Shown in pieces: positions 1 to 64,000 of a DNA stretch of 64,000 nucleotides. The stretch is taken from positions 1 through 64,000 of the forward strand of contig JAHFTX010000013.1 of NCBI GenBank assembly GCA_023265395.1. The letters run 5' to 3'. This DNA comes from Thermoplasmata archaeon. Lineage in GTDB: Archaea; Thermoplasmatota; DTKX01; JAHFTX01. Position 1 is the first letter of the stretch. The number at the start of each line of letters is the position of its first letter. The notes beneath the pieces were generated by a model that did no database searches, was not told where the DNA came from, and worked only from the letters and a program-made list of their open reading frames with translations. The position numbers were made by a program, and so were the translations under genes.

Positions 1-1
1 G

Positions 2-256
2 TCGGTCTTCTCTTTCGGTGAGATGGATTACGCAGGAATCGACCGCTACTCCAAGGGCTTGCTCTATCGCAACCTCGACCTCTACGAGATCCCTCGGCGA
101 CGGTGCCGGGTCGACGGCCATGAGTACCTGGGGCTCACCCTTGGCGTGGGGATCGACAGCGATCCACCGTTGCGACTCGTGCCTCGCCATCCTGAGCCAC
201 CCCACTTCTCCGTCGGCGACACCGTGACCTTGTCCCTTCCCCAGGGTCACGACTGA
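2..256 (+). CDS. C-terminal end of an unidentified protein (5' truncated)
   Basis: An open frame enters from the left edge and ends with TGA at 254-256. About 84 residues are visible, with a soluble, mixed composition. I recognise no family motif and assign no function. Its last 10 bases overlap the convergent end of the lipoate ligase gene, which is typical of tight packing here. Because lipoylation genes lie beside it, a link to lipoyl or glycine metabolism is conceivable, but nothing in the visible residues supports that. Confidence 0.55.
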   Translation, partial: SVFSFGEMDYAGIDRYSKGLLYRNLDLYEIPRRRCRVDGHEYLGLTLGVGIDSDPPLRLVPRHPEPPHFSVGDTVTLSLPQGHD

Positions 257-1137
257 TCCCCCATCCGCGTCGTGTCATCCCTGCCAACGGGCGGGCGCTC
301 CTCCCACAGTCGCTCCGGGGCGGCGGGGTCATCCTGGCACAGATACAGCCCCTCCCGGACCTTGACGCGACGCCCGGTCCCTCGACGGGAGTCGGGTCGC
401 AGCAGCCAGGCGGCATCGGTGTACTCAGGTGCGAAACCTTCGAGCCGTTGCTGGAGCTCCCGCGTCCACACTCGCGGCTCCAGCGGGCCCAGCCGTTGGT
501 CAAAGGCCTGGCTCAACCGCTCCTCGACCATCCGCAGACTGGGCGGTCTGGGGCAGAGCTCGTCCAACGTCACGATCTGTTGGCGGAGGAGCTCGGCGAA
601 ACGACGTCGGAACTCCTCTGAGGGGCACCGCAGGACGTGGGCCATCAGCGAGCGGTCGAAATCGAGCAGCACGTTGCCGATGACGACGCGGCAATCGCCA
701 ACTTCTCCGCCGGCATTGCCACTGATCTTGCGCTCCCCTACCAGCAGGTCACAGATGGGGGCGAACCGGGCATCGACACCGAAGCTCCGGAGTGCGTCGC
801 AGACCGGCTGGAGCACAACCTCGTAGAGGAGGTCGTGACGACGAGGCAGGCCCTCCCTATGGCGGTCGACGATCACCTGGTAGAAGGCCTGCGCAGGCTC
901 GAGCAGAACTGCGCCGCCACCGGGCTCACGACGGAACAGCCCGATCCCGTTGGCGGTGCAATAGTCGATCTCGACCTCTGCCGCCAGGTCCTGGTGGTAT
1001 CCGACACAAACGTAGCGCTCCTTGCTGCTGCATGTCACCACCGCCTCGAGGTGCTCCCGCGCCAAGGTGTGGTATACCAGTTGCGTCTCGAGCCAAGGCA
1101 GGGGGCCGAGGCGCAAGAGCGCCAGCGGCTCGGTCAT
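247..1137 (-). CDS. lplA: Lipoate-protein ligase A family protein
   Basis: 296 residues, a normal length for an LplA-type biotin/lipoate ligase domain with a small C-terminal extension. The lipoate-binding loop is visible as FRREPGGGAV (family form RR-x-x-GGG-A) and the catalytic lysine motif as KISGNAGGE. Members activate lipoate with ATP and attach it to a lysine on carrier proteins. The gene follows gcvH on the same strand after 38 bases, so GcvH is the obvious substrate. What I infer is the substrate choice; the family assignment is seen in the sequence. Octanoyl transfer instead of lipoate ligation cannot be excluded. Confidence 0.85.
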   Translation of the reverse strand: MTEPLALLRLGPLPWLETQLVYHTLAREHLEAVVTCSSKERYVCVGYHQDLAAEVEIDYCTANGIGLFRREPGGGAVLLEPAQAFYQVIVDRHREGLPRRHDLLYEVVLQPVCDALRSFGVDARFAPICDLLVGERKISGNAGGEVGDCRVVIGNVLLDFDRSLMAHVLRCPSEEFRRRFAELLRQQIVTLDELCPRPPSLRMVEERLSQAFDQRLGPLEPRVWTRELQQRLEGFAPEYTDAAWLLRPDSRRGTGRRVKVREGLYLCQDDPAAPERLWEERPPVGRDDTTRMGDQS

Positions 1138-1175
1138 GGAGGTGCCGGTGCCTCTGCCGGCGGTTGGTGGTCGTT

Positions 1176-1598
1176 CTACTTCTGGTGCTTGGCGCGCTCG
1201 GCCTTGAACCAGGCGGCGAAGTCGGGCGTGCCCACCCGCATGAGCGCCGCGAGCTCGCCCTCGTTGCCCAGCTTGACCTTGATCAACCAGCCGGCACCGT
1301 AGGGTTCACTGTTGATGCTGCCAGGCTCGCCGTCGAGGTCTTCGTTGACCGTGGCGATCTCGCCACTGACGGGCGAGTAGAGCTTCCCGGTCCATTTCCC
1401 GGTGGACATGGTCCCGAAGGGCTTGTGCTGCTCGACCTCGTCGTCCTCCTCGAGGGTCTGGACGCGCTTGACCGTGCCTGCCATCTTCTGGGCGTAGTCG
1501 GTCACGCCGATGACGATGATGGTCCCCTCTTTGCGGGCCCAGGTGTGCTCCTTGTGGAAGTACAGGTCGTCGGGGAAGTTGTAGCCCTCGATGTTCAT
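1176..1598 (-). CDS. gcvH: Glycine cleavage system H-like lipoyl carrier protein
   Basis: 140 residues from ATG at 1598. A GTG three codons upstream (1607) is open, but GAGGGTGA lies five bases before the ATG, so I prefer the ATG. The fold signature of GcvH is visible: HTWARKEG, VGVTDYAQ and the lipoyl hairpin STGKWTGKLYSPVSGE, where Lys68 is the predicted lipoylated residue. The protein carries the aminomethyl group between the P and T proteins of the glycine cleavage complex. No gcvT or gcvP lies in this window. lplA follows in the same transcription unit, giving carrier plus modifying enzyme. Confidence 0.9.
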   Translation of the reverse strand: MNIEGYNFPDDLYFHKEHTWARKEGTIIVIGVTDYAQKMAGTVKRVQTLEEDDEVEQHKPFGTMSTGKWTGKLYSPVSGEIATVNEDLDGEPGSINSEPYGAGWLIKVKLGNEGELAALMRVGTPDFAAWFKAERAKHQK

Positions 1599-1647
1599 CG
1601 CCGTCACCCTCGCTCGGTCGCGATGGGGCTGGCAGGGGCCTGTACCC

Positions 1648-1655
1648 CTTAAAAG
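1648..1655 (-). promoter_or_regulatory. TATA box for gcvH-lplA
   Basis: CTTTTAAG on the minus strand, about 50 bases upstream of the gcvH ATG, places transcription start near 1625 and gives a leader of about 26 bases. The T-rich part also directly follows the terminator hairpin of the gene upstream, so one sequence may serve both roles. Confidence 0.55.
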
Positions 1656-1664
1656 AATGGGGGT

Positions 1665-1704
1665 CGGCCCCGTCAGGGTGCCGCAGCACTTCCTGACGGG
1701 GCCG
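1665..1704 (-). terminator. Perfect inverted repeat downstream of the secreted-protein gene
   Basis: CGGCCCCGTCAGG (1665-1677) pairs exactly with CCTGACGGGGCCG (1692-1704), and the loop contains a further GTGC/GCAC pairing. It lies 28 bases after the stop of the large secreted-protein gene and is followed on the minus strand by a short T-rich run. It probably ends that transcript. Confidence 0.65.
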
Positions 1705-1731
1705 TTCTGTTGCGTGCGCTGCCTCGGAGGC

Positions 1732-4700
1732 CTAGGTGCTGCCGCCCTTGCCCTTGGCCTCCGACTCGAGGCGCTTGAGTTCCTTGACGTGGCTTCCCGA
1801 GACGCGGCTGACGATGGTCGAGCCCACCGCGATCGCCAGCGTCAGGACGACGACGACGACCAACAGCAGGATTCCCGGCTCCATGCCCAGGAGCAGCTGG
1901 GTCTGCTCCGTCGCCTCGTCATGGTGGACGGTCGGGGGCGTCGCCGCCCCGACGGTGAAGCTGACAGGGTCGGCGGTCACGATGTGGCCGTGGCCATCAT
2001 TGACCGACAGCTCGACGACGTGTTGCCCTTCGGGGATGGTCGTGCTCATCGAGTGGCTGACACCGAAGCGTATCCCATCGATGGACCACGTGAAGGTCAG
2101 CTGGTCGCCCTTGTCAGCGTCTGTGGCCTCCGCCTCGAACTTGATCAGGTCGCCTTCCTTGAAGGTCCCCGTCGCTTCTGGCGAGGCGATGCGCACGCCC
2201 GTGGGACCGGTGTTCTCCTTGAGCACGGTCACCAGGAAGCGGACCGTCGCTGAGGCTCCCTCGCTGTCGACGACGGTGACCGCGACCTCGAATGTCGCGA
2301 AGGCGAGGTCTCCGACCTTGGTCTGCCAGGTGATCGTGCCGTCGGGTCCGATGGTCATCGGCGGTGTCGCATCGCCAACGGGGAGGCTGGGGAAGGAAAT
2401 CCCGAAGGTCAGGGTCTCGTCGAGTCCGTTGACGAGGTCCTGGTCCGTTGCGACCACCTGGAAGGAGAAGGGGTCCCCCTCCGAGACGGTCTGCGCAGGT
2501 ACCGGCAGGAGCTGCGGCGCATTGTTCTGGTTACGCACCTCCAAGGAGAAGCTCGTCGTGGCGGTCCCATCATTGCCGTCGTTGGCCGAGACGGTCAGGG
2601 CGTAGCTCCCCAGGTCGCTGATGTCGGCATCGAGGTCGAGGCGGCCGGTGTTGGTGTCGATCACCAGGTGGCTGTTGGGGGGGATGACCGACATCTCCCA
2701 GGTATGGAGGTCCTTGTCGGGGTCGACCACGCCCAGCTGCAGGGACCACGGTTGCCCCACGACCGCCTCTTGGGCGGGAACGGGGACGATGGTCGGATCA
2801 TCGTTGACGTTCTGCACTTGGACGGTGAAGGTGTTGGAGCTGGTCTTGAGCCCATCACCATCCTTGGCTTGGACGACGAATCGGCGCGAACCGACCCAGT
2901 CCTTGGAGGGGGTGGTAAACGACAGGAAGTGCCCGTCCACGACAGTGGCGGTGATCTTCGCGGGTTCCTCCTGGAACGAGAGCACGAAGCCGAGGTCACC
3001 GTCGTCGCGGTCGTCGGTGAAGAACTTCTCGAGGTCCACCGCCTTGTCAGAGGAGGTGTCCTCCTGCAAGGTGACGTCGGGGACGGGGTTGAGGAGCACA
3101 GGAGGCAGCCCATACCCGATGTCGAAGGAGGCGACCCGGACGACCCCAGCGCTGGCGCTCGTGATGTTGAGGAAGATCTTCGTCCCACCTGCCCCGTAGT
3201 GGGGCAGGAGTCCGTTGAGCTCTTCCACCAGGGTGTCGCCCTCGATGGTGAGCGTCCCAAGGTCGCTGAAGAATATCCCTTCGAAGGTCCAGCTGGTGGT
3301 CTGGTCGGAACCAAAGTCGACCACCACATCGGTGGGGAACATTGCGATGTGGGTGTAGAGATTCATGTCATTGAGCACGGGGGTGGCGAGTTGGTTGGAG
3401 GAGATCAGCTCCACCTTGAACTGCAACCCGGTCATGGTCAGGTGTTCTGGACCGGTGAACAGCATCGGATAGGTCTCGCCACTGGTGACCTCGATCCATT
3501 CGTCGCCCCCATCGCGGGTGAGGAAGACCTTGACCTCCGATCCGGTTGCGCCCGAGACGTTGAACATGGGCGTGACCTCGGTGATCGGCCACACCTGCTG
3601 ATGCGTCACCGAGAGGTATTCCTCGCTGGGCGAGAGGAGCCGCTGGATCGTGATCCAGACGTCATCGAAGATGATGGGTGTCTGGGTCGTCGTGGCGCTG
3701 AAGTGTGCCCGCCATCGCAGCTGGCTGCCGACGCCTGTGACGATGAGGGAGGTGTTGTTGGCCGCTGGCTCCCAGGTCCCGCCGCCGTTGACACTCACGT
3801 CATAGGACAGCGCCGTTCCTGAGGGAATGAGGCTGCGCGCAGCGAAGGTGACGTTGTAGGTGCTGTAGCCGGGTTGCCAGCCGCTGATGAAGGTCGCGGG
3901 GTCGATGACCTTCGAGGTGTAGGTGGTCGAGGCCTTGAAGTGGTCGACGTCGAGGTTGTAGTAGAAACGCACCTGTGGGTTGTACCAGGTGTAGGAACAC
4001 TGGACCTTGACCGAGACTGCGGTGATGCGCCCGGCGGCATAGACCTTGTCGAGGGCCTGGTAGTTGCTCGGGGCCCAACCGATGTTGAGGCTGTCAAACT
4101 CGGTGATCCATGTCGGCGGGTCTGCCGTGGTATCGAAGACCTTGATGGTCGCTTGGGCGTAGACCCAGGATTGGCCGCAGTTGCCCGTGACGTCGATGTC
4201 GACGTGGCGGATCGACCGGCCGTCATAGAAGAATGTCTGTGATTGGCTGGCGGCGTAGGGGGTCCATGCCGAGACTGGCGAGTGGGCAGCCGCGCCGGTG
4301 TCCCGGCCTGCGGCGATGCGGGTGTCGAAGGTCTGGTCGTCCAGCAGGAAGTTGGCATCGGTGGAGGCGTTGTCGGTGTAGTCCCAGGTGTTGAGCTCGT
4401 CGTTGAACGTCCCCCAGTAGCGGTGCAGCCGCAGGTACGCCTTGGTGGCGTCGACCTCGGTTGCGTCATAGTCCGCCCCGACCTGGTCGAAACGCTCCTT
4501 CTTGGGCTCGTTGCGATACTCGATAGGGACCGATTGGGAGGCGACCTGACTCTGGAGCACCACCTTGGCGGTCTGGACCTGAGCGAGGCTGGGCAACGAG
4601 ATGGATGCCGAACCGTCGGTGCCGCCAAGGACCCCAAAGGAGAAGTCCTTGCTCGTCGAAAGATCATCGAACGCGGTGACGGTGTTGGCCGATTCGGTCT

Positions 4701-4803
4701 CCTCGGCAACGACGGGGGAGAGTGCCATGAAGCTCGTGCCCAGCATCAGCAGGGTCAACAGGATCGACAAGATCGGCGATGTTGGGTTCGAGCGGCGCTG
4801 CAT
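1732..4803 (-). CDS. Large secreted, membrane-anchored protein with cadherin/Ig-like repeats
   Basis: 1023 residues from ATG at 4803, chosen because GGAGG lies eight bases upstream and the next residues form a signal peptide (basic MQRR, then a hydrophobic stretch to about residue 32). The middle lacks recognised catalysis. From about residue 560 there are at least three repeats of the putative-Ig/cadherin type, marked by NDDP and NNAP junctions and recurrent DGD/NDG turns, then a PKD-like segment. Residues about 972-993 form one membrane span followed by a short basic tail, so most of the protein faces outside. Role in adhesion, cell surface structure or polymer binding is inference. Confidence 0.8.
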   Translation of the reverse strand: MQRRSNPTSPILSILLTLLMLGTSFMALSPVVAEETESANTVTAFDDLSTSKDFSFGVLGGTDGSASISLPSLAQVQTAKVVLQSQVASQSVPIEYRNEPKKERFDQVGADYDATEVDATKAYLRLHRYWGTFNDELNTWDYTDNASTDANFLLDDQTFDTRIAAGRDTGAAAHSPVSAWTPYAASQSQTFFYDGRSIRHVDIDVTGNCGQSWVYAQATIKVFDTTADPPTWITEFDSLNIGWAPSNYQALDKVYAAGRITAVSVKVQCSYTWYNPQVRFYYNLDVDHFKASTTYTSKVIDPATFISGWQPGYSTYNVTFAARSLIPSGTALSYDVSVNGGGTWEPAANNTSLIVTGVGSQLRWRAHFSATTTQTPIIFDDVWITIQRLLSPSEEYLSVTHQQVWPITEVTPMFNVSGATGSEVKVFLTRDGGDEWIEVTSGETYPMLFTGPEHLTMTGLQFKVELISSNQLATPVLNDMNLYTHIAMFPTDVVVDFGSDQTTSWTFEGIFFSDLGTLTIEGDTLVEELNGLLPHYGAGGTKIFLNITSASAGVVRVASFDIGYGLPPVLLNPVPDVTLQEDTSSDKAVDLEKFFTDDRDDGDLGFVLSFQEEPAKITATVVDGHFLSFTTPSKDWVGSRRFVVQAKDGDGLKTSSNTFTVQVQNVNDDPTIVPVPAQEAVVGQPWSLQLGVVDPDKDLHTWEMSVIPPNSHLVIDTNTGRLDLDADISDLGSYALTVSANDGNDGTATTSFSLEVRNQNNAPQLLPVPAQTVSEGDPFSFQVVATDQDLVNGLDETLTFGISFPSLPVGDATPPMTIGPDGTITWQTKVGDLAFATFEVAVTVVDSEGASATVRFLVTVLKENTGPTGVRIASPEATGTFKEGDLIKFEAEATDADKGDQLTFTWSIDGIRFGVSHSMSTTIPEGQHVVELSVNDGHGHIVTADPVSFTVGAATPPTVHHDEATEQTQLLLGMEPGILLLVVVVVLTLAIAVGSTIVSRVSGSHVKELKRLESEAKGKGGST

Positions 4804-4873
4804 GGGGCGTGCCTCCTTGGGTCCGGACTGGGCCGATAGCCCAATCCAGTGGGTCCATTCAACTCGATGGCCG

Positions 4874-4881
4874 TTTATATA
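4874..4881 (-). promoter_or_regulatory. TATA box for the secreted-protein gene
   Basis: TATATAAA on the minus strand, about 70 bases before the chosen ATG. It predicts a start near 4849 and a leader of about 45 bases that contains the GGAGG ribosome site. Confidence 0.65.
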
Positions 4882-5007
4882 GCCACTTGTGCCAGCCTCG
4901 AAAGCCAACCCCCACTGGTCCATGGCTGCAAGCACTGTCCACTAGGTCAAGCGTTATCCCCTGCTCCTGCATTGGCACGTCCCCCGTTGTCCAGGGGTGC
5001 ACCGACG

Positions 5008-6261
5008 ATGCTGCGACCCTACCTGTCGATGTTCGAGAACGAGGTTGCGGCCGTCGACCCCGCACCCGACCTCAAGTTCGGGATTGGCTCGCTGCTGCGC
5101 GCCAACCCCCGGCAAGCCTATCTCTTCCCCGACCTGGGGGGCAACCCCGCCGTGGGCAATCTTTGGGGGACCCGGGAGCGGATAGCCACCGCCCTGGGGA
5201 CGGACCGAGAAGGACTTGGCGCTCGTCTCAGCGAGGCCATTGCCTCACCCCTTGATGTCGAATTGGCCCCGAACAACCCTTTCAGGCCCCTGCGAAGCGG
5301 CTTGACCACGCTGCCAGTTCCCACCTATTACCGGGGGGACAGCGGGCCCTACCTGACCCCCTGCATCGTCATCGCCGAATACGATGGCATACGCAACCTC
5401 TCGTTCCATCGCATGCGCATCCTCGACGATACACACGTCGTTGCGCGTATCGTCCCCCGGCATCTGTTCGCCCTGCACCGGCGGGCCCAGAAACGCGGCG
5501 AGCAGGTCAAGGTCGCGGTGGTGATGACCTTCTCGCCCGACGTCCTCTTTGGCGGCGCGCTCTCGGTGGGGTTGGGCGAGGACGAGTTGCGGGTTGCCTC
5601 GCGTCTGCGCCAGCGGTCCGTGGGTGAACCCGTGCGGACCGTCACCCTCGACAACGGCATCGCCGTGCCAGACTGTGCCGAGTTCGTCTGGACGGGGACC
5701 TTGACCGACCAGACGCACGAGGAAGGTCCATTCGTCGACATCACTGGCACCTACGACCTGGTGCGCACCGAGCCGGTCATCCATCTGCCCAAGGCCTATG
5801 CGCGGCCCTCGCCGACCTGGTACACCATGCTCTCGGGCGGCTACGAGCACTACTACCTGATGGGGCTGCCCCGCGAGCCAGTGATCGCTGCTGCCGTCGG
5901 CCGGTCGGTCCCCGAGGTGCATGGGGTCCGCTTGACTGAGGGGGGATGCTGCTGGCTCCACGGGATCGTGAGCATCACCAAGCAGTCCGAGGGAGACGCC
6001 AAGAATGCGATCATGGCGGCCTTTGGCGCACACACTTCCATGAAACACGTCGTCATCGTCGATTCCGACGTCGACATCTACGACGATCGCGCGGTCGAGT
6101 GGGCGATTGCTACCCGGGTGCAGGCGGACCGCGACCTGTTGGTGATCACCGGGGCTCGTGGTTCGTCGTTGGACCCCTCCTCCCACGGCACGACCTCCAA
6201 GCTGGGCATCGACGCCACGATGCCCCTCAAGGGACGTGAGCCTTACCTGCGCGGTCAGTAA
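5008..6261 (+). CDS. UbiD-family decarboxylase (candidate anhydromevalonate phosphate decarboxylase)
   Basis: 417 residues from ATG at 5008; the open frame runs further upstream, but that part is not protein-like and AGGGGTG precedes this ATG. The family signature is seen as AEFVWTG (about 225-231), EEGPFVDITG (about 238-247) and the late TEGGCCW segment. UbiD enzymes decarboxylate with prenylated FMN. Archaea use a UbiD homologue for trans-anhydromevalonate 5-phosphate in isoprenoid synthesis, others use it for quinones. Nothing nearby decides between these. No ubiX partner is in the window. The usual second acidic residue of the AE-h-V-h-EG block is Thr here, which deserves checking. Confidence 0.8.
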   Translation: MLRPYLSMFENEVAAVDPAPDLKFGIGSLLRANPRQAYLFPDLGGNPAVGNLWGTRERIATALGTDREGLGARLSEAIASPLDVELAPNNPFRPLRSGLTTLPVPTYYRGDSGPYLTPCIVIAEYDGIRNLSFHRMRILDDTHVVARIVPRHLFALHRRAQKRGEQVKVAVVMTFSPDVLFGGALSVGLGEDELRVASRLRQRSVGEPVRTVTLDNGIAVPDCAEFVWTGTLTDQTHEEGPFVDITGTYDLVRTEPVIHLPKAYARPSPTWYTMLSGGYEHYYLMGLPREPVIAAAVGRSVPEVHGVRLTEGGCCWLHGIVSITKQSEGDAKNAIMAAFGAHTSMKHVVIVDSDVDIYDDRAVEWAIATRVQADRDLLVITGARGSSLDPSSHGTTSKLGIDATMPLKGREPYLRGQ

Positions 6262-6344
6262 CCGACGCATGGGGCGTGTTACCACGGCACACTGTCGCGC
6301 GGGCAGCCGTGTCCATGGCGGCGCTGCGAAGGGGCAGAGGCGAA

Positions 6345-6351
6345 GGTTTAT
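6345..6351 (+). promoter_or_regulatory. TATA box for the two-domain KaiC-like gene
   Basis: GTTTATC inside AAGGTTTATCACC predicts transcription start near 6374. GGGGTGAGG at 6380-6388 then acts as ribosome site for an initiation codon near 6393, well before the first ATG at 6462. Confidence 0.55.
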
Positions 6352-6392
6352 CACCCCTGCCATGTTTGGTCGCACTAGCGGGGTGAGGCTGC

Positions 6393-7904
6393 CTGGCGAC
6401 CACATCGCAACTCCCACCCGAGGTCGCTGAGTTCTTCTCCAAGCCGGGCGGCCGTTCGCTCATGGTCAAGGGCCAGGCGGGGACCGGCAAGACCACCATG
6501 GCCCTGCAGGTCCTCGAGGAGCTCTCTGGTCCCGACCGCAGCTTCTACGTCTCGACGCGCGTCAGCGACGAGTCCCTCTACAACCTCTTCCCCTGGTTGC
6601 GCGAGAAGGAGATGCGCGGTCGTGTGGTCGATGCCAGCCGCGAGTTCCTGCGTGCCCTCTACGAGCGTGCGGAGAACGAGAACAAGGAGGTCAAGGCCGC
6701 CGACAAGAAGACTGCTGGCGCCAAGGCCTTCCTCCGCTCGATCAACCGCGAGAAATCGCCCACCCGGGTCGACCGCACCCACCTGACGACCCTCATGCAG
6801 GACTACGACCTGCTCGAGGTCAAGCGCCTCTACGATCGGATCGAGGAGAAGCTGCCCAACCAGTGCCTGGTGGTGGTCGACAGCATCGAAGGGATCACGA
6901 CCAAGTACAAGATTCCCCCCGAAGATCTAGTCTGCGCCTTGCAGAAGGACCTGGTCGAGAACACCAGCACCCACCTGGTGCTGGTGATGGAGTTTGCCGA
7001 TGATACCTCCGTCGACTACCTCGTCGATGGGGTGATCAACCTCACCCGTTCCTCCACGGAGGGTCGGCGGATCCGCGAGGTCCATCTCGAGAAGCTGCGT
7101 GCGACGGAGATCATGCAGCCAATCTACCTCACGACGCTGCGTGGCGGCCGGTTCAAAGTCTTCGAGCCCTTCGCCCCCGCGGTCACCACCGGCGCCTGGA
7201 AGGTGACCCCCAACCCGGCAGCACACTACTCGACCGGCACCCCTGACATCGACGCCCTACTGGGGGGAGGCTTCTCCGTGGGCAGCTACAACGTCATCGA
7301 GGTCGGCAACGACGTCTCCAACGACCAGTACTTGTCGGTGGTCCGGCCACTCTTGCTCAACTTCCTCTCCCACGGCCTGGGTGCGACTGCGGTGCTCACC
7401 GGCGGCGACCACGTCGAGGCGTTGCGCGAGGACCTGACCCGGTTCCTGCCCCCCACCACGTTCGACCGTCTCTTCTACGTCACCGATTACAGCCTCTCGC
7501 ACAGTGACAAGCCCAACGTCCTGCCGCTCAAGGACAAGAAGCCCGAGGAGGCCCTCGCCCTTTGGCAGCGTGTGATGGGCGCCATCCGCGGCAAGGAGAA
7601 CAAGCCCCTGATGGACTTCGTGGGATTCGACACCCTCGAGTACCGCTTTGGGGACATCGCGATCCAGGACCTCTTCCGCACGGTCTCCAACATCAAGGTC
7701 AGCAAGGACCTGGGCATCGGCATCCTCAAGCCCGGGCTGAAGCTCCAACAGGAGATACTCAACATGGCCGACACCTATCTGCGTGTGGTCAACATCCACC
7801 GTGCGTGCTGCATCTATGGGGTCAAGCCCCAGACGTCGTTGCACGTCGTCCACCCCGACCCCGAGCGTGGCTACCCCCACGTCAGCCTCACGCCGATCCT
7901 CTAG
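6393..7904 (+). CDS. Two-domain KaiC/RecA-like ATPase, apparent CTG start
   Basis: 503 residues if started at CTG 6393. The first ATG (6462) would begin immediately before the Walker A loop and cut off the segment LPPEVAEFFSKPGG, which recurs in the paralogue at 56 kb. A TATA box and GGGGTGAGG fit CTG 6393. Domain 1 has Walker A GQAGTGKTT (about 27-35) and Walker B CLVVVDS (about 158-164). Domain 2 (from about 280) keeps the KaiC opening TGTPDIDALLGGG but has no GKT/S loop, so it is probably non-hydrolytic. The protein is cytoplasmic and likely a signalling or scaffold ATPase; no partner can be named. Family assignment is good, function is unknown. Confidence 0.75.
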   Translation: MATTSQLPPEVAEFFSKPGGRSLMVKGQAGTGKTTMALQVLEELSGPDRSFYVSTRVSDESLYNLFPWLREKEMRGRVVDASREFLRALYERAENENKEVKAADKKTAGAKAFLRSINREKSPTRVDRTHLTTLMQDYDLLEVKRLYDRIEEKLPNQCLVVVDSIEGITTKYKIPPEDLVCALQKDLVENTSTHLVLVMEFADDTSVDYLVDGVINLTRSSTEGRRIREVHLEKLRATEIMQPIYLTTLRGGRFKVFEPFAPAVTTGAWKVTPNPAAHYSTGTPDIDALLGGGFSVGSYNVIEVGNDVSNDQYLSVVRPLLLNFLSHGLGATAVLTGGDHVEALREDLTRFLPPTTFDRLFYVTDYSLSHSDKPNVLPLKDKKPEEALALWQRVMGAIRGKENKPLMDFVGFDTLEYRFGDIAIQDLFRTVSNIKVSKDLGIGILKPGLKLQQEILNMADTYLRVVNIHRACCIYGVKPQTSLHVVHPDPERGYPHVSLTPIL

Positions 7905-7967
7905 GCGTCAGGGCTGCCTTGCAGCGGTAGCGACAGGTGTAAGAGCCGTCGTGGTGTTGGTGCGCCC

Positions 7968-8864
7968 ATGGCCGCGATGGTCGAGTGCGTCCCCAACTTC
8001 AGTGAGGGGCGTTCTCGCGCAGCGGTCGACGAGATAGTCGCGGCGATCTGCGCACAGGCGGGTGTGCGGCTCCTCGATGTCAGCCTCGACGCCGACCACA
8101 ACCGAAGCGTGGTCACCTTCGTCGGCCCGGCCGAGGCCGTCGGCGCTGCGGCCATCGCCGGTGCCGGGGCGGCGGCGAAGGTGATCGATCTTCGCACCCA
8201 CCAAGGGGAGCACCCACGCATGGGAGCGACTGACGTCATCCCCTTCATCCCCCTGGGCGGGACCACCATGGCGGAGTGCGTCTCGCTCTCGCGCCACGTT
8301 GCGGAGGAGCTCTGGGCGCGTCATCGCATCCCCTCCTACTTGTACGAGGAGAGCGCCGCCTCGCCGGGTCGCCGAAACCTCGCGACACTGCGCAAGGGAC
8401 AGTTCGAGGGGCTGTCCGAACAGGTGCCCCGCAACCCCGACCTCCGCCCTGATGTCGGTGAGGCGCGCGTGCATCCCTCGGCAGGGATCACTGCTGTCGG
8501 CGCCCGCCATCCGTTGATAGCCTTCAATGTCAACCTCGCCACGACGGATCTGGAGGTCGCCAAGGCCATCGCCAGGGAGGTCCGCGAGAGCACTGGCGGG
8601 TTCCCCGCGGTCAAGGCGATGGGGTTTGCGTTGGCCGAGCGCGGCCTGGTGCAAGTGTCGATGAACATGACCCGCTTCGAGGTCACGGGCCTGCACACGG
8701 TCTTCGATGCCATCGCGCGCAAGGCCCAGGAGCGCAACATCGCCGTCGTCGGCAGCGAGATCGTCGGCTTGGTGCCGATGGACGCCCTCGTCGATGTCGC
8801 GGCTGCTTCCCTCAAGCTCGAACGGTTCGACCGGTCCCAAGTGCTCGAGCGGAGGCTGCTCTGA
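7968..8864 (+). CDS. ftcD: Glutamate formimidoyltransferase
   Basis: 298 residues, matching the single-domain formiminotransferase half of FTCD. Seen motifs are VECVPNFSEGR at the N-terminus, DADHNRSVVTFVG and KAMGFALAERGLVQVSMN. It transfers the formimino group of formiminoglutamate to tetrahydrofolate. The start could be the ATG at 7968 or the ATG at 7977, which directly precedes the conserved VECVPNF. The stop overlaps the next start (TGATG), so translation is coupled to the cyclodeaminase. The pair plus fhs forms a folate one-carbon operon. Confidence 0.92.
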   Translation: MAAMVECVPNFSEGRSRAAVDEIVAAICAQAGVRLLDVSLDADHNRSVVTFVGPAEAVGAAAIAGAGAAAKVIDLRTHQGEHPRMGATDVIPFIPLGGTTMAECVSLSRHVAEELWARHRIPSYLYEESAASPGRRNLATLRKGQFEGLSEQVPRNPDLRPDVGEARVHPSAGITAVGARHPLIAFNVNLATTDLEVAKAIAREVRESTGGFPAVKAMGFALAERGLVQVSMNMTRFEVTGLHTVFDAIARKAQERNIAVVGSEIVGLVPMDALVDVAAASLKLERFDRSQVLERRLL

Positions 8865-9499
8865 TGGTCCCGATGTCCCACGGGACGATCGCTGCTTTCC
8901 TCGAGCGGCTGGCCAGTGACAGCCCTACTCCCGGCGGCGGCTCGGTCGCCGCACTCACGGGCGCCCTGTCCGCCGCGCTCGGAGAGATGGTGGTGTCGCT
9001 CACGCAGGGGCGCAAGAAGTACGCCCAGGTCGCTGCGGCTCTGGCCGCACGGGGGCAGTCCCTCGAACGGCTGCGACGTTCTCTGACCGCTGCCATCGAT
9101 GACGACGCCGCAGCCTATGAGCGGTTGATCGCCGCGCGCAAGCTCCCCAAGGAGACCCCGGAGCAATCAGCGTTTCGCGCTGCGGCGATCCAAAGCGCCG
9201 GCTGGCAGGCGGCGGAGGTCCCGCTGATCGTCGCTCGACAATTGGTCGAAGTGCTCGAGCAATTCCCGGCGATCGCTACCGACGGCAACATCAACGCCGT
9301 CTCCGACGCCGGGGTCGGGGCATCGCTAGGCCAGGCCGCACTCCTATCGGCCATCCTCAACGTTCGGATCAACCTCGGGTGTCTGCAGGATGGCGCGCGG
9401 ACCGCGGCCATCATGGGCGAGCTCGAGTCGCTCGAGCGCCATGGTCACACCCTTGCCGAGGAGACAGCGAAGATCGTCGCCGCACGGCTGTCGGGGTGA
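8864..9499 (+). CDS. fchA: Formimidoyltetrahydrofolate cyclodeaminase
   Basis: 211 residues, the usual size of the cyclodeaminase domain that is fused to FtcD in animals. The glycine-rich loop SPTPGGGSVAAL near the N-terminus and the segment TDGNINAVSDAGVGA are characteristic. It converts 5-formimino-THF to 5,10-methenyl-THF with release of ammonia. The start overlaps the ftcD stop by one base (TGATG); a second ATG at 8873 is possible. fhs begins seven bases after its stop. Confidence 0.9.
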   Translation: MVPMSHGTIAAFLERLASDSPTPGGGSVAALTGALSAALGEMVVSLTQGRKKYAQVAAALAARGQSLERLRRSLTAAIDDDAAAYERLIAARKLPKETPEQSAFRAAAIQSAGWQAAEVPLIVARQLVEVLEQFPAIATDGNINAVSDAGVGASLGQAALLSAILNVRINLGCLQDGARTAAIMGELESLERHGHTLAEETAKIVAARLSG

Positions 9500-9505
9500 G
9501 GGACG

Positions 9506-11179
9506 ATGAACAACCTGGCGATCCAACGACAGATACGGCCACGACCGATCACCGAGGTCGCCGCAGACCTTGGTCTCCTCCCGAGCGAGTTCACCCTCTG
9601 GGGAGACCTGCGCGCCAAGCTCGACCCTATCACCGTGCGCAGTCGCCTCCCACAGCGGACGGGCGCGCTGGTGCTGGTGACCACCATCACCCCGACCAAG
9701 TTCGGCGAGGGGAAGACCACGACCTCCATCGCCTTGGCCCAAGGGCTCTGCCATGTCGGTGTCCGCGCCGTGGTCACGCTGCGCGAGCCCTCCATCGGGC
9801 CGACGCTGGGGATCAAAGGCGGGGGTTGCGGGGCGGGGCTGGCACAGGTGCTGCCGATGGAGGCGATCAACCTCCACTTCACCGGCGACATGCACGCGAT
9901 CACGACCGCGCACAACCTCCTGAGCTCCGCCATCGACAATGGTCTGCACTTTGGCAATCCCCTGGGTCTGGACGTCCGCGAGGTCTGGTGGCCCCGCACC
10001 GTCGATCTGCTCGAGCGGTCCCTGCGTCAAGTGACGATCGGGCTGGGTGGTCCGCAGATGGGAGTGCCCCGGCAGGACCGGTTCATCATCACGGCCGCCT
10101 CGGAGGTGATGGCGGTGTTCTGCCTTGCCAGCGACCTGCAGGACCTGCGAGGTCGTCTGGGTCGGATGGTCATCGGGCTGCGGGCCGATCGAACGGCCGT
10201 GCGCGCCGAGGAGACGGGGGTCATCGGGGCCATGGTCGCCCTCTTGCGCGATGCCTTCCGGCCGAACCTGGCCCAGACGTCTTCGGGCACGCCGGCGATC
10301 ATCCATGGGGGCCCCTTTGCCAACATCGCGCATGGCACCAACAGCATCGTCGCGACCGATCTGGCGCTTCGATGCGCGGAGGTCGTTGTCACCGAGGCGG
10401 GCTTCGGTGCGGACCTGGGGGCGGAGAAGTTCTTCGACCTCGTCTGCCCCGTCGGGGGCTTCTCGCCCCAGGTCAGCGTGGTGGTGTTGACCACCAAGGT
10501 CCTCAAGGCGCACGGCCAGGTCGCCGATGCCGACATCACGAAGGAGGACCCGGAGGCGATCCGCCGCGGTCTGCAGACCAACGCCGCTCGCCACGTGGCG
10601 AACCTGCGCTCGTTCGGGGTCACCGCCGTGGTGGCGATCAATGTCTTCGGCACCGACCACGATTCGGAGTTGCAGGCCATCGAGGGATGGTGTGCGGCGA
10701 TGGGGCTCCCCGTCGCGCGGTGCCTGGGCGTCACGCAAGGTGCACCAGGGGCGGCGCAGCTGGCACGGACGGTGTTGGAGGCTATCGGGTCTCGACCGAT
10801 GCCGATGCTCACTGCGGCCTACCCTGTGGAGGCACCGCTGGAGGAGAAGGTCCGCCTGCTGGCCACCAAGCTCTATGGTGCCACCGCGATCGAGCTGAGT
10901 GAGGAGGCCCACAAGCACCTGCGTGCGCTCAAGAAGATGGGTGTGGATCACCTGCCTGTGTGCATGGCGAAGACGCAATACAGCTTCTCCGACGACGCCT
11001 CGGTGCTGGGCGCGCCCAGCGGCTTCACCACGCTGGTGCGAGAGCTCCATCTCTCCGCAGGGGCAGGGTACATCGTAGCCGTCACCGGGACGATGCAGCT
11101 GATGCCCGGCTTGGCGCGGGAACCGGCAGCGTTGGAGCTGGACGTCGACGGCACGGGGCAGATCATCGGGATGCGTTGA
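9506..11179 (+). CDS. fhs: Formate-tetrahydrofolate ligase
   Basis: 557 residues, full family length. The ATP loop FGEGKTTT (about 66-73), the block GAGLAQVLPMEAINLHFTGD and the C-terminal CMAKTQYSFSDD signature are all present. The enzyme makes 10-formyl-THF from formate, THF and ATP. With ftcD and fchA it supplies formyl and methenyl groups for purine and amino-acid synthesis, implying that this archaeon uses true tetrahydrofolate. GGGTGAGGGACG ahead of the start supplies a ribosome site. A long open frame on the opposite strand is a GC artefact. Confidence 0.95.
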   Translation: MNNLAIQRQIRPRPITEVAADLGLLPSEFTLWGDLRAKLDPITVRSRLPQRTGALVLVTTITPTKFGEGKTTTSIALAQGLCHVGVRAVVTLREPSIGPTLGIKGGGCGAGLAQVLPMEAINLHFTGDMHAITTAHNLLSSAIDNGLHFGNPLGLDVREVWWPRTVDLLERSLRQVTIGLGGPQMGVPRQDRFIITAASEVMAVFCLASDLQDLRGRLGRMVIGLRADRTAVRAEETGVIGAMVALLRDAFRPNLAQTSSGTPAIIHGGPFANIAHGTNSIVATDLALRCAEVVVTEAGFGADLGAEKFFDLVCPVGGFSPQVSVVVLTTKVLKAHGQVADADITKEDPEAIRRGLQTNAARHVANLRSFGVTAVVAINVFGTDHDSELQAIEGWCAAMGLPVARCLGVTQGAPGAAQLARTVLEAIGSRPMPMLTAAYPVEAPLEEKVRLLATKLYGATAIELSEEAHKHLRALKKMGVDHLPVCMAKTQYSFSDDASVLGAPSGFTTLVRELHLSAGAGYIVAVTGTMQLMPGLAREPAALELDVDGTGQIIGMR

Positions 11180-11211
11180 GGATCCGCTAGGGAGAAGGAG
11201 GAGGAGAAGGC

Positions 11212-11508
11212 ATGCCCCGTGAGATGACCCGTGAGGAGGCGACCTCCCACGTGGTGGGCTTGCTCCAGCAGTTTGGTGCCCTGACGACCCGGCAGTTCGA
11301 GCTGATGGCCAGGAGTACGGGGCAGCGCTGTCCCGATGGGACGGTCAAGTTCCTGATGCAGCTGAGACTGCTGGGGACGATCTGCGGAGGGGTCTCCGTC
11401 GAACAGCGCGGATGGGTCTGGTGGCTCCAGGGCGAGCAGCCACCGCCGGTGGCGGCGGCGGACCAGGTCGAGGCCGAGGCCCAGCGGCGCCATCAATCGG
11501 CTGCGTAG
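11212..11508 (+). CDS. Small winged-helix-like protein, function unknown
   Basis: 98 residues preceded by a strong purine-rich ribosome site (GGAGAAGGAGGAGGAGAAGG). Residues about 5-75 look like a compact helix-turn-helix with a wing: helices around EATSHVVGLLQQFG and LTTRQFELMARSTG, then a Trp-rich strand ending WVWWLQG. The tail is Ala/Glu/Arg-rich. It could be a DNA-binding regulator of the one-carbon operon just upstream, but that is inference from fold guess and position only. Confidence 0.6.
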   Translation: MPREMTREEATSHVVGLLQQFGALTTRQFELMARSTGQRCPDGTVKFLMQLRLLGTICGGVSVEQRGWVWWLQGEQPPPVAAADQVEAEAQRRHQSAA

Positions 11509-11528
11509 GCCGTCCGCCGTGCACGACA

Positions 11529-11536
11529 GCTTTACC
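11529..11536 (+). promoter_or_regulatory. TATA box giving a leaderless transcript
   Basis: GCTTTACC is centred 26-27 bases before the ATG at 11560, the geometry expected for a leaderless archaeal mRNA. No ribosome site precedes that ATG, which fits. Confidence 0.55.
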
Positions 11537-11559
11537 TTGACAGCCTTGGCTGTGGAGCC

Positions 11560-12582
11560 ATGGACGGGTTGGAGGTGGTCACACCCTGCAGGCTCCATCT
11601 GGGGTTGCTCGACCTCAATGGGGCGCTGGGCCGTGTCGATGGGGGCCTGGGGGTCGCCCTAGCGGAACCATCGGTGGTGCTCCGAGCCTACAGCAGTCCG
11701 CGGTGGTCCATCCCCCCGGCGCTCGCTGAGGTGGTCGCCACCGTCCGCAGCCACCTTCGCGGTCTCCCCCCCAGTCGGCTCGAGCTGCTGCAGTCCATCC
11801 CCCCGCACGTCGGGCTCGGATCCCAGACCCAGCTGAGGTTGGCAGTGGCTGACCTGCTCAGTAGGCTGGCGGATCGCCCAATGAGGACCGATGCACTGGC
11901 TACGTTGGTCGGTCGGGGTGGTACCAGCGGGATCGGGGTCCATGCCTACGACCAGGGGGGTGTCCTCCTCGATGGCGGCCACGCCCTCTCGGTCAAGGGA
12001 GGATTCCTCCCCAGTCGTTACAGCAAGGCACCCCCGCCACCGCTGCTCTGCCGCTTGCCCATCCCCCCACAGTGGCGCTTCGTGCTGCTGCGCGGACCAG
12101 GCCGTGGGGTCGCCGGCCGGCGCGAGCTCGAGGTCTTCGCCGATTCGACCCCGATTCCCCGACGCGAGGTCGAACGCATCGCGCACCTGATGGTGATGGG
12201 CTTGCTCCCGGCAGTCGCCGACCAGGACGCCCAGGGCTTCGGCGCGTCTTTGGATGCCCTCCAAGGCGTCGGGTTCAAGGCCATCGAGAACCAGCTTCGC
12301 GGCAAGGGCGGGGCGAACTTGCGGCAGCGACTGCGTGCCGCTGGTACCTACGGCGCCGGGCTGAGCAGCTTCGGACCGACGGTCTTTGGTCTGGCTGAGA
12401 GCCCTGCTCACGCTGTGGAGGTCGTCGAATCGCTGCGGCAGATGCGCGGGGCCGGTCGCCTGGACGTTCGGGTCTGCTCGGGGAGCGTCAGTGGGGCGCG
12501 GGTACGCTCAGCCCCCCCAGGCACGGACCGTCGACAGCACCGGGTACGGCCCAGCCCGCCGTCGTCGTCCGCCAAGCCTTAA
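11560..12582 (+). CDS. Beta-ribofuranosylaminobenzene 5'-phosphate synthase (GHMP fold)
   Basis: 340 residues. The N-terminus TPCRLHLGLLDLNG followed by RVDGGLGVAL, then HVGLGSQTQLRLAVA and RGGTSGIGVHAYDQGG, matches the beta-RFAP synthase branch of the GHMP superfamily. The enzyme condenses PRPP with 4-hydroxybenzoate or p-aminobenzoate, the committed step to methanopterin-type cofactors. Finding it next to a folate operon is notable. It has its own leaderless-type promoter, so it is not simply part of the fhs operon. The final 30 residues are Arg/Pro-rich and poorly conserved in appearance. Confidence 0.85.
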   Translation: MDGLEVVTPCRLHLGLLDLNGALGRVDGGLGVALAEPSVVLRAYSSPRWSIPPALAEVVATVRSHLRGLPPSRLELLQSIPPHVGLGSQTQLRLAVADLLSRLADRPMRTDALATLVGRGGTSGIGVHAYDQGGVLLDGGHALSVKGGFLPSRYSKAPPPPLLCRLPIPPQWRFVLLRGPGRGVAGRRELEVFADSTPIPRREVERIAHLMVMGLLPAVADQDAQGFGASLDALQGVGFKAIENQLRGKGGANLRQRLRAAGTYGAGLSSFGPTVFGLAESPAHAVEVVESLRQMRGAGRLDVRVCSGSVSGARVRSAPPGTDRRQHRVRPSPPSSSAKP

Positions 12583-12608
12583 GAGGGGCGCACCGAGGTG
12601 GTGCGTTG

Positions 12609-13697
12609 ATGTTCTGCATCGGTTGTGGAGCTGAGGGCCCGACCATCGACAACTTCTGCCTCAGCTGCTTTCCCAAGCACCAACGCACCGTCACCCTGGC
12701 AGCGCAGGTCGAGGTCCATACCTGCGCGCATTGCAAACGGGTGTTGCACGGGCATCGCTGGGAGGAACTCGGGACGGAGCCATCCCAGTACGTCCCGTTG
12801 CTGATCGAGGAGGCTCTCTCGGTGAGTGGGGAGGGCACGCAGACGGTACAGGTGGCGCTAGCCAACACGGAGGAACGGCTGTTGCGAGCCACGGTTACCG
12901 TGCACCGCCGCCGCGAGGGCCTGCAGTGGAGCGAGCACCTCTCCACCCTGGTGGTGCTGCGCGTGGCTACCTGCGAGGTGTGCTCGCGGCGTCACGGGTC
13001 CTACTGGGAATCGCGGGTGCAGCTGCGGGCGACGGGTCGGGACATCGACGCCGAGGAGCTGCGACTCTCCCAGCAGTGGGCCGACGAGCTGATGCGTCAT
13101 CTCGACGAATCGGGCACGGGCGACCGGCAGGCGTTCATCTCCCGGCTGATCCCGCAGCACGGCGGGCTGGACTGGTACCTGGGCTCCCGTTCCTCGGGAA
13201 AGGCACTCTCGCGGCTGCTGGCCGACCGCCTAGGCGGCGCCGTCACCGAATCCGTCGAACTCCATGGTCGCTCCGATGGTGTCGATCTCTACCGCAACGT
13301 CACGCTGGTGCGCTTGCCACCATACCGGGCAGGGGACTTTGTCGCCATCGAGGACTCAAAGGGCACCCGCTCACCCTTCCGGGTCCAGAGCGTCCGCGGA
13401 GGATTCACCAACCTGCTCGACTTGCGTGACTACCGCGCGGTGCGCATGCGGCTTGCTGACACCCTCTCGCTCGAGCGGATCGCCACCCCTGCCGACCTGC
13501 GTCGCGCCGTCGTCGTGTCACAGCGGGGCGCAGAGGCGCAACTTCTGGATCCTGACCACTACTCCACGATCACGGTGCTGTTGCCCTCGGACGCGCCATT
13601 GGGTCAGGAGGTCGAGGTCCTGCGCTTCGAGCGTGACCTCTACCTCGTGCGAGGCGCGCCGACCGTCGACGATGCTCAGGAGGACTCTACCGCGTAG
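12609..13697 (+). CDS. nmd3: NMD3-family ribosome assembly protein
   Basis: 362 residues from ATG 12609; a TTG one codon earlier is also open, and GAGGTGGTG lies at a suitable distance. Four CxxC pairs are visible: FCIGCG, FCLSCF, CAHCK and CEVCSRRHG, which is the zinc-ribbon pattern of NMD3. In eukaryotes NMD3 is the large-subunit export adaptor; archaeal members are thought to act in 50S maturation or stability. The 3' end overlaps the convergent TPR gene by 22 bases. Confidence 0.88.
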   Translation: MFCIGCGAEGPTIDNFCLSCFPKHQRTVTLAAQVEVHTCAHCKRVLHGHRWEELGTEPSQYVPLLIEEALSVSGEGTQTVQVALANTEERLLRATVTVHRRREGLQWSEHLSTLVVLRVATCEVCSRRHGSYWESRVQLRATGRDIDAEELRLSQQWADELMRHLDESGTGDRQAFISRLIPQHGGLDWYLGSRSSGKALSRLLADRLGGAVTESVELHGRSDGVDLYRNVTLVRLPPYRAGDFVAIEDSKGTRSPFRVQSVRGGFTNLLDLRDYRAVRMRLADTLSLERIATPADLRRAVVVSQRGAEAQLLDPDHYSTITVLLPSDAPLGQEVEVLRFERDLYLVRGAPTVDDAQEDSTA

Positions 13698-14398
13698 TGG
13701 TCCTCGAGGGTCTGCCGGATCTGGATGAGGTTCTCGCTGGCGGACTGGTTGTGTGGGTTGAGGGTGATGGCGTACTCGAGGCACTGAACCGCCTCCTGGA
13801 ACTTGCCCTGACCTGCCAGGGCCAGCCCCTTGGTCTCCCAGACGCTGTCGTCCTTCTGGGTGATCCGCAGGGCGCGATTGGCGGTCTGGATCGCGGCTTT
13901 GAACTTGGCGAGGTTGTTCTGACACATCGCCTTGGTCTTGAGGGCCTGCAACGTGTTGGGGTGGCCCGGTGGGTAGAGCGCGAGCACCTGGTCGCAGGTG
14001 GTGGCGGCGTCCTCGTAGCGCTCCACGGCGTAGAAGGCGGCCGCCTTGCCCTCCATGCTGATGCGGTAATTGGGTCGCAAGGTCAGCACGCGTTCGAAGC
14101 TTTGCAAGGCCGCGTCGTTCTGACGGAGGATCAGCAACAGCTTCCCGCGCTCGTGCCAGATGTCGATGTCTTCAGCATCGATCTGGAGTGCGCGGTCGAA
14201 GGCCGCCAGGGCTTCCTGGTTGCGGCCCATGTATCGATACAACGCGATGCCCTTGTTGTACCAGCCATCGATGTAGGCGGGGAACCGCACGAGCAGTTCA
14301 TCGTAGATCTGGATTGCCGAGTCGTAGTTCCCCTGGCGGAGCATGACCATGGCCTGCGAGGCCATCCGCTCATAGTCGATCTGGGTGCCGGGCGTCAT
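13676..14398 (-). CDS. Tetratricopeptide-repeat protein
   Basis: 240 residues made almost wholly of TPRs, about six repeats with the W/G/Y...A...A...P spacing (for example GWYNKGIALYRYMGRNQEAL and WHERGKLLLILRQNDAAL). No signal peptide or membrane span is seen, so it is likely a cytoplasmic protein-protein interaction scaffold. It follows tmk on the same strand but has its own TATA box overlapping the tmk stop codon. Partner unknown. Confidence 0.85.
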   Translation of the reverse strand: MTPGTQIDYERMASQAMVMLRQGNYDSAIQIYDELLVRFPAYIDGWYNKGIALYRYMGRNQEALAAFDRALQIDAEDIDIWHERGKLLLILRQNDAALQSFERVLTLRPNYRISMEGKAAAFYAVERYEDAATTCDQVLALYPPGHPNTLQALKTKAMCQNNLAKFKAAIQTANRALRITQKDDSVWETKGLALAGQGKFQEAVQCLEYAITLNPHNQSASENLIQIRQTLEDHYAVESS

Positions 14399-14433
14399 GG
14401 GTGTGGCAGCATCGCAGGCATGGTGTTCCAGCC

Positions 14434-15117
14434 CTATTTAACGGCTGCAGGGGGCTGGTACGCAGGGTCCAGCAGCGGCACAAGGGCGTCCCACCCCGCC
14501 TGAGCAAGGTCGGCCGACGAGGCGGTTGCATCGAGGATGCTCACGCGCCGAGCGGGCAGGCCGAAGAGGCGACCGTGCGCGGCGGCGCCAGCCACCTGCT
14601 CGTAGCGACGCTGGACCTCCTCGAGCAGCTCGACGCGTTCGAAGCGCCGGTCCTGTCCCCCGCCCCGCATGTTGGTACGCCCGAGCATCTGCTCGACGCG
14701 GCCGAGCAGCAGGATGGTCGCATCGGGCGTCCGCATCGATCGACCGTGCAGAGACCCCAGCCACGCCAAGGGCTCCGAGAGCGAGTGCCGGGGGTCCGTC
14801 TGTCGCTCGAGCAGGACCGACTGGTAGGCGAAGGTGGAAAGGTCATACCGATCGCACAGGACCCACTGGCCAGCAGCGATGTGGGCCTCGATGGAAGCCT
14901 GGTGGTCGTAGCGGTCTGCCACGAAGAGCAGTGCCTGTGCCGGTGCGCTGGCCATTCGCACCGCCCGATCCGCAAGGAGCTGTCCGATGGGTCCCTCGGT
15001 GGGCTCGGCTGTCTGCCAGCAACGCACGCCGATGGCGCTGGCGCGTGCAGCGAGCGCGCGCACGAGCGTCGACTTGCCCGTCCCATCGATTCCCTCGAAG
15101 GTGATCAGCCCGCTCAT
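14434..15117 (-). CDS. tmk: Thymidylate kinase
   Basis: 227 residues. The Walker A loop is FEGIDGTGKST at residues 7-17, and the DRY-type motif CDRYDLSTFAYQS is present, both diagnostic of dTMP kinase. It phosphorylates dTMP to dTDP. Length is slightly above the bacterial norm because of a C-terminal extension. Transcription runs divergently from the Ras-like GTPase gene; a perfect 14-base palindrome lies over the predicted start site. Confidence 0.93.
   Translation of the reverse strand: MSGLITFEGIDGTGKSTLVRALAARASAIGVRCWQTAEPTEGPIGQLLADRAVRMASAPAQALLFVADRYDHQASIEAHIAAGQWVLCDRYDLSTFAYQSVLLERQTDPRHSLSEPLAWLGSLHGRSMRTPDATILLLGRVEQMLGRTNMRGGGQDRRFERVELLEEVQRRYEQVAGAAAHGRLFGLPARRVSILDATASSADLAQAGWDALVPLLDPAYQPPAAVK
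14436..14443 (-). promoter_or_regulatory. TATA box for the TPR gene, overlapping the tmk stop
   Basis: GTTAAATAG on the minus strand: its TAG is the in-frame stop of tmk. It predicts transcription start near 14413 and a leader of about 15 bases for the TPR gene. Confidence 0.5.
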
Positions 15118-15137
15118 CGGATCCCTCCGCCCTCCGA

Positions 15138-15151
15138 CCGCTGCGCAGCGG
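15138..15151. promoter_or_regulatory. 14-base palindrome at the tmk transcription start
   Basis: CCGCTGCGCAGCGG reads the same on both strands. The tmk TATA-like CTTAAG near 15161-15166 puts transcription start at about 15138, so the palindrome covers the start and early leader. It could be an operator or simply a small hairpin. Confidence 0.35.
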
Positions 15152-15160
15152 GCGTGCCCC

Positions 15161-15167
15161 CTTAAGG
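15161..15167 (-). promoter_or_regulatory. TATA-like element for tmk
   Basis: CCTTAAG on the minus strand, about 47 bases upstream of the tmk ATG, in the divergent spacer shared with the GTPase gene. It is a weak match, supported mainly by position. Confidence 0.4.
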
Positions 15168-15258
15168 CGCCCGGTCTGCCTTCTATCCACCTGCCGCGTC
15201 GCCCGCGGCGCGGTGACGGCCCTTGGTGCGGCCCAGTGCCTGTGGGTGCTCCCCCACC

Positions 15259-15267
15259 CTTTAAGTA
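15259..15267 (+). promoter_or_regulatory. TATA box for the Ras-like GTPase gene
   Basis: CTTTAAGTA predicts a start near 15289 and a 14-base leader. A second AT-rich match, GTTTATCG at about 15274-15281, is placed for a leaderless transcript starting at the ATG itself. Confidence 0.55.
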
Positions 15268-15302
15268 CGCCGCTGTTTATCGAGCGGCCCAGGGTCGCCA
15301 CC

Positions 15303-15851
15303 ATGGAGCGCAAGATCATCAAGAAGGTCTGCATGCTCGGCGACAGCGGCGTGGGCAAGACGAGCTTGATCAAGCGTTTCGTCTTCGACGTGTTCGACGA
15401 TCAGTACATCGAGACGATCGGCACCAAGATCACCAAGAAGGAGGTCATGCTCACCCAGCAGGGGGGTGAGGACATCCGCATGGTGCTGATGATCTGGGAC
15501 ATCCTGGGCCACAAGTCCCCCAAGCGCGTCCCGGCATCCTACTACGTGGGTGTCGAGGGCGTCATGGTGGTCTGCGATACGACACGACGCGAGACCTTCG
15601 ACGAGCTCGACTACTGGGTCGAGACCCTGATGGTGATGACCCAGTACGTCCCCATCGTCTTCATCGGCAACAAGGCCGACCTCGTCTCGGAGCAGAAAGT
15701 CACCGAGCGCGAGCTGGCCGCTCTGGCCAGCCGCTTCAACGCCCACTACTTCTACACCAGCGCCAAGACGGGCCAGGGCATCGAGGAGACGTTCCGTCAC
15801 CTTGCGGTGCATCTGGCCCCAAAGGACTCGCCACCGGAGAAGTGGTGGTAA
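15303..15851 (+). CDS. Ras/Rab-like small GTPase
   Basis: 182 residues from ATG 15303. All G-motifs are visible: G1 GDSGVGKTS (13-21), switch-I Thr in YIETIGTKITKK, G3 WDILGHKS (65-72), G4 GNKADL (about 122-127) and G5 TSAKTG (about 153-158). The residue equivalent to Ras Gln61 is His, and the usual WDTAGQ is WDILGH, so intrinsic hydrolysis may be altered. There is no C-terminal prenylation cysteine; it ends in Trp-Trp. The gene is followed by a degenerate Nudix protein, a possible partner. Family clear, cellular role unknown. Confidence 0.9.
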   Translation: MERKIIKKVCMLGDSGVGKTSLIKRFVFDVFDDQYIETIGTKITKKEVMLTQQGGEDIRMVLMIWDILGHKSPKRVPASYYVGVEGVMVVCDTTRRETFDELDYWVETLMVMTQYVPIVFIGNKADLVSEQKVTERELAALASRFNAHYFYTSAKTGQGIEETFRHLAVHLAPKDSPPEKWW

Positions 15852-15916
15852 GGGCCCGTGCTGGCCAAGGTGGGGGGTACCAACGCGGATCGTGGGATGG
15901 GGAACGCGGGTGTGAC

Positions 15917-16402
15917 ATGGCCTCTGCTACGAGCGCAGCATTCGGGTGCGTAGTCGTCAACGACCACAACGAGGTGCTGCTGGTGCGTCCGCTGCTCGAG
16001 GATGGCGGCGCTGGGGAAAAGTGGGTGGTGCCAACCGGGAAGACCGCCACCCGGCCCGAGACGAGCTCCCATGCCAAGGCCTACGTCAAGACCAGCACCG
16101 ACGTCGACATCGATGTCAGCTCGATCTTCGACCTCGATGGTCCGTTGCACGTCAGCCTCGAAGATGGCTACGAGGGCGTCGACGGACCTCTGCAGATCGT
16201 CCGCGGCGTCCTCGCGCGCTCCCGTTCCGACATCCAGGAGCTCGGAGCGCGGGTGCTGACAGCCGGGTGGTTCACCCAGCAGGAAGTCCGCTGGTACTGG
16301 GACAAGATCTCCCCCAACAGCCAGGTGGTGCTGCTAGCCTCCAAGTACGTCTCCAATCTCGACGTCGTCCTGCCGCCCCCACCCTCCCCCAAGCCAGAAT
16401 AG
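15917..16402 (+). CDS. Nudix-fold protein with a degraded catalytic box
   Basis: 161 residues from ATG 15917. The N-terminus (FGCVVVNDHNEVLLVRP, then KWVVPTGKTATRPETS) follows the Nudix layout: strand, substrate loop, then the start of the box. The canonical box G-x5-E-x7-REuxEExGu is not preserved; the REuxEE glutamates that bind metal are replaced by HAKAYVKTSTDV. A catalytic Nudix hydrolase is therefore unlikely, and binding or regulation is more plausible. It lies 65 bases after the GTPase gene on the same strand. The C-terminus is Pro-rich. Confidence 0.65.
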   Translation: MASATSAAFGCVVVNDHNEVLLVRPLLEDGGAGEKWVVPTGKTATRPETSSHAKAYVKTSTDVDIDVSSIFDLDGPLHVSLEDGYEGVDGPLQIVRGVLARSRSDIQELGARVLTAGWFTQQEVRWYWDKISPNSQVVLLASKYVSNLDVVLPPPPSPKPE

Positions 16403-16442
16403 TCGCCTGGGGCATCTTCGGCGCCTCGCGGTCGCCGCGGTC

Positions 16443-16449
16443 TTTTTTA
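16443..16449 (+). terminator. T-run ending the Nudix transcript, also placed as a TATA element for pyrF
   Basis: CTTTTTTAG follows a GC-rich segment containing CGCGGTCGCCGCGG. Six T residues are a typical archaeal stop signal. The same AT-rich block is centred about 26 bases before the pyrF GTG, which would give a leaderless pyrF mRNA. Confidence 0.5.
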
Positions 16450-16471
16450 GGGGCCGGCGGATTGCTCTGTC

Positions 16472-17119
16472 GTGTTCCCGGACCGCCGACTGATCGTCGC
16501 CCTCGATGACATGTCCGCCGAGGAAGCCCTCGCCTTGGCGCCGCGGCTGGTCGGCGAGGTCGACGCCATCAAGGTCAGTTACGCCCTCGTCCTACGGTCG
16601 GGCATGTCCATCGTCAGCTCGCTTTCGGCCTTCGCTCCTGTTATGTGCGACTTCAAGATCGCCGACATCCCGTTCATGAATGGGCTGATCGCCCGTGAGG
16701 CCTTTAGCGCAGGCGCCACAGCGGTGATCGCCCACGCCTTCCCCGGGCGAGAGGCGCTCAGTGCGGTCGTCGAGGCAGCGCAGCAACAGGGTGGCGAAGC
16801 CTGGGCGGTCGTCGAGATGTCCCATCCAGGGTCGAGCGAGTTCATCAGCCCGGCGACCGATGGGATGGTCACCCTGGCACTCTCCTGTGGCGCCGATGGT
16901 CTGATCGCCCCCGGGACTCGACCCGAGAGGATTGCTGCGATCCGCAAGCAAGCTGGCAACGGGGTCCAGATCGCCACTCCCGGCATCGGGACCCAGGGCG
17001 GCGACGGACCCGCCGCGATCCGTGCGGGTGCGACCTTCTTGATCGTCGGCCGTGCGATCTACCAAGCGCCCGACCCCGCCGGCGCGGCGGCGGCCCTCCG
17101 GGCGACGCTGCCGCGGTAG
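16472..17119 (+). CDS. pyrF: Orotidine 5'-phosphate decarboxylase
   Basis: 215 residues starting at GTG 16472, the size of the archaeal enzymes. The catalytic DxKxxD block is DFKIADIP; the phosphate-gripper segment is TPGIGTQGG and the late strand FLIVGRAIYQA fits the family. It catalyses the last step of UMP synthesis. No ribosome site precedes the start, consistent with a leaderless transcript from the upstream AT-rich element. Confidence 0.93.
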   Translation: MFPDRRLIVALDDMSAEEALALAPRLVGEVDAIKVSYALVLRSGMSIVSSLSAFAPVMCDFKIADIPFMNGLIAREAFSAGATAVIAHAFPGREALSAVVEAAQQQGGEAWAVVEMSHPGSSEFISPATDGMVTLALSCGADGLIAPGTRPERIAAIRKQAGNGVQIATPGIGTQGGDGPAAIRAGATFLIVGRAIYQAPDPAGAAAALRATLPR

Positions 17120-17149
17120 GCAGAGTCACCAGAACAGGCGGGGCAGGAC

Positions 17150-17815
17150 ATGCGGCGTATCGTCTTTGGCGGTTCCTCCCTCTCCCATGACGATCAGCAG
17201 TCCGTGCTCGATGCCCTCGACGCCTCGGAGGTGGTGTTGGCCCCCACCGACACAGTCTACGGGCTGCTCGCGCGCGCCGACGACCCGACAGCTCTCGCAC
17301 GCGTCTACGGCCTCAAGCAACGACCGACGTCCCTCCCGATGGCGGTGTTCTCGCGCTGGGACTTCATCGACAACCTCGTCGATGTCGACACCCCCTGCCT
17401 CAAGGTCCGTGGTTGGAAGGATTTCATGACCACCCTGGGGGCGTGCTCGCTCACCCTGGTGCTGCCGCCTCTTCCCGACTTGGTGCTGCCCGAACCGTAC
17501 TTCCAACGGGGCCGTCCCGTCGGTATCCGTCCGACGGTCACCCCCTTGCTGCAGCAGCTGTGCCGCACCTCACCGCTGACGGCGACCTCCGCCAACCGAC
17601 ACCGCGGGAATCCCGCTCGCTCGATGATGGGGGTCGATGTGATGATCACCAACGGGTGCACCTTCGTCCTCGATGGCGGTCCCACGCCCCGCGGCCGGCC
17701 CTCCGTGGCCGTCGACCTCTGTGGAAGCGCACCGCGCATCATCCGTTCGGGTGAGGACGAGGCCGCGGTACTCGCGTTCTTCGCCAAGTCCGATACGGCG
17801 CCTGCACCACAGTAA
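17150..17815 (+). CDS. Sua5/YciO/YrdC-family threonylcarbamoyl-AMP synthase
   Basis: 221 residues containing only the YrdC domain. APTDTVYGLLARA, the KQRPTSLPMAV loop (family KxR..kP) and LTATSANRHRGNP carry the substrate and ATP contacts. The enzyme makes threonylcarbamoyl-adenylate for the t6A37 modification of ANN-decoding tRNAs. The C-terminal Sua5 domain is absent, as in TsaC. It is followed by the methionine aminopeptidase gene. A YciO-type paralogue with other activity is possible. Confidence 0.82.
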   Translation: MRRIVFGGSSLSHDDQQSVLDALDASEVVLAPTDTVYGLLARADDPTALARVYGLKQRPTSLPMAVFSRWDFIDNLVDVDTPCLKVRGWKDFMTTLGACSLTLVLPPLPDLVLPEPYFQRGRPVGIRPTVTPLLQQLCRTSPLTATSANRHRGNPARSMMGVDVMITNGCTFVLDGGPTPRGRPSVAVDLCGSAPRIIRSGEDEAAVLAFFAKSDTAPAPQ

Positions 17816-17924
17816 CCTATTTGTCGCGCTGCCGGGTGCACAGTGCGTGCGTCCGCGCGCCGAGCCGACTGCAGAGGAGGAGGAAGGGCTCCCCATAGCT
17901 TCCGACCCCATCCCGTCGGGGCCG

Positions 17925-18827
17925 ATGGATGCCGGGGTACGCATCGAACTGCTCCGGCGTGCGGGGGGCATCGCTGGTGCCGCCCTTGACTTGGGCGCAG
18001 GGCTGATCAAGCCGGGCGTGAGCCTGCTGTCGGTCGCCGAGGCGGTCGAGGGGTTCATCGCCACGCAGGGTGGCCACATCGGATTCCCGGTCAACATCGC
18101 CATCGACGACCAGGCGGCACACTACACTCCCCTCGCAGGTGAGGAGACCACCTTCGAGTCTGGGCAGGTGGTCAAGCTGGACGTCGGCGTCCATGTGAAC
18201 GGTTTCATTGGTGACACGGCCCGCACCATCGAGGTGGGCACGCGCAACCGCACCGAGCTGCTCCGTGCCAGCAGGGATGCGCTCGCCGTCGCCATCGAGA
18301 CGATCCGCCCCGGGGTCACGCTCGGCGCGGTGGGCACGGCCATCGGTCAGTGCATCACCGATGCGGGCTACCAGCCGGTGGCGAACCTGACGGGGCATAG
18401 CGTCGAGCGCTACAACCTCCACGCGGGCCTCTCGGTGCCCAATGTCAATGACCGCAACACCACCGTGGTGCGGCCGGGGATGGTCTTCGCCATCGAGCCC
18501 TTCGCCACCGATGGCTTCGGCCGGGTCGAGGGGCGAAAGCCCTCCAACATCTACCGGTTACGCCGCAAGACCTTCCGCTTCGAGGGTGCGGAACGCACGC
18601 TGTTGGCGTGGGTGGCCGACCATCATGGCAGCCTCCCCTTCGCCATGCGATACCTCGAGGGGGTGGTGGCGTCTCCGCGGCGGACCATCACCACCCTCGT
18701 GAACAAGGGTGCGATCTCGAGTTACCCCATCCTGTGGGAGGTCGAAGGGGGGATGGTCTCCCAGCACGAGCACACCATGCTGATCGGCGCCAATGGCGCC
18801 GAGGTGCTGACGGAGCCGCGGCCCTGA
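17925..18827 (+). CDS. map: Type II methionine aminopeptidase
   Basis: 300 residues from ATG 17925. Metal ligands are recognisable: the two Asp residues in KLDVGVHVNGFIGDTART, His in TGHSVERYNLH, Glu in FAIEPFAT and Glu in SQHEHTMLIG. The insertion before the last ligand marks the type II (archaeal/eukaryotic) class. It removes the initiator Met from nascent chains. The frame stays open upstream through an acidic stretch after AGAGGAGGAGGAAGGG; a GTG at 17847 is an alternative start, giving a 26-residue extension. Confidence 0.9.
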   Translation: MDAGVRIELLRRAGGIAGAALDLGAGLIKPGVSLLSVAEAVEGFIATQGGHIGFPVNIAIDDQAAHYTPLAGEETTFESGQVVKLDVGVHVNGFIGDTARTIEVGTRNRTELLRASRDALAVAIETIRPGVTLGAVGTAIGQCITDAGYQPVANLTGHSVERYNLHAGLSVPNVNDRNTTVVRPGMVFAIEPFATDGFGRVEGRKPSNIYRLRRKTFRFEGAERTLLAWVADHHGSLPFAMRYLEGVVASPRRTITTLVNKGAISSYPILWEVEGGMVSQHEHTMLIGANGAEVLTEPRP

Positions 18828-18840
18828 CCCTTGGGAGGGC

Positions 18841-19704
18841 CTACCCAGCCTGGGCGATGGTCGAGGCGCTGACGACCACCACCAGAGCCCCAGCGACCAT
18901 CTGCCAGCGTGGGGTCGCGTACCGCTCGTGGAACACGCCCAGGCCCAGGGCAACGTAGATCAGGACGTTTGCCATGAATACCGGAAAGGCGCGGGAGAGC
19001 CCCAACCCCTGGATCGCGACCACCGAAGCCGTCGCGCCGACTGCCCACACGGCCCCACCACCGGCCGCAAGGAGGCGGTCGCGCGAGCGCTTAGGGATCT
19101 CCACGGCCCCAAGACCGCTCCAGGGGAGGAGTGCGAGCAGGGCTGAGCTGACCGCAGCACCGAGCACCAATCCGGTGGCGACCGTCAGGGGGGGCGCCAG
19201 CGCGAGCTTGAGGGGGGCGTTATAGCTCCCAAAGCACGCGGCCGTCAACAGCGCCAGCGCGAGCCCGCGGCGGTCGTCTGGTCGGGGGATGCCCCCAAGG
19301 ACGATCATCACTCCCGCCACGACACCAAGGGTGCCGATGGCCACGAGCACCAGGGCACTCCCCGTCTGGAGCTCGCGGAACACCCCGATCCCCCAAGCGG
19401 CGTTGACTGCCCCGGCGATGGCGAAGAGGGCAACCGCCTGGGTCACCCCCAGGGCGCGGACGGCGAAGAGGCTCAGGTAGTTGCCCAACGCCCAGACCCC
19501 CCCGGCCACCAAGAGGAGCCACGCCGTGGGCAGACCAAGGAATCCTGGTGCGACAGCCAAGAGGACCAAAGCGACCCCAAGAAGGCCGATCGCCTGGAGG
19601 GCCAGGAGCGAGCGCTCGTTCTCCCGGAGGAGCTTGACGGGTGCCAGGTAGGTGCCAAAGAGCACCGATGCGAGGATGGCATACCCCAGCGGATCGAAAC
19701 CCAC
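18841..19704 (-). CDS. DMT-superfamily (EamA/GRP-like) membrane transporter
   Basis: 287 residues with about ten hydrophobic spans in two similar halves, as in drug/metabolite and glucose/ribose porter families. Short polar links such as KLLRENERS and PRPDDRRG separate the spans. Substrate cannot be told. It is convergent with map (13-base gap) and has a clear promoter giving a leaderless transcript. Confidence 0.78.
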   Translation of the reverse strand: MGFDPLGYAILASVLFGTYLAPVKLLRENERSLLALQAIGLLGVALVLLAVAPGFLGLPTAWLLLVAGGVWALGNYLSLFAVRALGVTQAVALFAIAGAVNAAWGIGVFRELQTGSALVLVAIGTLGVVAGVMIVLGGIPRPDDRRGLALALLTAACFGSYNAPLKLALAPPLTVATGLVLGAAVSSALLALLPWSGLGAVEIPKRSRDRLLAAGGGAVWAVGATASVVAIQGLGLSRAFPVFMANVLIYVALGLGVFHERYATPRWQMVAGALVVVVSASTIAQAG

Positions 19705-19725
19705 CTCTGCGGGACCGGCCCTCTA

Positions 19726-19735
19726 GGTATATACC
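19726..19735 (-). promoter_or_regulatory. TATA box of the transporter gene
   Basis: GGTATATACC, itself palindromic, is centred 26 bases before the ATG at 19704. This is ideal spacing for a leaderless transcript. Confidence 0.65.
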
Positions 19736-20087
19736 ATTTGAAACGGTCCTCGCGCGCTGGTGCCCTTGGCAAGGTGGTGTTTCGACGGTTTCTCTCCGGG
19801 TGGTCTCCTCTCATGGATGCCGTCGTTCTAGACGGTCGTGGGGGGGCATGCGAGGCGAGGGGTCTGCCTGAACCCCCCCGAAAGGGGTTAGGGGTCCTGG
19901 TCGCAGTGGCAATCCCCCCGACGGTCTGCAACCAATGACGCCTCCTGTGGAAAAAGGCGGACCTTTCCCCAGGGTATCGTCCAGGTTTTGGGACGAATTG
20001 GCCTTCGCTCCTTCGAAGTGAAGTCGCCTTCATCGCTACAAAATGGTTAATACCGGCGAGGGTGTGCCACCACCTGAGGTGTCCCAT
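19736..20087. other. 352-base divergent intergenic region
   Basis: No credible coding frame. It holds the upstream parts of both promoters and one short hairpin, AACCCC (19871-19876) with GGGGTT (19884-19889). I see no tRNA, repeat or CRISPR features. Confidence 0.5.
20045..20054 (+). promoter_or_regulatory. TATA box of the tetraether-synthase-like gene
   Basis: GGTTAATACC predicts transcription start near 20075. TGAGGTGT at 20074-20081 then lies six bases before the ATG at 20088. Confidence 0.5.
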
Positions 20088-21794
20088 ATGGCGGGCCGCG
20101 TCAAGCAGACTAGAACGAAGACGATGATCAAATTCACGGGCAAGACCGGGCTTCCCCGTACCACTGCATCGCTGTGTCCCGAATGTGGGAAGGTCATCAA
20201 GGCCGTCCTCAAGGAGAAGGAGGGGAAGGTCCTCATGGAGAAGACCTGCCCCGACCACGGCTTCTTCTGGGACTTGATCTCCAGCAGCGTCGATATCTAC
20301 CTCCGCATGGAGGACTACGCCCACGACGGTGTCGGCCTGGAGAATCCCTATTTCACCGAGAGCGCCCGCTGCCCGGTTACCTGCGGCATGTGCACCCTGC
20401 ACAAGAGCCACACCAGCCTGGCCTTGATGGACCTGACCAACCGCTGCAACCTCAAGTGCCCTGTCTGCTTTGCCAACGCCAATGCGGCTGGATACATCTA
20501 CGAGCCCTCCACCGAGCAACTGCAGTTCATGATGCAGTCCTTGCGCGACCAAAAGCCAGTCCCGACCGTCGCCATCCAGTTCAGCGGCGGCGAGCCGACC
20601 CTGAGCCCCCACTTCCTGTGGGCAGCCAACAAGGCCCACGAGATGGGGTTCACCCAGATCCAGGTCGCCACCAACGGCATCCGCCTGGCCAACGACCCCG
20701 ACTTCGCCAGCCAGTGCGTCGAGCACCACCTGCACACGGTCTACCTGCAGTTCGACGGGCTTGACGATGAGATCTACAAGCGGGTCCGTGGCGTGCCGAT
20801 GCTCGACATCAAGAAGCGCGCAATCGAGAACGCGCGCAACGCCCGGTCGCCCTCGTGGGCGCCCGAGGGCTCCCCGCGCCGACCCTTGTCGGTGATGCTG
20901 GTCCCCACCCTCGTGGGCGGGTTCAACGACCACCAGGTGGCCCCGATCCTGGAATTCGCGATTGACAACCTCGACACGGTCCGCGGAATCAACTACCAGC
21001 CTGTCGCACTGACGGCCCGCATCCCCGATGAGGACCGCCACGCGATGCGCTACACCCAGAGCGATCTGGTCATCGAGTTGACCAACTCGGGCTACTTCGA
21101 GAAGACGGACTTCTTCCCCGTTCCATCGGTGGCCCCGATCAGCCAACTGGTCAGCATCATCCACGGGACCCCCAAGCTGACGATGACCGCCCACCCAGGT
21201 TGCGGGGTGGCGACCTTCGCCTTCGTTCGGGACCGCAAGGTGGTCCCGCTGGCGCGGTTCATGGACATCAACGGGTTCTTCGAGAGCGTCGAGGATCTCA
21301 TCGAGAAGTTCGAGGACGCACGCTTCCAGCGCCTGCGGACGACGATGAGTGCCGCCAAGATGCGTTCCCAGATGGCCAAGTTCTTCGACTTCGACCACGC
21401 CCCCGAGGGTATGACCGAAAAGAACGTGCTCCGCCTGGTGACGAACCTCTTCACCGAGGGCAACAAGGCGGCGCTCAGTGACTTCACGTGGAACACACTC
21501 TACGTCGGCTCGATGCACTTCCAGGACTCGTACAACTACGACATCGAGCGACTCAAGCGCTGCGTGATCCACTACACCTCTCCCGACGGCCGCATCATCC
21601 CGTTCTGTTCCTACAACAGCGGGCCGATCTACCGCGAAGAGGTCGAGCAGAAGTTCTCGGTGCCGATCGCCGAATGGAAAGAGAACAAGCGCGCCGCCAA
21701 GACGGTGACCCGCCTCGAGGTCATGGGGACCGAGGGTGAGGTCATCACCGACGCGCAGGCCTACATCGAGGCCTCCAAGTCCGTCCAGATCTAG
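20088..21794 (+). CDS. Radical SAM protein, tetraether lipid synthase (Tes)-like
   Basis: 568 residues from ATG 20088 (ribosome site TGAGGTG); an upstream ATG at 20043 precedes the predicted transcription start. The radical SAM motif is NRCNLKCPVCF (C120-x3-C124-x2-C127). Further cysteine clusters lie at CPECGK and CPDHGFF near the N-terminus, at CPVTCGMCTLH before the core, and in a C-terminal CSYNSGP block. This arrangement matches the MJ0619/Tes group, which joins two archaeol chains by C-C bond formation to make GDGT membrane lipids. Activity on lipids is inferred from family resemblance. Confidence 0.8.
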   Translation: MAGRVKQTRTKTMIKFTGKTGLPRTTASLCPECGKVIKAVLKEKEGKVLMEKTCPDHGFFWDLISSSVDIYLRMEDYAHDGVGLENPYFTESARCPVTCGMCTLHKSHTSLALMDLTNRCNLKCPVCFANANAAGYIYEPSTEQLQFMMQSLRDQKPVPTVAIQFSGGEPTLSPHFLWAANKAHEMGFTQIQVATNGIRLANDPDFASQCVEHHLHTVYLQFDGLDDEIYKRVRGVPMLDIKKRAIENARNARSPSWAPEGSPRRPLSVMLVPTLVGGFNDHQVAPILEFAIDNLDTVRGINYQPVALTARIPDEDRHAMRYTQSDLVIELTNSGYFEKTDFFPVPSVAPISQLVSIIHGTPKLTMTAHPGCGVATFAFVRDRKVVPLARFMDINGFFESVEDLIEKFEDARFQRLRTTMSAAKMRSQMAKFFDFDHAPEGMTEKNVLRLVTNLFTEGNKAALSDFTWNTLYVGSMHFQDSYNYDIERLKRCVIHYTSPDGRIIPFCSYNSGPIYREEVEQKFSVPIAEWKENKRAAKTVTRLEVMGTEGEVITDAQAYIEASKSVQI

Positions 21795-21813
21795 GACAGA
21801 CCCGCCCATCGGT

Positions 21814-21842
21814 GGGTGCCGCTGCGCACAGCGGCGGCACCC
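21814..21842 (+). terminator. Hairpin after the tetraether-synthase-like gene
   Basis: GGGTGCCGC (21814-21822) pairs exactly with GCGGCACCC (21834-21842). It starts 20 bases after the stop codon. No strong T-run follows, so it may stabilise the 3' end instead of stopping RNA polymerase. Confidence 0.45.
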
Positions 21843-21901
21843 CACTCGGAGCAGAAGGTCGCGGACCGGCCGAGGGGCTACCCCAAAGGGTCCTCGCCTG
21901 C

Positions 21902-22288
21902 CTAGATTCCGCGAGGCGCGGGGGTCTCCAAGAAGCGTGTCAGCGTGTGGCGGACCAAGGTGCGGTCCGCTTCGCCCAAGAACAAGTCAAGCTTGAGCTT
22001 ACCCTTGGCTGCGTCATAGGGGATCCGTCCCTCGAGTAACTGCAGGAGCGTGGTATGGTCGCCCACCAACAGGATGTCGTGCCCTTCGTGATGGAGGTTC
22101 TCCTCGAAGCCGTGGATCCCCTGTGGCGAGAGGATGCAGAAGGCGCGGAAGTTGCGATCAGGGACGAAGATCTGGACCTTGACGGGGCGCTTGAGTGCGC
22201 TCAGATCGTTGCGCAGGCCCTCGTCCTCCTCGATCGAACGGTTGAACCCGTTGATGCGCCGCTTGAGGACTCGGACCAAGTCGTGCAT
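21902..22288 (-). CDS. Small protein of unknown function, possibly SCP2-like
   Basis: 128 residues from ATG 22288, or 132 from GTG 22300. I recognise no firm family. The helix-strand pattern with LLVGDHTTLLQLLEGRIPYDAAKGKLKLDLFLG loosely resembles the SCP2 lipid-binding fold, where a strand, LL-x-G and a final polar strand recur. No signal peptide. It sits convergently after the tetraether-synthase-like gene, so a lipid connection is tempting but unproven. Confidence 0.55.
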   Translation of the reverse strand: MHDLVRVLKRRINGFNRSIEEDEGLRNDLSALKRPVKVQIFVPDRNFRAFCILSPQGIHGFEENLHHEGHDILLVGDHTTLLQLLEGRIPYDAAKGKLKLDLFLGEADRTLVRHTLTRFLETPAPRGI

Positions 22289-22309
22289 GGGGGCAGCCAC
22301 CGCACCTTC

Positions 22310-22320
22310 AGCTTATCATG
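22310..22320 (-). promoter_or_regulatory. TATA-like element of the small unknown gene
   Basis: CATGATAAGC on the minus strand, centred about 26 bases before the ATG at 22288, consistent with a leaderless transcript. Confidence 0.4.
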
Positions 22321-22385
22321 CTTGGGCCGTCGTGGTCGGGGGGCGCCCGCGTCGGAAACGGCTGAGTTGTCGGCAATCACGTAGG

Positions 22386-22393
22386 TTTAAATA
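22386..22393 (+). promoter_or_regulatory. TATA box of the ribosomal super-operon
   Basis: TTTAAATA within GGTTTAAATAGC is the strongest AT-rich element before uL3 and predicts a start near 22417. It stands about 250 bases before the uL3 ATG, an unusually long leader for this genome. Confidence 0.6.
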
Positions 22394-22416
22394 GCCCCCT
22401 CCATGTGGCGGGACTC

Positions 22417-22639
22417 CCTGGGGCGACCTAGGGACCAAGAAGAACCAAACGCCTCGGGCGCTGCCACCGGCATCCCACACACAAGGCCGTCGATTGTGCG
22501 GCCTTGAGCGGCGTTACGGTCCTCCTTGGGGAAGCAGAATCGGTCCCGGCAGCGGCCGGAGTGTTCCGACGCGCGCAGCGGACGCTCGCGCGCAGGTCCA
22601 CTCGTCGCGGTCGCCCAACGGACCGACACGGACAAGCCG
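22417..22639 (+). other. Long 5' leader of the ribosomal super-operon
   Basis: About 220 bases without a convincing gene. An open frame continuous with uL3 begins at 22526, but its residues are Arg/Ser-rich and unlike any uL3 N-terminus. One clear hairpin is AAGGCCG (22483-22489) with CGGCCTT (22499-22505). A regulatory role is inference. Confidence 0.4.
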
Positions 22640-23647
22640 ATGCCACGGACAAGCAAGCCCAAACGCGGTTCGCGGGGGTACTCCCCACGCGTGCGCGCAG
22701 CCAAGGCGGTACCGCGCATGCCCAGCTGGCCCCAGGTCAGCGAAGGGACGCCCCGGCTCCAGGGCTTCGCCGGCTACAAGGCGGGCATGACCCATGTCAT
22801 CGCCATCGACCCGCGTGCAAAGTCGACCACCGCAGGACAGGAAGTCCAGGTCCCGGTGACCGTCCTCGAAGTCCCACCCATGCGCGTCGCTGCCGTGCGC
22901 TATTACCAGGCGACCCCCTATGGGCTCCGCACCATCGGAGAGCGATGGGCCTCCAAGCAAGATGCACAGTTGCTCAAGCGCCACGCGAACGCCGGCGGAA
23001 AGGGCGACTTCAAGGGCGGCGGGCTCGAGAAGACCCCAGCTCCTGAGGAGGTCGACGATGTCCGGGTCCTTGCTCACACCCAGCCGATCATGGTCACCGG
23101 GATTCCCAAGAAGCGCCCCGACCTCATGGAGGTCCGGGTCGCCGGGGGCTCCATCAGCGATCGAATCGCCTTCGCGGAGGAGCTGCTGGGCAAGGAGGTC
23201 CCATTCGCCAGTTTCGCCCATGCGGGCGCGGTGGTCGACATCGTCGCCGTCACCAAGGGCAAGGGGTTTCAAGGGTCCATCAAGCGGTGGGGCGTCAAGC
23301 TGCTGACCCACAAGAACTCCAAGCGACGCCGCCAGACGGGGACGGCCGGCCCCTGGCACCCTTCCTACATCATGCCCACCGTCCCGCAGGCAGGTCAGAT
23401 GGGGTACCACCAGCGCACCGAGTACAACAAGCCGATCCTCAAGGTCGGTGACAACGGCGACGAAGTCACGCCCTCGGGAGGATTCCTCCACTACGGCAAC
23501 GTGCGCAACACCTACGCCCTCATCCACGGGTCCATCCCCGGACCTGCCAAGCGCCTGATCCGACTGCGGGATCCCACGCGCTCCCACGCCAAGGAGCAGA
23601 AGTGGGAGATCACCTACGTCTCGACCGAATCGAAGCAGGGGAATTGA
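22640..23647 (+). CDS. rpl3: Ribosomal protein uL3
   Basis: 335 residues from ATG 22640, the archaeal uL3 size. The N-terminus MPRTSKPKRGSRGYSPR and the core GFAGYKAGMTHV, GFQGSIKRWGVK, PGPAKRLIRLR are diagnostic. uL3 binds 23S rRNA near the peptidyl transferase centre and begins 50S assembly. It is the first gene of the super-operon; no strong ribosome site precedes it. uL4 follows after 12 bases with its own GGAGG. Confidence 0.96.
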   Translation: MPRTSKPKRGSRGYSPRVRAAKAVPRMPSWPQVSEGTPRLQGFAGYKAGMTHVIAIDPRAKSTTAGQEVQVPVTVLEVPPMRVAAVRYYQATPYGLRTIGERWASKQDAQLLKRHANAGGKGDFKGGGLEKTPAPEEVDDVRVLAHTQPIMVTGIPKKRPDLMEVRVAGGSISDRIAFAEELLGKEVPFASFAHAGAVVDIVAVTKGKGFQGSIKRWGVKLLTHKNSKRRRQTGTAGPWHPSYIMPTVPQAGQMGYHQRTEYNKPILKVGDNGDEVTPSGGFLHYGNVRNTYALIHGSIPGPAKRLIRLRDPTRSHAKEQKWEITYVSTESKQGN

Positions 23648-23659
23648 GGAGGGACGAGG

Positions 23660-24520
23660 ATGGCCAAGGTCTCCAAGGGCAAAGAGGGGGACGCATCAGC
23701 AGCACCCAAGGCCCCCAAAGGCGCGAAGTCGGTCACGCACGCCGACTCCGGCTCTGTCAACCTCTACTCCGTCTCCGGCGAAGTCACGGGTAGCGTCCCC
23801 CTTCCAGCAGCCTTCCGCCAGACGCTGCGTCCCGACTTGATCCGCCGTGATGTCACCGCCTCGCGTGCGAACCGCCGCCAGCCCTACGGCCCTTCGCCGA
23901 CCGCTGGCATCCGCCATGCCGCCGCCCAGTGGGGCAAGGGCCGAGGCACCGCGCGCGTCATGCGCATGACACAGGGTGCCACCGCCGTCGAGTCCCCCAA
24001 CAACGTCGGCGGGCGGCGAGCCCACCCCCCGCGTGTCGAGAAGGTCTGGGCCAAGAAGGTCAACGTCAAGGAACGCCGCGCCGCGCGCGCAGCGGCGTTG
24101 GCCGCCACCTCCCACGAGCAGATCGTCCGTGGACGCGGCCACCGCTTCACCGAAGGGGTGACCGTCCCCGTGGTCGTCGACGATGCTATCGAGGAGATCG
24201 TCGCCACCACCGAGGTGGTCAAGACCCTCCAGGCGCTGGGGCTCTACGCCGACGTCGTGCGGGCCAAGGAAGGCGCCCACGAGCGGGCTGGTCGTGGCAA
24301 GATGCGTGGACGGCGCGTCCGCGTCCCCTCCTCACTGCTGATCGTCATCGGGTCACACAAGGGACTCGACCTGGCAGCGCGCAATCTCCCTGGCGTCGAC
24401 GTCATCGACGTCGCGCAGCTCAACACCGAGCTGCTCGCCCCCGGTGGCGAGCAGGGCCGGCTGACCCTCTTTAGCAAGTCGGCCATCCAGCAGATCGGCT
24501 CGGCGGAGGCATTCCAATGA
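23660..24520 (+). CDS. rpl4: Ribosomal protein uL4
   Basis: 286 residues including an N-terminal Lys/Ala/Pro-rich extension of about 30 residues not seen in short homologues. The long rRNA-penetrating loop is visible (RQPYGPSPTAGIRHAAAQWGK region). It lines the peptide exit tunnel. Its stop overlaps the uL23 start (ATGA), indicating translational coupling. Confidence 0.95.
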   Translation: MAKVSKGKEGDASAAPKAPKGAKSVTHADSGSVNLYSVSGEVTGSVPLPAAFRQTLRPDLIRRDVTASRANRRQPYGPSPTAGIRHAAAQWGKGRGTARVMRMTQGATAVESPNNVGGRRAHPPRVEKVWAKKVNVKERRAARAAALAATSHEQIVRGRGHRFTEGVTVPVVVDDAIEEIVATTEVVKTLQALGLYADVVRAKEGAHERAGRGKMRGRRVRVPSSLLIVIGSHKGLDLAARNLPGVDVIDVAQLNTELLAPGGEQGRLTLFSKSAIQQIGSAEAFQ

Positions 24521-24810
24521 GGACAGAGGACGTCATCATCGCCGCCCACGTCAAGGAGAAGGCCCTCTCGATGATGGGGAGCACCGCGGATCCTGAGGAG
24601 ATTGCCCGGTCGCGCAACCAGAACAAGCTGGTCTTCACGGTCCACCGCCATGCGACCAAGGGCGAGATCCGCAAGGCCGCTGAGGAGCTCCTCGGGGTCA
24701 AGGTGATCAAGGTCAACACCTTCCAGGCCAAGGATGGCAAGCGTGCGATCGTCAAGCTGCACCCGAGCAGCCATGCCGAGGCCATCCGCGAGAAGATCGG
24801 GGCGTTCTGA
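24517..24810 (+). CDS. rpl23: Ribosomal protein uL23
   Basis: 97 residues, a normal archaeal length. KLVFTVHRHATKGEIRKAAE and VKVIKVNTFQAKDGKRAIVKL are the family's core. It sits at the tunnel exit, where SRP and the Sec channel dock. Four-base overlap with uL4. Confidence 0.95.
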   Translation: MRTEDVIIAAHVKEKALSMMGSTADPEEIARSRNQNKLVFTVHRHATKGEIRKAAEELLGVKVIKVNTFQAKDGKRAIVKLHPSSHAEAIREKIGAF

Positions 24811-24829
24811 GGGCGAGGGGGGGCTGAGG

Positions 24830-25615
24830 ATGGGAAAGCGGATCATCACGCGCCGCCGCGGCGCTGGCACCCCTCCGTACACCAGCCCCAGCCATCGCTA
24901 CCGCGGCGAGATCGGCTACCCCCAGATCCGCGGTGCGTCCGGCATCGTCGAGCATCTGATGCACGATCCTGGCCACAGCACCCCCGTCGCCGAGGTCCGA
25001 TGGACCTTGCCCACCGGCGAGACCAGGTCCGTCCTCCACTTGGCGCACCAAGGTATGGCCCAGGGCTCGACAGTCCACATCGGCGAGACCGCCGAGCCCA
25101 AGCCGGGCAACATCCTGCCTCTGGGCAACATCCCCGAAGGGACGCTGGTGTTCAACATCGAGAACAACCCTGGCGATGGTGGGCGCTACGTGCGCAGCGG
25201 CGGAACCGCGGCCACGGTCGTGGCCCATGGGGACACGACGACGATCCAGCTCCCCAGCGGTGCCTTCAAGCGCCTGCCGCCCACCTGTCGCGCGACGGTC
25301 GGCATGGTCGCCGGGGGAGGGCGTGGCGAGAAGTGGATTCTCAAGGCGGGGAAGAACTACCACCGGTACCGATCCAAGGCCAAGGTCTGGCCGACAGTCA
25401 AGGGCGTCTCGATGAATCCCGTCGACCACCCGCACGGCGGTGGCAACCACCCACATGTCGGTCGGCCCTCGACCGTCTCGGTCCACGCCTGGCCTGGCCG
25501 CAAGGTCGGCCGCATCTCGTCAACGCGGCGGATGCGCCTCCGCAAGCGCGGGGGACGCAAGGCCCGTGCGCGGCTCAACGCTCTCGAAGCTGCGAGCAAG
25601 TCGGGGGGCCAATAG
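24830..25615 (+). CDS. rpl2: Ribosomal protein uL2
   Basis: 261 residues from ATG 24830, which has GGGCTGAGG just ahead; the frame is open further upstream inside rpl23 but that part is a shadow. GKRIITRRRGAGTPPY at the start and VSMNPVDHPHGGGNHPH near the C-terminus, including the universally conserved His near the peptidyl transferase centre, are seen. It is needed for subunit association and 23S domain IV binding. Confidence 0.96.
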   Translation: MGKRIITRRRGAGTPPYTSPSHRYRGEIGYPQIRGASGIVEHLMHDPGHSTPVAEVRWTLPTGETRSVLHLAHQGMAQGSTVHIGETAEPKPGNILPLGNIPEGTLVFNIENNPGDGGRYVRSGGTAATVVAHGDTTTIQLPSGAFKRLPPTCRATVGMVAGGGRGEKWILKAGKNYHRYRSKAKVWPTVKGVSMNPVDHPHGGGNHPHVGRPSTVSVHAWPGRKVGRISSTRRMRLRKRGGRKARARLNALEAASKSGGQ

Positions 25616-25632
25616 GTCTGGAGTGAGGGGTC

Positions 25633-26097
25633 ATGGCAAAGAAGATCGTCGCTGGGAGCGCAAAGGCCTCGCGCCGTCGTGCACGCAAGCGGGCATCGAC
25701 GCAGCTGGGCCGCCGCCGCGAGGAGTTCAATTTCCGAGGGTGCACCCTGGAGGAACTGCAAGCGATGCCCCTGGAGGAGTTGCTCGAGCTGGTGACCGCT
25801 CGGGCTCGTCGGAGCATCACTCGCGGATTGACCGAGGAGCACCGCAAGCTGCTCAAGCAGATCGTCGATGAGCCCACCGCGGTGCACAAGACCCACCGCC
25901 GCGAGATGCTCGTGTTCCCGCAGATGGTCGGCACGACCGTCGCCATCCACAATGGCAAGGAATACAAGGAAGTCCTGATCCAGCCGGAGATGGTCGGTCA
26001 CTACCTCGGCGAGTTCGCGCTGACCCGACGCTTCGAACGGCACGCTGGTCCTGGTGTGGGTGCGACCCGCAGCAGCAAGTTCATCCCGCTCAAGTGA
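25633..26097 (+). CDS. rps19: Ribosomal protein uS19
   Basis: 154 residues with the archaeal N-terminal helical extension. FPQMVGTTVAIHNGKEY, MVGHYLGEFALTRR and the basic C-terminal tail are characteristic. It binds the head of 16S rRNA with uS13. It has a GGAGTGAGGGG ribosome site and is spaced 17 bases from uL2. Confidence 0.95.
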   Translation: MAKKIVAGSAKASRRRARKRASTQLGRRREEFNFRGCTLEELQAMPLEELLELVTARARRSITRGLTEEHRKLLKQIVDEPTAVHKTHRREMLVFPQMVGTTVAIHNGKEYKEVLIQPEMVGHYLGEFALTRRFERHAGPGVGATRSSKFIPLK

Positions 26098-26118
26098 GGC
26101 ACGACGGAGGACCACGGC

Positions 26119-26637
26119 ATGGCGAAGTCTCGACCGGCATCGACCGCAGTCGCGATGGTCAACGCCAAGGGGTACACCGTCCCGTTCCCCGTGGAGGACT
26201 ATGACCGCATCCCCAAGGCACGGGGCCACGAGCTGGACATCTCGTTCAAGCACGCCGTGGAGATCACCCGCACCATCCGGGGCATGCCGCTGCCCGCCGC
26301 CAAGGTGTTCCTTGAGGACGTCATCGACAAACGAGCTGCGGTGCCGGTCAAGCGCTTCAACCGCGGCGTCCCCCATCGCAAGGGGACCGGCTTCGGCGCG
26401 GGGCGTTATCCGCTCAAGGCTGCCGGGGCGATCCTGCAGGTGCTGCTCAACGCCGAGAACAACGCCGAGGTGTTCGGCCTCGACCCCGAGGAGCTGCGCG
26501 TCAAGCACATCGCCGCTCACAAGGGCGCAGGCTGGATGGGCCACACCCCGCGAGCCCATGGGCGAAGCACTGCCCGCAAGCGCGACCGGGTCAACGTCGA
26601 GGTCGTCCTCGAGAGCACGGAAGCGACCGAGGGCTAG
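26119..26637 (+). CDS. rpl22: Ribosomal protein uL22
   Basis: 172 residues. ISFKHAVEITRTIRGMPLPAAK, the NAENNAEVFGL helix and the beta-hairpin residues that reach into the exit tunnel (GWMGHTPRAHGRS) are present. Length is normal for archaea. It follows uS19 after 21 bases and precedes uS3 with a GGAGGG site. Confidence 0.95.
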   Translation: MAKSRPASTAVAMVNAKGYTVPFPVEDYDRIPKARGHELDISFKHAVEITRTIRGMPLPAAKVFLEDVIDKRAAVPVKRFNRGVPHRKGTGFGAGRYPLKAAGAILQVLLNAENNAEVFGLDPEELRVKHIAAHKGAGWMGHTPRAHGRSTARKRDRVNVEVVLESTEATEG

Positions 26638-26648
26638 GGAGGGCGACC

Positions 26649-27791
26649 ATGGCAAGTGAGCGCAAGTTCGTGACCGAGAACATCCGCCGCGTGCTCGTCA
26701 AGGAGCACATCCGCAGGCAGGTCGAGCGCGCGGGGTTCGGCGGCATGGACATCCAGCGCACCCCCATGGGGACGCGCATCACGATCATCGCGGAGCGCCC
26801 GGGCATGGTCATCGGCCGGAAGGGAGCCACCATCCAACAGCTCACCGCCCAGGTGGAGGATGACTTCGATTTCGACAACCCCCAGATCGAGGTTGTGGAG
26901 TCGGAGAATCCCAACCTCAGCCCCACGATCATGGCACAGAAGCTGGCCGCAGCCCTCGAGCGAGGTTGGCACTTCCGCCGCGCTGGCCACAGCACAGTCC
27001 GACGCATCATGGAGAATGGGGCGCGGGGCTGCCAGGTGATCATCGCCGGCAAGCTCACCGGCGAGCGTCACCGGACGGAGAAGTTCAAGGATGGTCACAT
27101 CAAGTTCTGCGGGGAGCCCAAGAACACCTTCATGCGCCAGGGCTTGGCCGTCGCCAAGCGCAAGCCCGGGATCACCGGCATCAAGGTCCAGATCATGCTG
27201 CCCGATGCGGTATTGCCTGACGAAGTCAAGGTATTCGAGCACACCAAGGTGGAGCGCGACGCCCAAGCCGCCGCTGAAGCTGCCGCAACCGCAGCTGCTG
27301 CGGCCGCTCTGGCAGGAGAGGCTGCCACCGAGCGCAAGGACCAGGTCATGGTCGCCCCCACCCGCAAGTCTCAGGGCATCGCCCGCAAGGCTCCCGCCAA
27401 GCGTCGACAGCTGCTGCCCGGCGAGGAGGCTGCCCTCGAGGCACGAGCGGCTGCCGACAGTGAGACGGCCCAGAAGCTCAGCGAAGAGACAACCACGGAG
27501 GCCGAGGGGGCGGCGGAGCAGGTCCACGTGGAGGCTGCCCAGAGTGCCGCGCGTTCTGCCGAGGTGATCTCCAAGGTCCGGCAGACCATCGCCAAGGAGA
27601 CCGAGTCCATCTCTCCGGCACCGGCCCACGTGGCTTCGGCCAGGCACACCCCCGCGCCGACTCCCGAGTCGGCGCCCACGACCCCTGCGACAACTCCCGC
27701 AGGTGGTTCGAGTCTCGACGACCTCATCGACGACTTGATGGGCGATACCCCCGTCGAGGAGAAGAAACCCCCCAAGGACCAATCCCCGTAG
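26649..27791 (+). CDS. rps3: Ribosomal protein uS3 with long disordered C-terminal extension
   Basis: 380 residues, against roughly 200-260 in most archaea. The KH domain (RPGMVIGRKGATIQQLT) and the second domain (HFRRAGHSTVRRIMENGARG, then GERHRTEKFKDGHIKF) are normal and end near residue 205. After that about 170 residues are Ala/Glu/Thr/Pro-rich and largely acidic, with a short final block DDLIDDLMGDTPVEE. uS3 lines the mRNA entry channel with helicase activity. The extension may be an exposed flexible arm; its role is unknown. Confidence 0.95.
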   Translation: MASERKFVTENIRRVLVKEHIRRQVERAGFGGMDIQRTPMGTRITIIAERPGMVIGRKGATIQQLTAQVEDDFDFDNPQIEVVESENPNLSPTIMAQKLAAALERGWHFRRAGHSTVRRIMENGARGCQVIIAGKLTGERHRTEKFKDGHIKFCGEPKNTFMRQGLAVAKRKPGITGIKVQIMLPDAVLPDEVKVFEHTKVERDAQAAAEAAATAAAAAALAGEAATERKDQVMVAPTRKSQGIARKAPAKRRQLLPGEEAALEARAAADSETAQKLSEETTTEAEGAAEQVHVEAAQSAARSAEVISKVRQTIAKETESISPAPAHVASARHTPAPTPESAPTTPATTPAGGSSLDDLIDDLMGDTPVEEKKPPKDQSP

Positions 27792-27803
27792 GGAGGATCA
27801 CGA

Positions 27804-28028
27804 ATGGCGAAGTTGCTCAAGGCACAGGAGGCGCGCGAGATGACGCCCCAGGAGCGCCACGACCGCCTGAAGCACCTGCGCCATGAGCTGCGCTTTGGTA
27901 CTGAGGTCACAGGCTTGGGCGGCGCCACCAAGAACCCGGGGCGGATCCGCGCCCTGCGCACCGAGATCGCCCGGTTGCTGACCGTTGAGAACGAACAGAA
28001 GGAGACCCGAGGGGGGAACCCAAAATAG
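27804..28028 (+). CDS. rpl29: Ribosomal protein uL29
   Basis: 74 residues. LRHELRFGTEVTGLGGATKNPGRIRALRTEIARLLTVE shows the two-helix hairpin of uL29, which lies at the exit tunnel beside uL23. GGGAGGAT precedes it. The stop TAG shares bases with the proposed ATA start of eIF1. Confidence 0.93.
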   Translation: MAKLLKAQEAREMTPQERHDRLKHLRHELRFGTEVTGLGGATKNPGRIRALRTEIARLLTVENEQKETRGGNPK

Positions 28029-28336
28029 CCATTTGCACGGTTTGTGGGCTTCCCAAGGAGATCTGTGTCTGCGAAGACATCGCGCGGCAGCAGCAACGTA
28101 TCGTCATCTACACGGTCAAAAGGAGGTACGGGAAGATGGTGACGGTCGCTGAGGGGTTCAACGAGGCGGACATCGACGTCCAGGACCTCGGCGGTATCCT
28201 CAAGGCCAAATGCGCCACCGGCGGCACGGCCAAAGGCTCCAAGATCGAGCTGCAGGGCAACCATGTCAAGAAGGTCGAAGCGCTCCTCATCGAGCTGGGT
28301 TTCCCCGTCGAAGTGATCAAGGAGGCCCGCCCATGA
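28025..28336 (+). CDS. Translation initiation factor eIF1/SUI1, apparent ATA start
   Basis: 103 residues if begun at ATA 28025. The first ATG (28136) would delete the N-terminal zinc-like knuckle CTVCGLPKEICVCEDIA and the IVIYTVKRRYGK strand, both standard in archaeal aIF1. No ATG, GTG or TTG exists in frame ahead of them. GAGGGGGG at 28009-28016 is correctly spaced for ATA, and ATAG overlaps the uL29 stop as ATGA does elsewhere in this operon; ATT 28031 is a second option. The core GGTAKGSKIELQGNH is normal. The factor checks start-codon selection on the 30S subunit. Sequencing error remains possible. Confidence 0.85.
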   Translation: MAICTVCGLPKEICVCEDIARQQQRIVIYTVKRRYGKMVTVAEGFNEADIDVQDLGGILKAKCATGGTAKGSKIELQGNHVKKVEALLIELGFPVEVIKEARP

Positions 28337-28686
28337 CCCGTCCTTCCCTCGCGCCGGTACCCGTCGGCTCTCCCGACGTGCCACGAAACGTCACGAACCT
28401 GCCCCGCCATGAGCTGCTCGGACTTCACGCGACGGTCAGCGGCTCGACCGATCCGACCCACCTCGGACGCTCCGGCCTCATCGTCGACGAGAGCCGCGAG
28501 GTCTTCGTCCTGCGCGACGCCAACGATGCCCACATCCGGCTGGCCAAGCGAATCCTCGTGCTCGACGTCACCCTCCCCAGTGGTGAGGTTGCGCGGCTTC
28601 ACGGTGCGGACATCACCTTCCGGCCAGAGGACCGGCCCAAGAAGGTCCGCGGTGGAGTCTCCGCTTCGTCAGTGGGTGGCGCCTAG
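28333..28686 (+). CDS. rnp1: RNase P protein component 1 (Rpp29/Pop4)
   Basis: 117 residues, starting inside the eIF1 stop (ATGA). NLPRHELLGLHATVSGSTDPTHLGRSGLIVDESREVF and the following beta strands match the Sm-like barrel of Rpp29. It is a protein cofactor of archaeal RNase P, which trims tRNA 5' ends. Position between eIF1 and uS17 is the standard archaeal arrangement and strengthens the call. Confidence 0.88.
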   Translation: MTRPSLAPVPVGSPDVPRNVTNLPRHELLGLHATVSGSTDPTHLGRSGLIVDESREVFVLRDANDAHIRLAKRILVLDVTLPSGEVARLHGADITFRPEDRPKKVRGGVSASSVGGA

Positions 28687-28697
28687 GAGGAATGACG

Positions 28698-29195
28698 ATG
28701 GCAGAGCGCAAACCCTCACCCAAGGCCGCCCAGGTCGCCGAGGAGTCCTCAGCCCAGAAGAGGGTCACCACCAAGAAGGCCACCCCCAAGGCCGCGGTCG
28801 CCGCCGCAGCGTCGGCCTCGACGGCCCGGCGCAAGGGCCGTGCCACCGCCACCGACAACCCGCACAAGCACCGGGACATCGGGCTGGACGTCCCTTTCCC
28901 TCCGGCCCGATGCAGTGATGTCGACTGTCCCTTCTGCGGCACCCTGCCCGTGCACGGCTCCGTCATCACCGGCGTCGTCAGCAGCGCCAAGATGCAGCAC
29001 ACGGTCGTCGTCACCCGCGAGCGTCTGTGGCGCGTGCCCAAGTTCGAGAGGTACGAGAAGCGCACGAGCCGCATCCCCGCGCACTGCCCGCCCTGCCTGG
29101 GGGTCCAAGAGGGCGATGTGGTCACCATCGCCGAGTGCCGTCCGCTGAGCAAGACGGTCGCCTACGTCGTGGTGGCCCGCCACCAAGGAAACTAA
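28698..29195 (+). CDS. rps17: Ribosomal protein uS17 with N-terminal extension
   Basis: 165 residues from ATG 28698, favoured over ATG 28692 because AGGAGGA ends at 28691 and needs spacing. Residues 1-60 are Lys/Ala/Ser-rich and look disordered; the core begins near NPHKHRDIGLDVPFPP and includes VSSAKMQHTVVVTRERL and GVQEGDVVTIAECRPLSKT. It binds 16S helix 11. Confidence 0.94.
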   Translation: MAERKPSPKAAQVAEESSAQKRVTTKKATPKAAVAAAASASTARRKGRATATDNPHKHRDIGLDVPFPPARCSDVDCPFCGTLPVHGSVITGVVSSAKMQHTVVVTRERLWRVPKFERYEKRTSRIPAHCPPCLGVQEGDVVTIAECRPLSKTVAYVVVARHQGN

Positions 29196-29207
29196 GGAGA
29201 AACGAAC

Positions 29208-29606
29208 ATGCGTGCCGTCGCCGCCCGAGTCACCCGCAGCCTGCCGACATCCGCGCGCATGACCTGCGCCGACAACACCGGCGCGAAGATCGTCCAGATC
29301 ATCGCGGTGCCCAAGTACCACGGGGTCCACCGCCGCCAACCCGCTGCCGGCGTGGGGGACCTGGTCGTCTGCTCGGTCAAGAAGGGCACCCCGCAGATGC
29401 GCAAGCAGGTCGTCCACGGCGTCATCATCCGCCAGAAGAGGCCCTACCGGCGCCCCGACGGCACGATGGTCTCCTTCGAGGATAACGCGGTGGTCCTGAT
29501 CACCGACAAGGGCGAAGCCCGCGGCACCGACATCAAGGGCGCAGTCGCCCGCGAGGCCGCCGAGCGCTGGGCGCAGATTGCCGCCAAGGCGAGCATCATC
29601 GTCTGA
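29208..29606 (+). CDS. rpl14: Ribosomal protein uL14
   Basis: 132 residues, standard size. MTCADNTGAKIVQIIAVPKYHG, GDLVVCSVKKGTPQMRKQV and FEDNAVVLITDKGEARGTDIKG are nearly canonical. It forms intersubunit bridges and contacts uL19/eL24. AAGGAGAAACG provides the ribosome site. Confidence 0.96.
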   Translation: MRAVAARVTRSLPTSARMTCADNTGAKIVQIIAVPKYHGVHRRQPAAGVGDLVVCSVKKGTPQMRKQVVHGVIIRQKRPYRRPDGTMVSFEDNAVVLITDKGEARGTDIKGAVAREAAERWAQIAAKASIIV

Positions 29607-29618
29607 GAGGATGGTCCG

Positions 29619-30083
29619 ATGGTCTCAAGCACGAATCCCGGGAAGCAGCGACGGTCCCAAGCGACCGCCCCGGCCCACAAGCGGTGGCGCCAGATGACGG
29701 TCCGCCTCGACGACGACCTGCTCAAGCGCTACCGACGCCGTGGCCTCCCCATCCGCAAGGGCGATAGCGTGCGGATCGTCCGGGGCCGTTTCCGCGGCGA
29801 GGAGGGGACCATCGTGCGCGTCCTGCGCGATCGCGGCCTGGTGGAGATCGAGGACCGCTCACGCCCCTCGAAGTTGATCCTCACGAAGTCCGACAACAAG
29901 AGCGTCCCGCGCCTCTTCTCCCCCTCCAACCTGGTCATCCTCAAGGTCACCCGCAGCGACCAACTGCGGCGTCTGGCCGCCGAAGGCGTGGTCCTCCCCC
30001 CCGAAGAGCCAGAGGAGGAGGTCGTCGCGCCCGCGCCAGACGACAGCACGACAGCCGACACCGAGGCCGTGTCGGAGGAGTAG
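29619..30083 (+). CDS. rpl24: Ribosomal protein uL24
   Basis: 154 residues. A KOW motif, KGDSVRIVRGRFRGEEGTIVRV, lies in the centre; the N-terminus has the family's KQRRSQATAPAHKRW. The last 30 residues form an acidic tail rich in Glu and Pro. It nucleates 23S folding near the tunnel exit. Confidence 0.94.
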   Translation: MVSSTNPGKQRRSQATAPAHKRWRQMTVRLDDDLLKRYRRRGLPIRKGDSVRIVRGRFRGEEGTIVRVLRDRGLVEIEDRSRPSKLILTKSDNKSVPRLFSPSNLVILKVTRSDQLRRLAAEGVVLPPEEPEEEVVAPAPDDSTTADTEAVSEE

Positions 30084-30089
30084 GATCGC

Positions 30090-30800
30090 ATGAGCAACCA
30101 CCTCAACCGCCTGGCCGCCCCGCGCCCCTGGCCCATCCCGCGCAAGACCTCGGTCTGGACCGTCAAGCCCGCCCCGGGCCCTCATGCCAAGGATCGGAGC
30201 ATCCCGCTGCTGCTGCTGGTGCGCGACGTGCTGCACCTGGCAGATACCCGCAAGGAAGGCACCCACATCATCGGGAACCGGAAGGTGTACGTCGACGGGC
30301 GAGCGACCCGCGACGAGAAGCGGCCCGTGGGTCTGATGGATGTCGTGACCATCCCGAGCATCGACCACCAGTACCGCCTGCTGCTCGACGCCCGAGGCAT
30401 GCTGCGCCTTGCAGCGATCTCCAAGGAGGAGGCGCGCTGGAAGCTGGTGCGCATCGAGGGCAAGGGGCTGGTGCATGGCGGCAAGGTCCAGTTGCGCACC
30501 CATGATGGACGCACCTTGCTGGTGGCCAAGGACAGCTACCGCGTCGGGGATGTGCTCAAGATCAGCATCCCGGAACAGCGCCTGCTCGATCACTTCCCCC
30601 TCTCTCCGGGGGCCATCACCTACCTGACCGGAGGGTCCCACGTCGGGGAGCTCGCCACCTTGGCAGACACCGAGGTCGTCCGCTCGCACAAGCCCAACCT
30701 CGTGCGCTTCGAAGAGGGGTTCAGCACGATCCGCGACTACGCCTTCGTCGTCGGTACCAAGGTCGCCCAGGTTTCGCCGCCCGAGGTGGTGCAGCAATGA
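30090..30800 (+). CDS. rps4e: Ribosomal protein eS4
   Basis: 236 residues. HLNRLAAPRPWPIPRKTSVWTVKP at the start, an S4-like domain (IGNRKVYVDGRATRDEKRPVG) and the KOW-containing C-terminal part (FSTIRDYAFVVG) fit eS4. This protein is restricted to archaea and eukaryotes. Four-base overlap (ATGA) with uL5. Confidence 0.95.
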   Translation: MSNHLNRLAAPRPWPIPRKTSVWTVKPAPGPHAKDRSIPLLLLVRDVLHLADTRKEGTHIIGNRKVYVDGRATRDEKRPVGLMDVVTIPSIDHQYRLLLDARGMLRLAAISKEEARWKLVRIEGKGLVHGGKVQLRTHDGRTLLVAKDSYRVGDVLKISIPEQRLLDHFPLSPGAITYLTGGSHVGELATLADTEVVRSHKPNLVRFEEGFSTIRDYAFVVGTKVAQVSPPEVVQQ

Positions 30801-31366
30801 GTGACTCGCCGGCCGCCCCCAAGCCCAGCGTCCCCCAGGGGGGGAAGGGTGCCAACCCCATGCGTGCGCCCTACGTCGAGAAGGTCGTCGTCAACATCGG
30901 TGTGGGCGAGGCTGGCGACCGGCTGGTCAAGGCCGAGCAGGTGCTCCAGATGGTCACCAAACAGAAGCCGGTGCGCACGTTGAGCAAAACCACCTCCAAG
31001 GACCTGGGACTTCGGGTCGGCATGCCCATCGGCGTCAAAGTGACGATGCGCGGCGCCAAGGCGCTGGAGTTCCTCAAGACCGCCCTGTGGACCAAGGAGA
31101 ACCAACTGCCCGTCTATTCCTTCGACCGGGAGGGCAACTTCAGCTTCGGCGTGGCGGAGTACACCGACTTCCCGGGCCAGAAGTACAATCCCGACATCGG
31201 GGTGTTCGGTCTTGACGTCTGCGTCACCCTCAGTCGCAAGGGCATCCGCCTCCAGCATCGCACGGCGCGGACCCAACGAGTCCCCCGGCGTCACCGCCTC
31301 ACCCGCGAGGAAGGGCGTGCCTGGGTCGCCCAGACGTTCAGCGTGACCTACTTCGGGGAGGAGTGA
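30797..31366 (+). CDS. rpl5: Ribosomal protein uL5
   Basis: 189 residues with a short Pro/Gly-rich N-terminal lead of about 20. [37 protein letters not shown] and [19 protein letters not shown] are diagnostic. It binds 5S rRNA in the central protuberance. Ends five bases before uS14. Confidence 0.95.
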
Positions 31367-31370
31367 ACCG

Positions 31371-31559
31371 ATGCCGCTGGAAATCGCAGAGACCATCAAC
31401 CCCGGGATCAAGGACCGGCCTCCCAAGGCGTACGGTCGCCGAATCGGCTGCGATCGGTGCGGTCGCAAGCGCGGCATCGTGCGACGCTACGGCATGCACG
31501 TCTGCCGCCAGTGCTTCCGGGAGATCGCCTCAGAGATCGGATTCAAGAAGTACGCCTAG
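31371..31559 (+). CDS. rps14: Ribosomal protein uS14 (zinc-binding form)
   Basis: 62 residues. The zinc site is complete: CDRCGRKRG followed by [12 protein letters not shown] gives two CxxC pairs. The C-terminus GFKKYA is canonical. It folds into the 30S head next to uS3. GGAGTGAACCG precedes the start. Confidence 0.95.
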
Positions 31560-31571
31560 GAGGAGGACACG

Positions 31572-31961
31572 ATGCTACACGACCCACTGGCGGATGCGAT
31601 GTCCCTGATCAAGAACGCCGAGCGCTCCGGGAAGCGTTTCTGCACCGTCACGCCCGGGAGCAAACTGATCTCCGGGGTGCTCACCGTCATGCAGTCCTAC
31701 GGCTACATCGGGTCCTTCGAACGTCTCGAGGAGACCTATCAGGCCAGCTTCCGCGTCGCCCTCAACGGCAACATCAACGACTGCGGCGTCATCCGCCCAC
31801 GCTACAACGTCGGCAAGCGCGACCTCGAGAAGTTCGAGAACCGGTTCCTTCCTGCTCAGGATTTCGGGGTCCTGATCATGACGACCACCGCCGGTGTGGT
31901 CAGCAATGCGACGGCCAAGGAGACCGGCGTCGGCGGCAAGCTGTTGGCCTACATCTATTGA
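31572..31961 (+). CDS. rps8: Ribosomal protein uS8
   Basis: 129 residues. The start HDPLADAMSLIKNAERSGKR, and the C-terminal block DFGVLIMTTTAGVVSNATAKETGVGGKLLAYIY, are canonical. It binds the central domain of 16S rRNA and is a translational repressor of the spc operon in bacteria. Preceded by AGGAGGAGG. Confidence 0.96.
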   Translation: MLHDPLADAMSLIKNAERSGKRFCTVTPGSKLISGVLTVMQSYGYIGSFERLEETYQASFRVALNGNINDCGVIRPRYNVGKRDLEKFENRFLPAQDFGVLIMTTTAGVVSNATAKETGVGGKLLAYIY

Positions 31962-31977
31962 ACACGGAGGTCAAGAC

Positions 31978-32532
31978 ATGGTCCTGGCTCATCGAATGGT
32001 CCGGCACGCGCCGATCCCCAAGGGCGTCAGCATCCGCCTCGAAGGCAGCACCCTCGTCGCCAAGGGTCCCAAGGGTGAGATCCGCCGGGTGTTCAGCCAC
32101 CCACGGATGCAGATATCGATTGGTGAAGGTGACAAGGGCAAGGAGGTCACCCTCATGGTCGACCGGCCCGGGCGGCGCGAGAAGGCGCTCCTGGGCACCT
32201 GGCGCGCCCATGTCAACAACATGTTCCGCGGGGTCAACCAGGGATTCGAGTACCAACTCAAGGTCTGCTATTCCCACTTCCCGATCAAGACCGCCGTCAA
32301 GGGCACCGAGGTCATCATCGAGAACTTCCTTGGGGAGCGCTTCGCGCGGCGCGCAGCGATCAAGGGCGCGGCCACCAAGGTCGCCGTCAAGGGCGAGATC
32401 GTCACCGTCTCAGGGCCGGACATCGAGGCGGTCGGCCAGACTGCTGCCAACATCGAGAAGGCGACGAACGTCCGCGGCTTCGACATACGGGTCTTCCAGG
32501 ATGGGATCTACATCACCCACAAGGATGGCTGA
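31978..32532 (+). CDS. rpl6: Ribosomal protein uL6
   Basis: 184 residues from ATG 31978 (CGGAGG 12 bases before); a second ATG six codons on is possible. IPKGVSIRLEGSTLVAKGPKGEI starts the first domain and GQTAANIEKATNVRGFDIRVFQDGIYI closes the second. It sits near the sarcin-ricin loop. The upstream continuation of the frame lies inside uS8 and is discarded. Confidence 0.95.
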   Translation: MVLAHRMVRHAPIPKGVSIRLEGSTLVAKGPKGEIRRVFSHPRMQISIGEGDKGKEVTLMVDRPGRREKALLGTWRAHVNNMFRGVNQGFEYQLKVCYSHFPIKTAVKGTEVIIENFLGERFARRAAIKGAATKVAVKGEIVTVSGPDIEAVGQTAANIEKATNVRGFDIRVFQDGIYITHKDG

Positions 32533-32537
32533 TCTCC

Positions 32538-33110
32538 ATGGCCAAGCGTACGAAGAAGGAATCCGTAGCAGCCTCGGCTGAGGCAAGCGAGCCTCTGCCA
32601 CCCGAGGAGCCCCAGGAGGTCGTCACCATCCCCCAGGAGGAGACCGATGGTGGCCATACTGCATCACCCAAGCCCCGTCTGGACCCCGCCACCCGCCGCG
32701 CGCTGCGGTTGCGCGACGAGAAGTCCCGCCACCGTCCAGCCTTCCTGAGGTTTGGGTGGCACCGCTACAAGCGGATCGGCACCGAATGGCGCGCCCCTCG
32801 GGGGATGTCCTCCAAGCAGCGCCGCCACTTCGTCCGCCATCCCCCCCTCGTGAGCATCGGTTACCGCGGCCCCAAGGCCGCGCGGGGCTTGCACCCGAGC
32901 GGATTCCGCGAAGTGCTGGTGCACAACGTCCCTGAGCTCGAGGGCGTCGACCCGGCGACCGAAGCCGTTCGCATCGCCCATGGCGTAGGGACCCGCAAGC
33001 GGCTGGCCATCCAGGAGCGCATCACCCAGATCAACGAGGCCTTGGCCAAGAAGGGCAGCGGGGCGGGCAAGCCGGTCCAGCTGCACCTGCTCAACCCCAT
33101 CTCGCGCTGA
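32538..33110 (+). CDS. rpl32e: Ribosomal protein eL32 with acidic N-terminal extension
   Basis: 190 residues; about 60 N-terminal residues are Glu/Pro/Ala-rich before the core. The core reads RPAFLRFGWHRYKRIGTEWRAPRG and SIGYRGPKAARGLHPSGF, standard for eL32. It is an archaeal/eukaryotic large-subunit protein. The overlap spacing of five bases from uL6 is tight. Confidence 0.93.
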   Translation: MAKRTKKESVAASAEASEPLPPEEPQEVVTIPQEETDGGHTASPKPRLDPATRRALRLRDEKSRHRPAFLRFGWHRYKRIGTEWRAPRGMSSKQRRHFVRHPPLVSIGYRGPKAARGLHPSGFREVLVHNVPELEGVDPATEAVRIAHGVGTRKRLAIQERITQINEALAKKGSGAGKPVQLHLLNPISR

Positions 33111-33137
33111 GGACTATTCGAACGAAGGTGGCTTTGC

Positions 33138-33815
33138 ATGAACTTCACCAACCAGCGACGGATGGCAGCTGAGCTGCTCAAGTGTGGTCGTCACCGCGTG
33201 TGGTTCGACGTCCGCCCGGACGCCCAGGAGCACATCGCCGAGGCGGTGACCCGCAAGGACATCCGCCAATTGATCCACGCGCGCATCATCCGCAAGAAGC
33301 AGAAGCGGGGAAACTCGCGCACGCGAATCCTCAAGGCCAAGGCCCAGCGGGCCAAGGGACGCCGCAAGGGCCCGGGCAGTCGCAAGGGCAGGGCTGGGGC
33401 GCGATTCCCCTCCAAGCAGCGGTGGATGCAGAGCATCCGTCCGCTGCGCCGCGACCTGCGGACCCTTCGGGACACTGGCGTCCTTGATCCCCACGTCTAC
33501 CGCCAGTACTACCTCAAGGCCAAGGGTGGGCAGTTCCGTAACGTCGGTCAGCTGCACTTGCGGCTGGTCACACGCGGTGCGCTCAAGGAGGACGACCTCA
33601 AGGTCCTCGCACGCTCAGGCCAGACGCCCAAGCTCCCGCCGACCGCGGACGAGCCCAAGGTTTCGCGCCCCAAGAAGGGCGCCAAGGGCAAGCCGAAGGC
33701 CGAGCCGTCTCCAGCGGCCAAGACCCCCGCCAAGGTCAAAGCCGCGAAGGGTTCGGCAACTGGTGCGCTCAAGAAGAAATCCACCAAGCCGGCTAAGGGC
33801 CGTACGGAGGAGTGA
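33138..33815 (+). CDS. rpl19e: Ribosomal protein eL19 with Lys/Ala C-terminal extension
   Basis: 225 residues against about 150 in many archaea. The core NFTNQRRMAAELLKCGRHRVWFD, HARIIRKKQKRGNSRTR, GPGSRKGRAGARFP is canonical. From about residue 165 the chain is Lys/Ala/Pro-rich, resembling a histone-like basic tail. It forms an intersubunit bridge with the small subunit. Confidence 0.94.
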   Translation: MNFTNQRRMAAELLKCGRHRVWFDVRPDAQEHIAEAVTRKDIRQLIHARIIRKKQKRGNSRTRILKAKAQRAKGRRKGPGSRKGRAGARFPSKQRWMQSIRPLRRDLRTLRDTGVLDPHVYRQYYLKAKGGQFRNVGQLHLRLVTRGALKEDDLKVLARSGQTPKLPPTADEPKVSRPKKGAKGKPKAEPSPAAKTPAKVKAAKGSATGALKKKSTKPAKGRTEE

Positions 33816-33817
33816 CG

Positions 33818-34429
33818 ATGGCGCAAGGTCCACGCTACTCTGTAGCGTTCCGTCGCCGCCGCGAAGGACGTACCGACTATCACCGACGACGCAACCTGCT
33901 CAAGGGAGGCCTGCCGCGGCTGGTCGTACGCGGTTCCAACCGGAACATGAGTGTCCAGTTCGTCTCGTACGAACCCACGGGTGACCGGATCATCGGCAGC
34001 GCGACCTCGCTCGAGCTCGGGCGGTTCGGTTGGGACCGTGCTGCCGGCAACCTCCCTGGGGCCTACCTCGTTGGCCTGCTCGCCGGCAAGCGGATGAGTG
34101 GCAAGCTCCCTGATGGTGTGGTCCTCGACCTGGGGCGTACCCGCCCCGTCGCTGGGGGCCGTTACTTCGCGGCCCTCAAGGGGGTCCTCGACGCCGGCAT
34201 CGACGTTCCCCACGACGAGGACGTGCTCCCCCCGGAGGAGCGACTCACCGGAGGGCACATCGATTCAGCTACCCTGCCAGCCCTCGTCGAGAAGGTCAAG
34301 ACCAAGATAGTCGCCGACCCCTTCTCCGGCCGCAAACCCACGATCGCCCCCAAGGGCAAGCGCAAGGGCGCCGACGATAGCAACGACCTGGAATCATTAC
34401 TCTCCAAGCGCAAGTCGCAGGAGGAGTGA
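33818..34429 (+). CDS. rpl18: Ribosomal protein uL18
   Basis: 203 residues from ATG 33818 (ACGGAGGAG upstream). GPRYSVAFRRRREGRTDYHRRR and the later FAALKGVLDAGIDVPHDEDVLPPEERLTGGHI are archaeal uL18 features. It binds 5S rRNA. The start is six bases downstream of a GTG in frame, rejected for spacing. Confidence 0.95.
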   Translation: MAQGPRYSVAFRRRREGRTDYHRRRNLLKGGLPRLVVRGSNRNMSVQFVSYEPTGDRIIGSATSLELGRFGWDRAAGNLPGAYLVGLLAGKRMSGKLPDGVVLDLGRTRPVAGGRYFAALKGVLDAGIDVPHDEDVLPPEERLTGGHIDSATLPALVEKVKTKIVADPFSGRKPTIAPKGKRKGADDSNDLESLLSKRKSQEE

Positions 34430-34434
34430 ACCCC

Positions 34435-35160
34435 ATGCGTGAGTTCGAGGAACGAGAATGGGTCCCCTGCACCAAACTGGGGCGGATGGTCTACAACGGC
34501 GAAATCACCAACGTCCATGATGCCCTCTTCAGCGGCCTGCCGCTGCGTGAGGCTGGGATCATCGACCGGCTGCTGCCGACCCTCGAGGACGAGGTGCTTG
34601 ATGTCAACATGGTCCAGCGGATGACCGACAGCGGTCGGCGCGTGCGCTTCACCGTCACCGTCGTCATCGGCAACGGCGACGGCTATGTCGGGCTGGGGAT
34701 GGCCAAGATCCGTGAGGTCGGCCCCGCGATCCGTCGGGCAATCGACGACGCAAAGATCAACCTCATCGAGGTCAAGCGCGGGTATGGTTCCCGCGGGGGG
34801 GGCGGCAACCCCCACACGGTACCATTCACCGTCGTCGGCCAAGCGGGCTCGGTGCGAGCGGTCCTCAAGCCCGCCCCCCGGGGCACGGGGCTGGCGGTCG
34901 GTGACGTCGCCAAGCATCTGCTGCGCTTGGCGGGCATCGAGGACTGCTGGGGATTCACCCAGGGCAAGACCCGTACGACCGTCAACTATGGCAAGGCGGT
35001 CTACGCCGCGCTTGCGGCGACACAGCGGATCAAGGTGCTTCCGGCGCTGGGCGATAGCCTACGCATCCGCAGCGGGGCCGTCACGGTCCAGGGCGCGCTG
35101 GCCGCACCGACCCCAGAGCCGGTCGCAGCGCTCACCGAGGGCGAAGGGGGTGAGGGCTGA
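34435..35160 (+). CDS. rps5: Ribosomal protein uS5
   Basis: 241 residues from ATG 34435, eight bases after GGAGGAG. RRVRFTVTVVIGNGDGYVGLGMAK, the glycine-rich YGSRGGGGNPHTVPF and GLAVGDVAKHLLRLAGI are diagnostic. It contributes to decoding fidelity at the mRNA entrance. The stop overlaps the uL30 start (TGATG). Confidence 0.95.
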   Translation: MREFEEREWVPCTKLGRMVYNGEITNVHDALFSGLPLREAGIIDRLLPTLEDEVLDVNMVQRMTDSGRRVRFTVTVVIGNGDGYVGLGMAKIREVGPAIRRAIDDAKINLIEVKRGYGSRGGGGNPHTVPFTVVGQAGSVRAVLKPAPRGTGLAVGDVAKHLLRLAGIEDCWGFTQGKTRTTVNYGKAVYAALAATQRIKVLPALGDSLRIRSGAVTVQGALAAPTPEPVAALTEGEGGEG

Positions 35161-35786
35161 TGGCTTATCTTGCGGTCCGAATCAAGGGGACAGTCAACCG
35201 CACCAAGCCGATCGAGCGCACCCTCAACCAGCTGCGTCTGACGCGCTCCAACCACGCCGTCGTGCTGCCGGCCAATGCGACCTCGCTGGGGATGCTCAAG
35301 AAGGTCAAGGACGTCATCACCTGGGGTGAGGCGGACGAGGGCATGGTCGAGCAGTTGCTGCGCCACCGGGGCCGGATGACGGGAGACGTGCCTCTGACCG
35401 ACGCCGCAATCAAGTCCGCCACCCCCTACCCGACCTTTGGTCAGCTCGCCAAGGCGTTGGCCAGCGACAAGGTCGCCTACCATGCCATCGAGGGGGTCAA
35501 ACCGATCTTCCGCCTCCACCCACCCGTCGGCGGCCATGGACTGACCAAGCGCACCTTCGTCCAAGGCGGTGCTCTCGGCTACCGCGGGGCGGCGATCAAT
35601 GACCTTGTGGGCCGCATGCTGGCGGTAGATACGGGCATCACCGCCCCCGCCACGGCGACAGCGACCGCTCCCACCCGCCACGCTGCACCTGCCTCTGCTC
35701 CTCAGACTGCCCCCGTTCCCAAGGATGGCACTGCGGCACCGGCGGCCAAGAAGGTGGCACGCAAGGCCAAGGCCCCAAAGGAGTGA
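35160..35786 (+). CDS. rpl30: Ribosomal protein uL30 with Ala/Thr/Pro-rich tail
   Basis: 208 residues. The archaeal long form is seen: AVRIKGTVNRTKPIERTLNQLRL, then FRLHPPVGGHGLTKRTFVQGGALGYRG. The last 50 residues are Ala/Thr/Pro then Lys-rich and look disordered. Translationally coupled to uS5 by one base. Confidence 0.94.
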   Translation: MAYLAVRIKGTVNRTKPIERTLNQLRLTRSNHAVVLPANATSLGMLKKVKDVITWGEADEGMVEQLLRHRGRMTGDVPLTDAAIKSATPYPTFGQLAKALASDKVAYHAIEGVKPIFRLHPPVGGHGLTKRTFVQGGALGYRGAAINDLVGRMLAVDTGITAPATATATAPTRHAAPASAPQTAPVPKDGTAAPAAKKVARKAKAPKE

Positions 35787-35792
35787 CCTTGC

Positions 35793-36251
35793 ATGCCCAG
35801 CAACGCCTCAAAGCACCGCGGTGATCGCACCCATGGCCGGGGAAAGAAGGCTGGCCGCGGCCACGGCAAGCGCGGAGGGCACGGCAATGCCGGCCTCCAC
35901 AAGCACAAGTTCATCTGGACCCTCAAGTACGATCGGGACCACTTCGGTCGGCGGGGGTTCAAGCGCCCCCAGGGACAGGTGGCGCACCCGAGCACCTTCA
36001 ACATCTCCGACCTCGAGCTCCACCTCGATTCGCTGCGCGAGCACAACCTGGCGACGGTCGCCGCCGGGCGCATCGTCATCGACCTTCGGGCGATGGGGGT
36101 CGACAAGCTCCTCGGTGCTGGGATCCCTTCGAAGAAGTACCACGTCAAGGTCGAGGCCGCTTCTGCCTCTGCCGTCGAAAAGATCCAATCGGCAGGCGGC
36201 ATGGTGGAACTGGGAGAGGCCCCCGCCTCCGAAACCGTTATTGAGGAATGA
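35793..36251 (+). CDS. rpl15: Ribosomal protein uL15
   Basis: 152 residues. HRGDRTHGRGKKAGRGHGKRGGHGNAGLHKHK is the basic glycine-rich N-terminus that threads into 23S rRNA; the C-terminal ILGAGIPSKKYHVKV-like segment (here LLGAGIPSKKYHVK) follows. It is a late 50S assembly protein and in archaea precedes secY, as here. Confidence 0.95.
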   Translation: MPSNASKHRGDRTHGRGKKAGRGHGKRGGHGNAGLHKHKFIWTLKYDRDHFGRRGFKRPQGQVAHPSTFNISDLELHLDSLREHNLATVAAGRIVIDLRAMGVDKLLGAGIPSKKYHVKVEAASASAVEKIQSAGGMVELGEAPASETVIEE

Positions 36252-36337
36252 CCGTGATTCCGCGGCCGAGGGCCCAAGCGGGGTAACACCCTCTGCCGGT
36301 GGGTCGTGGTGGAGCAACGGTAGGGGCAGGAGGAAGG

Positions 36338-37936
36338 ATGACCGAGGTCAAGAAGTCCCACCTGTACAAGCTCAAGCCCCTCGTCGATCGCCTCCCGGCG
36401 GTCAGCAAGCCTGACGGGCACGTCAAGTTCACTACGAAGATGTTGTGGACCTTCAGCATCCTGGTCCTCTACTTCGTGATGACCAACGTGTTCATCTACG
36501 GCTTGGACCAGAAGTCCGTCCTCGACGTCTTTGCCTCCTTCCGCGCAATCCTCGCCGGGGCCAGCGGGTCGCTGATGCACCTGGGCATCGGGCCGATAGT
36601 CACCGGCTCGATCATCATGCAGCTCTTCACGGGCGCAAAGATCATCAACCTCGACCTGCAGAAGTCCGAAGATAAGGCGATCTACCAGGGGACGCAGAAG
36701 TTCCTGGTGATCGTGATGATCTTCGTCGAGGCCATCCCACAGGTCTACGGACTGCTGGTGCCCTCCAACTCGCTCATCAGCCAGCTCGACACGTCGGTGC
36801 CGGGCCAGGGTTCCAACCTCGCACGGCTGATCATCATCAGCCAGCTGGCGGCCGGGTCCTACCTGGTGTTCCTGATGGATGAGGTCGTCTCCAAGTGGGG
36901 GATGGGGAGCGGCATCTCGCTGTTCATCGCTGCTGGTGTCGCACAATCGATCGTCACCGGCACCATCAGCTGGATCCCGCGCCAGCAGACCACAGTGATC
37001 TCCGTCTCCAATCCCCCTGCCGGCAGCCTCGTCAAGACGGCCTACGTGCTCACGCACATGTCGTTGGCCGACCTCAGTCGCGGAGGATTCGAGTCTATCG
37101 CCATCGCCCAGCCCAACCCGCTGGTCGCCCTCATCAGCACGATGCTGGTCTTCTTGCTCGTCGGCTACGCCGAGTCTAGCTCGATCGAGCTGCCGCTGGC
37201 CCACGAGAAGGTCCGTGGTGCCCGCGGTCGCTACCCCATCCGCCTCATCTACGCCTCGAACATCCCGGTCATCCTGATGTCGGCGCTGCTGGCCAACGTC
37301 AACATGTTCGCGCTCCTTTTCTGGCAGCACCCCTTCTTCAGCAAGTGGCCCTTGCTCGGTCACTCGGAGTGGTTCGGGAAGTTCGACCTCTCTCAGGCGA
37401 CCTCTGGCTCGAGCGCCGCCAACACCCAACCCATCGACGGGATCGCCTACTATGTCTCGACCGTCCAGGGGGTCCAGGAATGGCTGCTGCCGCTCTTCAA
37501 TCCTGAACGTTATGGCTCCCTGCTGGCGGGTAAGGAGTACTGGCAGGTCGCCGCCCACGTCATCACCTGGCTGGTGATCATGACGCTCGGGTCGATGATG
37601 TTCGCCAGGTTCTGGATCGACACGACGAACATGGGGAGCGAAGCGGTCGCGCGGCAGATCCAGCAGAGCGGCATGCAGATCCCCGGATTCCGCCGAGACC
37701 CGCGGGTGCTCAAGGTGGTGCTCGATCGCTATATCCCCACCGTCACCCTGATGAGCGGCGCCTTCGTCGGGCTGCTTGCCGCGGGCGCAGACCTGCTCGG
37801 GACCGTGGGCAACGCCTCCGGCACAGGGGTCCTGCTGATGGTCGGTATCATCATCCGCATGTACGAGCAGATGGGCAAGGAGACCGCCATCGAGATGCAC
37901 CCGGCCTTGCGTCAGTTCCTGGGTGTCGAGGCATAG
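36338..37936 (+). CDS. secY: Protein translocase subunit SecY
   Basis: 532 residues from ATG 36338, following GGCAGGAGGAAGG. Ten membrane spans can be traced; the plug region GASGSLMHLGIGPIVTGSIIMQL and the cytosolic loop SSSIELPLAHEKVRGARGRYPIRL are SecY features. It forms the protein-conducting channel with SecE and Sec-beta, neither in this window. An 86-base gap after uL15 may hold a minor promoter, but none is obvious. Confidence 0.96.
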   Translation: MTEVKKSHLYKLKPLVDRLPAVSKPDGHVKFTTKMLWTFSILVLYFVMTNVFIYGLDQKSVLDVFASFRAILAGASGSLMHLGIGPIVTGSIIMQLFTGAKIINLDLQKSEDKAIYQGTQKFLVIVMIFVEAIPQVYGLLVPSNSLISQLDTSVPGQGSNLARLIIISQLAAGSYLVFLMDEVVSKWGMGSGISLFIAAGVAQSIVTGTISWIPRQQTTVISVSNPPAGSLVKTAYVLTHMSLADLSRGGFESIAIAQPNPLVALISTMLVFLLVGYAESSSIELPLAHEKVRGARGRYPIRLIYASNIPVILMSALLANVNMFALLFWQHPFFSKWPLLGHSEWFGKFDLSQATSGSSAANTQPIDGIAYYVSTVQGVQEWLLPLFNPERYGSLLAGKEYWQVAAHVITWLVIMTLGSMMFARFWIDTTNMGSEAVARQIQQSGMQIPGFRRDPRVLKVVLDRYIPTVTLMSGAFVGLLAAGADLLGTVGNASGTGVLLMVGIIIRMYEQMGKETAIEMHPALRQFLGVEA

Positions 37937-37976
37937 GCCCCCAGGGCGCTGGATCGTTCGTCCGGAGGGGGGCCCC

Positions 37977-38522
37977 GTGCGGATCGTCATCACCGGCGTC
38001 CCTGGTGTGGGCAAGAGCACGGTCATGGAAGGCTTCGCCCGGGCCCAGGGGTTGGAGATCGTCAATTTCGGTACCCTGATGTTCGAAGCCGCCAAGGCCC
38101 AACATGTCGTCACCGATCGCGACCAGATGCGGAGCCTCGATCCTGCGATGCAACGGACGATCCAGAAGCAGGCAGGGCAGGCCATCGGAGCGAAAGCCTC
38201 CTGCATCGTCGACACCCATGCGACCGTCCGCACGCCGCGCGGGTATCTGGCGGGGTTGCCCGCGTGGGTCCTCGATGCCATCAAGCCCGATGTCTTGGTG
38301 CTCGTCGAAGCACCTGCCGAGCAGATCCACCACCGGCGCACCGCCGATCCGACCAGGGCCCGTGACCAGCAGAGCGCTGCCGAGATCGACCAGCACCAGC
38401 AGTTCAACCGCGCGATCGCCGCAGCCTATGCCATGCACTCAGGCGCGACCGTGTTGACGATCACCAACCCCGACGGGGGGCTCGAGCAGGCCTTGCAGCA
38501 ACTGCGGAATGCCCTCGGTTGA
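37977..38522 (+). CDS. adkA: Archaeal-type adenylate kinase
   Basis: 181 residues starting at GTG 37977, with CCGGAGGGGG just ahead. RIVITGVPGVGKSTVM is the Walker A loop; GTLMFEAAK and the segment CIVDTHATVRTPRGYLAGLP match archaeal AdkA, which differs from the bacterial Adk family. It interconverts ATP+AMP and 2 ADP. Position after secY is the standard archaeal order. Confidence 0.92.
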   Translation: MRIVITGVPGVGKSTVMEGFARAQGLEIVNFGTLMFEAAKAQHVVTDRDQMRSLDPAMQRTIQKQAGQAIGAKASCIVDTHATVRTPRGYLAGLPAWVLDAIKPDVLVLVEAPAEQIHHRRTADPTRARDQQSAAEIDQHQQFNRAIAAAYAMHSGATVLTITNPDGGLEQALQQLRNALG

Positions 38523-38555
38523 ACCCCTGCGATATGGGAGCTCAGGAGGCATTGC

Positions 38556-39317
38556 GTGATCAAGGGACCCAGCGGGACCAGCGGAGGGGTATCGGGCGAC
38601 CTCCCTCCCCCGCCGGGGATGGGGATGCTGATGGCCCCGATGGTGATGATCGGGATGCTGCTCCTCTTCAGCGACCCGATCGCCCGTCACGCCATCGGAG
38701 GGCTCACTGGGGTGTATCTGACCCCCCTGATGGGACTAGGGGGGGCCTTCCCGTTGGTCACCCTGCTGTTGGCTGCGACGGTACTCGCCGTCTCCTCCAC
38801 CGTGGTGCGGCACTTCGTCACCGACTGGGAGGGACAGGGGCACTCCACCCATGACAACGGTCACATCAACAAGCTGTTGCGGGAGGCACAGCGCAATCAG
38901 AACCACCAGCGGGTGGCAAAGCTCCGGCAGGAACAGACCCGGATGATGGCCGACCAACAGCTGCGACTGGCCGGCCAGATGAAGGTGATGGTCGTCACGA
39001 TGATCGTCGGGTTCGTCATCTTCTTCTGGCTGGGGGTCTTCATCTACCAGACGACCTTCGTGCGCACGATCACCACGCCGTGGGATCCTAGCTGGGACCT
39101 GTGGGCGCCCGGTCCATTCCTGCACGTGTTCCCCCGTTGGGTGCTGCTCTATTCGCTGATATCGTTCCCCCTGGGCCAGGGAATCGCGGCGGGCCTCAAG
39201 TTCTGGGACTTCGGCCGCAAGCTCCATAAGCCGCCCTCCGCGTCCAGACCTGCCGCAGTTCTGCCAGCAGTGCGCTCTGAGCCACAGCCCTACCTGCTGC
39301 TGGACGACGAGGAGTGA
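38556..39317 (+). CDS. DUF106/EMC3-TMCO1-like membrane protein (Oxa1 superfamily)
   Basis: 253 residues from GTG 38556, preceded by CAGGAGGC. Hydrophobic spans lie near residues 20-38, 55-75, 150-172 and 195-215, and a charged coiled-coil (NKLLREAQRNQNHQRVAKLRQEQ region) sits between the second and third spans. This layout and the adk-DUF106-cmk gene order identify the archaeal YidC-like insertase homologues, which handle membrane protein insertion beside SecY. Confidence 0.85.
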   Translation: MIKGPSGTSGGVSGDLPPPPGMGMLMAPMVMIGMLLLFSDPIARHAIGGLTGVYLTPLMGLGGAFPLVTLLLAATVLAVSSTVVRHFVTDWEGQGHSTHDNGHINKLLREAQRNQNHQRVAKLRQEQTRMMADQQLRLAGQMKVMVVTMIVGFVIFFWLGVFIYQTTFVRTITTPWDPSWDLWAPGPFLHVFPRWVLLYSLISFPLGQGIAAGLKFWDFGRKLHKPPSASRPAAVLPAVRSEPQPYLLLDDEE

Positions 39318-39322
39318 GCACG

Positions 39323-39865
39323 ATGCCCTTGGTCAGTATCGGTGGCCTGCCTGGCTCGGGGAAGACCACGGTGGCCAAGCTGCTGGCCGAGAAGCTCGAC
39401 CTGGCCTACCTCAATGCCGGGGACATCTTCCGAACCCTAGCCAACAAGAAGGGCCTGACCCTCGAGGAGTTCGGCGTGTTCGCCGAGCGCGTGCCCAAGG
39501 TCGACCAGTCGATCGATGCGCGACTGATGGAGGTCGCTCGCAAGAAGAAGAACTCCATCCTCGAGGGGCGCCTCGCAGGCCGGATGCTGGTCAAGGAGGG
39601 TCTGACCTCGACCAAGGTGTGGCTGCAGGCGCCGCTCAAGGTCCGCGCCAACCGGGTGGCGCAGCGCGAAGGGACGACCTTCGAGAGCGCCCTCGCAATG
39701 ATCCACGAACGCGAGCGTTGCGAATGGGACCGGTACTACCAGCTCTACCGCATCGACCTCAACGACCTGAGCGCGTACGACCTGATAATCGACACAGAGG
39801 ACAAGGCCCCAGCTGTGATCGCAGAGACCATCGTCGAAGCCGTCACCGGCGGGGTCGCGACCTGA
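39323..39865 (+). CDS. cmk: Cytidylate kinase (archaeal type)
   Basis: 180 residues from ATG 39323, eight bases after GAGGAG. SIGGLPGSGKTTVAKLLAEKL is the P-loop, NAGDIFRTLANKKG the nucleotide-binding part and SILEGRLAGRML the lid. It phosphorylates CMP and dCMP. It lies directly before cbf5; the eL34 and eL14 genes that some archaea carry around here are absent. Confidence 0.92.
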   Translation: MPLVSIGGLPGSGKTTVAKLLAEKLDLAYLNAGDIFRTLANKKGLTLEEFGVFAERVPKVDQSIDARLMEVARKKKNSILEGRLAGRMLVKEGLTSTKVWLQAPLKVRANRVAQREGTTFESALAMIHERERCEWDRYYQLYRIDLNDLSAYDLIIDTEDKAPAVIAETIVEAVTGGVAT

Positions 39866-39908
39866 GCGCGCGGCTGTCCTGCACACGGGGTTATCTACCG
39901 AGGCTCTG

Positions 39909-40967
39909 ATGGTCGCGCCACTGCTCCCGGCAGACCTCCAATGGCGCGCCCATCGTCAGACCGAGACGAGCAGCGGGGAGGACCCCGCCCAGCGTACGCT
40001 CGAGCGGCGCTTGCGGCTGGGGGTCATCCTGCTCGACAAGCCCCGCGGGCCGACCAGTCACCAGGTGGCGGCGTGGGTCAAGCAGATCCTGCGCATCCCC
40101 AAGGCCGGTCACGGGGGCACCCTCGACCCCAACGTGACGGGCCTGCTCCCGATCACCCTGGGGGAGTCGACCAAGGGGACCATCGGGCTGCATGCGGGTG
40201 ACAAGGAGTATGTCGGCATCCTGCAACTGCACCGGACCATCCCCAAGGCCCAGCTCTCCCGGATGTTCGCCGAGTTCACCGGGCCGGTGTGGCAGTTGCC
40301 TCCGGTCCGATCCGCCGTCAAACGACAGCTGCGGGTGCGCACGATCCACGAGCTCGAGTTGCTGGAGTTCGAGGAGGGGCGACGGGCCCTCTTCCGGGTC
40401 CGCTGCGACAGCGGCACTTACGTGCGGGTGCTCTGCCATGACGTGGGCGAGGCGCTGGGCATCGGCGGCCACATGCTCGAGTTGCGACGCACCCGCACCG
40501 CCGGGCTGTCCGAGCGCGATGGGCTCGTGACGTTGCAAGTCCTCACCGATGCGGCCCACGCCTGGTTCGAGGAGAAGGACCCGCTTCCCCTGCAGCGTCT
40601 GATCCGCCCGGTCGAGGAGCTGCTCGTCCATCTGCCAGCGATCGTCCTCAAGGACTCGGCCGTCGCTGCCGTCGCCCATGGGGCGCCCCTGTTGGCCCCT
40701 GGCATCGCAGCGGTCTCGGGTGGGGTCTCCACGGGGCAGCTCTGCCGACTGCTCTCGATCAAAGGGGAGGTGGTGGCCCTGGCCACCTCCGGTGGTGATA
40801 CCGACTGGCTGCTCACCTGTCGCACCGGAGCGGTCACTTCGACCGAGCGGGTCCTCATCGACCGCCTTCTCTATCGGCCCAGCTGGCAGACTCGAGACAG
40901 GACGACCCAGGCAGACACCGCCGCTGCGCCGCGACGGCGTGTTACTCCCGATGAGGTCGACGGCTAG
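39909..40967 (+). CDS. cbf5: tRNA/rRNA pseudouridine synthase Cbf5
   Basis: 352 residues. The catalytic block is HGGTLDPNVTG with Asp73 as nucleophile; SGTYVRVLCHDVGEALGIGGHM follows, and the C-terminal third carries a PUA domain. Cbf5 is the H/ACA RNP pseudouridine synthase of archaea and also acts on tRNA U55. The Arg/Thr-rich tail is not conserved in appearance. It ends the super-operon. Confidence 0.93.
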   Translation: MVAPLLPADLQWRAHRQTETSSGEDPAQRTLERRLRLGVILLDKPRGPTSHQVAAWVKQILRIPKAGHGGTLDPNVTGLLPITLGESTKGTIGLHAGDKEYVGILQLHRTIPKAQLSRMFAEFTGPVWQLPPVRSAVKRQLRVRTIHELELLEFEEGRRALFRVRCDSGTYVRVLCHDVGEALGIGGHMLELRRTRTAGLSERDGLVTLQVLTDAAHAWFEEKDPLPLQRLIRPVEELLVHLPAIVLKDSAVAAVAHGAPLLAPGIAAVSGGVSTGQLCRLLSIKGEVVALATSGGDTDWLLTCRTGAVTSTERVLIDRLLYRPSWQTRDRTTQADTAAAPRRRVTPDEVDG

Positions 40968-40997
40968 GGCCGAGCGCGCAGGGGGGGTCTCACGACA

Positions 40998-41006
40998 CCC
41001 TTATGG
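40998..41006 (+). promoter_or_regulatory. TATA-like element of tRNA-Ser(GGA)
   Basis: CCCTTATGG is centred about 33 bases upstream of the mature tRNA 5' end, suitable for a precursor with a short 5' leader. Confidence 0.45.
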
Positions 41007-41035
41007 CAACGGCACCCGTGCGGAACCACCCACGT

Positions 41036-41143
41036 GCAGAGGTAGCTCAGCCTGGTAGGGCGCAGGCCTGGAACCCGTCTCTTGGAGGCGGACCGTCAGC
41101 CTGTGGATGCAAGTCCTCGGGAGTTCGAATCTCCCCCTCTGCG
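41036..41143 (+). tRNA. tRNA-Ser(GGA) with a 24-base intron
   Basis: Acceptor GCAGAGG (41036-41042) pairs with CCTCTGC (41136-41142), discriminator G. D arm GCTC/GGGC, T arm GGGAG-TTCGAAT-CTCCC. Anticodon stem CAGGC (41063-41067) pairs with GCCTG (41099-41103) only if 41074-41097 is removed; the spliced loop is then CTGGAAA, anticodon GGA. The intron sits at 37/38, folds with CCGTCT/AGGCGG, and has AA^C and TC^A bulges near the junctions, a relaxed bulge-helix-bulge for the splicing endonuclease. The 15-base variable arm marks class II. The body closely resembles the tRNA-Ser(GCT) at 53 kb, supporting the identity. Confidence 0.85.
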
Positions 41144-41182
41144 CTCCCGCTGGCAGGTGGAGGGGCCCCCCTCCACCGCTCC

Positions 41183-41190
41183 GCTTATGT
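41183..41190 (+). promoter_or_regulatory. TATA box of the alkyltransferase gene
   Basis: GCTTATGT is centred 26 bases before ATG 41213, predicting a leaderless transcript; no ribosome site precedes that ATG. Confidence 0.5.
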
Positions 41191-41212
41191 CTCTGGCTCT
41201 CGTACCCGGCGT

Positions 41213-41743
41213 ATGGATGGACCGGTCGAATGGGACCTCTTGGAGACTCCCGTGGGGAAGGTCGGCCTCGCCCTGCGCGATGGCTCCGTGGTGCGCTGCG
41301 ACACGGGCACGGACGAGCGGCGGTTCCGTCGGGCCCTATCGGATGCCTTTCGGCGCGCACGCCTGCAGCGCGGAGGAACCCTAATCGACCAGGCGAGTTC
41401 CCAGGTGCAAGAGTACCTGACGGGCACGCGCACCTCTTTCGACATCCCGGTCGCGCCTGAAGGTGGTACCCCCTTCCAACGATCCGTGTGGGCGGCCTTG
41501 CGGACGATCCCCTATGGACAGACCCGGAGCTATCGATGGGTCGCTGCTGCAGTGGGCAATCCGCGCGCGGCCCGTGCGGTGGGCCAGGCCAGCGGGGCCA
41601 ACCCGATCGGAATCATTGTCCCGTGCCACCGGGTCGTCCGGGCAGACGGCTCCCTTGGCGGGTTCAGCGGTGGCGTCGGCGTCAAGGATCGATTGCTGAC
41701 CCTCGAACGGTCGAACACGGCGACCAAGGATCAAGGAGGCTGA
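41213..41743 (+). CDS. ogt: Methylated-DNA-protein cysteine methyltransferase
   Basis: 176 residues from ATG 41213. GTPFQRSVWAALRTIPYGQTRSY and the active site IVPCHRVV with acceptor Cys138 are complete. It removes O6-alkyl groups from guanine in a suicide reaction. The upstream continuation of the open frame passes through the tRNA and is not coding. The 3' end overlaps the convergent tiaS end by 13 bases. Confidence 0.93.
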   Translation: MDGPVEWDLLETPVGKVGLALRDGSVVRCDTGTDERRFRRALSDAFRRARLQRGGTLIDQASSQVQEYLTGTRTSFDIPVAPEGGTPFQRSVWAALRTIPYGQTRSYRWVAAAVGNPRAARAVGQASGANPIGIIVPCHRVVRADGSLGGFSGGVGVKDRLLTLERSNTATKDQGG

Positions 41744-43050
41744 GCATCGAAGGCCTCGGGCCGGTGGAGGTGGCCCCGCGCCTCAGCGGGGACCTCATAC
41801 CACCGCCCGACCTCGACGGGGGACGCGGTGCTGCTGGCGGCGGCTGGGCGCTGCCACTCCACCCGCTTCCCGCAGGTCCTGCAACGAAGCCCGCCAGCCC
41901 GTCCGCACGACCGCATGCTGCGGTCACAACATCGCGGGCGCGGTTCCGGCGGGGGCCGCGGAGCGACCACGAGCGGTCGCACCTTGGCGAGGTTGAGCAC
42001 GTCCGGTCGGGTGCACAGGCCGAACACCTCGCACCGGTCCCCCGGGGCGAGGGCCTCGAGGACGTTCCGCAGCCCCTTGGTCGGTTCGAAGGCCGCGAGG
42101 GTGATCTGCGCGATTCGCATCCTTCCCTGCAGCAGGGTCGCGCCCCGCAGAAGGTGGCCCCCGCGACGACGTCTCGAGGGCGGTCCGATCTCCACGATGA
42201 CGTCGTAGGGGCGGAAGGGTTGCAGGGTCGCCCCTCCGGTCGGTGCCGATGGGACCTGGGCGAAGAGACGGTGGTCGTCGGTGGCGTGGTTGGTCACGAA
42301 GATCCGCCAAGAGGCCGGAGCCTCACCCTCGAGCAGGTCTACCACCTTGGGGAGATGCGAAGCGCTCCGTGCTCGGATGCCCAGCAGCACGGGGCAAGGG
42401 CTCGAGGGAACCGACAACGCACTGCCGCGCCGTCCTCGGGTGTGGAAGGAATCGGGAATGGCGCCCTCGATCCTCTCGAGGCATCGGTCGCTGACATCGC
42501 GCGGTGTGCCAATCCGGCTCGGATGTCGGTATGCCAGGATCTCGAAAGTGACGGACTGCTGCGGCCAGGCAAGTGCGGCCGCTGCACCGATGATGCCCCT
42601 TCGAGTGCCTGCACTCCAACTCAAGGCCTGCGCCTGGACGATGGCACGCGACGCGCGCTCGGCGGGAACGATCGTCGCGACCGCCTCTTGGTAGAGTTCC
42701 ATATCGAGGGTTCTGGGTGAGACCACCACCCCCGGGCCACAGGAGGGATCATCAAGGGCAGCTCCCGCGGCTACCACCCGTGAGGCACGTTCCAGGACAT
42801 CGGCGAGCTCTTGGTCCGAGGGAACATGCGCCTGGCCGTCGTCGGCCGAATGCTCATCGGAGCTCAGGGTCAAGGCGACGGCGCCGTTCCCTCGGGTCTT
42901 CCACGCCACGGCGGGGTTGAGTCGGACCAGGCGCGGGTAGCCCACCAGGGTCCACTTAGGAAGTGCCTTGAGCAGCGGGTCGACCATGCTGGTCGTACAA
43001 CCACCGTCGATCGAATCGGTGTCGTCGAGGCCGATTCGGAGGGTCGAGAC
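41731..43050 (-). CDS. tiaS: tRNA(Ile2) agmatinylcytidine synthetase TiaS, start codon unresolved
   Basis: About 440 residues. The first ATG (42987) would begin after the essential N-terminal motif; in frame upstream lies RIGLDDTDSIDGGCTTS, the family signature. Between the frame's stop near 43085 and that motif there is no ATG, GTG or TTG. AGGGGGG at 43056-43062 is spaced for GTC 43050, used here as a provisional start. YPRLVRLNPAVAWKTRGNGAV, an OB-fold and a C-terminal zinc ribbon (CRTCGKR) follow. TiaS attaches agmatine to C34 of tRNA-Ile so that it reads AUA. It sits 33 bases after the Gln-rich gene. Confidence 0.82.
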   Translation of the reverse strand, partial: VSTLRIGLDDTDSIDGGCTTSMVDPLLKALPKWTLVGYPRLVRLNPAVAWKTRGNGAVALTLSSDEHSADDGQAHVPSDQELADVLERASRVVAAGAALDDPSCGPGVVVSPRTLDMELYQEAVATIVPAERASRAIVQAQALSWSAGTRRGIIGAAAALAWPQQSVTFEILAYRHPSRIGTPRDVSDRCLERIEGAIPDSFHTRGRRGSALSVPSSPCPVLLGIRARSASHLPKVVDLLEGEAPASWRIFVTNHATDDHRLFAQVPSAPTGGATLQPFRPYDVIVEIGPPSRRRRGGHLLRGATLLQGRMRIAQITLAAFEPTKGLRNVLEALAPGDRCEVFGLCTRPDVLNLAKVRPLVVAPRPPPEPRPRCCDRSMRSCGRAGGLRCRTCGKRVEWQRPAAASSTASPVEVGRWYEVPAEARGHLHRPEAFDAQPP

Positions 43051-43083
43051 GGAGAGCCCCCCTGCGAACGTCGCTAGGGGGGA

Positions 43084-43884
43084 CTACTGCTGTCCCCACT
43101 GCTTGGGCGGCCCAGGCTGCGCAGGCTGCTGTTCCCATTGTTGCTGTTGGGGCTGAGGTTGAGCGGGCTGCTGGGACCATTGCTGTTGGGGCTGAGGTTG
43201 AGCAGGCTGCTGGGACCACTGCTGTTGGGGCTGAGGTTGAGCGGCCTGCTGGGACCACTGCTGTTGGGGTTGTGCCTGAACTTGGGCAACAGGAGTGGCC
43301 GCGGCCTGGGCCGCCTGTTGCTGCTGGGCAAGCTGCGCAGCGTGGACGACCCCTGCACTGATCAAGTAGCGCTGGATCTCGACATCGAGGGTGGCGTGCG
43401 GCGCAAAGTCCGCCCCCACATGCTGGTCGGCGTCGAGCCAGTAGTTGAGGTTGCGTTTCTCGGCACCAAGGAAGCCCTTCTTGACCGCAGAGGCGATGGT
43501 GATGTTGAGGTGATTGGGGTGGGCCGGATCGGCCCCCGAGCGGACGATGGTGATCGTCGCGCTCTTTGCCATGCCCTTGCTGATCGAACCCGACGGTCTG
43601 AGGCCGAGCGTGCGCTGGGGACCTTGGCCACTGTCGCTAGGCGTGCTATAGCCCATGGATGTCGCGATCCGCTTGATTGCATCGACGACGATGGAATCCT
43701 TGGTCAGGGGGGCAGGCGTCGGCGGTGCGGGGGCGGGAGCTACCGCTGGCTGCTGCTGGCCCCACTGCTGTTGTGGGGGTTGCTGCTGTTGGGGTGGCTG
43801 CTGGCCCCACTGCTGCGAAGTCTGCGGCTGGCCCCATGCTTGCTGCTGAGTCCCGGGGTTCTGGGGAGCGGGCTGTTGGTACAA
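43084..43884 (-). CDS. Glutamine-rich, repeat-bearing protein of unknown function
   Basis: 266 residues from TTG 43884. The N-terminus (1-60) and C-terminus (190-266) are prion-like, dominated by Gln, Pro and Trp, with almost no charge. The C-terminal arm holds at least three copies of a 13-residue unit QPQPQQQWSQQPA. Residues about 62-185 form a folded core with KDSIVVDAIKRIATSMGYS and ITIASAVKKGFLGAEKRNLNYWLD. I recognise no family. The layout resembles low-complexity arms around a binding domain. Followed by tiaS in the same direction. Confidence 0.7.
   Translation of the reverse strand: MYQQPAPQNPGTQQQAWGQPQTSQQWGQQPPQQQQPPQQQWGQQQPAVAPAPAPPTPAPLTKDSIVVDAIKRIATSMGYSTPSDSGQGPQRTLGLRPSGSISKGMAKSATITIVRSGADPAHPNHLNITIASAVKKGFLGAEKRNLNYWLDADQHVGADFAPHATLDVEIQRYLISAGVVHAAQLAQQQQAAQAAATPVAQVQAQPQQQWSQQAAQPQPQQQWSQQPAQPQPQQQWSQQPAQPQPQQQQWEQQPAQPGPPKQWGQQ
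43141..43290 (-). repeat. In-frame 39-base tandem repeats
   Basis: About three and a half copies of a 39-base unit (CTGTTGGGGCTGAGGTTGAG-type on the plus strand), differing by single bases. They encode the 13-residue Gln/Trp repeats of the Gln-rich protein. The unbroken frame shows they are coding repeats, not CRISPR. Confidence 0.8.
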
Positions 43885-43920
43885 CGGAAACGCACCGCCC
43901 GTTCAATCTGGGGTCGTCGG

Positions 43921-43929
43921 CATAAACCT
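43921..43929 (-). promoter_or_regulatory. TATA box of the Gln-rich protein gene
   Basis: GGTTTATG on the minus strand predicts a start near 43898, about 14 bases before TTG 43884. Confidence 0.5.
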
Positions 43930-43974
43930 TCGCGCCGCCTGCTGTGACCTGGAGGGCGCGTCGTGGGCGCTGCC

Positions 43975-44901
43975 CTACAATCGCTCCCTTCGGCGGAGGT
44001 AGCTGACCTGACCCAGCGCAGCCAACGCCAGGACTGTCGACGCCCCGAACACCAGCACCTCTTGAGGGAGCGTCTGGTCGGGCGTTGGGACGGCAGGGGC
44101 GGGCAACCCGTGGCCCCCCGCTCGCGCGACGAACGCAGCAGAAGTCTCCGCCGTGGGGCTCCCCACCACCCGATCGGTCTCATTGCCCCCAGGCTCCAGG
44201 GCCAGCAGGGTGGGTTGGGTGATGATCGCGTGCACCCGGGCGAAAGTTGGTTCCTGGTCTGGGTCGACGGTCCCAAGGACAACCGCTCCGGTCCAGCGCA
44301 GGAGCGCCGGCTGGGCGAACACCTCGGTGCGCAGATGCTGGCACCCCCATTGAGTCGGCCGACAACTGAGCAGCACCATCGGCCTGCCCAGCTCTTGCGC
44401 CAGCCGCGCAGTGGCGACACTCCCCTGATGCCACAGGGGAGCTGTCACTTGCGGGACACGTACCACCAGGGGCGCCAGGGATTGCGTCACTCCTCCCGCG
44501 GGGATCGAGGTGTTCCCCCCCATCCTCCCACTGGTCGAGTTGTTCGAGGCGAGATCATCGGCGATGCGGGCGCGGGCCTCGACGGCGATCCTCGTCCCAG
44601 GGGGAAATGGGCCGAGTGAGACGTGCCAGTTCGCCGAAGGCCGCTCCCGGGTCGCATCGACCGTGCGCGGGGGATCGAGGTCGACCGTGTAGGTCACCTC
44701 GGGCGCGCCGATAGGCAGACCCTGCGTCTGGATGACGGTCAGGAGCACTGGGTGCTCATGGTCTACTCCCCCTTCATCGGGGATTACCACCAGCCCTGGG
44801 GTGGGAGGCTGTGCGGCCCCAGGTGGTATCCCCACAACCAGCACACACAGGAACCCCACCAGGGCCGCCATGATTCGTGATGGGCCATGCGACCGCACCA
44901 T
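43975..44901 (-). CDS. Exported, membrane-anchored thioredoxin-like protein
   Basis: 308 residues from ATG 44901. A signal peptide (MVRSHGPSRIMAALVGFLCV) opens the chain and one span near residues 280-300 followed by YLRRRERL anchors it, so the body faces outside. Residues about 155-255 follow the thioredoxin layout: ATARLAQELGRPMVLLSC, then WGCQHLRTEVFAQPALL, GTVDPDQEP, and the cis-Pro strand TQPTLLALEPGGNE. The usual CxxC is displaced: the two cysteines are spaced C-x6-C. Residues 30-150 look like a beta-rich Ig-type domain. Redox function uncertain. Confidence 0.68.
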   Translation of the reverse strand: MVRSHGPSRIMAALVGFLCVLVVGIPPGAAQPPTPGLVVIPDEGGVDHEHPVLLTVIQTQGLPIGAPEVTYTVDLDPPRTVDATRERPSANWHVSLGPFPPGTRIAVEARARIADDLASNNSTSGRMGGNTSIPAGGVTQSLAPLVVRVPQVTAPLWHQGSVATARLAQELGRPMVLLSCRPTQWGCQHLRTEVFAQPALLRWTGAVVLGTVDPDQEPTFARVHAIITQPTLLALEPGGNETDRVVGSPTAETSAAFVARAGGHGLPAPAVPTPDQTLPQEVLVFGASTVLALAALGQVSYLRRRERL

Positions 44902-44923
44902 GCGCCTTCGTCAGCGCGCCGGA

Positions 44924-44933
44924 GCAAATACGC
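44924..44933 (-). promoter_or_regulatory. TATA-like element of the thioredoxin-like gene
   Basis: GCGTATTTGC on the minus strand is centred 26-27 bases before ATG 44901, as for a leaderless message. The divergent glycosyltransferase gene may share this region. Confidence 0.4.
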
Positions 44934-45054
44934 GTCGGTCGCCCCTGCCATCCCATCCTTCATGGGCTGGCGCGGACCTGGCCACTCCGTGGTCGCCTCT
45001 GCTTCCGCCCACATCCACCCCCCCACTGCGAGTCGGCCGCTCCACTCCCCGCTG

Positions 45055-46299
45055 GTGCCAGTCAGGCTGGCCGTGGTCTCCTCGGAGTTCCCGCCCAAAT
45101 GGGGAGGAGTGGGCAACTACACGTACCATCTGGTCGAGGCCATCTCCCCTCGCTTGACGGGCCGGATCGAGGTCCTGGCACGTTCTCACAGCGGTCCGCC
45201 GGTCGCGTTGCAGCCCAACGTCGCCCTCGAGCGATTGCCCTTCCTCCCCCTACCGATGGTCTTCGCCCTCAGCTTCGGTCGGAGCGCCACCGAGCGGCTG
45301 GTGGCTCGCCCCCCCGACCAGCGCCCTGACCTCGTCCACGTCATGAGCAACATGACCCTGCTGCCTGCAGACGCCTACGAGCGCCTGGGCATGCCCATCG
45401 TCTCGACCATGCACGGGACGTGGCAGGGCGAACGGCTCGGCCTCTCCCTCGCCGACATCGCGCCAAACCTCCAAGGGGTCAACGACCTAGCCGTCCTGGG
45501 GCTCTCCCCTGCCTTCGACCGTTTCGAGGATCTTGCAATCGAGCGCAGCGATCTGGTGACGGTCCAGAGCGCCAACGAGCTGCGGGCGGTGCAGCGTCGC
45601 ATCGAGGAGCGGGGTCTGCACCCCAAGGGCCCGGTACTGGAGCTCACCCCGGGCGTCGACACCCACACCTTCTCCCCGGCCCACCGCTCCGCAGCGCTCC
45701 GCGCACAGCTGGGCATCGACACCTCGGACCTGCTCGTGCTCTGCGTCGCCCGGCTCGCCGGCCGCAAGGGGCTGGAGGAGCTCGTCGCGTCGTTCGACCT
45801 GATCCAGCGCCGTGTCCCGGCCGCACGATTAGTGCTCGCGGGAGAGGGGCCCCTGGAGGGGCGGCTGCGCGCACGAGCGGCCCGGGGGGGCTTCTCCTCC
45901 AAGGTCCGATTCGTCTGCGGGCTCTCCATCGAACGACTCGCGGCCCTCTACGCCAGTGCGGACCTCTTCCTCCTGTTGTCGCGCTGGGAGGGGTTTGGCC
46001 TCGCGCCAATGGAATCGATGGCCAGCGGCGTGCCCGTCGTGAGCACCGACGTCGGCGGGATTCCCGAATACGTCCATCCCGGGGGTGACGGGCTGCTCGT
46101 CGCGGTCGGCGATGTCGAAGGTGCTGCTGAAGCAGCCGTGCGTCTGCTCGAGGATGAGGCTGAGCGGTCGTGCATGGGGGTGGCCGCCCGCCAGACGATC
46201 CTCGCTGATCACGGCTGGGAACGGGTCGCCGAGCGGTTTGTGCGCCTGTACGAGCGCGTGCTCGGAAGGCCCTTGCTCGCCTCCACGACGGAGCTTTGA
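45055..46299 (+). CDS. GT4-family glycosyltransferase
   Basis: 414 residues if begun at GTG 45055 just before VRLAVVSSEFPPKWGGVGNY, the usual N-terminal strand and glycine loop. An ATG at 44962 is open but would add a Pro/Ser-rich leader unlike the family. The donor-binding EX7E motif is EGFGLAPMESMASGVPVV, and LCVARLAGRKGLEELV marks the second Rossmann domain. It likely transfers a sugar from a nucleotide donor to lipid or protein at the membrane face. Acceptor unknown. Its stop overlaps nadE (TGATG). Confidence 0.87.
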   Translation: MPVRLAVVSSEFPPKWGGVGNYTYHLVEAISPRLTGRIEVLARSHSGPPVALQPNVALERLPFLPLPMVFALSFGRSATERLVARPPDQRPDLVHVMSNMTLLPADAYERLGMPIVSTMHGTWQGERLGLSLADIAPNLQGVNDLAVLGLSPAFDRFEDLAIERSDLVTVQSANELRAVQRRIEERGLHPKGPVLELTPGVDTHTFSPAHRSAALRAQLGIDTSDLLVLCVARLAGRKGLEELVASFDLIQRRVPAARLVLAGEGPLEGRLRARAARGGFSSKVRFVCGLSIERLAALYASADLFLLLSRWEGFGLAPMESMASGVPVVSTDVGGIPEYVHPGGDGLLVAVGDVEGAAEAAVRLLEDEAERSCMGVAARQTILADHGWERVAERFVRLYERVLGRPLLASTTEL

Positions 46300-47195
46300 T
46301 GCCGCACTCGCGGTCTCTTCCCTCCATGGGTAAGGCCACCGGCCGCTCGACGACGGCTTTGCAGGTGCCACCGATCGACGGAACGGTCCGTGCACAACTG
46401 GTCTCCTTCCTGCGAGGCTACCTCGAGGGGACCTCCGAGGCTGGCGGCACCCGCCGACGGTGCTATGTCGTCGGGCTCAGCGGCGGCATCGATAGCGCGG
46501 TCGCCGCGGCCCTTGCCGTCGAAGCGGTCGGCAGCAAGCGCGTCCTGGCGGTCCTCCTCCATCTCCGTCCATCCGGGCGCGACTACCGCGACGCCACCGC
46601 GATCGCCGCCCACCTGGGGATTCCGTCCCTCTCGCTCCCACTTGGCCCGGTCCTCTTGGCAACCGCCAAGGCAGCGCAGGTGCCCCTGCGGCCGCGGCGT
46701 CAGGAGGATCGACTGCGCGGCGGCAACATCGCGGCGCGCCTGCGCATGGTGTTGCTCTACGACCAGGCAGCCAACCGAGGCGGGCTGGTGCTCGGGAGCG
46801 GCAACAAGTCGGAACTGTTGCTGGGATACTTCACCAAGCATGGCGACGGCGGCGTCGACCTCGCCCCACTGGGAGACCTCTTCAAGACCCAGGTGCGGAC
46901 CCTCGCACGCGACCTTGGGCTCCCGCAATTCGTGGTCGGCAAGGCGCCCAGCGCCGGCTTGTGGCCCGGGCAGAGTGACGAACAGGAGCTCGGGGCGAGC
47001 TACGAGCAACTGGATCGAGCCCTGCGCGGCATCGAGCTGGGGTTGCATGGACGATCACTCGCCAGCGCCGCGGGAGTCTCCGTGGATGTCGCAGCGAGGG
47101 TCGAGGCTCGGGTGGCCGCTTCGGTGCACAAGCGACGGCTTCCCCTGATCCCCAAGGTGGGCGTGCGCACCATCGGCACCGACTGGCGCGAGTGA
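46299..47195 (+). CDS. nadE: NAD+ synthetase
   Basis: 298 residues from ATG 46299, overlapping the previous stop by one base. The PP-loop VVGLSGGIDSAVAAALA, the motif GNIAARLRMVLLYDQAA and GSGNKSELLLGYFTKHGDGGVDLAPLGDL are canonical. It amidates nicotinate adenine dinucleotide to NAD; without a glutaminase domain it uses ammonia. A further ATG at 46326 is possible. Confidence 0.94.
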   Translation: MPHSRSLPSMGKATGRSTTALQVPPIDGTVRAQLVSFLRGYLEGTSEAGGTRRRCYVVGLSGGIDSAVAAALAVEAVGSKRVLAVLLHLRPSGRDYRDATAIAAHLGIPSLSLPLGPVLLATAKAAQVPLRPRRQEDRLRGGNIAARLRMVLLYDQAANRGGLVLGSGNKSELLLGYFTKHGDGGVDLAPLGDLFKTQVRTLARDLGLPQFVVGKAPSAGLWPGQSDEQELGASYEQLDRALRGIELGLHGRSLASAAGVSVDVAARVEARVAASVHKRRLPLIPKVGVRTIGTDWRE

Positions 47196-47233
47196 GCGGC
47201 CGCCCGCCCGATAGGTAGAAGGTCCCCAGCTGC

Positions 47234-48160
47234 ATGGATGAACCCGCGTGGTCCCTCGGTGGGAGAGCGGGGGGTGGGACGATCCGGATCGGCATCCTCT
47301 CGCGCAACAGCAAGCTCTACTCGATTCGACGGCTCAAGCGTGCCGCCTCTCTCCAGGGGCACGAGGTCCAGTTCATCAACCTGCTTCGCTGCTCGGCCTA
47401 TGTCGATGCAGGTGACCACAAGGTCCTCTACGGGAACCGGGAGGTCGGTCCGCTCGAGGTGCTCCTGCCACGGATCGGCACCACCGTCACCCAGTATGGC
47501 GTCACCATCGTCCGCCATTTCGAGCACAGCGGGGTGCGCGTGGTCAATGGCTCCCAGGCGATCCTCAACAGCCGTGACAAGTTCCATTGCCTGCAGCTGC
47601 TCGCCAAGCAGAACGTGCCTGTGCCACGGACGATCCTCTGCCGTACGACCGAGGATGCCGTCACCGCGATCGCCAATGTCGGTGGCCCGCCGGTGATCCT
47701 CAAGTTCCTCAGTGGCACCCAGGGGATCGGGGTGATCATCGCCGAGAGTCGGGAGAGTGCCGAGTCGATGCTCGAGGCCCTGTGGCACCTCGGCCAGGAG
47801 ATCCAGATCCAGAAGTTCATCTCCGAGAGCAAGGGCACAGACCTCCGCGCCCTCGTCATCGGAGGCGAGGTGGTCGCGGCGATGCGGCGCTCGGCGGTCG
47901 GGGGCTCCTTCCGTTCCAACATCCACCGTGGTGCTGGCGGACGCTCGGTGGAGCTGACCGAGGAGGAGGCAGGAATCGCCATCGCGGCCGCCGAGGGTGT
48001 GGGGCTCAAGATCGCGGGGGTCGACATGGTCGAGAGCAACAGCGGTCCGCTGGTCATCGAGGTCAACAGCAGCCCCGGCTTCGAGGGCCTCGAGCGCGCC
48101 ACCAACCGTGATATCGCTGGGGAGATCATCGCCTACGCTGCAGCCTTCGGGGACGAGTGA
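47234..48160 (+). CDS. RimK-family ATP-grasp amino-acid ligase
   Basis: 308 residues. RIGILSRNSKLYSIRRLKRAA and the N-terminal half resemble RimK; the ATP-grasp core shows VILKFLSGTQGIGVI, QKFISESKGTDLRALVIGGEVVAAM and the metal-binding end VIEVNSSPGFEGLE. Family members form peptide bonds between glutamate (or related acids) and a protein tail or small-molecule acceptor. The next gene encodes an aspartoacylase-type zinc hydrolase, a pairing known from bacterial rimK loci. Acceptor unknown: ribosomal tail, carrier protein or a cofactor such as tetrahydrosarcinapterin are all open. Confidence 0.88.
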   Translation: MDEPAWSLGGRAGGGTIRIGILSRNSKLYSIRRLKRAASLQGHEVQFINLLRCSAYVDAGDHKVLYGNREVGPLEVLLPRIGTTVTQYGVTIVRHFEHSGVRVVNGSQAILNSRDKFHCLQLLAKQNVPVPRTILCRTTEDAVTAIANVGGPPVILKFLSGTQGIGVIIAESRESAESMLEALWHLGQEIQIQKFISESKGTDLRALVIGGEVVAAMRRSAVGGSFRSNIHRGAGGRSVELTEEEAGIAIAAAEGVGLKIAGVDMVESNSGPLVIEVNSSPGFEGLERATNRDIAGEIIAYAAAFGDE

Positions 48161-48162
48161 CG

Positions 48163-49497
48163 ATGCCACCACAGGACCGACCCGACCCATCCCTCAGGAG
48201 CGCCGATGCCCCACGCGTCGAGGACTCGGCGACCAGCGGCACGGCGCCACGGGGGGACCAGCGCACGTCGATCCGCTCGGGTGCTCACCGGAAGCGGGCA
48301 GTGCCGCGCAAGGCTGCCCCGCCCAGACGGGGCGCGCGAAAGGCCGGCACCCCCTCGCGGCAGCAGAGGGCCAAGCGGCGTGCGGGGAGTACGAAGCCGC
48401 CCACGAAGGGTCGATCGAGCCGACGGAGCGCCGCTCGGACCCGTCGCCTCGATACCCTCTCCGACCCCGCGCTCTACGGAAAGTTGCGGACCCTGACGGT
48501 CGGCGCGCACCGGATCGCTCCGGGCCAGAGCCGCCATGTCAACCTCAAGGTCAGCGAGACGATGCTCGGCCGCGCGTTGCACATGCCCGTCACGGTCGTC
48601 AATGGCGGCCAACCCGGACCGACGGTGTTCCTGGCAGCGGCCATCCATGGTGATGAACTCAACGGCGTCCAGGTCATCCGCACCCTCATCACCCGACTGA
48701 GCGCAGCGCCGTTACGCGGTGCGGTGCTTGCGGTCCCGATCGTCAACGTCGAAGGTTTGCTCCACGGGGAACGCTATCTACGCGACCGTCGGGACCTCAA
48801 CCGCAACTTCCCGGGAGATCCCCAGGGGAACCTCGCCGAACGCCTCGCCGCCAGCGTCATGGACCTTGTGCGTCAGTGTGACGTTGCCATCGACCTGCAC
48901 ACGGCGAGCATCGGCCGCTGCAACATGTCTCACGTCCGCGGCGACCTGCGCCAGCCCGACGCACGCCTGCTGGCCAAGGCCTTCGGTGCCGAGGTCACTA
49001 TCGACCGTCCCGGGCATGGCTCCTCCCTGCGCGGAGCGGCAAGCGACGCAGGCATCCCCACCCTCACCTTCGAGGGGGGCGAAGCCCACCGCTTCGAACC
49101 ACAGGTAGTCAGCACAGCCGTCCTAGGGATCTCCAACGTCTTGACCGCTCTGCGGATGGTGGACGGCGTCGTCATCGAACCGCCGTTCCGGATCATCGTC
49201 CGACAATCGTTGTGGGTCCGCGCGCCCAAGGGGGGGATCCTCCTGATGCATGTCTCGCCCCGCGAGGTCGTGCACCAGGGTCAGGTGATTGCCGTGTTGA
49301 GCACTCCCTTTGGCACCGAAGAGGAGGCCATCCGTGCCCCTTTCACGGGGTTGGTCCTGGGGATCACCACTAGCCCGCTGGCGCACCCGGGGACCCCGAT
49401 CTGCCACATGATCAAGTTGGAGAAGACCCTCGCGAAGGTCTCGCGTGTGCTCGGGAGCGCGCCCCCGCCCGCCGGGCCGATGGTATCGGATCGGTAA
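48163..49497 (+). CDS. Succinylglutamate desuccinylase/aspartoacylase-family zinc enzyme
   Basis: 444 residues from ATG 48163. Residues 1-95 are Arg/Lys/Pro/Ser-rich and likely disordered. The M14-type zinc site is seen as AAIHGDELNG (His162, Glu165) and DLHT (His246); RRDLNRNFPG supplies the substrate Arg/Asn pair. The C-terminal beta domain (VRAPKGGILLMHVSPREVVHQGQVIAVL) is lipoyl-like in layout. Such enzymes split amide bonds of acyl-amino acids. It follows the RimK-type ligase by two bases, suggesting opposing steps on one substrate. Confidence 0.85.
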   Translation: MPPQDRPDPSLRSADAPRVEDSATSGTAPRGDQRTSIRSGAHRKRAVPRKAAPPRRGARKAGTPSRQQRAKRRAGSTKPPTKGRSSRRSAARTRRLDTLSDPALYGKLRTLTVGAHRIAPGQSRHVNLKVSETMLGRALHMPVTVVNGGQPGPTVFLAAAIHGDELNGVQVIRTLITRLSAAPLRGAVLAVPIVNVEGLLHGERYLRDRRDLNRNFPGDPQGNLAERLAASVMDLVRQCDVAIDLHTASIGRCNMSHVRGDLRQPDARLLAKAFGAEVTIDRPGHGSSLRGAASDAGIPTLTFEGGEAHRFEPQVVSTAVLGISNVLTALRMVDGVVIEPPFRIIVRQSLWVRAPKGGILLMHVSPREVVHQGQVIAVLSTPFGTEEEAIRAPFTGLVLGITTSPLAHPGTPICHMIKLEKTLAKVSRVLGSAPPPAGPMVSDR

Positions 49498-49545
49498 GCT
49501 CCACGCACACTGGGTGAGCAGCGACCTCCCCGAGGTCCAAAAAGG

Positions 49546-49554
49546 GTAAATAGC
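49546..49554 (+). promoter_or_regulatory. TATA box of the zinc-ribbon/TPR gene
   Basis: GGTAAATAGC predicts a start near 49576 and a leader of about 145 bases before TTG 49722. No other gene is visible in the 224-base gap. Confidence 0.45.
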
Positions 49555-49721
49555 GACCCGCTGGGTGCTTGTCGACACCTCCCGCTGAGGGCCGCTTCGT
49601 GACCCTCTAGCGGCAGTGGTCGCCACATGCCAAGGGGCTCATCGGACCTCGAGCCGCGGCCCCAGCCCCAGCCAGGGCGGGCCCTCTTCAGCGTAAGCGC
49701 TGTCTCGAAGGGGGCATCGTC

Positions 49722-51239
49722 TTGACCCCCCCTCGAACGGCTGTCGCCAGCGGGCCCGGACCCGCGCAAGGAACAACGGAACGCTGCCACTCGTGCGGCG
49801 GGCCTTTGCACCCCGACGACTACGCATGCCCCACCTGCGGCGCTGCCGTCGGTGGAGGAGGTTTCGAGGATGTCGACGACGTCGAGGAGATCGAGGCTCG
49901 TGTGGGTGACGAGCCGATCGAAGGGCCGATGGTACCCCGAGGACCCCCCCCCAGCCCTGCTCGGAACGGGCCTCCTGCAAGTGGCCCCCCTCGTGCGGCC
50001 TCACGCCGTGTCGGCGGGCCACCCCCCCAGCTCGGGCACGACTCCCCGCTGGCACGGGGTCCTAGGCCCACTGGCCGGGCGCCAACCGCCCTCCCGAAGG
50101 CTGCCAGTCCTGCTGGACAGCCGCCACCACTGGAGCGTCGCCTGCCGTTCTTGCGCACGGCCACCTTCGGTGCCGTCGGCGTCGGCGTCGGCGGCACCAT
50201 CGCAGGGCTGGCGATCTCCTTCGTCCCAGGAGAGGCCAGATCGATCGGCCTGATCATGCTGGCCCTGGGGATGTTGGGCGTGCTGGTGTTCCTGCGCTGG
50301 CGGGCCCATCGCATCGTCAGTGCCGTCGACGACCCTGTATCCGTGCGCGAGGCGGGCAACTTGAGCAAGGTGCGCTTGGGGGTGGGCGTGATCGTCCTGA
50401 TTCCGATCATCGAGGGCGTGGGGCTCCCCAGCCTGCTGGGTGTGCAAGGTGCCTCCTTCGCCCCACCGTTGTCGGTGCTCGATGTGCTGCTCCTGCTCGT
50501 GGGCGTGCAGTTCCTCGCGCGGGGTGCGTACCAGGTGCGGGAGCGGCGCGGCTATTGCGAGACCTGGGTGCTCGGGTTGACCTTGGCGATCCTTGCCCCA
50601 GTCATCGGCGTCGTCAGCGGGCTGCTACCCTCCACCACCGCGGCGGGGAGCTACCTCAGTCAGTCCATCGGCGGGATTGCGGGACTGGTGATGTTCCTCG
50701 CGCTGGGGATGGCCTCCTACCTCGAAGGCCAATACGCTGAGCTCGACGCCGCGCTGGGCGAGGCCGATGCGCTCTTCCGCAGTCGCCGGTATCCGGACGC
50801 CATCCGGGCCTACGACCACTCCATCGAGGTCGGCCACAACCTCTTCAGCCACCTCCTCTACGATCCTGAGACCGGCGCGGCGAACGTCCGTCCGCCCGAC
50901 CGCTACGTCGTGCCCTGGGTCCGCAAGGGCGACTGCCACACTCTGATGGGAAAGCACCGCAAAGCACTGGCGATCTACGATGTGATCCTCTCCCTCGACC
51001 CCGCCAACGGTGAGATCCTCAACCGCAAGGGGGAGGTCTACTTGCGGCTGCAGCTGCTCACCGATGCCCTGGGGTGCTTCGAGCGCGCCCTTTCGGTCCA
51101 ACCCGGACTGCAGGCCGCCCTGGTCAATCGTCAACGCACCCTCGACTCGTTGCGCAAGGCAGGCGTCGCTCCCCCGGGTGCTCCACAGAGCGGACCGGCA
51201 GCACCACAACGGCCTGCACCGACACCGACCTGGCACTGA
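49722..51239 (+). CDS. Membrane protein with N-terminal zinc ribbon and C-terminal TPRs
   Basis: 505 residues from TTG 49722; AAGGGGGC lies six bases before. Order of parts: zinc ribbon CHSCGGPLHPDDYACPTCG (about 22-40), an acidic then Pro-rich linker to about 140, five or six membrane spans (about 145-345), and TPRs from about 350 (EADALFRSRRYPDAIRAYDHSIE, then HRKALAIYDVILSLDP and LTDALGCFERALSVQP). A Pro-rich tail closes it. The layout suggests a membrane scaffold; no enzyme motif is seen and I cannot assign a role. Confidence 0.75.
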   Translation: MTPPRTAVASGPGPAQGTTERCHSCGGPLHPDDYACPTCGAAVGGGGFEDVDDVEEIEARVGDEPIEGPMVPRGPPPSPARNGPPASGPPRAASRRVGGPPPQLGHDSPLARGPRPTGRAPTALPKAASPAGQPPPLERRLPFLRTATFGAVGVGVGGTIAGLAISFVPGEARSIGLIMLALGMLGVLVFLRWRAHRIVSAVDDPVSVREAGNLSKVRLGVGVIVLIPIIEGVGLPSLLGVQGASFAPPLSVLDVLLLLVGVQFLARGAYQVRERRGYCETWVLGLTLAILAPVIGVVSGLLPSTTAAGSYLSQSIGGIAGLVMFLALGMASYLEGQYAELDAALGEADALFRSRRYPDAIRAYDHSIEVGHNLFSHLLYDPETGAANVRPPDRYVVPWVRKGDCHTLMGKHRKALAIYDVILSLDPANGEILNRKGEVYLRLQLLTDALGCFERALSVQPGLQAALVNRQRTLDSLRKAGVAPPGAPQSGPAAPQRPAPTPTWH

Positions 51240-51306
51240 CGATGGGGGCGCCTCGCGCCCCGCCCCACACCGGTGCCTTCAAACCCGTCCAGGCGATGGG
51301 ACGACG

Positions 51307-52653
51307 ATGGCACGCGCGCGGCCGGACCACCGGGTGGTCACCGACACCATCCACGGCACCCTCCGCCTCGAGGGTGTCACCCGTGCACTGCTCGACACCC
51401 CGCAGGTGCAGCGACTGAGCGGCATCCATCAGACGGGGCTCTCCTACCTGGTGTTCCCCGGGGCCAACCACACCCGCCTGGAGCACTCACTGGGTGCGTC
51501 CCACATCGCCGGTCAGATGGCCCGCGCCCTGCAGCTCTCGCCACAGGAGGAGACCTTGGCGGTCGCTGCCACGCTCTTGCACGACATCGGGCACGGTGCC
51601 TTCTCCCATACCCTCGAGTTCCTGATGGCCCAGGGTGGGATTGCCAACCACATGCAGGTGACGAAGGACATCATCCTCGGGCGCTACGACCCGCTGCCGC
51701 CCGGTCACGGAGGCGAGGCGGAAGGCCCTTCCGTCTCCGAGGTCCTTCGGGCGCATGACCTCGACCCTGCCGAGGTCGCCTCCCTGATCAGCGGTGACCT
51801 GCTCCATGACCAGCCGACGCTGGAGGACTTCGGCTCCGTCGATATCCATGAGCGCGACGAGACCGACCCACCGGACCGGGGGATGCGCTTGCGCCTCCTG
51901 GCGCATCTGGTGCACAGCCCCATCGATGCCGACCAGATCGATTATCTGCTGCGCGACAGCCACTATACCGGTGTCGCCCACGGGGTGATCGACAAGGAGC
52001 GCCTAGTCTCGACGCTCCTCTCGGCAGGTGATCGTGTGGTGGTCCACCGCAACGGCCTCCCCGCCGTCGAGGGGATGATCATGGCGCGAGCGCTGATGTA
52101 CAGCAGTGTCTACTTCCACAAGACCGTGCGGATCGCCGAGGTGATGCTGTGCCGTGCCGTCGCGGCGCTCCCGACGATGCCCCCGGTCCACCGCCTCAAT
52201 GACGCTGACCTGTGGCAGCTGCTCCTGACGGCCCAGGGGTTGCCCCAACGACTTGCCCTCTCACTACGGTACCGACGGCTCTACAAGCGTGTGCTCGCGG
52301 TGACCCGGGCCGAGCTCGGGTCCGATGGGCTGCAGCGACTCGAGGCGATGCGCGACCCCCAGCGGCGCGCCGCGATGGAGGCAGAGTTGGCCGACCGCGC
52401 GGGTGTGGGGCCCGGCGAGGTCTTCATCGACACCCCCCACCTCGAGTGGGTCGTGGATACCCCTCGCACGCAGCAGGTCCAAGTGGGCATCTTCGACCCC
52501 GACCAACAGGTGACGGTGCCCCTGTCCAAGTTGAGCGCCGTGGCCAAGGTGCTCTCGGCGCGAGAGGTACCGGAGTGGTCCCTGATGGTCGCTGCCCATC
52601 CACGAGCAGCCGCGGCGGTCAGGACAGTCGCCGCCAAGGTGCTCTGGGGCTGA
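51307..52653 (+). CDS. HD-domain phosphohydrolase (SAMHD1/dGTPase-like)
   Basis: 448 residues from ATG 51307. Early HTRLEHSLGASHIAGQMA and LLHDIGHGAFSHTLE give the H...HD...D metal ligands of the HD fold (His-Asp near 93-94); IDADQIDYLLRDSHYTGV supplies the last Asp. The order and spacing match dNTP triphosphohydrolases and their archaeal relatives. Substrate could be dNTPs or other phosphoesters. It ends 10 bases before the convergent next gene. Confidence 0.85.
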   Translation: MARARPDHRVVTDTIHGTLRLEGVTRALLDTPQVQRLSGIHQTGLSYLVFPGANHTRLEHSLGASHIAGQMARALQLSPQEETLAVAATLLHDIGHGAFSHTLEFLMAQGGIANHMQVTKDIILGRYDPLPPGHGGEAEGPSVSEVLRAHDLDPAEVASLISGDLLHDQPTLEDFGSVDIHERDETDPPDRGMRLRLLAHLVHSPIDADQIDYLLRDSHYTGVAHGVIDKERLVSTLLSAGDRVVVHRNGLPAVEGMIMARALMYSSVYFHKTVRIAEVMLCRAVAALPTMPPVHRLNDADLWQLLLTAQGLPQRLALSLRYRRLYKRVLAVTRAELGSDGLQRLEAMRDPQRRAAMEAELADRAGVGPGEVFIDTPHLEWVVDTPRTQQVQVGIFDPDQQVTVPLSKLSAVAKVLSAREVPEWSLMVAAHPRAAAAVRTVAAKVLWG

Positions 52654-52663
52654 GCCCTCAACC

Positions 52664-53263
52664 TCAGTCGGTGAAGGTCTCGCCCTGCTCGTAGTTGGCC
52701 TTGATGTGCTTGATGAGGAGCTCGCGGTTGCGCCGAAGGTGACTCTCGTACCAGACCTTGACGACGTCGGCCATGACTTCCCACAGCTTGTCGACCTTGA
52801 CCTTCGAGACGGGTTGGTCGTAGAGGATGTTCTGCGCAAAGATGCGCTTCCATCCCGAATACTTGTAGTAGTGCTCCCCGTCGCAGTACTGGAAGACCAT
52901 CCGAAGATGGACCGTCTTCTCCACGTTGTAGAACCAGACCTTGATCGAATCCCCAGTGCGGCCCTCGGCCTGCGTCTTGTCGGTCAGCGAGACCTCGCTG
53001 ACCGCTGAGAAGTCGAATCCCTCCTTGAAGCTCCACTCATCGGGGTACTTGCCGTGCTGGAAGGAAGCGAAGACCCCCGGGGATGGCTCCAGGACGAAGT
53101 GGACCTTGATTCGGTCGAAACGGATCCAGAAGTTCCAGCAGTACTCGAGGACGGAGCGGACGATCTCGGCGCGGGCGATATCGACCTTCTGGACGTCTTG
53201 GACGATGCTCCCCTGGAGGCCTGCAAGCTCCTTGTCGAGCTTGGAAAACAAGTCCTTCTCCAT
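52664..53263 (-). CDS. Conserved-looking protein of unknown function
   Basis: 199 residues from ATG 53263; the frame stays open upstream through the tRNA but a TATA box at 53295-53303 rules that out. The chain is soluble, with an N-terminal helix (MEKDLFSKLDKELAGLQG) and a beta-rich centre rich in aromatic residues (YCWNFWIRFDRIKVHFVLEP, then DGEHYYKYSGWKRIFA) and a helical C-terminus. No motif I recognise. It may bind a ligand or RNA, but that is a guess. Confidence 0.72.
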   Translation of the reverse strand: MEKDLFSKLDKELAGLQGSIVQDVQKVDIARAEIVRSVLEYCWNFWIRFDRIKVHFVLEPSPGVFASFQHGKYPDEWSFKEGFDFSAVSEVSLTDKTQAEGRTGDSIKVWFYNVEKTVHLRMVFQYCDGEHYYKYSGWKRIFAQNILYDQPVSKVKVDKLWEVMADVVKVWYESHLRRNRELLIKHIKANYEQGETFTD

Positions 53264-53294
53264 GCCAACCAACGGTGGCGCATCAGTCGGTTCG

Positions 53295-53303
53295 GTTAAA
53301 TAC
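53295..53303 (-). promoter_or_regulatory. TATA box of the 199-residue unknown gene
   Basis: AAGTATTTAACC on the minus strand predicts a start near 53272, about ten bases before the ATG. Confidence 0.6.
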
Positions 53304-53383
53304 TTAAGCCCAGCCGTAGGCGGTCTGCGAAGGGCCTGCAGGGCCGAGGCCATCGGAGGCCCTGATCCCCCAAGGAGTGGGAG

Positions 53384-53465
53384 CGCGGAGGCGGGGATTC
53401 GAACCCCGGCGGGAGAACCCACAGGATTAGCAATCCTGCGCCATACCAGGCTTGGCTACCTCCGC
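53384..53465 (-). tRNA. tRNA-Ser(GCT)
   Basis: 82 bases. Acceptor GCGGAGG pairs with CCTCCGC, discriminator G. Anticodon stem CAGGA/TCCTG encloses loop TTGCTAA, anticodon GCT. The variable arm TGGGTTCTCCC forms a class II stem, and the T arm is CGGGG-TTCGAAT-CCCCG. No intron and no encoded CCA. It reads AGC/AGU serine codons. Confidence 0.95.
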
Positions 53466-53494
53466 GCGCGGCGGCGCGCCCATGGGGGGCCGGG

Positions 53495-53504
53495 GTATAA
53501 AATC
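53495..53504 (-). promoter_or_regulatory. TATA box of tRNA-Ser(GCT)
   Basis: GATTTTATAC on the minus strand lies about 35 bases upstream of the tRNA, predicting a start near 53474. The element also reads TATAAAAT on the plus strand, but no plus-strand gene follows. Confidence 0.6.
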
Positions 53505-53538
53505 GACCACCCGCGGCAGCATCCTGCGCTCTTGGAGC

Positions 53539-55932
53539 TCACTGGATGCGGTCGAGGGAGAAGGAGCCGATGTTGAGCCCCTTCTTGGTGTACTGGTACT
53601 GAATCCACGAGCGCGATTGCGCATCGCCGACGCCTTGGACCATCAGGAATGTCTTGATCCCGTCCGTCTTGAACTCGATGGCGCCGTCCATGAAATGACC
53701 CAGCGCCTGGATCTCCTGATCCGAGTGCATCCCTTTGTCGAGGACATAGAACGCCACTGCCTTGCGCCGCTTGGCCATGCCGGTGAGCACCTGCAGGAAA
53801 CGATAGGTGGTCTGCGGCTCGGAGTAGGTGATCAGCGTGCTCACCGAACGGACCGCCATGCGGTAGGTCTTGTGCCCCGCCTCGATGAAGTGCTTGTGAA
53901 AGGTCTCGACGGCCTTGTTGATGGCCTTGTAGTCGGTCGGCGACTCGACGCAGATGACGTTGGGGTCATCCTCCTCGATGCCCATCGACATGCTATAGAC
54001 GTCGACGTATTTGATCAGCCCCTGCTTCTCGAGCTCCTCGACCTCGGGGAGCATGGGCTTCATCTCCTCGCGCAGGTCCGTCGGCGAGCAGTCGGTGGTG
54101 ATCACCAAGGCGGGGATGCCCTTGTGGACCCCGGCCGCCAGGAAGTTGTCGCACATCGTCTCCTTGCCGATGAAGGGGGGCCCCATCACCAGCACTTGCC
54201 GACCAAAGGGGATACCCCCGTAGAGCAGGTCATCCAGCCGGCTGTTGCCCGTGCGCGCCTTCTCCTCCTCGAACTCAGCGCGGCGCATCTCGACGCGCGC
54301 ATCGAGCTCGCCCTTGACCAGCGCTTCCTCGCGGGCCGCCAGCTCGGTCTCCTTCTGCCGCAGCATCGACTCGCGCTGCTTGACCTCCTCCTTGGCGGCG
54401 TCGAGCTCCAACTGGACGTCCTGCAGCCGCTTCTTGAGGCGGAGGTCGGCCTGCGTGCCGCCTTCCCGGGCCGCCTCGGCGGTGCGACGTAGTTCCTCCT
54501 CGAGGACCTTCTCACGGTGAGTCAGCTCCGCGTCGCGACGTGCCACCTCCTTCTCCTTGAACTTCAAGGGCTCGTGGATCCCCTGGATCTCCCGCTCCTT
54601 GTCGGCGACGATGGCCTTGAGGCGACTGATTTCGGTCTGGAGGGTGATCATCCCCTCGGTGCCGTCCGAAGCGATTGCAGCCTGCGCTGCCCGGAGCTCT
54701 GACTCCCGGGCTTCCAGCTGTGCGCGCTGCAGCTTGAGCTGCTCAGTCTGGTCGGCCATCTGCGACTGCAGCTCGGCGACCGCGACGCTCTCGGGTGCCG
54801 ACTCCCCCCGGCCCTTGCCCGACTCCTTGAGCTTCTTCTCACGGGCCTTGAGCTCCTCGTCCTTCTTCTTGAGGGCGATCGCTGCTCGGCGGATCTCCTC
54901 CTCCTTCTGGGCCAGCTCCCGCTTGATGTCCTGGATGACCTTGTCGTCCTTGAGTTTCTTGCGGATCTCGGTCTCGAGGCCTCGAATCTTCTCCTTGATC
55001 AGCTGCTCCCGTTCGAGCAACCGCTGCTCGCGGGTGACGAGGTCCTCGCGTTGCTTCTTGAGCTCCTCCTCGAGCGCCTTGACCATCCTGAGGTCGACCA
55101 GGTTGCCCTTGGAGAGTTCCTCGAACTTGGCCGTCAGCTCCGCTTCGCGGCTGGTCAGGCGTGCCTGCATCACCCCGATGTCGCCCTCGGCCTTGAGACG
55201 ACCCTCCATCTCCTTGTCGAGGGCCTCGCGGATGTTCTTGAGCTCCTCCTCCTGCTTGCGCTGCTGCAGGGTGGTGAGGTACTTCATCATCGCCACCGAC
55301 CCCTTCTTGACGCTCTGGAGCTCCTTTTCGGCCTCCTCGCGCTCGGTGCCTGCGCGGGCCAGTTCTTCCTGAAGGTCCTTGATCATCTCATCGCGCTCGG
55401 CAAGGTCCTCGGTCCGTGCTCCGCTGGCGCTGGGGGCGGCCTTGGCTCGCTCGAGCTCCCCCTTGAGGGAGGCCATCTCCTCCTGCAGCCGGGCGACTTT
55501 TGCCTCCTTGGCCTCGACGCTCTCCCGCAGCGATGCCAGCTCCACTCCGCTGGAGGGCCCACCGCCCGTCTCATGGAGCCGCTTGAAGTCCTTGCGCAGC
55601 TTGTCGATCTCGCGCTCGTACTTGATCCGCGTCAGCGCGATGGTGTTCTTCATCTTCTTGGCGTACTCGTTCTTGATACGGTTGAGCTCCTCTTCCTTGG
55701 CCTCAAGGGTCGCCAGAAGGTCCCCGCCATCCTGCAGGCGGATGCGCAGCGTGTCGATCTCTCGCTGGCGCTCCTGCAGCTGCTCCTCGAGCGCCGCGCG
55801 CCGCTGTTGTTCCTCCTCGAGGGCTTCCGCCAGTTCCTGGGGGTCGTCGAGGTTGTACCGCGTCGAGGCCTCGTGCTCACCGATGATGTCGATGTAGCGC
55901 TGCACCACCGAGGGGAGCTCCGTAGGTGCCAT
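53539..55932 (-). CDS. Long coiled-coil protein with C-terminal KaiC-like ATPase domain
   Basis: 797 residues from ATG 55932. Residues about 30-555 are an almost unbroken charged coiled coil (Glu/Lys/Arg/Leu heptads, for example EELNRIKNEYAKKMKNT and KKKDEELKAREKKLKE). Residues 563-797 are a RecA/KaiC domain opening SRLDDLLYGGIPFGRQVLVMG; its P-loop is GPPFIGKET, lacking the usual Thr/Ser after GK-x. VITTDCSP and the late FYVLDKGMHS strand match the fold. The shape suggests an SMC-like or scaffold ATPase on a long arm; partner unknown. It is the last of three minus-strand genes with ATPase domains. Confidence 0.8.
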   Translation of the reverse strand: MAPTELPSVVQRYIDIIGEHEASTRYNLDDPQELAEALEEEQQRRAALEEQLQERQREIDTLRIRLQDGGDLLATLEAKEEELNRIKNEYAKKMKNTIALTRIKYEREIDKLRKDFKRLHETGGGPSSGVELASLRESVEAKEAKVARLQEEMASLKGELERAKAAPSASGARTEDLAERDEMIKDLQEELARAGTEREEAEKELQSVKKGSVAMMKYLTTLQQRKQEEELKNIREALDKEMEGRLKAEGDIGVMQARLTSREAELTAKFEELSKGNLVDLRMVKALEEELKKQREDLVTREQRLLEREQLIKEKIRGLETEIRKKLKDDKVIQDIKRELAQKEEEIRRAAIALKKKDEELKAREKKLKESGKGRGESAPESVAVAELQSQMADQTEQLKLQRAQLEARESELRAAQAAIASDGTEGMITLQTEISRLKAIVADKEREIQGIHEPLKFKEKEVARRDAELTHREKVLEEELRRTAEAAREGGTQADLRLKKRLQDVQLELDAAKEEVKQRESMLRQKETELAAREEALVKGELDARVEMRRAEFEEEKARTGNSRLDDLLYGGIPFGRQVLVMGPPFIGKETMCDNFLAAGVHKGIPALVITTDCSPTDLREEMKPMLPEVEELEKQGLIKYVDVYSMSMGIEEDDPNVICVESPTDYKAINKAVETFHKHFIEAGHKTYRMAVRSVSTLITYSEPQTTYRFLQVLTGMAKRRKAVAFYVLDKGMHSDQEIQALGHFMDGAIEFKTDGIKTFLMVQGVGDAQSRSWIQYQYTKKGLNIGSFSLDRIQ

Positions 55933-55967
55933 CGTCTTCGTCCTGCCCCTGACGGTTGTCGGCGGGG

Positions 55968-55977
55968 ATGATAAAGG
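55968..55977 (-). promoter_or_regulatory. TATA box of the coiled-coil/KaiC gene
   Basis: CCTTTATCATC on the minus strand predicts a start near 55946 and a leader of about 14 bases, so this gene can be expressed apart from its upstream neighbours. Confidence 0.5.
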
Positions 55978-56010
55978 TAGAGGCGGCCACCGAGGGCGCT
56001 GCCGCCGTGG

Positions 56011-56793
56011 TTACATGTGGGTGATGCCCTGGAGCAGCTTGAAACGTCCGTCGAGGATGTTGTAGAGGTATTTGGGCTGCTTGATCTTGACGCCCGAGAG
56101 CTTGTCGAGGGAGATCTGGCCCAGGAACACCATACCGCCGCCGAACTCCTTGAGGGAGACGACCCCGCCGACCAGATGGTCGAGGTCGGTCCCCGACTTG
56201 TTCCAGACTATCAGCAGGTTAGCCTTGGCGCTCTCGCAGAGGTCCTTGTGGAGCAGCTGGATGAGGCTCTCCTCGCTGATTCCGAACTTGGCGCAGACCT
56301 TGTCGACGCGGTTGATCACCACCAGGCACTTCTTGGGGAAGATCTCCTCGACGCCCTTGTAGACGACCCGAAGTTCATCATGGGGAGTGGTGCCAAGCAA
56401 CTGCTCAAGGCGCGTGGTGTCGATCGAGAAGGCAGAGGTGTGGTACCCCGGGGGCGGCGGAGGCGGGATGCTGCTGCCCTTGTCTCCAAGGATGGAATCG
56501 AGCAGGTCCCGCGCCGACTGAGGTGCAGGCCCTGCTGTCAGGGGTGGTGGCGCAGTCCCGCCGGATGCACCGAGCACGCGGCGGTCCCGCTCATCGGCGA
56601 CCTGCAACCAGGGGTACTTGGAGTAAAGCGGCTCGTTTGGGCCACGTGTGCCGACGTAGAAGATTCGGTCCGGAGCAGCGGTAGCGGTCGCCACCTGCAG
56701 CGCGAAGGTCGTCTTGCCCGTGCGGGGCCGACCCCGGACCAGCAGCGAGTGCCCAGCGTCACCGGAGTAGTACTGGGCGACTTCAGGTGGGAT
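56011..56793 (-). CDS. Half-length KaiC-like paralogue, start codon unresolved
   Basis: About 260 residues. The first GTG (56694) lies after the Walker A loop; in frame upstream is IPPEVAQYYSGDAGHSLL then GRPRTGKTTFALQ, aligned with the N-terminal half of the 503-residue protein at 6.4 kb (LPPEVAEFF...GQAGTGKTT). No ATG/GTG/TTG is present back to the TAA near 56855. ATC 56793 is used only to mark the conserved region; GGGAGGA at 56816-56822 suggests initiation just after it. Walker B is CLVVINR, without the usual Asp. A Pro/Ser-rich insert replaces part of domain 1. It ends LYNILDGRFKLLQGI, so the second domain is absent. Confidence 0.68.
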   Translation of the reverse strand: MPPEVAQYYSGDAGHSLLVRGRPRTGKTTFALQVATATAAPDRIFYVGTRGPNEPLYSKYPWLQVADERDRRVLGASGGTAPPPLTAGPAPQSARDLLDSILGDKGSSIPPPPPPGYHTSAFSIDTTRLEQLLGTTPHDELRVVYKGVEEIFPKKCLVVINRVDKVCAKFGISEESLIQLLHKDLCESAKANLLIVWNKSGTDLDHLVGGVVSLKEFGGGMVFLGQISLDKLSGVKIKQPKYLYNILDGRFKLLQGITHM

Positions 56794-56848
56794 CGAAAGG
56801 CGTTGACCTTCGGTCGTCCTCCCACCCCGTCCCTGCCACGAAGCACCC

Positions 56849-56858
56849 CCTATATCTT
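56849..56858 (-). promoter_or_regulatory. TATA box of the half-KaiC gene
   Basis: AAGATATAGG on the minus strand, overlapping the end of the STAND gene, predicts a start near 56825. The in-frame stop TAA lies just upstream, so the coding start must fall between about 56820 and 56793. Confidence 0.5.
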
Positions 56859-59595
56859 ATGTTCGGGGGTCACGCTCTCTCCCTGCGCCAAGGTCTGGCA
56901 TGGTCCTCGGTGGCGCGCGTCCTCGCCCAGCCGCGTCGATTCGCGCAAGGTAGGCGGCCGCGCCCACCTTCTCGAACCACCTTCGGGCCGCGTGCTGCAA
57001 CGCGTCGGCGACCGCGTCAGGGGATCCCTGGGGGGGCAGCTCGCACACCCTCGTCACATCGTTCGATCCCATGAGGGTCGCCTTGAGGAAGGGTGCCGTC
57101 GCCTCCGGCGTTGCCCGCAACAGACGCGATCCTGTCCAGAGGGCGTAGCCGAGGTCGTAGGGGGTGCCCACGGTGGAGAAGAGGTGCAAGGCGGTCGCCA
57201 GTTCGGTCCCCAAGGAGGAGACCTTGGCCTCAGCGGAATCGGCCATCGCCAGGGCGAGGTGGACGTACGCAAGCCCATGGTCGTCACCGATTCGCCCGAA
57301 GACCTTGGCGCTCTGAGCGAGCAGTTCCCGGCCCTCCTCGATCCGGCCTTGGGCGATCCGCACCTCTCCCAGACTATGATGGAGCGGTCCGACCAGCTCC
57401 ATGAACCCCAGGTCCCCGAGGATGAGCATCCCCTTGGTGAAGGCCTCGGCAGCGCCGTCGAGGTCCCCGCGTTCGCGGAGCACCTCCCAGCCGAGGGCGT
57501 TGTAGGCGCGCACCTGCTCGAAGGGGTTATCGACCTGCTTGAGGGTCTGCAGGGATGATTGGAAGCACTGTTCGGCAGCCTCGAGGTCGCCCCGCTGACT
57601 GAAGATCCGCCCTAGCTCGATGTAGGTCGAGGCGATGATGTCCTTGTCGTCGGCCTGCTCTGCGACCTCCAGCGCCGCCTTGCATTGTTCCTCAGCGGTG
57701 CCCAGATCCCCCATGCGCCAGGCGACGCGGCCCAGGCCGTAGCGGGCCTCGGCCTCGCCGGCAGGGTCATGCAATCGCTTGCTGATGGTCAGGCAGCGCT
57801 CGAAATCCTGCCGGGCGAGGTCCCACCGGTTGCGCTTCTGACGGATCCAGCCGATGTTCCACAAGGAACGCAGCTGGTCTGCCTCGTCCTCCTGTAGTTC
57901 GAAGGCTGATTGGAACGCCTCGAGGGCCTCCTCGCTGTTGCCCTGAAGGTCGAGGATCCGTCCCTGCAGCTCCAACAGCGCTGCTTGCGCGGGGCGCTCG
58001 AGGGCTCCCAGCTGCACCAGCCGGATGAGGTCGAGGAATTCGTCGAGGTAGCCCTTGCTGATCAGCTCCCATCCCTGGGAGATGACCACCTCGGCCGCTT
58101 GCCGGTCCAGGTGGGCGCGCACCAGGTGGTAGAGTCGCTCGAAGGTCGCTCGGTGCCCCTCGAGCGCAGCGTAATACTCGACGGCGCGCGCATGGAGTTC
58201 CTCGCGGTGGCGCGGCGTCAGACGGGAGAGGAAGAACTCACGGATGAAGTCATGCAGGTCGAACACGTCGTCGGCGACGCGTTGCAAGAGGGCACGGTTG
58301 ACCAAGCCGGCCAAGGTCTCGTAGCTCAGGCTCGGGTCGATGAAGAGCGCGCGGCTGTGCACCGGATACCGGTAGACGGAGGCGACTTCGAGCAGCCGCT
58401 TCTCCTGAGGGGTCAGCCGGGAGAAGATCTCCTCCTCGATGTAGCGGTGGATGTTGAGGTCCCGGCCCTGCTCGATGCCTTCGCGCTGGACCAGCTCGAG
58501 CGCCAGCGGATGGCCCTCGGTGAAGAGGTAGGCCTGCTCCCCCAGCTCGGGAGGCAGGTTGCGCGAGCGCAGCAGCTCTTCGGTACCCTCGCGATCGAGA
58601 CCGACCAGCCGCAGCTCCGCGACCGCATTCTTGACGATGACCTCTCGGCGGTCGTAGAAGAGCATCGGGTGGCGGCTGATGGCGATCAGCTGCACCCCCG
58701 CACCCCGGGGAAGCAGTTCGACGAGCAGCATGAGCACCTGGAGCACTGCCGAGCCGACCTTGTGGAGGTCGTCGAAGACGAGCAACAGCTGTACCGCGGG
58801 CAGTTCCTCGACCAGCAGGGGTGCAACGTCGGCCAGGTCGATGCTGGGGGTGCCCTCGAGGTAGGTGCGAAGCTTGCGGTGCCCCTCGCGGGCGAGCGCC
58901 TTGGAGATCGGGGTGAGGACGCTGCGGGGAGTGTCCCATTCGTGGAATCGCACCCACACCACCGGGACGGAAGTCTTGAGTTCCTCGACGAAGCGAGCGA
59001 CCAGCGCCGTCTTGCCGATGCCGGCGATGCCATAGACGGCGATGATGGGGTGGGTCTTGGCCCACTTATGCATCCGCTCGAGTTCCCGACGTCGCCCGAC
59101 GAAGCGCTCGACGATCGGTGCGGCCTCTCCGAGGTCGGGCACCTCCTCGACGCGGCGGGACGCCAGCGCGCGCCAGTCGAACACCCTCTTGTCGTCGATG
59201 TCCCGGGCGACCTCGACCAGGCGCAGCGTCTCGCCGACGAGCTTGCCCACATCGAGGGCGGGGGACTCGACCGAGGTGCCATCCTGCTGGATGACCGTCA
59301 CGACGATCGTCCGCATCGCCTGCTCGACCTGCTGGGCCTTCTCGATCCCCTCACGGGTGAGGAAGTAGACCTTGCGACGTTCCCGCAGCCCGCGCACCCG
59401 GGCCTGCTTCTCGTTGACGAGATCCTTGGTGCGCATGCGCTTGAGCGCACGGGAGACGTAGTCCTGCCCGGAGCCGATGGCGCGGCCGATGCCATACTGC
59501 GTGACATCGATGGGGACTTCATAGTCGTCCTCGTAACGGACCTGGCCCAGCAACTGGACGAGGATCCGCTCCTCGGCGGTGAAGTAGGTCCCCAC
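56857..59595 (-). CDS. STAND-type NTPase with N-terminal winged helix and C-terminal TPRs
   Basis: 912 residues from GTG 59595, with GGAGG eight bases upstream and a TATA box before that; further upstream the frame is not protein-like. Order: winged-helix domain (YFTAEERILVQLLGQVRYEDDYEV, GIGRAIGSGQDYVSRALKRM, residues 1-90), a linker, NACHT/NB-ARC-like ATPase with Walker A GIAGIGKTA (about 188-196) and Walker B LLLVFDDLHKV, then a helical region and at least six TPRs from about 570 on. This is the MalT/GutR-like layout of signal-responsive regulators. The inducer is unknown. The trio downstream could be its targets or partners. Confidence 0.85.
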   Translation of the reverse strand: MGTYFTAEERILVQLLGQVRYEDDYEVPIDVTQYGIGRAIGSGQDYVSRALKRMRTKDLVNEKQARVRGLRERRKVYFLTREGIEKAQQVEQAMRTIVVTVIQQDGTSVESPALDVGKLVGETLRLVEVARDIDDKRVFDWRALASRRVEEVPDLGEAAPIVERFVGRRRELERMHKWAKTHPIIAVYGIAGIGKTALVARFVEELKTSVPVVWVRFHEWDTPRSVLTPISKALAREGHRKLRTYLEGTPSIDLADVAPLLVEELPAVQLLLVFDDLHKVGSAVLQVLMLLVELLPRGAGVQLIAISRHPMLFYDRREVIVKNAVAELRLVGLDREGTEELLRSRNLPPELGEQAYLFTEGHPLALELVQREGIEQGRDLNIHRYIEEEIFSRLTPQEKRLLEVASVYRYPVHSRALFIDPSLSYETLAGLVNRALLQRVADDVFDLHDFIREFFLSRLTPRHREELHARAVEYYAALEGHRATFERLYHLVRAHLDRQAAEVVISQGWELISKGYLDEFLDLIRLVQLGALERPAQAALLELQGRILDLQGNSEEALEAFQSAFELQEDEADQLRSLWNIGWIRQKRNRWDLARQDFERCLTISKRLHDPAGEAEARYGLGRVAWRMGDLGTAEEQCKAALEVAEQADDKDIIASTYIELGRIFSQRGDLEAAEQCFQSSLQTLKQVDNPFEQVRAYNALGWEVLRERGDLDGAAEAFTKGMLILGDLGFMELVGPLHHSLGEVRIAQGRIEEGRELLAQSAKVFGRIGDDHGLAYVHLALAMADSAEAKVSSLGTELATALHLFSTVGTPYDLGYALWTGSRLLRATPEATAPFLKATLMGSNDVTRVCELPPQGSPDAVADALQHAARRWFEKVGAAAYLARIDAAGRGRAPPRTMPDLGAGRERDPRT

Positions 59596-59628
59596 GCCCG
59601 ACCCCTCCGGAGCCACCCAAGGAAGGAC

Positions 59629-59636
59629 GATTAAGG
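59629..59636 (-). promoter_or_regulatory. TATA-like element of the STAND gene
   Basis: CCTTAATC on the minus strand predicts a start near 59606, just before the GTG at 59595. The remaining divergent gap to 59878 shows no other gene. Confidence 0.45.
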
Positions 59637-59877
59637 TTGCGACCATCCGGAGCCGCACCTCGGCAGCCCTGCGGACGGTGACCGCATCGGCCTTGCGTGG
59701 GGGCAAGTTCTTTCCCCCACCGGCTGCTGCTCGCGCGAGCGGCCGGGTGGGCTGACGACTGGTGGGACCATCCTGGCGAAGCGCAGTGGCAGGACCAGAC
59801 GACGACCGAGCGTCACGGACGACGCACCGTCCCCCGGCGCCGCCACTGTGGAGCCCCCCCTGGCGCGCCGCGCGCCG

Positions 59878-60336
59878 ATGCCGCTGGTGTTGCAACAGGC
59901 CCCCGGGTTCGACCGTTTCGGTGTGCGGGCAATCAACCCGACCCTTGCGTTCTTCCTGTTGACCATCGCGGCGATCTTCGCGTTCACGAACAGCCTCACC
60001 CTGGTAGGGATCGATAGCTTCCGGTTGCTTGGATACCTTGGGACCTCCTCCCTCACCTCAGGACAGCGCATCGACTTCGTGGTGTGCTCCCTGTTCTCGG
60101 TGGCGTTCGGCGTCATCATCCTCGTCGGTGCCTTCTCGATCCTGCGCCGGCGCTCCTACGCCTTGGGCGTCTTGGCTGCGGTGCTGGCGCTGGGGACGTT
60201 GGGACCCTGCGGCGTCAACGTGATGCTCGGCCTGATTGCGCTGGTGCTGGTGATGAGCTCGCGTGAACAGTTCTCCAACACTGACCAACAGGGCGATGCG
60301 GGCCGGCCAGCATCATCCTCCGACAACGGCAACTGA
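59878..60336 (+). CDS. Small membrane protein of unknown function
   Basis: 152 residues from ATG 59878 (a GTG at 59848 would add ten). Four hydrophobic spans are visible (around LAFFLLTIAAIFAFT, FVVCSLFSVAFGVIILVGAF, GVLAAVLALGTLGPCGV and MLGLIALVLVMS), with a polar Ser/Asn/Asp tail in the cytoplasm or outside. No family recognised. It lies 87 bases before the CxCH gene. Confidence 0.6.
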   Translation: MPLVLQQAPGFDRFGVRAINPTLAFFLLTIAAIFAFTNSLTLVGIDSFRLLGYLGTSSLTSGQRIDFVVCSLFSVAFGVIILVGAFSILRRRSYALGVLAAVLALGTLGPCGVNVMLGLIALVLVMSSREQFSNTDQQGDAGRPASSSDNGN

Positions 60337-60384
60337 CCCGCGAGCAAGCGGTGAATTGCACGGAGACGGCACCGAGGCTGAAGT

Positions 60385-60393
60385 GTTATATAC
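60385..60393 (+). promoter_or_regulatory. TATA box of the first CxCH gene
   Basis: GTTATATAC predicts a start near 60415. GGAAGAGGGG then precedes ATG 60424. Confidence 0.6.
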
Positions 60394-60423
60394 GCTACTT
60401 CAAGATGCGCAGGAAGAGGGGAC

Positions 60424-61464
60424 ATGGCGCACTGGCGCTCACCAAGCGGGCCCGAGCGACCCAGTCGGCCGCGACTGATCGCCTCCCTGCTACTCCTCTG
60501 CCTCGTCGCGAGCCTCCTTGCAGCTGCGTTCGTGCCCGTCTCGGGGCTGAGTGGTGGGGGTACGACCCCCGCTGATTCGGTCTACGATTCAGCCACCAAG
60601 AAACCTGGCGCCGGCTGTACCTGTCATGGCGGCGGCAGCGCCTCGGCCACCGTCACCTGGCGTCTGGTCGGGCTGCCGACAAAATACGCACCGGCCAAGA
60701 GCTACTCGATCACCCTTGCTGGCTCAGGCGGCCCTGAGCCACTTCCAGGGCAGCACCAGGGTGGGTTCGCGATCCAGGCCTCGGTGGGGACGCTGACCCC
60801 GCTTAGCGGCGCCGGAGATGTCCAATCGGTCACCCCCGCCAGTGGCATGAGCGCCCTGACCCACACGGCTGACGGCAATTCACAGCGGCAGTGGAGCTTC
60901 ACCTGGACAGCACCCAAGGATGATGCAGAGGATGCCTTCTTCTACGTCGGTATCAACCTCGTCGATGGTTCGGGCGCGGCCGATGCACCCGATTCGTGGG
61001 TCACCTTCCAGCAGGTGAGCGAAGGCAATGGTGCTCCGCCAGCGAACGAAGCGGACATCTCGGAACTGGGCGTCCCGTTGCAGGCGTACTGGCTGGGCGT
61101 AATCGGGATCTTCTCGGTCCTGTTCACCCTCTTCCTGACATACTTTGTCATCCGCAGCTCGACACGGCACCACCGTGGGTTCCGATCCACGCGCGTGAAG
61201 CTCGCGGCCCCGCAGCCGACCTTTGGCGACCGCGTACTGATGGGTGCCGCCTTCCTCTCCCTGCTCGTGATGGCCGGGTTCACGTTGCGAGAGGTCCTCT
61301 ACGTCGGCCTGACAGTCCCCGGCAGGGTGGTCGTAGGGAACATCCGGACGTGGACGATTGGTCCCAACTACTGGGTCTACCTCTACTTGGCACACGTGCT
61401 GTTGCTCTTTGCCACCTTCGTCGCACTGCGCAACAAGAACTTCGCCTACCGGTCGAGCCCCTGA
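60424..61464 (+). CDS. Exported membrane protein with CxCH motif (choice-of-anchor V/Reeler-like)
   Basis: 346 residues. A signal anchor spans about residues 18-40. Cys65-x-Cys67-His68 (GCTCHGGG) follows directly, then a beta-sandwich to about 205 with GQHQGGFAIQAS and THTADGNSQRQW. Three membrane spans occupy the C-terminal third (about 220-345). Cytochrome c uses CxxCH; the one-residue spacing here is different and is a feature of the choice-of-anchor V group. Metal or haem binding is possible, not shown. The gene is paralogous to the next one and precedes a Rieske-like gene, suggesting a respiratory role. Confidence 0.7.
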   Translation: MAHWRSPSGPERPSRPRLIASLLLLCLVASLLAAAFVPVSGLSGGGTTPADSVYDSATKKPGAGCTCHGGGSASATVTWRLVGLPTKYAPAKSYSITLAGSGGPEPLPGQHQGGFAIQASVGTLTPLSGAGDVQSVTPASGMSALTHTADGNSQRQWSFTWTAPKDDAEDAFFYVGINLVDGSGAADAPDSWVTFQQVSEGNGAPPANEADISELGVPLQAYWLGVIGIFSVLFTLFLTYFVIRSSTRHHRGFRSTRVKLAAPQPTFGDRVLMGAAFLSLLVMAGFTLREVLYVGLTVPGRVVVGNIRTWTIGPNYWVYLYLAHVLLLFATFVALRNKNFAYRSSP

Positions 61465-61667
61465 ACCCCCGGCCTTCCCAAGGCCTGACGCATCCCCGCC
61501 GCGCTCCATTCGAGGGCCGTCTCCAATCTAGCTGGATTCCCCGCGCGTCCGCCGCGCTTGAGCCATTCCGCCACTTGAGGTCAGCCCGCCGTCGAGACTG
61601 TTGATTCTCGATGCATAGAGGCGACGATTTGCGCACCCATCCTGAGGGTTCGGCGGCTGCTACGAGG

Positions 61668-61677
61668 CTTTAAATAC
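61668..61677 (+). promoter_or_regulatory. Distal TATA box of the second CxCH gene
   Basis: CTTTAAATAC predicts a start near 61698, giving a leader of about 80 bases. Confidence 0.5.
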
Positions 61678-61702
61678 GCTCCCTCAGAATCAGCGGCGCC
61701 CG

Positions 61703-61710
61703 AGTATAAG
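61703..61710 (+). promoter_or_regulatory. Proximal TATA box of the second CxCH gene
   Basis: AGTATAAG predicts a start near 61732, giving a leader of about 47 bases. Two boxes 33 bases apart could give alternative starts. Confidence 0.5.
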
Positions 61711-61778
61711 AACCGGCGCGTAGGTCTGCGGGTCTGTTTGACCCATCGGCCCTACCAGGGAGCGGAGGCACGGCAACG

Positions 61779-63278
61779 ATGCGCTGGCAGCGACGTCGGA
61801 TCATCGCGTGCACGACCCTGTTGTTGTTGGTCGTCCTGCTCGTCGCCGGGGCCACCGTCGACGTCCTCGGATTCTCCGGCGGTGGGCCCACCCCGGCGCA
61901 GGAGGCGCGCACCACGGGTTGCACCTGCCACGGCCCGACCCCCAGTACGGTGGTCACCTACCGCCTCGAGGGCGTACCCCTGTCGTACATCCCTGGCGAC
62001 CGCTACGAGATCTCCCTGACCATCAGTGGCGGGCCCCCGGCACTCGAGGGCCAACACCAAGGGGGCTTTGCCATGGTCGTCTCCAACGGTACCTTCTCCC
62101 CCCATCCCGACTTCGCTGTGCAGACTCAGGTGTTCGACCTTGACGTCTCGACCTACAACCCCGCTGACTCGAGCAAGCAGAACGCCGTCACCCACACCTC
62201 CGATGGCAACCACCAGCGCTCCTGGAAGGTCCTGTGGGATGCGCCCCGGGGAAAGGGGAATGCCGTGTTCTACATCGCCGGTAACAGCGTCAACGGCAAC
62301 AACGTCCCTGACCTCGACGGCAGCGACCAGTGGGTGATGTTGCGGACGGTCTCGATCGGTCCCAAGATCGCCGCGGGCGAGCAGCCGCCGGGCCTGGGGC
62401 CTGAGCCGTTGCCCCAGTGGGCTTGGGACCTCGGCCTCCTCGCGATCGGTGCGTTCTTCCTGCTGCTGCTGATAGGCATGCCGCTGCTAAAGACCCACGA
62501 CTACCTCGAGCCGCGGATGGTCGAGCAGGGCGACTACGACTTCGAGGACATCGTCCTGGCCAGCCGCGGGGTGCTGCTGGAGCAGAACCTGGCGATCTGG
62601 CTGGTGGCAATGGTCTACTTCTTCTATGCGATCTTCGTCAAGGAGCAAGCCGTGGTGGTATTCGCGAGCGGCTCCGTTGCCTTGGTGTCCTTCGCCAACG
62701 TCCTCCTCGACGGGATCAACAACTACGGTCAACCGCGACCGGCCATGGTCGAGGAGGTCCGGCGCCTCCTCCTCTCGGGCACCCGTGCGCGCCTGGTGTG
62801 CGGGTACGCGGCCGCCTTGCTGTTTGGTCTGGGACTGGCCGCACAGGATGGATGGATCTCCCTTGCGTGGCCCCAGCTCAACCTCGGCTTAGGGATCGTG
62901 CTGACCTTCTACGCCTTCCACACCGGCTGGCAAGGGCCCTTCCTCCCCACGGCAGCGAGCACCAACACCCGGCTGGTCTGCGGCGGCGCTGCTGCCTTGG
63001 CCACTGGGCTCTTTGGCCTGATCGGAAGTCGCGTCCTGGCGGTGCTGCGCGTCGGCCTCGAGACGCTGCCGCTGAGCGCGGTGCCAGGGGCCAGCCCCTC
63101 AGTCGAAGAACTGGTCCGTCTCTCTGTCCTTTTCGTCGTCGCGCTGCTGCTGCTCGTCTACGTCGCCGCCCGCTCCCGCCATACCGCCGGCGCGCAGCTG
63201 CGGTCCGCCGCTGACCCCGAGCGCTCTGGCTCGGCCAAAGTCCTGCGTGGGGGCAAGGGGGGTGTCGCGTTTGACTGA
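61779..63278 (+). CDS. Polytopic membrane protein with CxCH motif, paralogue of the previous gene
   Basis: 499 residues from ATG 61779, with GGGAGCGGAGG upstream. Signal anchor about 8-30, then Cys48-x-Cys50-His51 (GCTCHGP), a beta-sandwich with EGQHQGGFAMVV and THTSDGNHQRSWKV, both shared with the gene at 60.4 kb, and about eight membrane spans from residue 215 on. FHTGWQGPFLP lies in a late loop. The membrane part is larger than in its paralogue, so the module has been joined to a different domain. It overlaps the next gene by eight bases and leads into the Rieske-like gene, so a respiratory-complex role is plausible but unproven. Confidence 0.72.
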   Translation: MRWQRRRIIACTTLLLLVVLLVAGATVDVLGFSGGGPTPAQEARTTGCTCHGPTPSTVVTYRLEGVPLSYIPGDRYEISLTISGGPPALEGQHQGGFAMVVSNGTFSPHPDFAVQTQVFDLDVSTYNPADSSKQNAVTHTSDGNHQRSWKVLWDAPRGKGNAVFYIAGNSVNGNNVPDLDGSDQWVMLRTVSIGPKIAAGEQPPGLGPEPLPQWAWDLGLLAIGAFFLLLLIGMPLLKTHDYLEPRMVEQGDYDFEDIVLASRGVLLEQNLAIWLVAMVYFFYAIFVKEQAVVVFASGSVALVSFANVLLDGINNYGQPRPAMVEEVRRLLLSGTRARLVCGYAAALLFGLGLAAQDGWISLAWPQLNLGLGIVLTFYAFHTGWQGPFLPTAASTNTRLVCGGAAALATGLFGLIGSRVLAVLRVGLETLPLSAVPGASPSVEELVRLSVLFVVALLLLVYVAARSRHTAGAQLRSAADPERSGSAKVLRGGKGGVAFD

Positions 63279-63651
63279 GACCGCCGAGGAGTACGACATC
63301 TACGCCCCCTCCTTCAAGGATATCAGCTTCTTCGAGCTGGAACGTCGTGAGCGCCATGCCAAGGTCGGCGATGTCTTGCGCGCCGAGCGCCGCTCCGAGA
63401 GCCCTCGGGCCTTCGGCATGGTGGCATTGATGCTCTTGGTCGAGGCGGTGCTGCTGGTCCTGGTGGTGCTCGGGCTGCTGTTGGCGTGGGACCAGCGCAC
63501 CGTCGGCCTGTGGGTCGCGACGATGTTCTTGGTCGCCGCGGTGATGTCGATCCTCTACCGCAAGTACTTCCAGCGTGACGTCATGGTCGCAAAGCGGCGA
63601 TACCGCAAGACGGTCCCAAGCGTCGACGTCAACTGGTGGAGCTTCAAGTGA
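63271..63651 (+). CDS. Small membrane protein ahead of the Rieske-like gene
   Basis: 126 residues from TTG 63271; AAGGGGGGTG lies six bases upstream. It overlaps the end of the previous gene by eight bases. An acidic cytoplasmic N-terminus (TETAEEYDIYAPSFKDISFFELE) precedes two membrane spans (about residues 55-75 and 82-100) and a basic C-terminus ending VDVNWWSFK. No family recognised. Position suggests a small subunit of the adjacent quinol-oxidising complex. Confidence 0.65.
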   Translation: MTETAEEYDIYAPSFKDISFFELERRERHAKVGDVLRAERRSESPRAFGMVALMLLVEAVLLVLVVLGLLLAWDQRTVGLWVATMFLVAAVMSILYRKYFQRDVMVAKRRYRKTVPSVDVNWWSFK

Positions 63652-63691
63652 GACCGCAGACAGGGACCTGGGCAAGGGGGAGGCCACGACC

Positions 63692-64000
63692 GTGACATCG
63701 GGGCAACCGCGCAAGGACTTCGACGAGCCCAACCTCAAGGAGCCAGAGGAGGCGACCGAGGTCGGGCAGATGAGCCGCCGCAAGGCGGTCCAATACATGG
63801 TCGCGGCCGGTGGCGTCGCCGCCGTCGCGGGTTCCCTCGCCGGCGGGGTCGTGACGCTCTTCAACCCCGTCGTCGAAGCGCAAGGGGCCCTCGAGACCGG
63901 TTTCATCTACAGCGTGTCGGCAGAGACCAAGAAGGAGGGTTCAAACTGGGTCGTCCCGCTCGACGGCCAGCTTGCGGCCGCGTCGCACTTCAAGCAGGTC
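63692..64000 (+). CDS. Twin-arginine, membrane-anchored protein, probable Rieske iron-sulfur subunit (3' truncated)
   Basis: GTG 63692 has AAGGGGGAGG eight bases upstream. The visible 103 residues have an acidic lead, then MSRRKAVQYMVAAGGVAAVAGS, a twin-arginine signal anchor, and the start of an exported domain (ALETGFIYSVSAETKKEGSN). This is the usual layout of Rieske subunits of quinol-cytochrome c reductases. The 2Fe-2S motifs lie beyond the window edge, so the call rests on layout. It belongs to the same run of genes as the CxCH proteins. Confidence 0.6.
   Translation, partial: MTSGQPRKDFDEPNLKEPEEATEVGQMSRRKAVQYMVAAGGVAAVAGSLAGGVVTLFNPVVEAQGALETGFIYSVSAETKKEGSNWVVPLDGQLAAASHFKQV

Follow-up and report, generated by a model that had tools for sequence, protein, structure and literature searches.

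Membrane-tethered CxCH proteins beside Rieske and cytochrome b genes: candidate electron acceptors of complex III in Thermoplasmatota archaea

The locus and its continuation on a second contig

The window, i.e., the whole stretch of 64,000 nucleotides that was analysed, corresponds to C24:1-64000 in a genome of 2.78 Mb made up of 75 contigs. It ends in a run of genes for two CxCH membrane proteins (P1 and P2), a small two-span protein and the first part of a twin-arginine (Tat) Rieske protein (Table 1). P1 and P2 have in common an N-terminal signal/anchor segment and a domain with 44% identity across 202 aligned positions (E 1e-36), in which GQHQGGFA and THTxDGN motifs are found, and they differ in their membrane tails; the initial annotation had described the pair in these same terms, as paralogues with a signal anchor, a CxCH, a shared domain containing both motifs and different tails, and the comparison bears it out. 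The membrane spans of P1 were assigned from its structure model and hydropathy, and the first of them after the domain is similar to that of the single CxCH gene of the relatives. The CxCH of P1 and P2 is not there by chance, since they are the only two of the 66 called genes of the window with a C.CH pattern and the motif (CX1CH) is invariant in 62 of 62 orthologous proteins, which are 44-99% identical.

Table 1. Features at the downstream end of the window
Feature	Position	Strand	Description
CxCH protein 1 (P1)	60424..61464	+	346 aa; signal peptide, CxCH, Reeler-like domain, about three membrane spans; from NF041895 and fold search
CxCH motif of P1	60616..60627	+	TGT ACC TGT CAT; residues 65-68; invariant in the alignment of orthologues
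CxCH protein 2 (P2)	61779..63278	+	499 aa; domain of the P1 type, longer tail with several membrane spans; from NF041895
CxCH motif of P2	61920..61931	+	TGC ACC TGC CAC; residues 48-51; from the sequence
Small two-span protein, DUF7318	63262..63651	+	PF24002, 8.5e-11; start lies inside the end of P2
Twin-arginine Rieske protein, first part	63692..64000	+	runs on to contig position 64474; CTHACC and CICHDS

The small proteins found at the same position in the relatives are also weak matches to DUF7318. As for the Rieske gene, its start codon near 63692 is a best guess, and the stretch MSRRKAVQYM lies at 63770. No match to the Pfam Rieske model was reported for this gene; both Rieske cluster boxes (CxH..C and C.CH) are present, as CTHACC and CICHDS, among solved structures its best matches are Rieske proteins of Thermus (4e-4), and the motifs C[TP]H..C and CICHSS are found in 66 of 67 relatives. 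A small two-span protein followed by a twin-arginine protein of Rieske layout had been proposed for this place, and the DUF7318 match, the two boxes and the Thermus relatives agree with it.

Contig C24 ends at 65416, inside a gene with Ig repeats (Big_5) that comes directly after the Rieske gene, and its last 558 bp dovetail end to end with an end of contig C44 at 98%. From this dovetail, and not from a single contig, we infer that both belong to one locus; the 1.6% mismatch in the overlap is what one would expect if strains in a metagenome bin differed, and in the relatives the genes of the cluster are contiguous. On C44 the Ig-repeat frame runs into cytochrome b6 (PF00033, 2.4e-41), and the next protein, of 789 aa, contains PetD (PF00032, 1.4e-4, above the cut-off), a 4Fe-4S part and two CCG stretches (HdrD-like), and is followed by a multi-cluster ferredoxin. 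The joined order is CxCH-1, CxCH-2, DUF7318, Tat-Rieske, Ig-cytochrome b6, PetD-HdrD-like fusion and ferredoxin. Reading past 64000 had been set beforehand as the test that could refute a respiratory assignment, and cytochrome b6, PetD and ferredoxin are what comes next. With the 558-bp join, the cytochrome b of a complex III is complete in its b6 and PetD parts, whereas no cytochrome c1 or f subunit was found: the CxCH protein occupies that place, and PF13442 has no match in the genome.

Conserved gene order, predicted fold and fusions

GTDB genomes were scanned with an alignment of PetD-HdrD, a query that favours PetD-HdrD fusions, which yielded 80 loci, all of them in archaeal records of the Thermoplasmatota type and in Poseidoniales wherever the order is named. 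Of these loci, 61 have 3 kb or more of upstream DNA, and every one of the 61 keeps the genes for CxCH, small two-span protein, Rieske, cytochrome b and PetD-HdrD in this order on one strand, although the scanned loci are related to each other and reduce to 17 representatives at 70% identity. The co-occurrence of CxCH and Rieske genes that had been suggested for survey is therefore found in 61/61 loci, with one CxCH gene in each. The tandem arrangement holds for the present genome, the only one in which the gene is doubled, but it is not a conserved unit, the gene being single elsewhere. The front end alone (CxCH, small protein, Rieske) extends to families f4, f6 and f22, besides f1 (that of this genome), f17 and f25; in one f4 locus (L045) PetD is unfused. 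Together with the genes downstream, this arrangement supports the initial view that the genes encode a respiratory complex whose redox subunits are unfamiliar.

What kind of domain is it? P1 and P2 match NF041895 (choice-of-anchor V) with 80 and 86.7 bits against a curated cut-off of 42, and they stay just under the gathering cut-off of the Pfam Reeler model PF02014 (18.5 and 20.7 bits, the cut-off being 21). For the models of both P1 and a Poseidoniales relative (L105), the eight best fold matches are all F-spondin Reeler chains, so that the predicted fold of the CxCH domain is that of Reeler; the P1 model is of modest confidence, and low at residues 38-70, around the CxCH, while that of L105 is better (mean pLDDT 81). 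Neither cytochrome f nor cytochrome c1 appears among the fold matches listed for the two models, and PDB sequence searches with P2 and with a CxCH profile returned chance matches only, none of them to cytochrome f or c1. Homology to cytochrome f is thus unsupported by sequence or by the fold matches listed. A tblastn search of plasmids for bacterial relatives of the domain gave no match; bacterial members of NF041895 may carry CxxCH.

The CxCH-domain family has seven matches in this genome. In two of them the domain is fused to the N-terminal side of COX1, in at least one case beside a COX2 with the CuA pattern, and when 20 long CxCH frames of the relatives were sampled, 16 proved to be COX1 fusions, all with CX1CH. 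In one relative (L050) the domain is joined to DOMON and cytochrome b561, and in two loci from genomes of the same class (L042 and L043) it is encoded upstream of a molybdopterin oxidoreductase. Some members belong to the cell surface, carry RCC1 or Ig repeats and have no evident respiratory role. These members, the use of NF041895 for a domain found in variously anchored surface proteins, and the origin of the solved Reeler domains in an animal extracellular protein would all suit a generic module for adhesion or anchoring that merely adjoins respiratory genes and has no redox part, but the order conserved in 61/61 loci, the repeated COX1 fusions and the invariant CxCH already contradict such a module, which we regard as very improbable.

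The same associations could be expected of a general assembly module, given that the domain is found beside or fused with several redox enzymes and that a C-x-C pair can switch between thiol and disulphide. The CxCH protein would then serve complexes III and IV as a factor for assembly or thiol redox chemistry, for example by metal delivery or thiol reduction, and would not itself be a carrier. Against this, stable fusions to COX1 and to DOMON-b561 are better suited to electron transfer, the gene occupies, within a tightly kept order, the place of the electron acceptor, and the His next to the pair is invariant even though thiol exchange needs none, all of which makes an assembly factor rather improbable. 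That the CxCH domain is an electron carrier, whether it holds haem or copper, is on the other hand likely.

Haem or copper at the CxCH site

The two Cys of the motif are the only ones in the domain of the 62 orthologues, which rejects disulphides to other residues. The search for further ligands leaves little beyond the motif: the His of GQHQ is rejected, as it is not conserved while both Cys and the adjacent His are; the His of THT is doubtful as an obligatory ligand, being Gln in 5/62, so that there is no certain sixth (second axial) ligand; and across the 62 orthologues no strictly conserved further ligand is found in the domain apart from CxCH. In cytochrome f the sixth haem ligand is the N-terminal amine, and the predicted mature N-terminus of the CxCH proteins is often aromatic, as it is in cytochrome f, which is only a lead towards that ligand. 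A census of 115 family members gave 111 CX1CH, three CX4CH and one CX2CH, the variants lying at the same position; the CxxCH member and the one CX4CH member that was checked are surface proteins of the RCC1/Ig-repeat kind.

The statement that cytochrome c needs CxxCH, on which the initial annotation relied, was too strict, as CxxCK and CX15CH motifs are known (PMC3601427). Even so, the canonical motif of c-type cytochromes is absent here, CX1CH being present in 62/62 orthologues; a literature search found no description of haem attachment to CX1CH, and System I of E. coli goes wrong when the Cys spacing is altered (PMC3601427).

The main argument for haem is that haem machinery with no ordinary substrates and a Cys-Cys-His domain with no known cofactor are found in the same genomes. 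Four families were searched in all of 293 Thermoplasmatota genomes. Strong matches to the CxCH domain and CcmE occurred together in 73 of them, the domain only in 26, CcmE only in 11 and neither in 183 (p 1.6e-34, for genomes that are not independent); at the level of families, the respective numbers are 10, 2, 6 and 25 (p 2e-4). As gauged with PF13442 and PF09699, these genomes have hardly any conventional class I cytochromes c, with PF13442 matching one of 293, and weakly, and paired CxxCH appearing in 6/293. The present genome encodes CcmA, B, C, E (with the archaeal CxxxY motif) and F, a set shown in Methanosarcina to be enough for the maturation of cytochrome c (PMC9084895). Speaking against haem, some genomes with the domain give no CcmE match, notably G005 (family f4, 98% complete), which has the cluster, and family f31, which has strong domain matches.

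Could the acceptor role be kept with copper bound by the Cys-x-Cys-His, on a Reeler beta-sandwich that has no relation to cupredoxins? A site of two Cys and one His could hold it, the weaker fold matches of the P1 model include copper-bound YcnI, plastocyanin-like copper proteins are reported to be encoded upstream of Rieske in the related Angelarchaeales (PMC9038741), and G005 has the cluster with no CcmE match. Nevertheless, neither P1 nor P2 matches any cupredoxin family even at E 10, only the motif itself is strictly conserved as a ligand, the domain tracks CcmE in genomes nearly devoid of other cytochromes c, and CxxCH and CX4CH variants occur at the motif site, so that copper appears unlikely. 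The initial annotation had left the site as a different haem or a copper one; the co-occurrence with CcmE, the scarcity of ordinary cytochromes c and the variants favour covalent haem c on CX1CH, which is the best, albeit unproven, candidate for the cofactor.

A possible electron path and its counterparts

The CxCH proteins probably take the place of cytochrome c1 or f in a Rieske/cytochrome b complex III, as its electron-accepting subunits tethered to the membrane, with covalent haem as their most likely cofactor. Quinol would be oxidised at cytochrome b6/PetD, from where one electron would pass to the Rieske cluster and on to the CxCH domain, which would lie outside the membrane. The corresponding CxCH domain on subunit I of a CuA-type oxidase would receive it next, and oxygen would be the final acceptor. 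Both Cys of the C-x-C-H would hold the haem covalently, with the His as axial ligand, once the Ccm system had placed it there. Such an electron path and such a haem offer the best explanation of the observed gene order, conservation and fusions, of the predicted fold and of the Ccm genes. The broader proposal, that the Reeler-fold domain is a new class of c-type cytochrome (with covalent haem on CX1CH) that acts as the c1/f-like subunit of complex III and, when fused to COX1, as the point of electron entry into the oxidase, and that Poseidoniales and their relatives run this chain without a conventional cytochrome c, has in our view about even chances.

Like the CxCH proteins, cytochrome f (PetA) of b6f and cytochrome c1 of bc1 are encoded beside Rieske and cytochrome b and have a signal peptide, a C-terminal membrane anchor and a Cys-Cys-His near the N-terminus; a beta-rich domain is shared with cytochrome f, and receiving electrons from Rieske is expected of the CxCH proteins as well. 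Unlike them, the CxCH proteins have CxCH in place of CxxCH, a predicted Reeler fold and no sequence match. Electron carriers that are tethered or fused, so that no soluble cytochrome c is needed, are found in caa3-type oxidases and in the actinobacterial bcc-aa3, where the carrier is a class I cytochrome c, either joined to subunit II or present as subunit QcrC; the arrangement proposed here is alike in this respect, although the carrier is a Reeler-like domain on the front of subunit I. The animal ferric reductases of the FRRS1/SDR2 type combine Reeler, DOMON and cytochrome b561, which resembles the L050 protein, whereas the genes of the window have neither DOMON nor b561. As for NF041895/Reeler proteins at large, they share the sequence model and the predicted fold with P1 and P2, but NF041895 is described only as a varied-anchor domain, under a name with no redox role, and the present proteins link it to complexes III and IV.

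Marine Group II archaea, which are globally abundant, have been reported to possess cytochrome b and Rieske genes and no canonical bc1 (PMC6336850), and the CxCH protein is a conserved candidate for the missing acceptor, linked by the fusions to the terminal oxidase. Should the haem prove real, there would be a set of archaeal cytochromes c that CxxCH-based searches have overlooked, the Ccm system would need to accept a spacer of one residue, and some unexplained choice-of-anchor V/Reeler proteins would acquire a redox reading.

The closest parallel comes from the same phylum: in Angelarchaeales, a gene for a plastocyanin-like protein is reported upstream of Rieske in 23 of 30 complex III loci (PMC9038741), which suggests that this slot holds an electron acceptor. 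That protein is, like the CxCH proteins, a presumed acceptor, but it is a cupredoxin, while they are Reeler-like and have no cupredoxin match. Genes of the HdrD-like and RnfB-like kinds have also been noted close to complex III in Angelarchaeales, where electrons from ferredoxin might enter (PMC9038741); such modules lie beside cytochrome b here too, with the HdrD-like one fused to PetD both in this genome and in Poseidoniales.

The CxCH domain and redox enzymes

The CxCH domain (choice-of-anchor V) is also found as an N-terminal fusion to cytochrome oxidase subunit I; this genome has two such fusions, and 16 of the 20 sampled relatives have one as well. In one relative, a single protein combines it with DOMON, cytochrome b561 and Ig repeats, an arrangement that resembles the animal Reeler-DOMON-b561 ferric reductases. 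In same-class genomes, a Tat-type molybdopterin oxidoreductase lies directly 3' of a CxCH protein whose tail is similar to that of the first tandem CxCH protein of the window.

The motif itself varies: CxxCH or CX4CH occupies its position in family members L144, L150 and L159, and the L144 and L150 variants are surface proteins with a Reeler domain and RCC1 repeats. In the genome G005, the end of a CxCH gene is overlapped by a small protein with a C-terminal blue-copper-like motif, YCTLH, and no match to the haem chaperone CcmE was found in that genome.

Complex III subunits and a tRNA match

In this genome and in Poseidoniales, a 4Fe-4S/CCG (HdrD-like) module is joined to PetD in one protein, whose gene is followed by a ferredoxin gene; electrons from ferredoxin or thiols may enter complex III by this route. 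This genome's cytochrome b6 carries Big_5 Ig-like repeats as an N-terminal extension; the Poseidoniales proteins lack it.

At the Rfam tRNA match in the window ARAGORN reported no tRNA; the match is perhaps an intron-containing tRNA gene.

Coordinates of the features, by locus of this genome or its relatives
Feature	Locus	Position	Strand
CxCH-cytochrome oxidase subunit I fusion	L038	7442-9844	-
Same	L039	7563-9848	-
Same (sampled relatives)	L176-L195		
CxCH/Ig/DOMON/cytochrome b561	L050	7365-10010	-
CxCH protein, molybdopterin oxidoreductase	L042	10028-13786	
Same	L043		
CxCH gene, YCTLH protein (G005)	L054	207-1603	-
PetD-HdrD-like fusion, then ferredoxin gene	L036	7573-9942	-
Same	L044	12601-15381	
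Same (scan loci)	L058-L137		
Cytochrome b6 with Big_5 repeats	L003	4474-5415	
Same	L036	10085-11974	-
Rfam tRNA match, 108 nt	window	41036-41143	+
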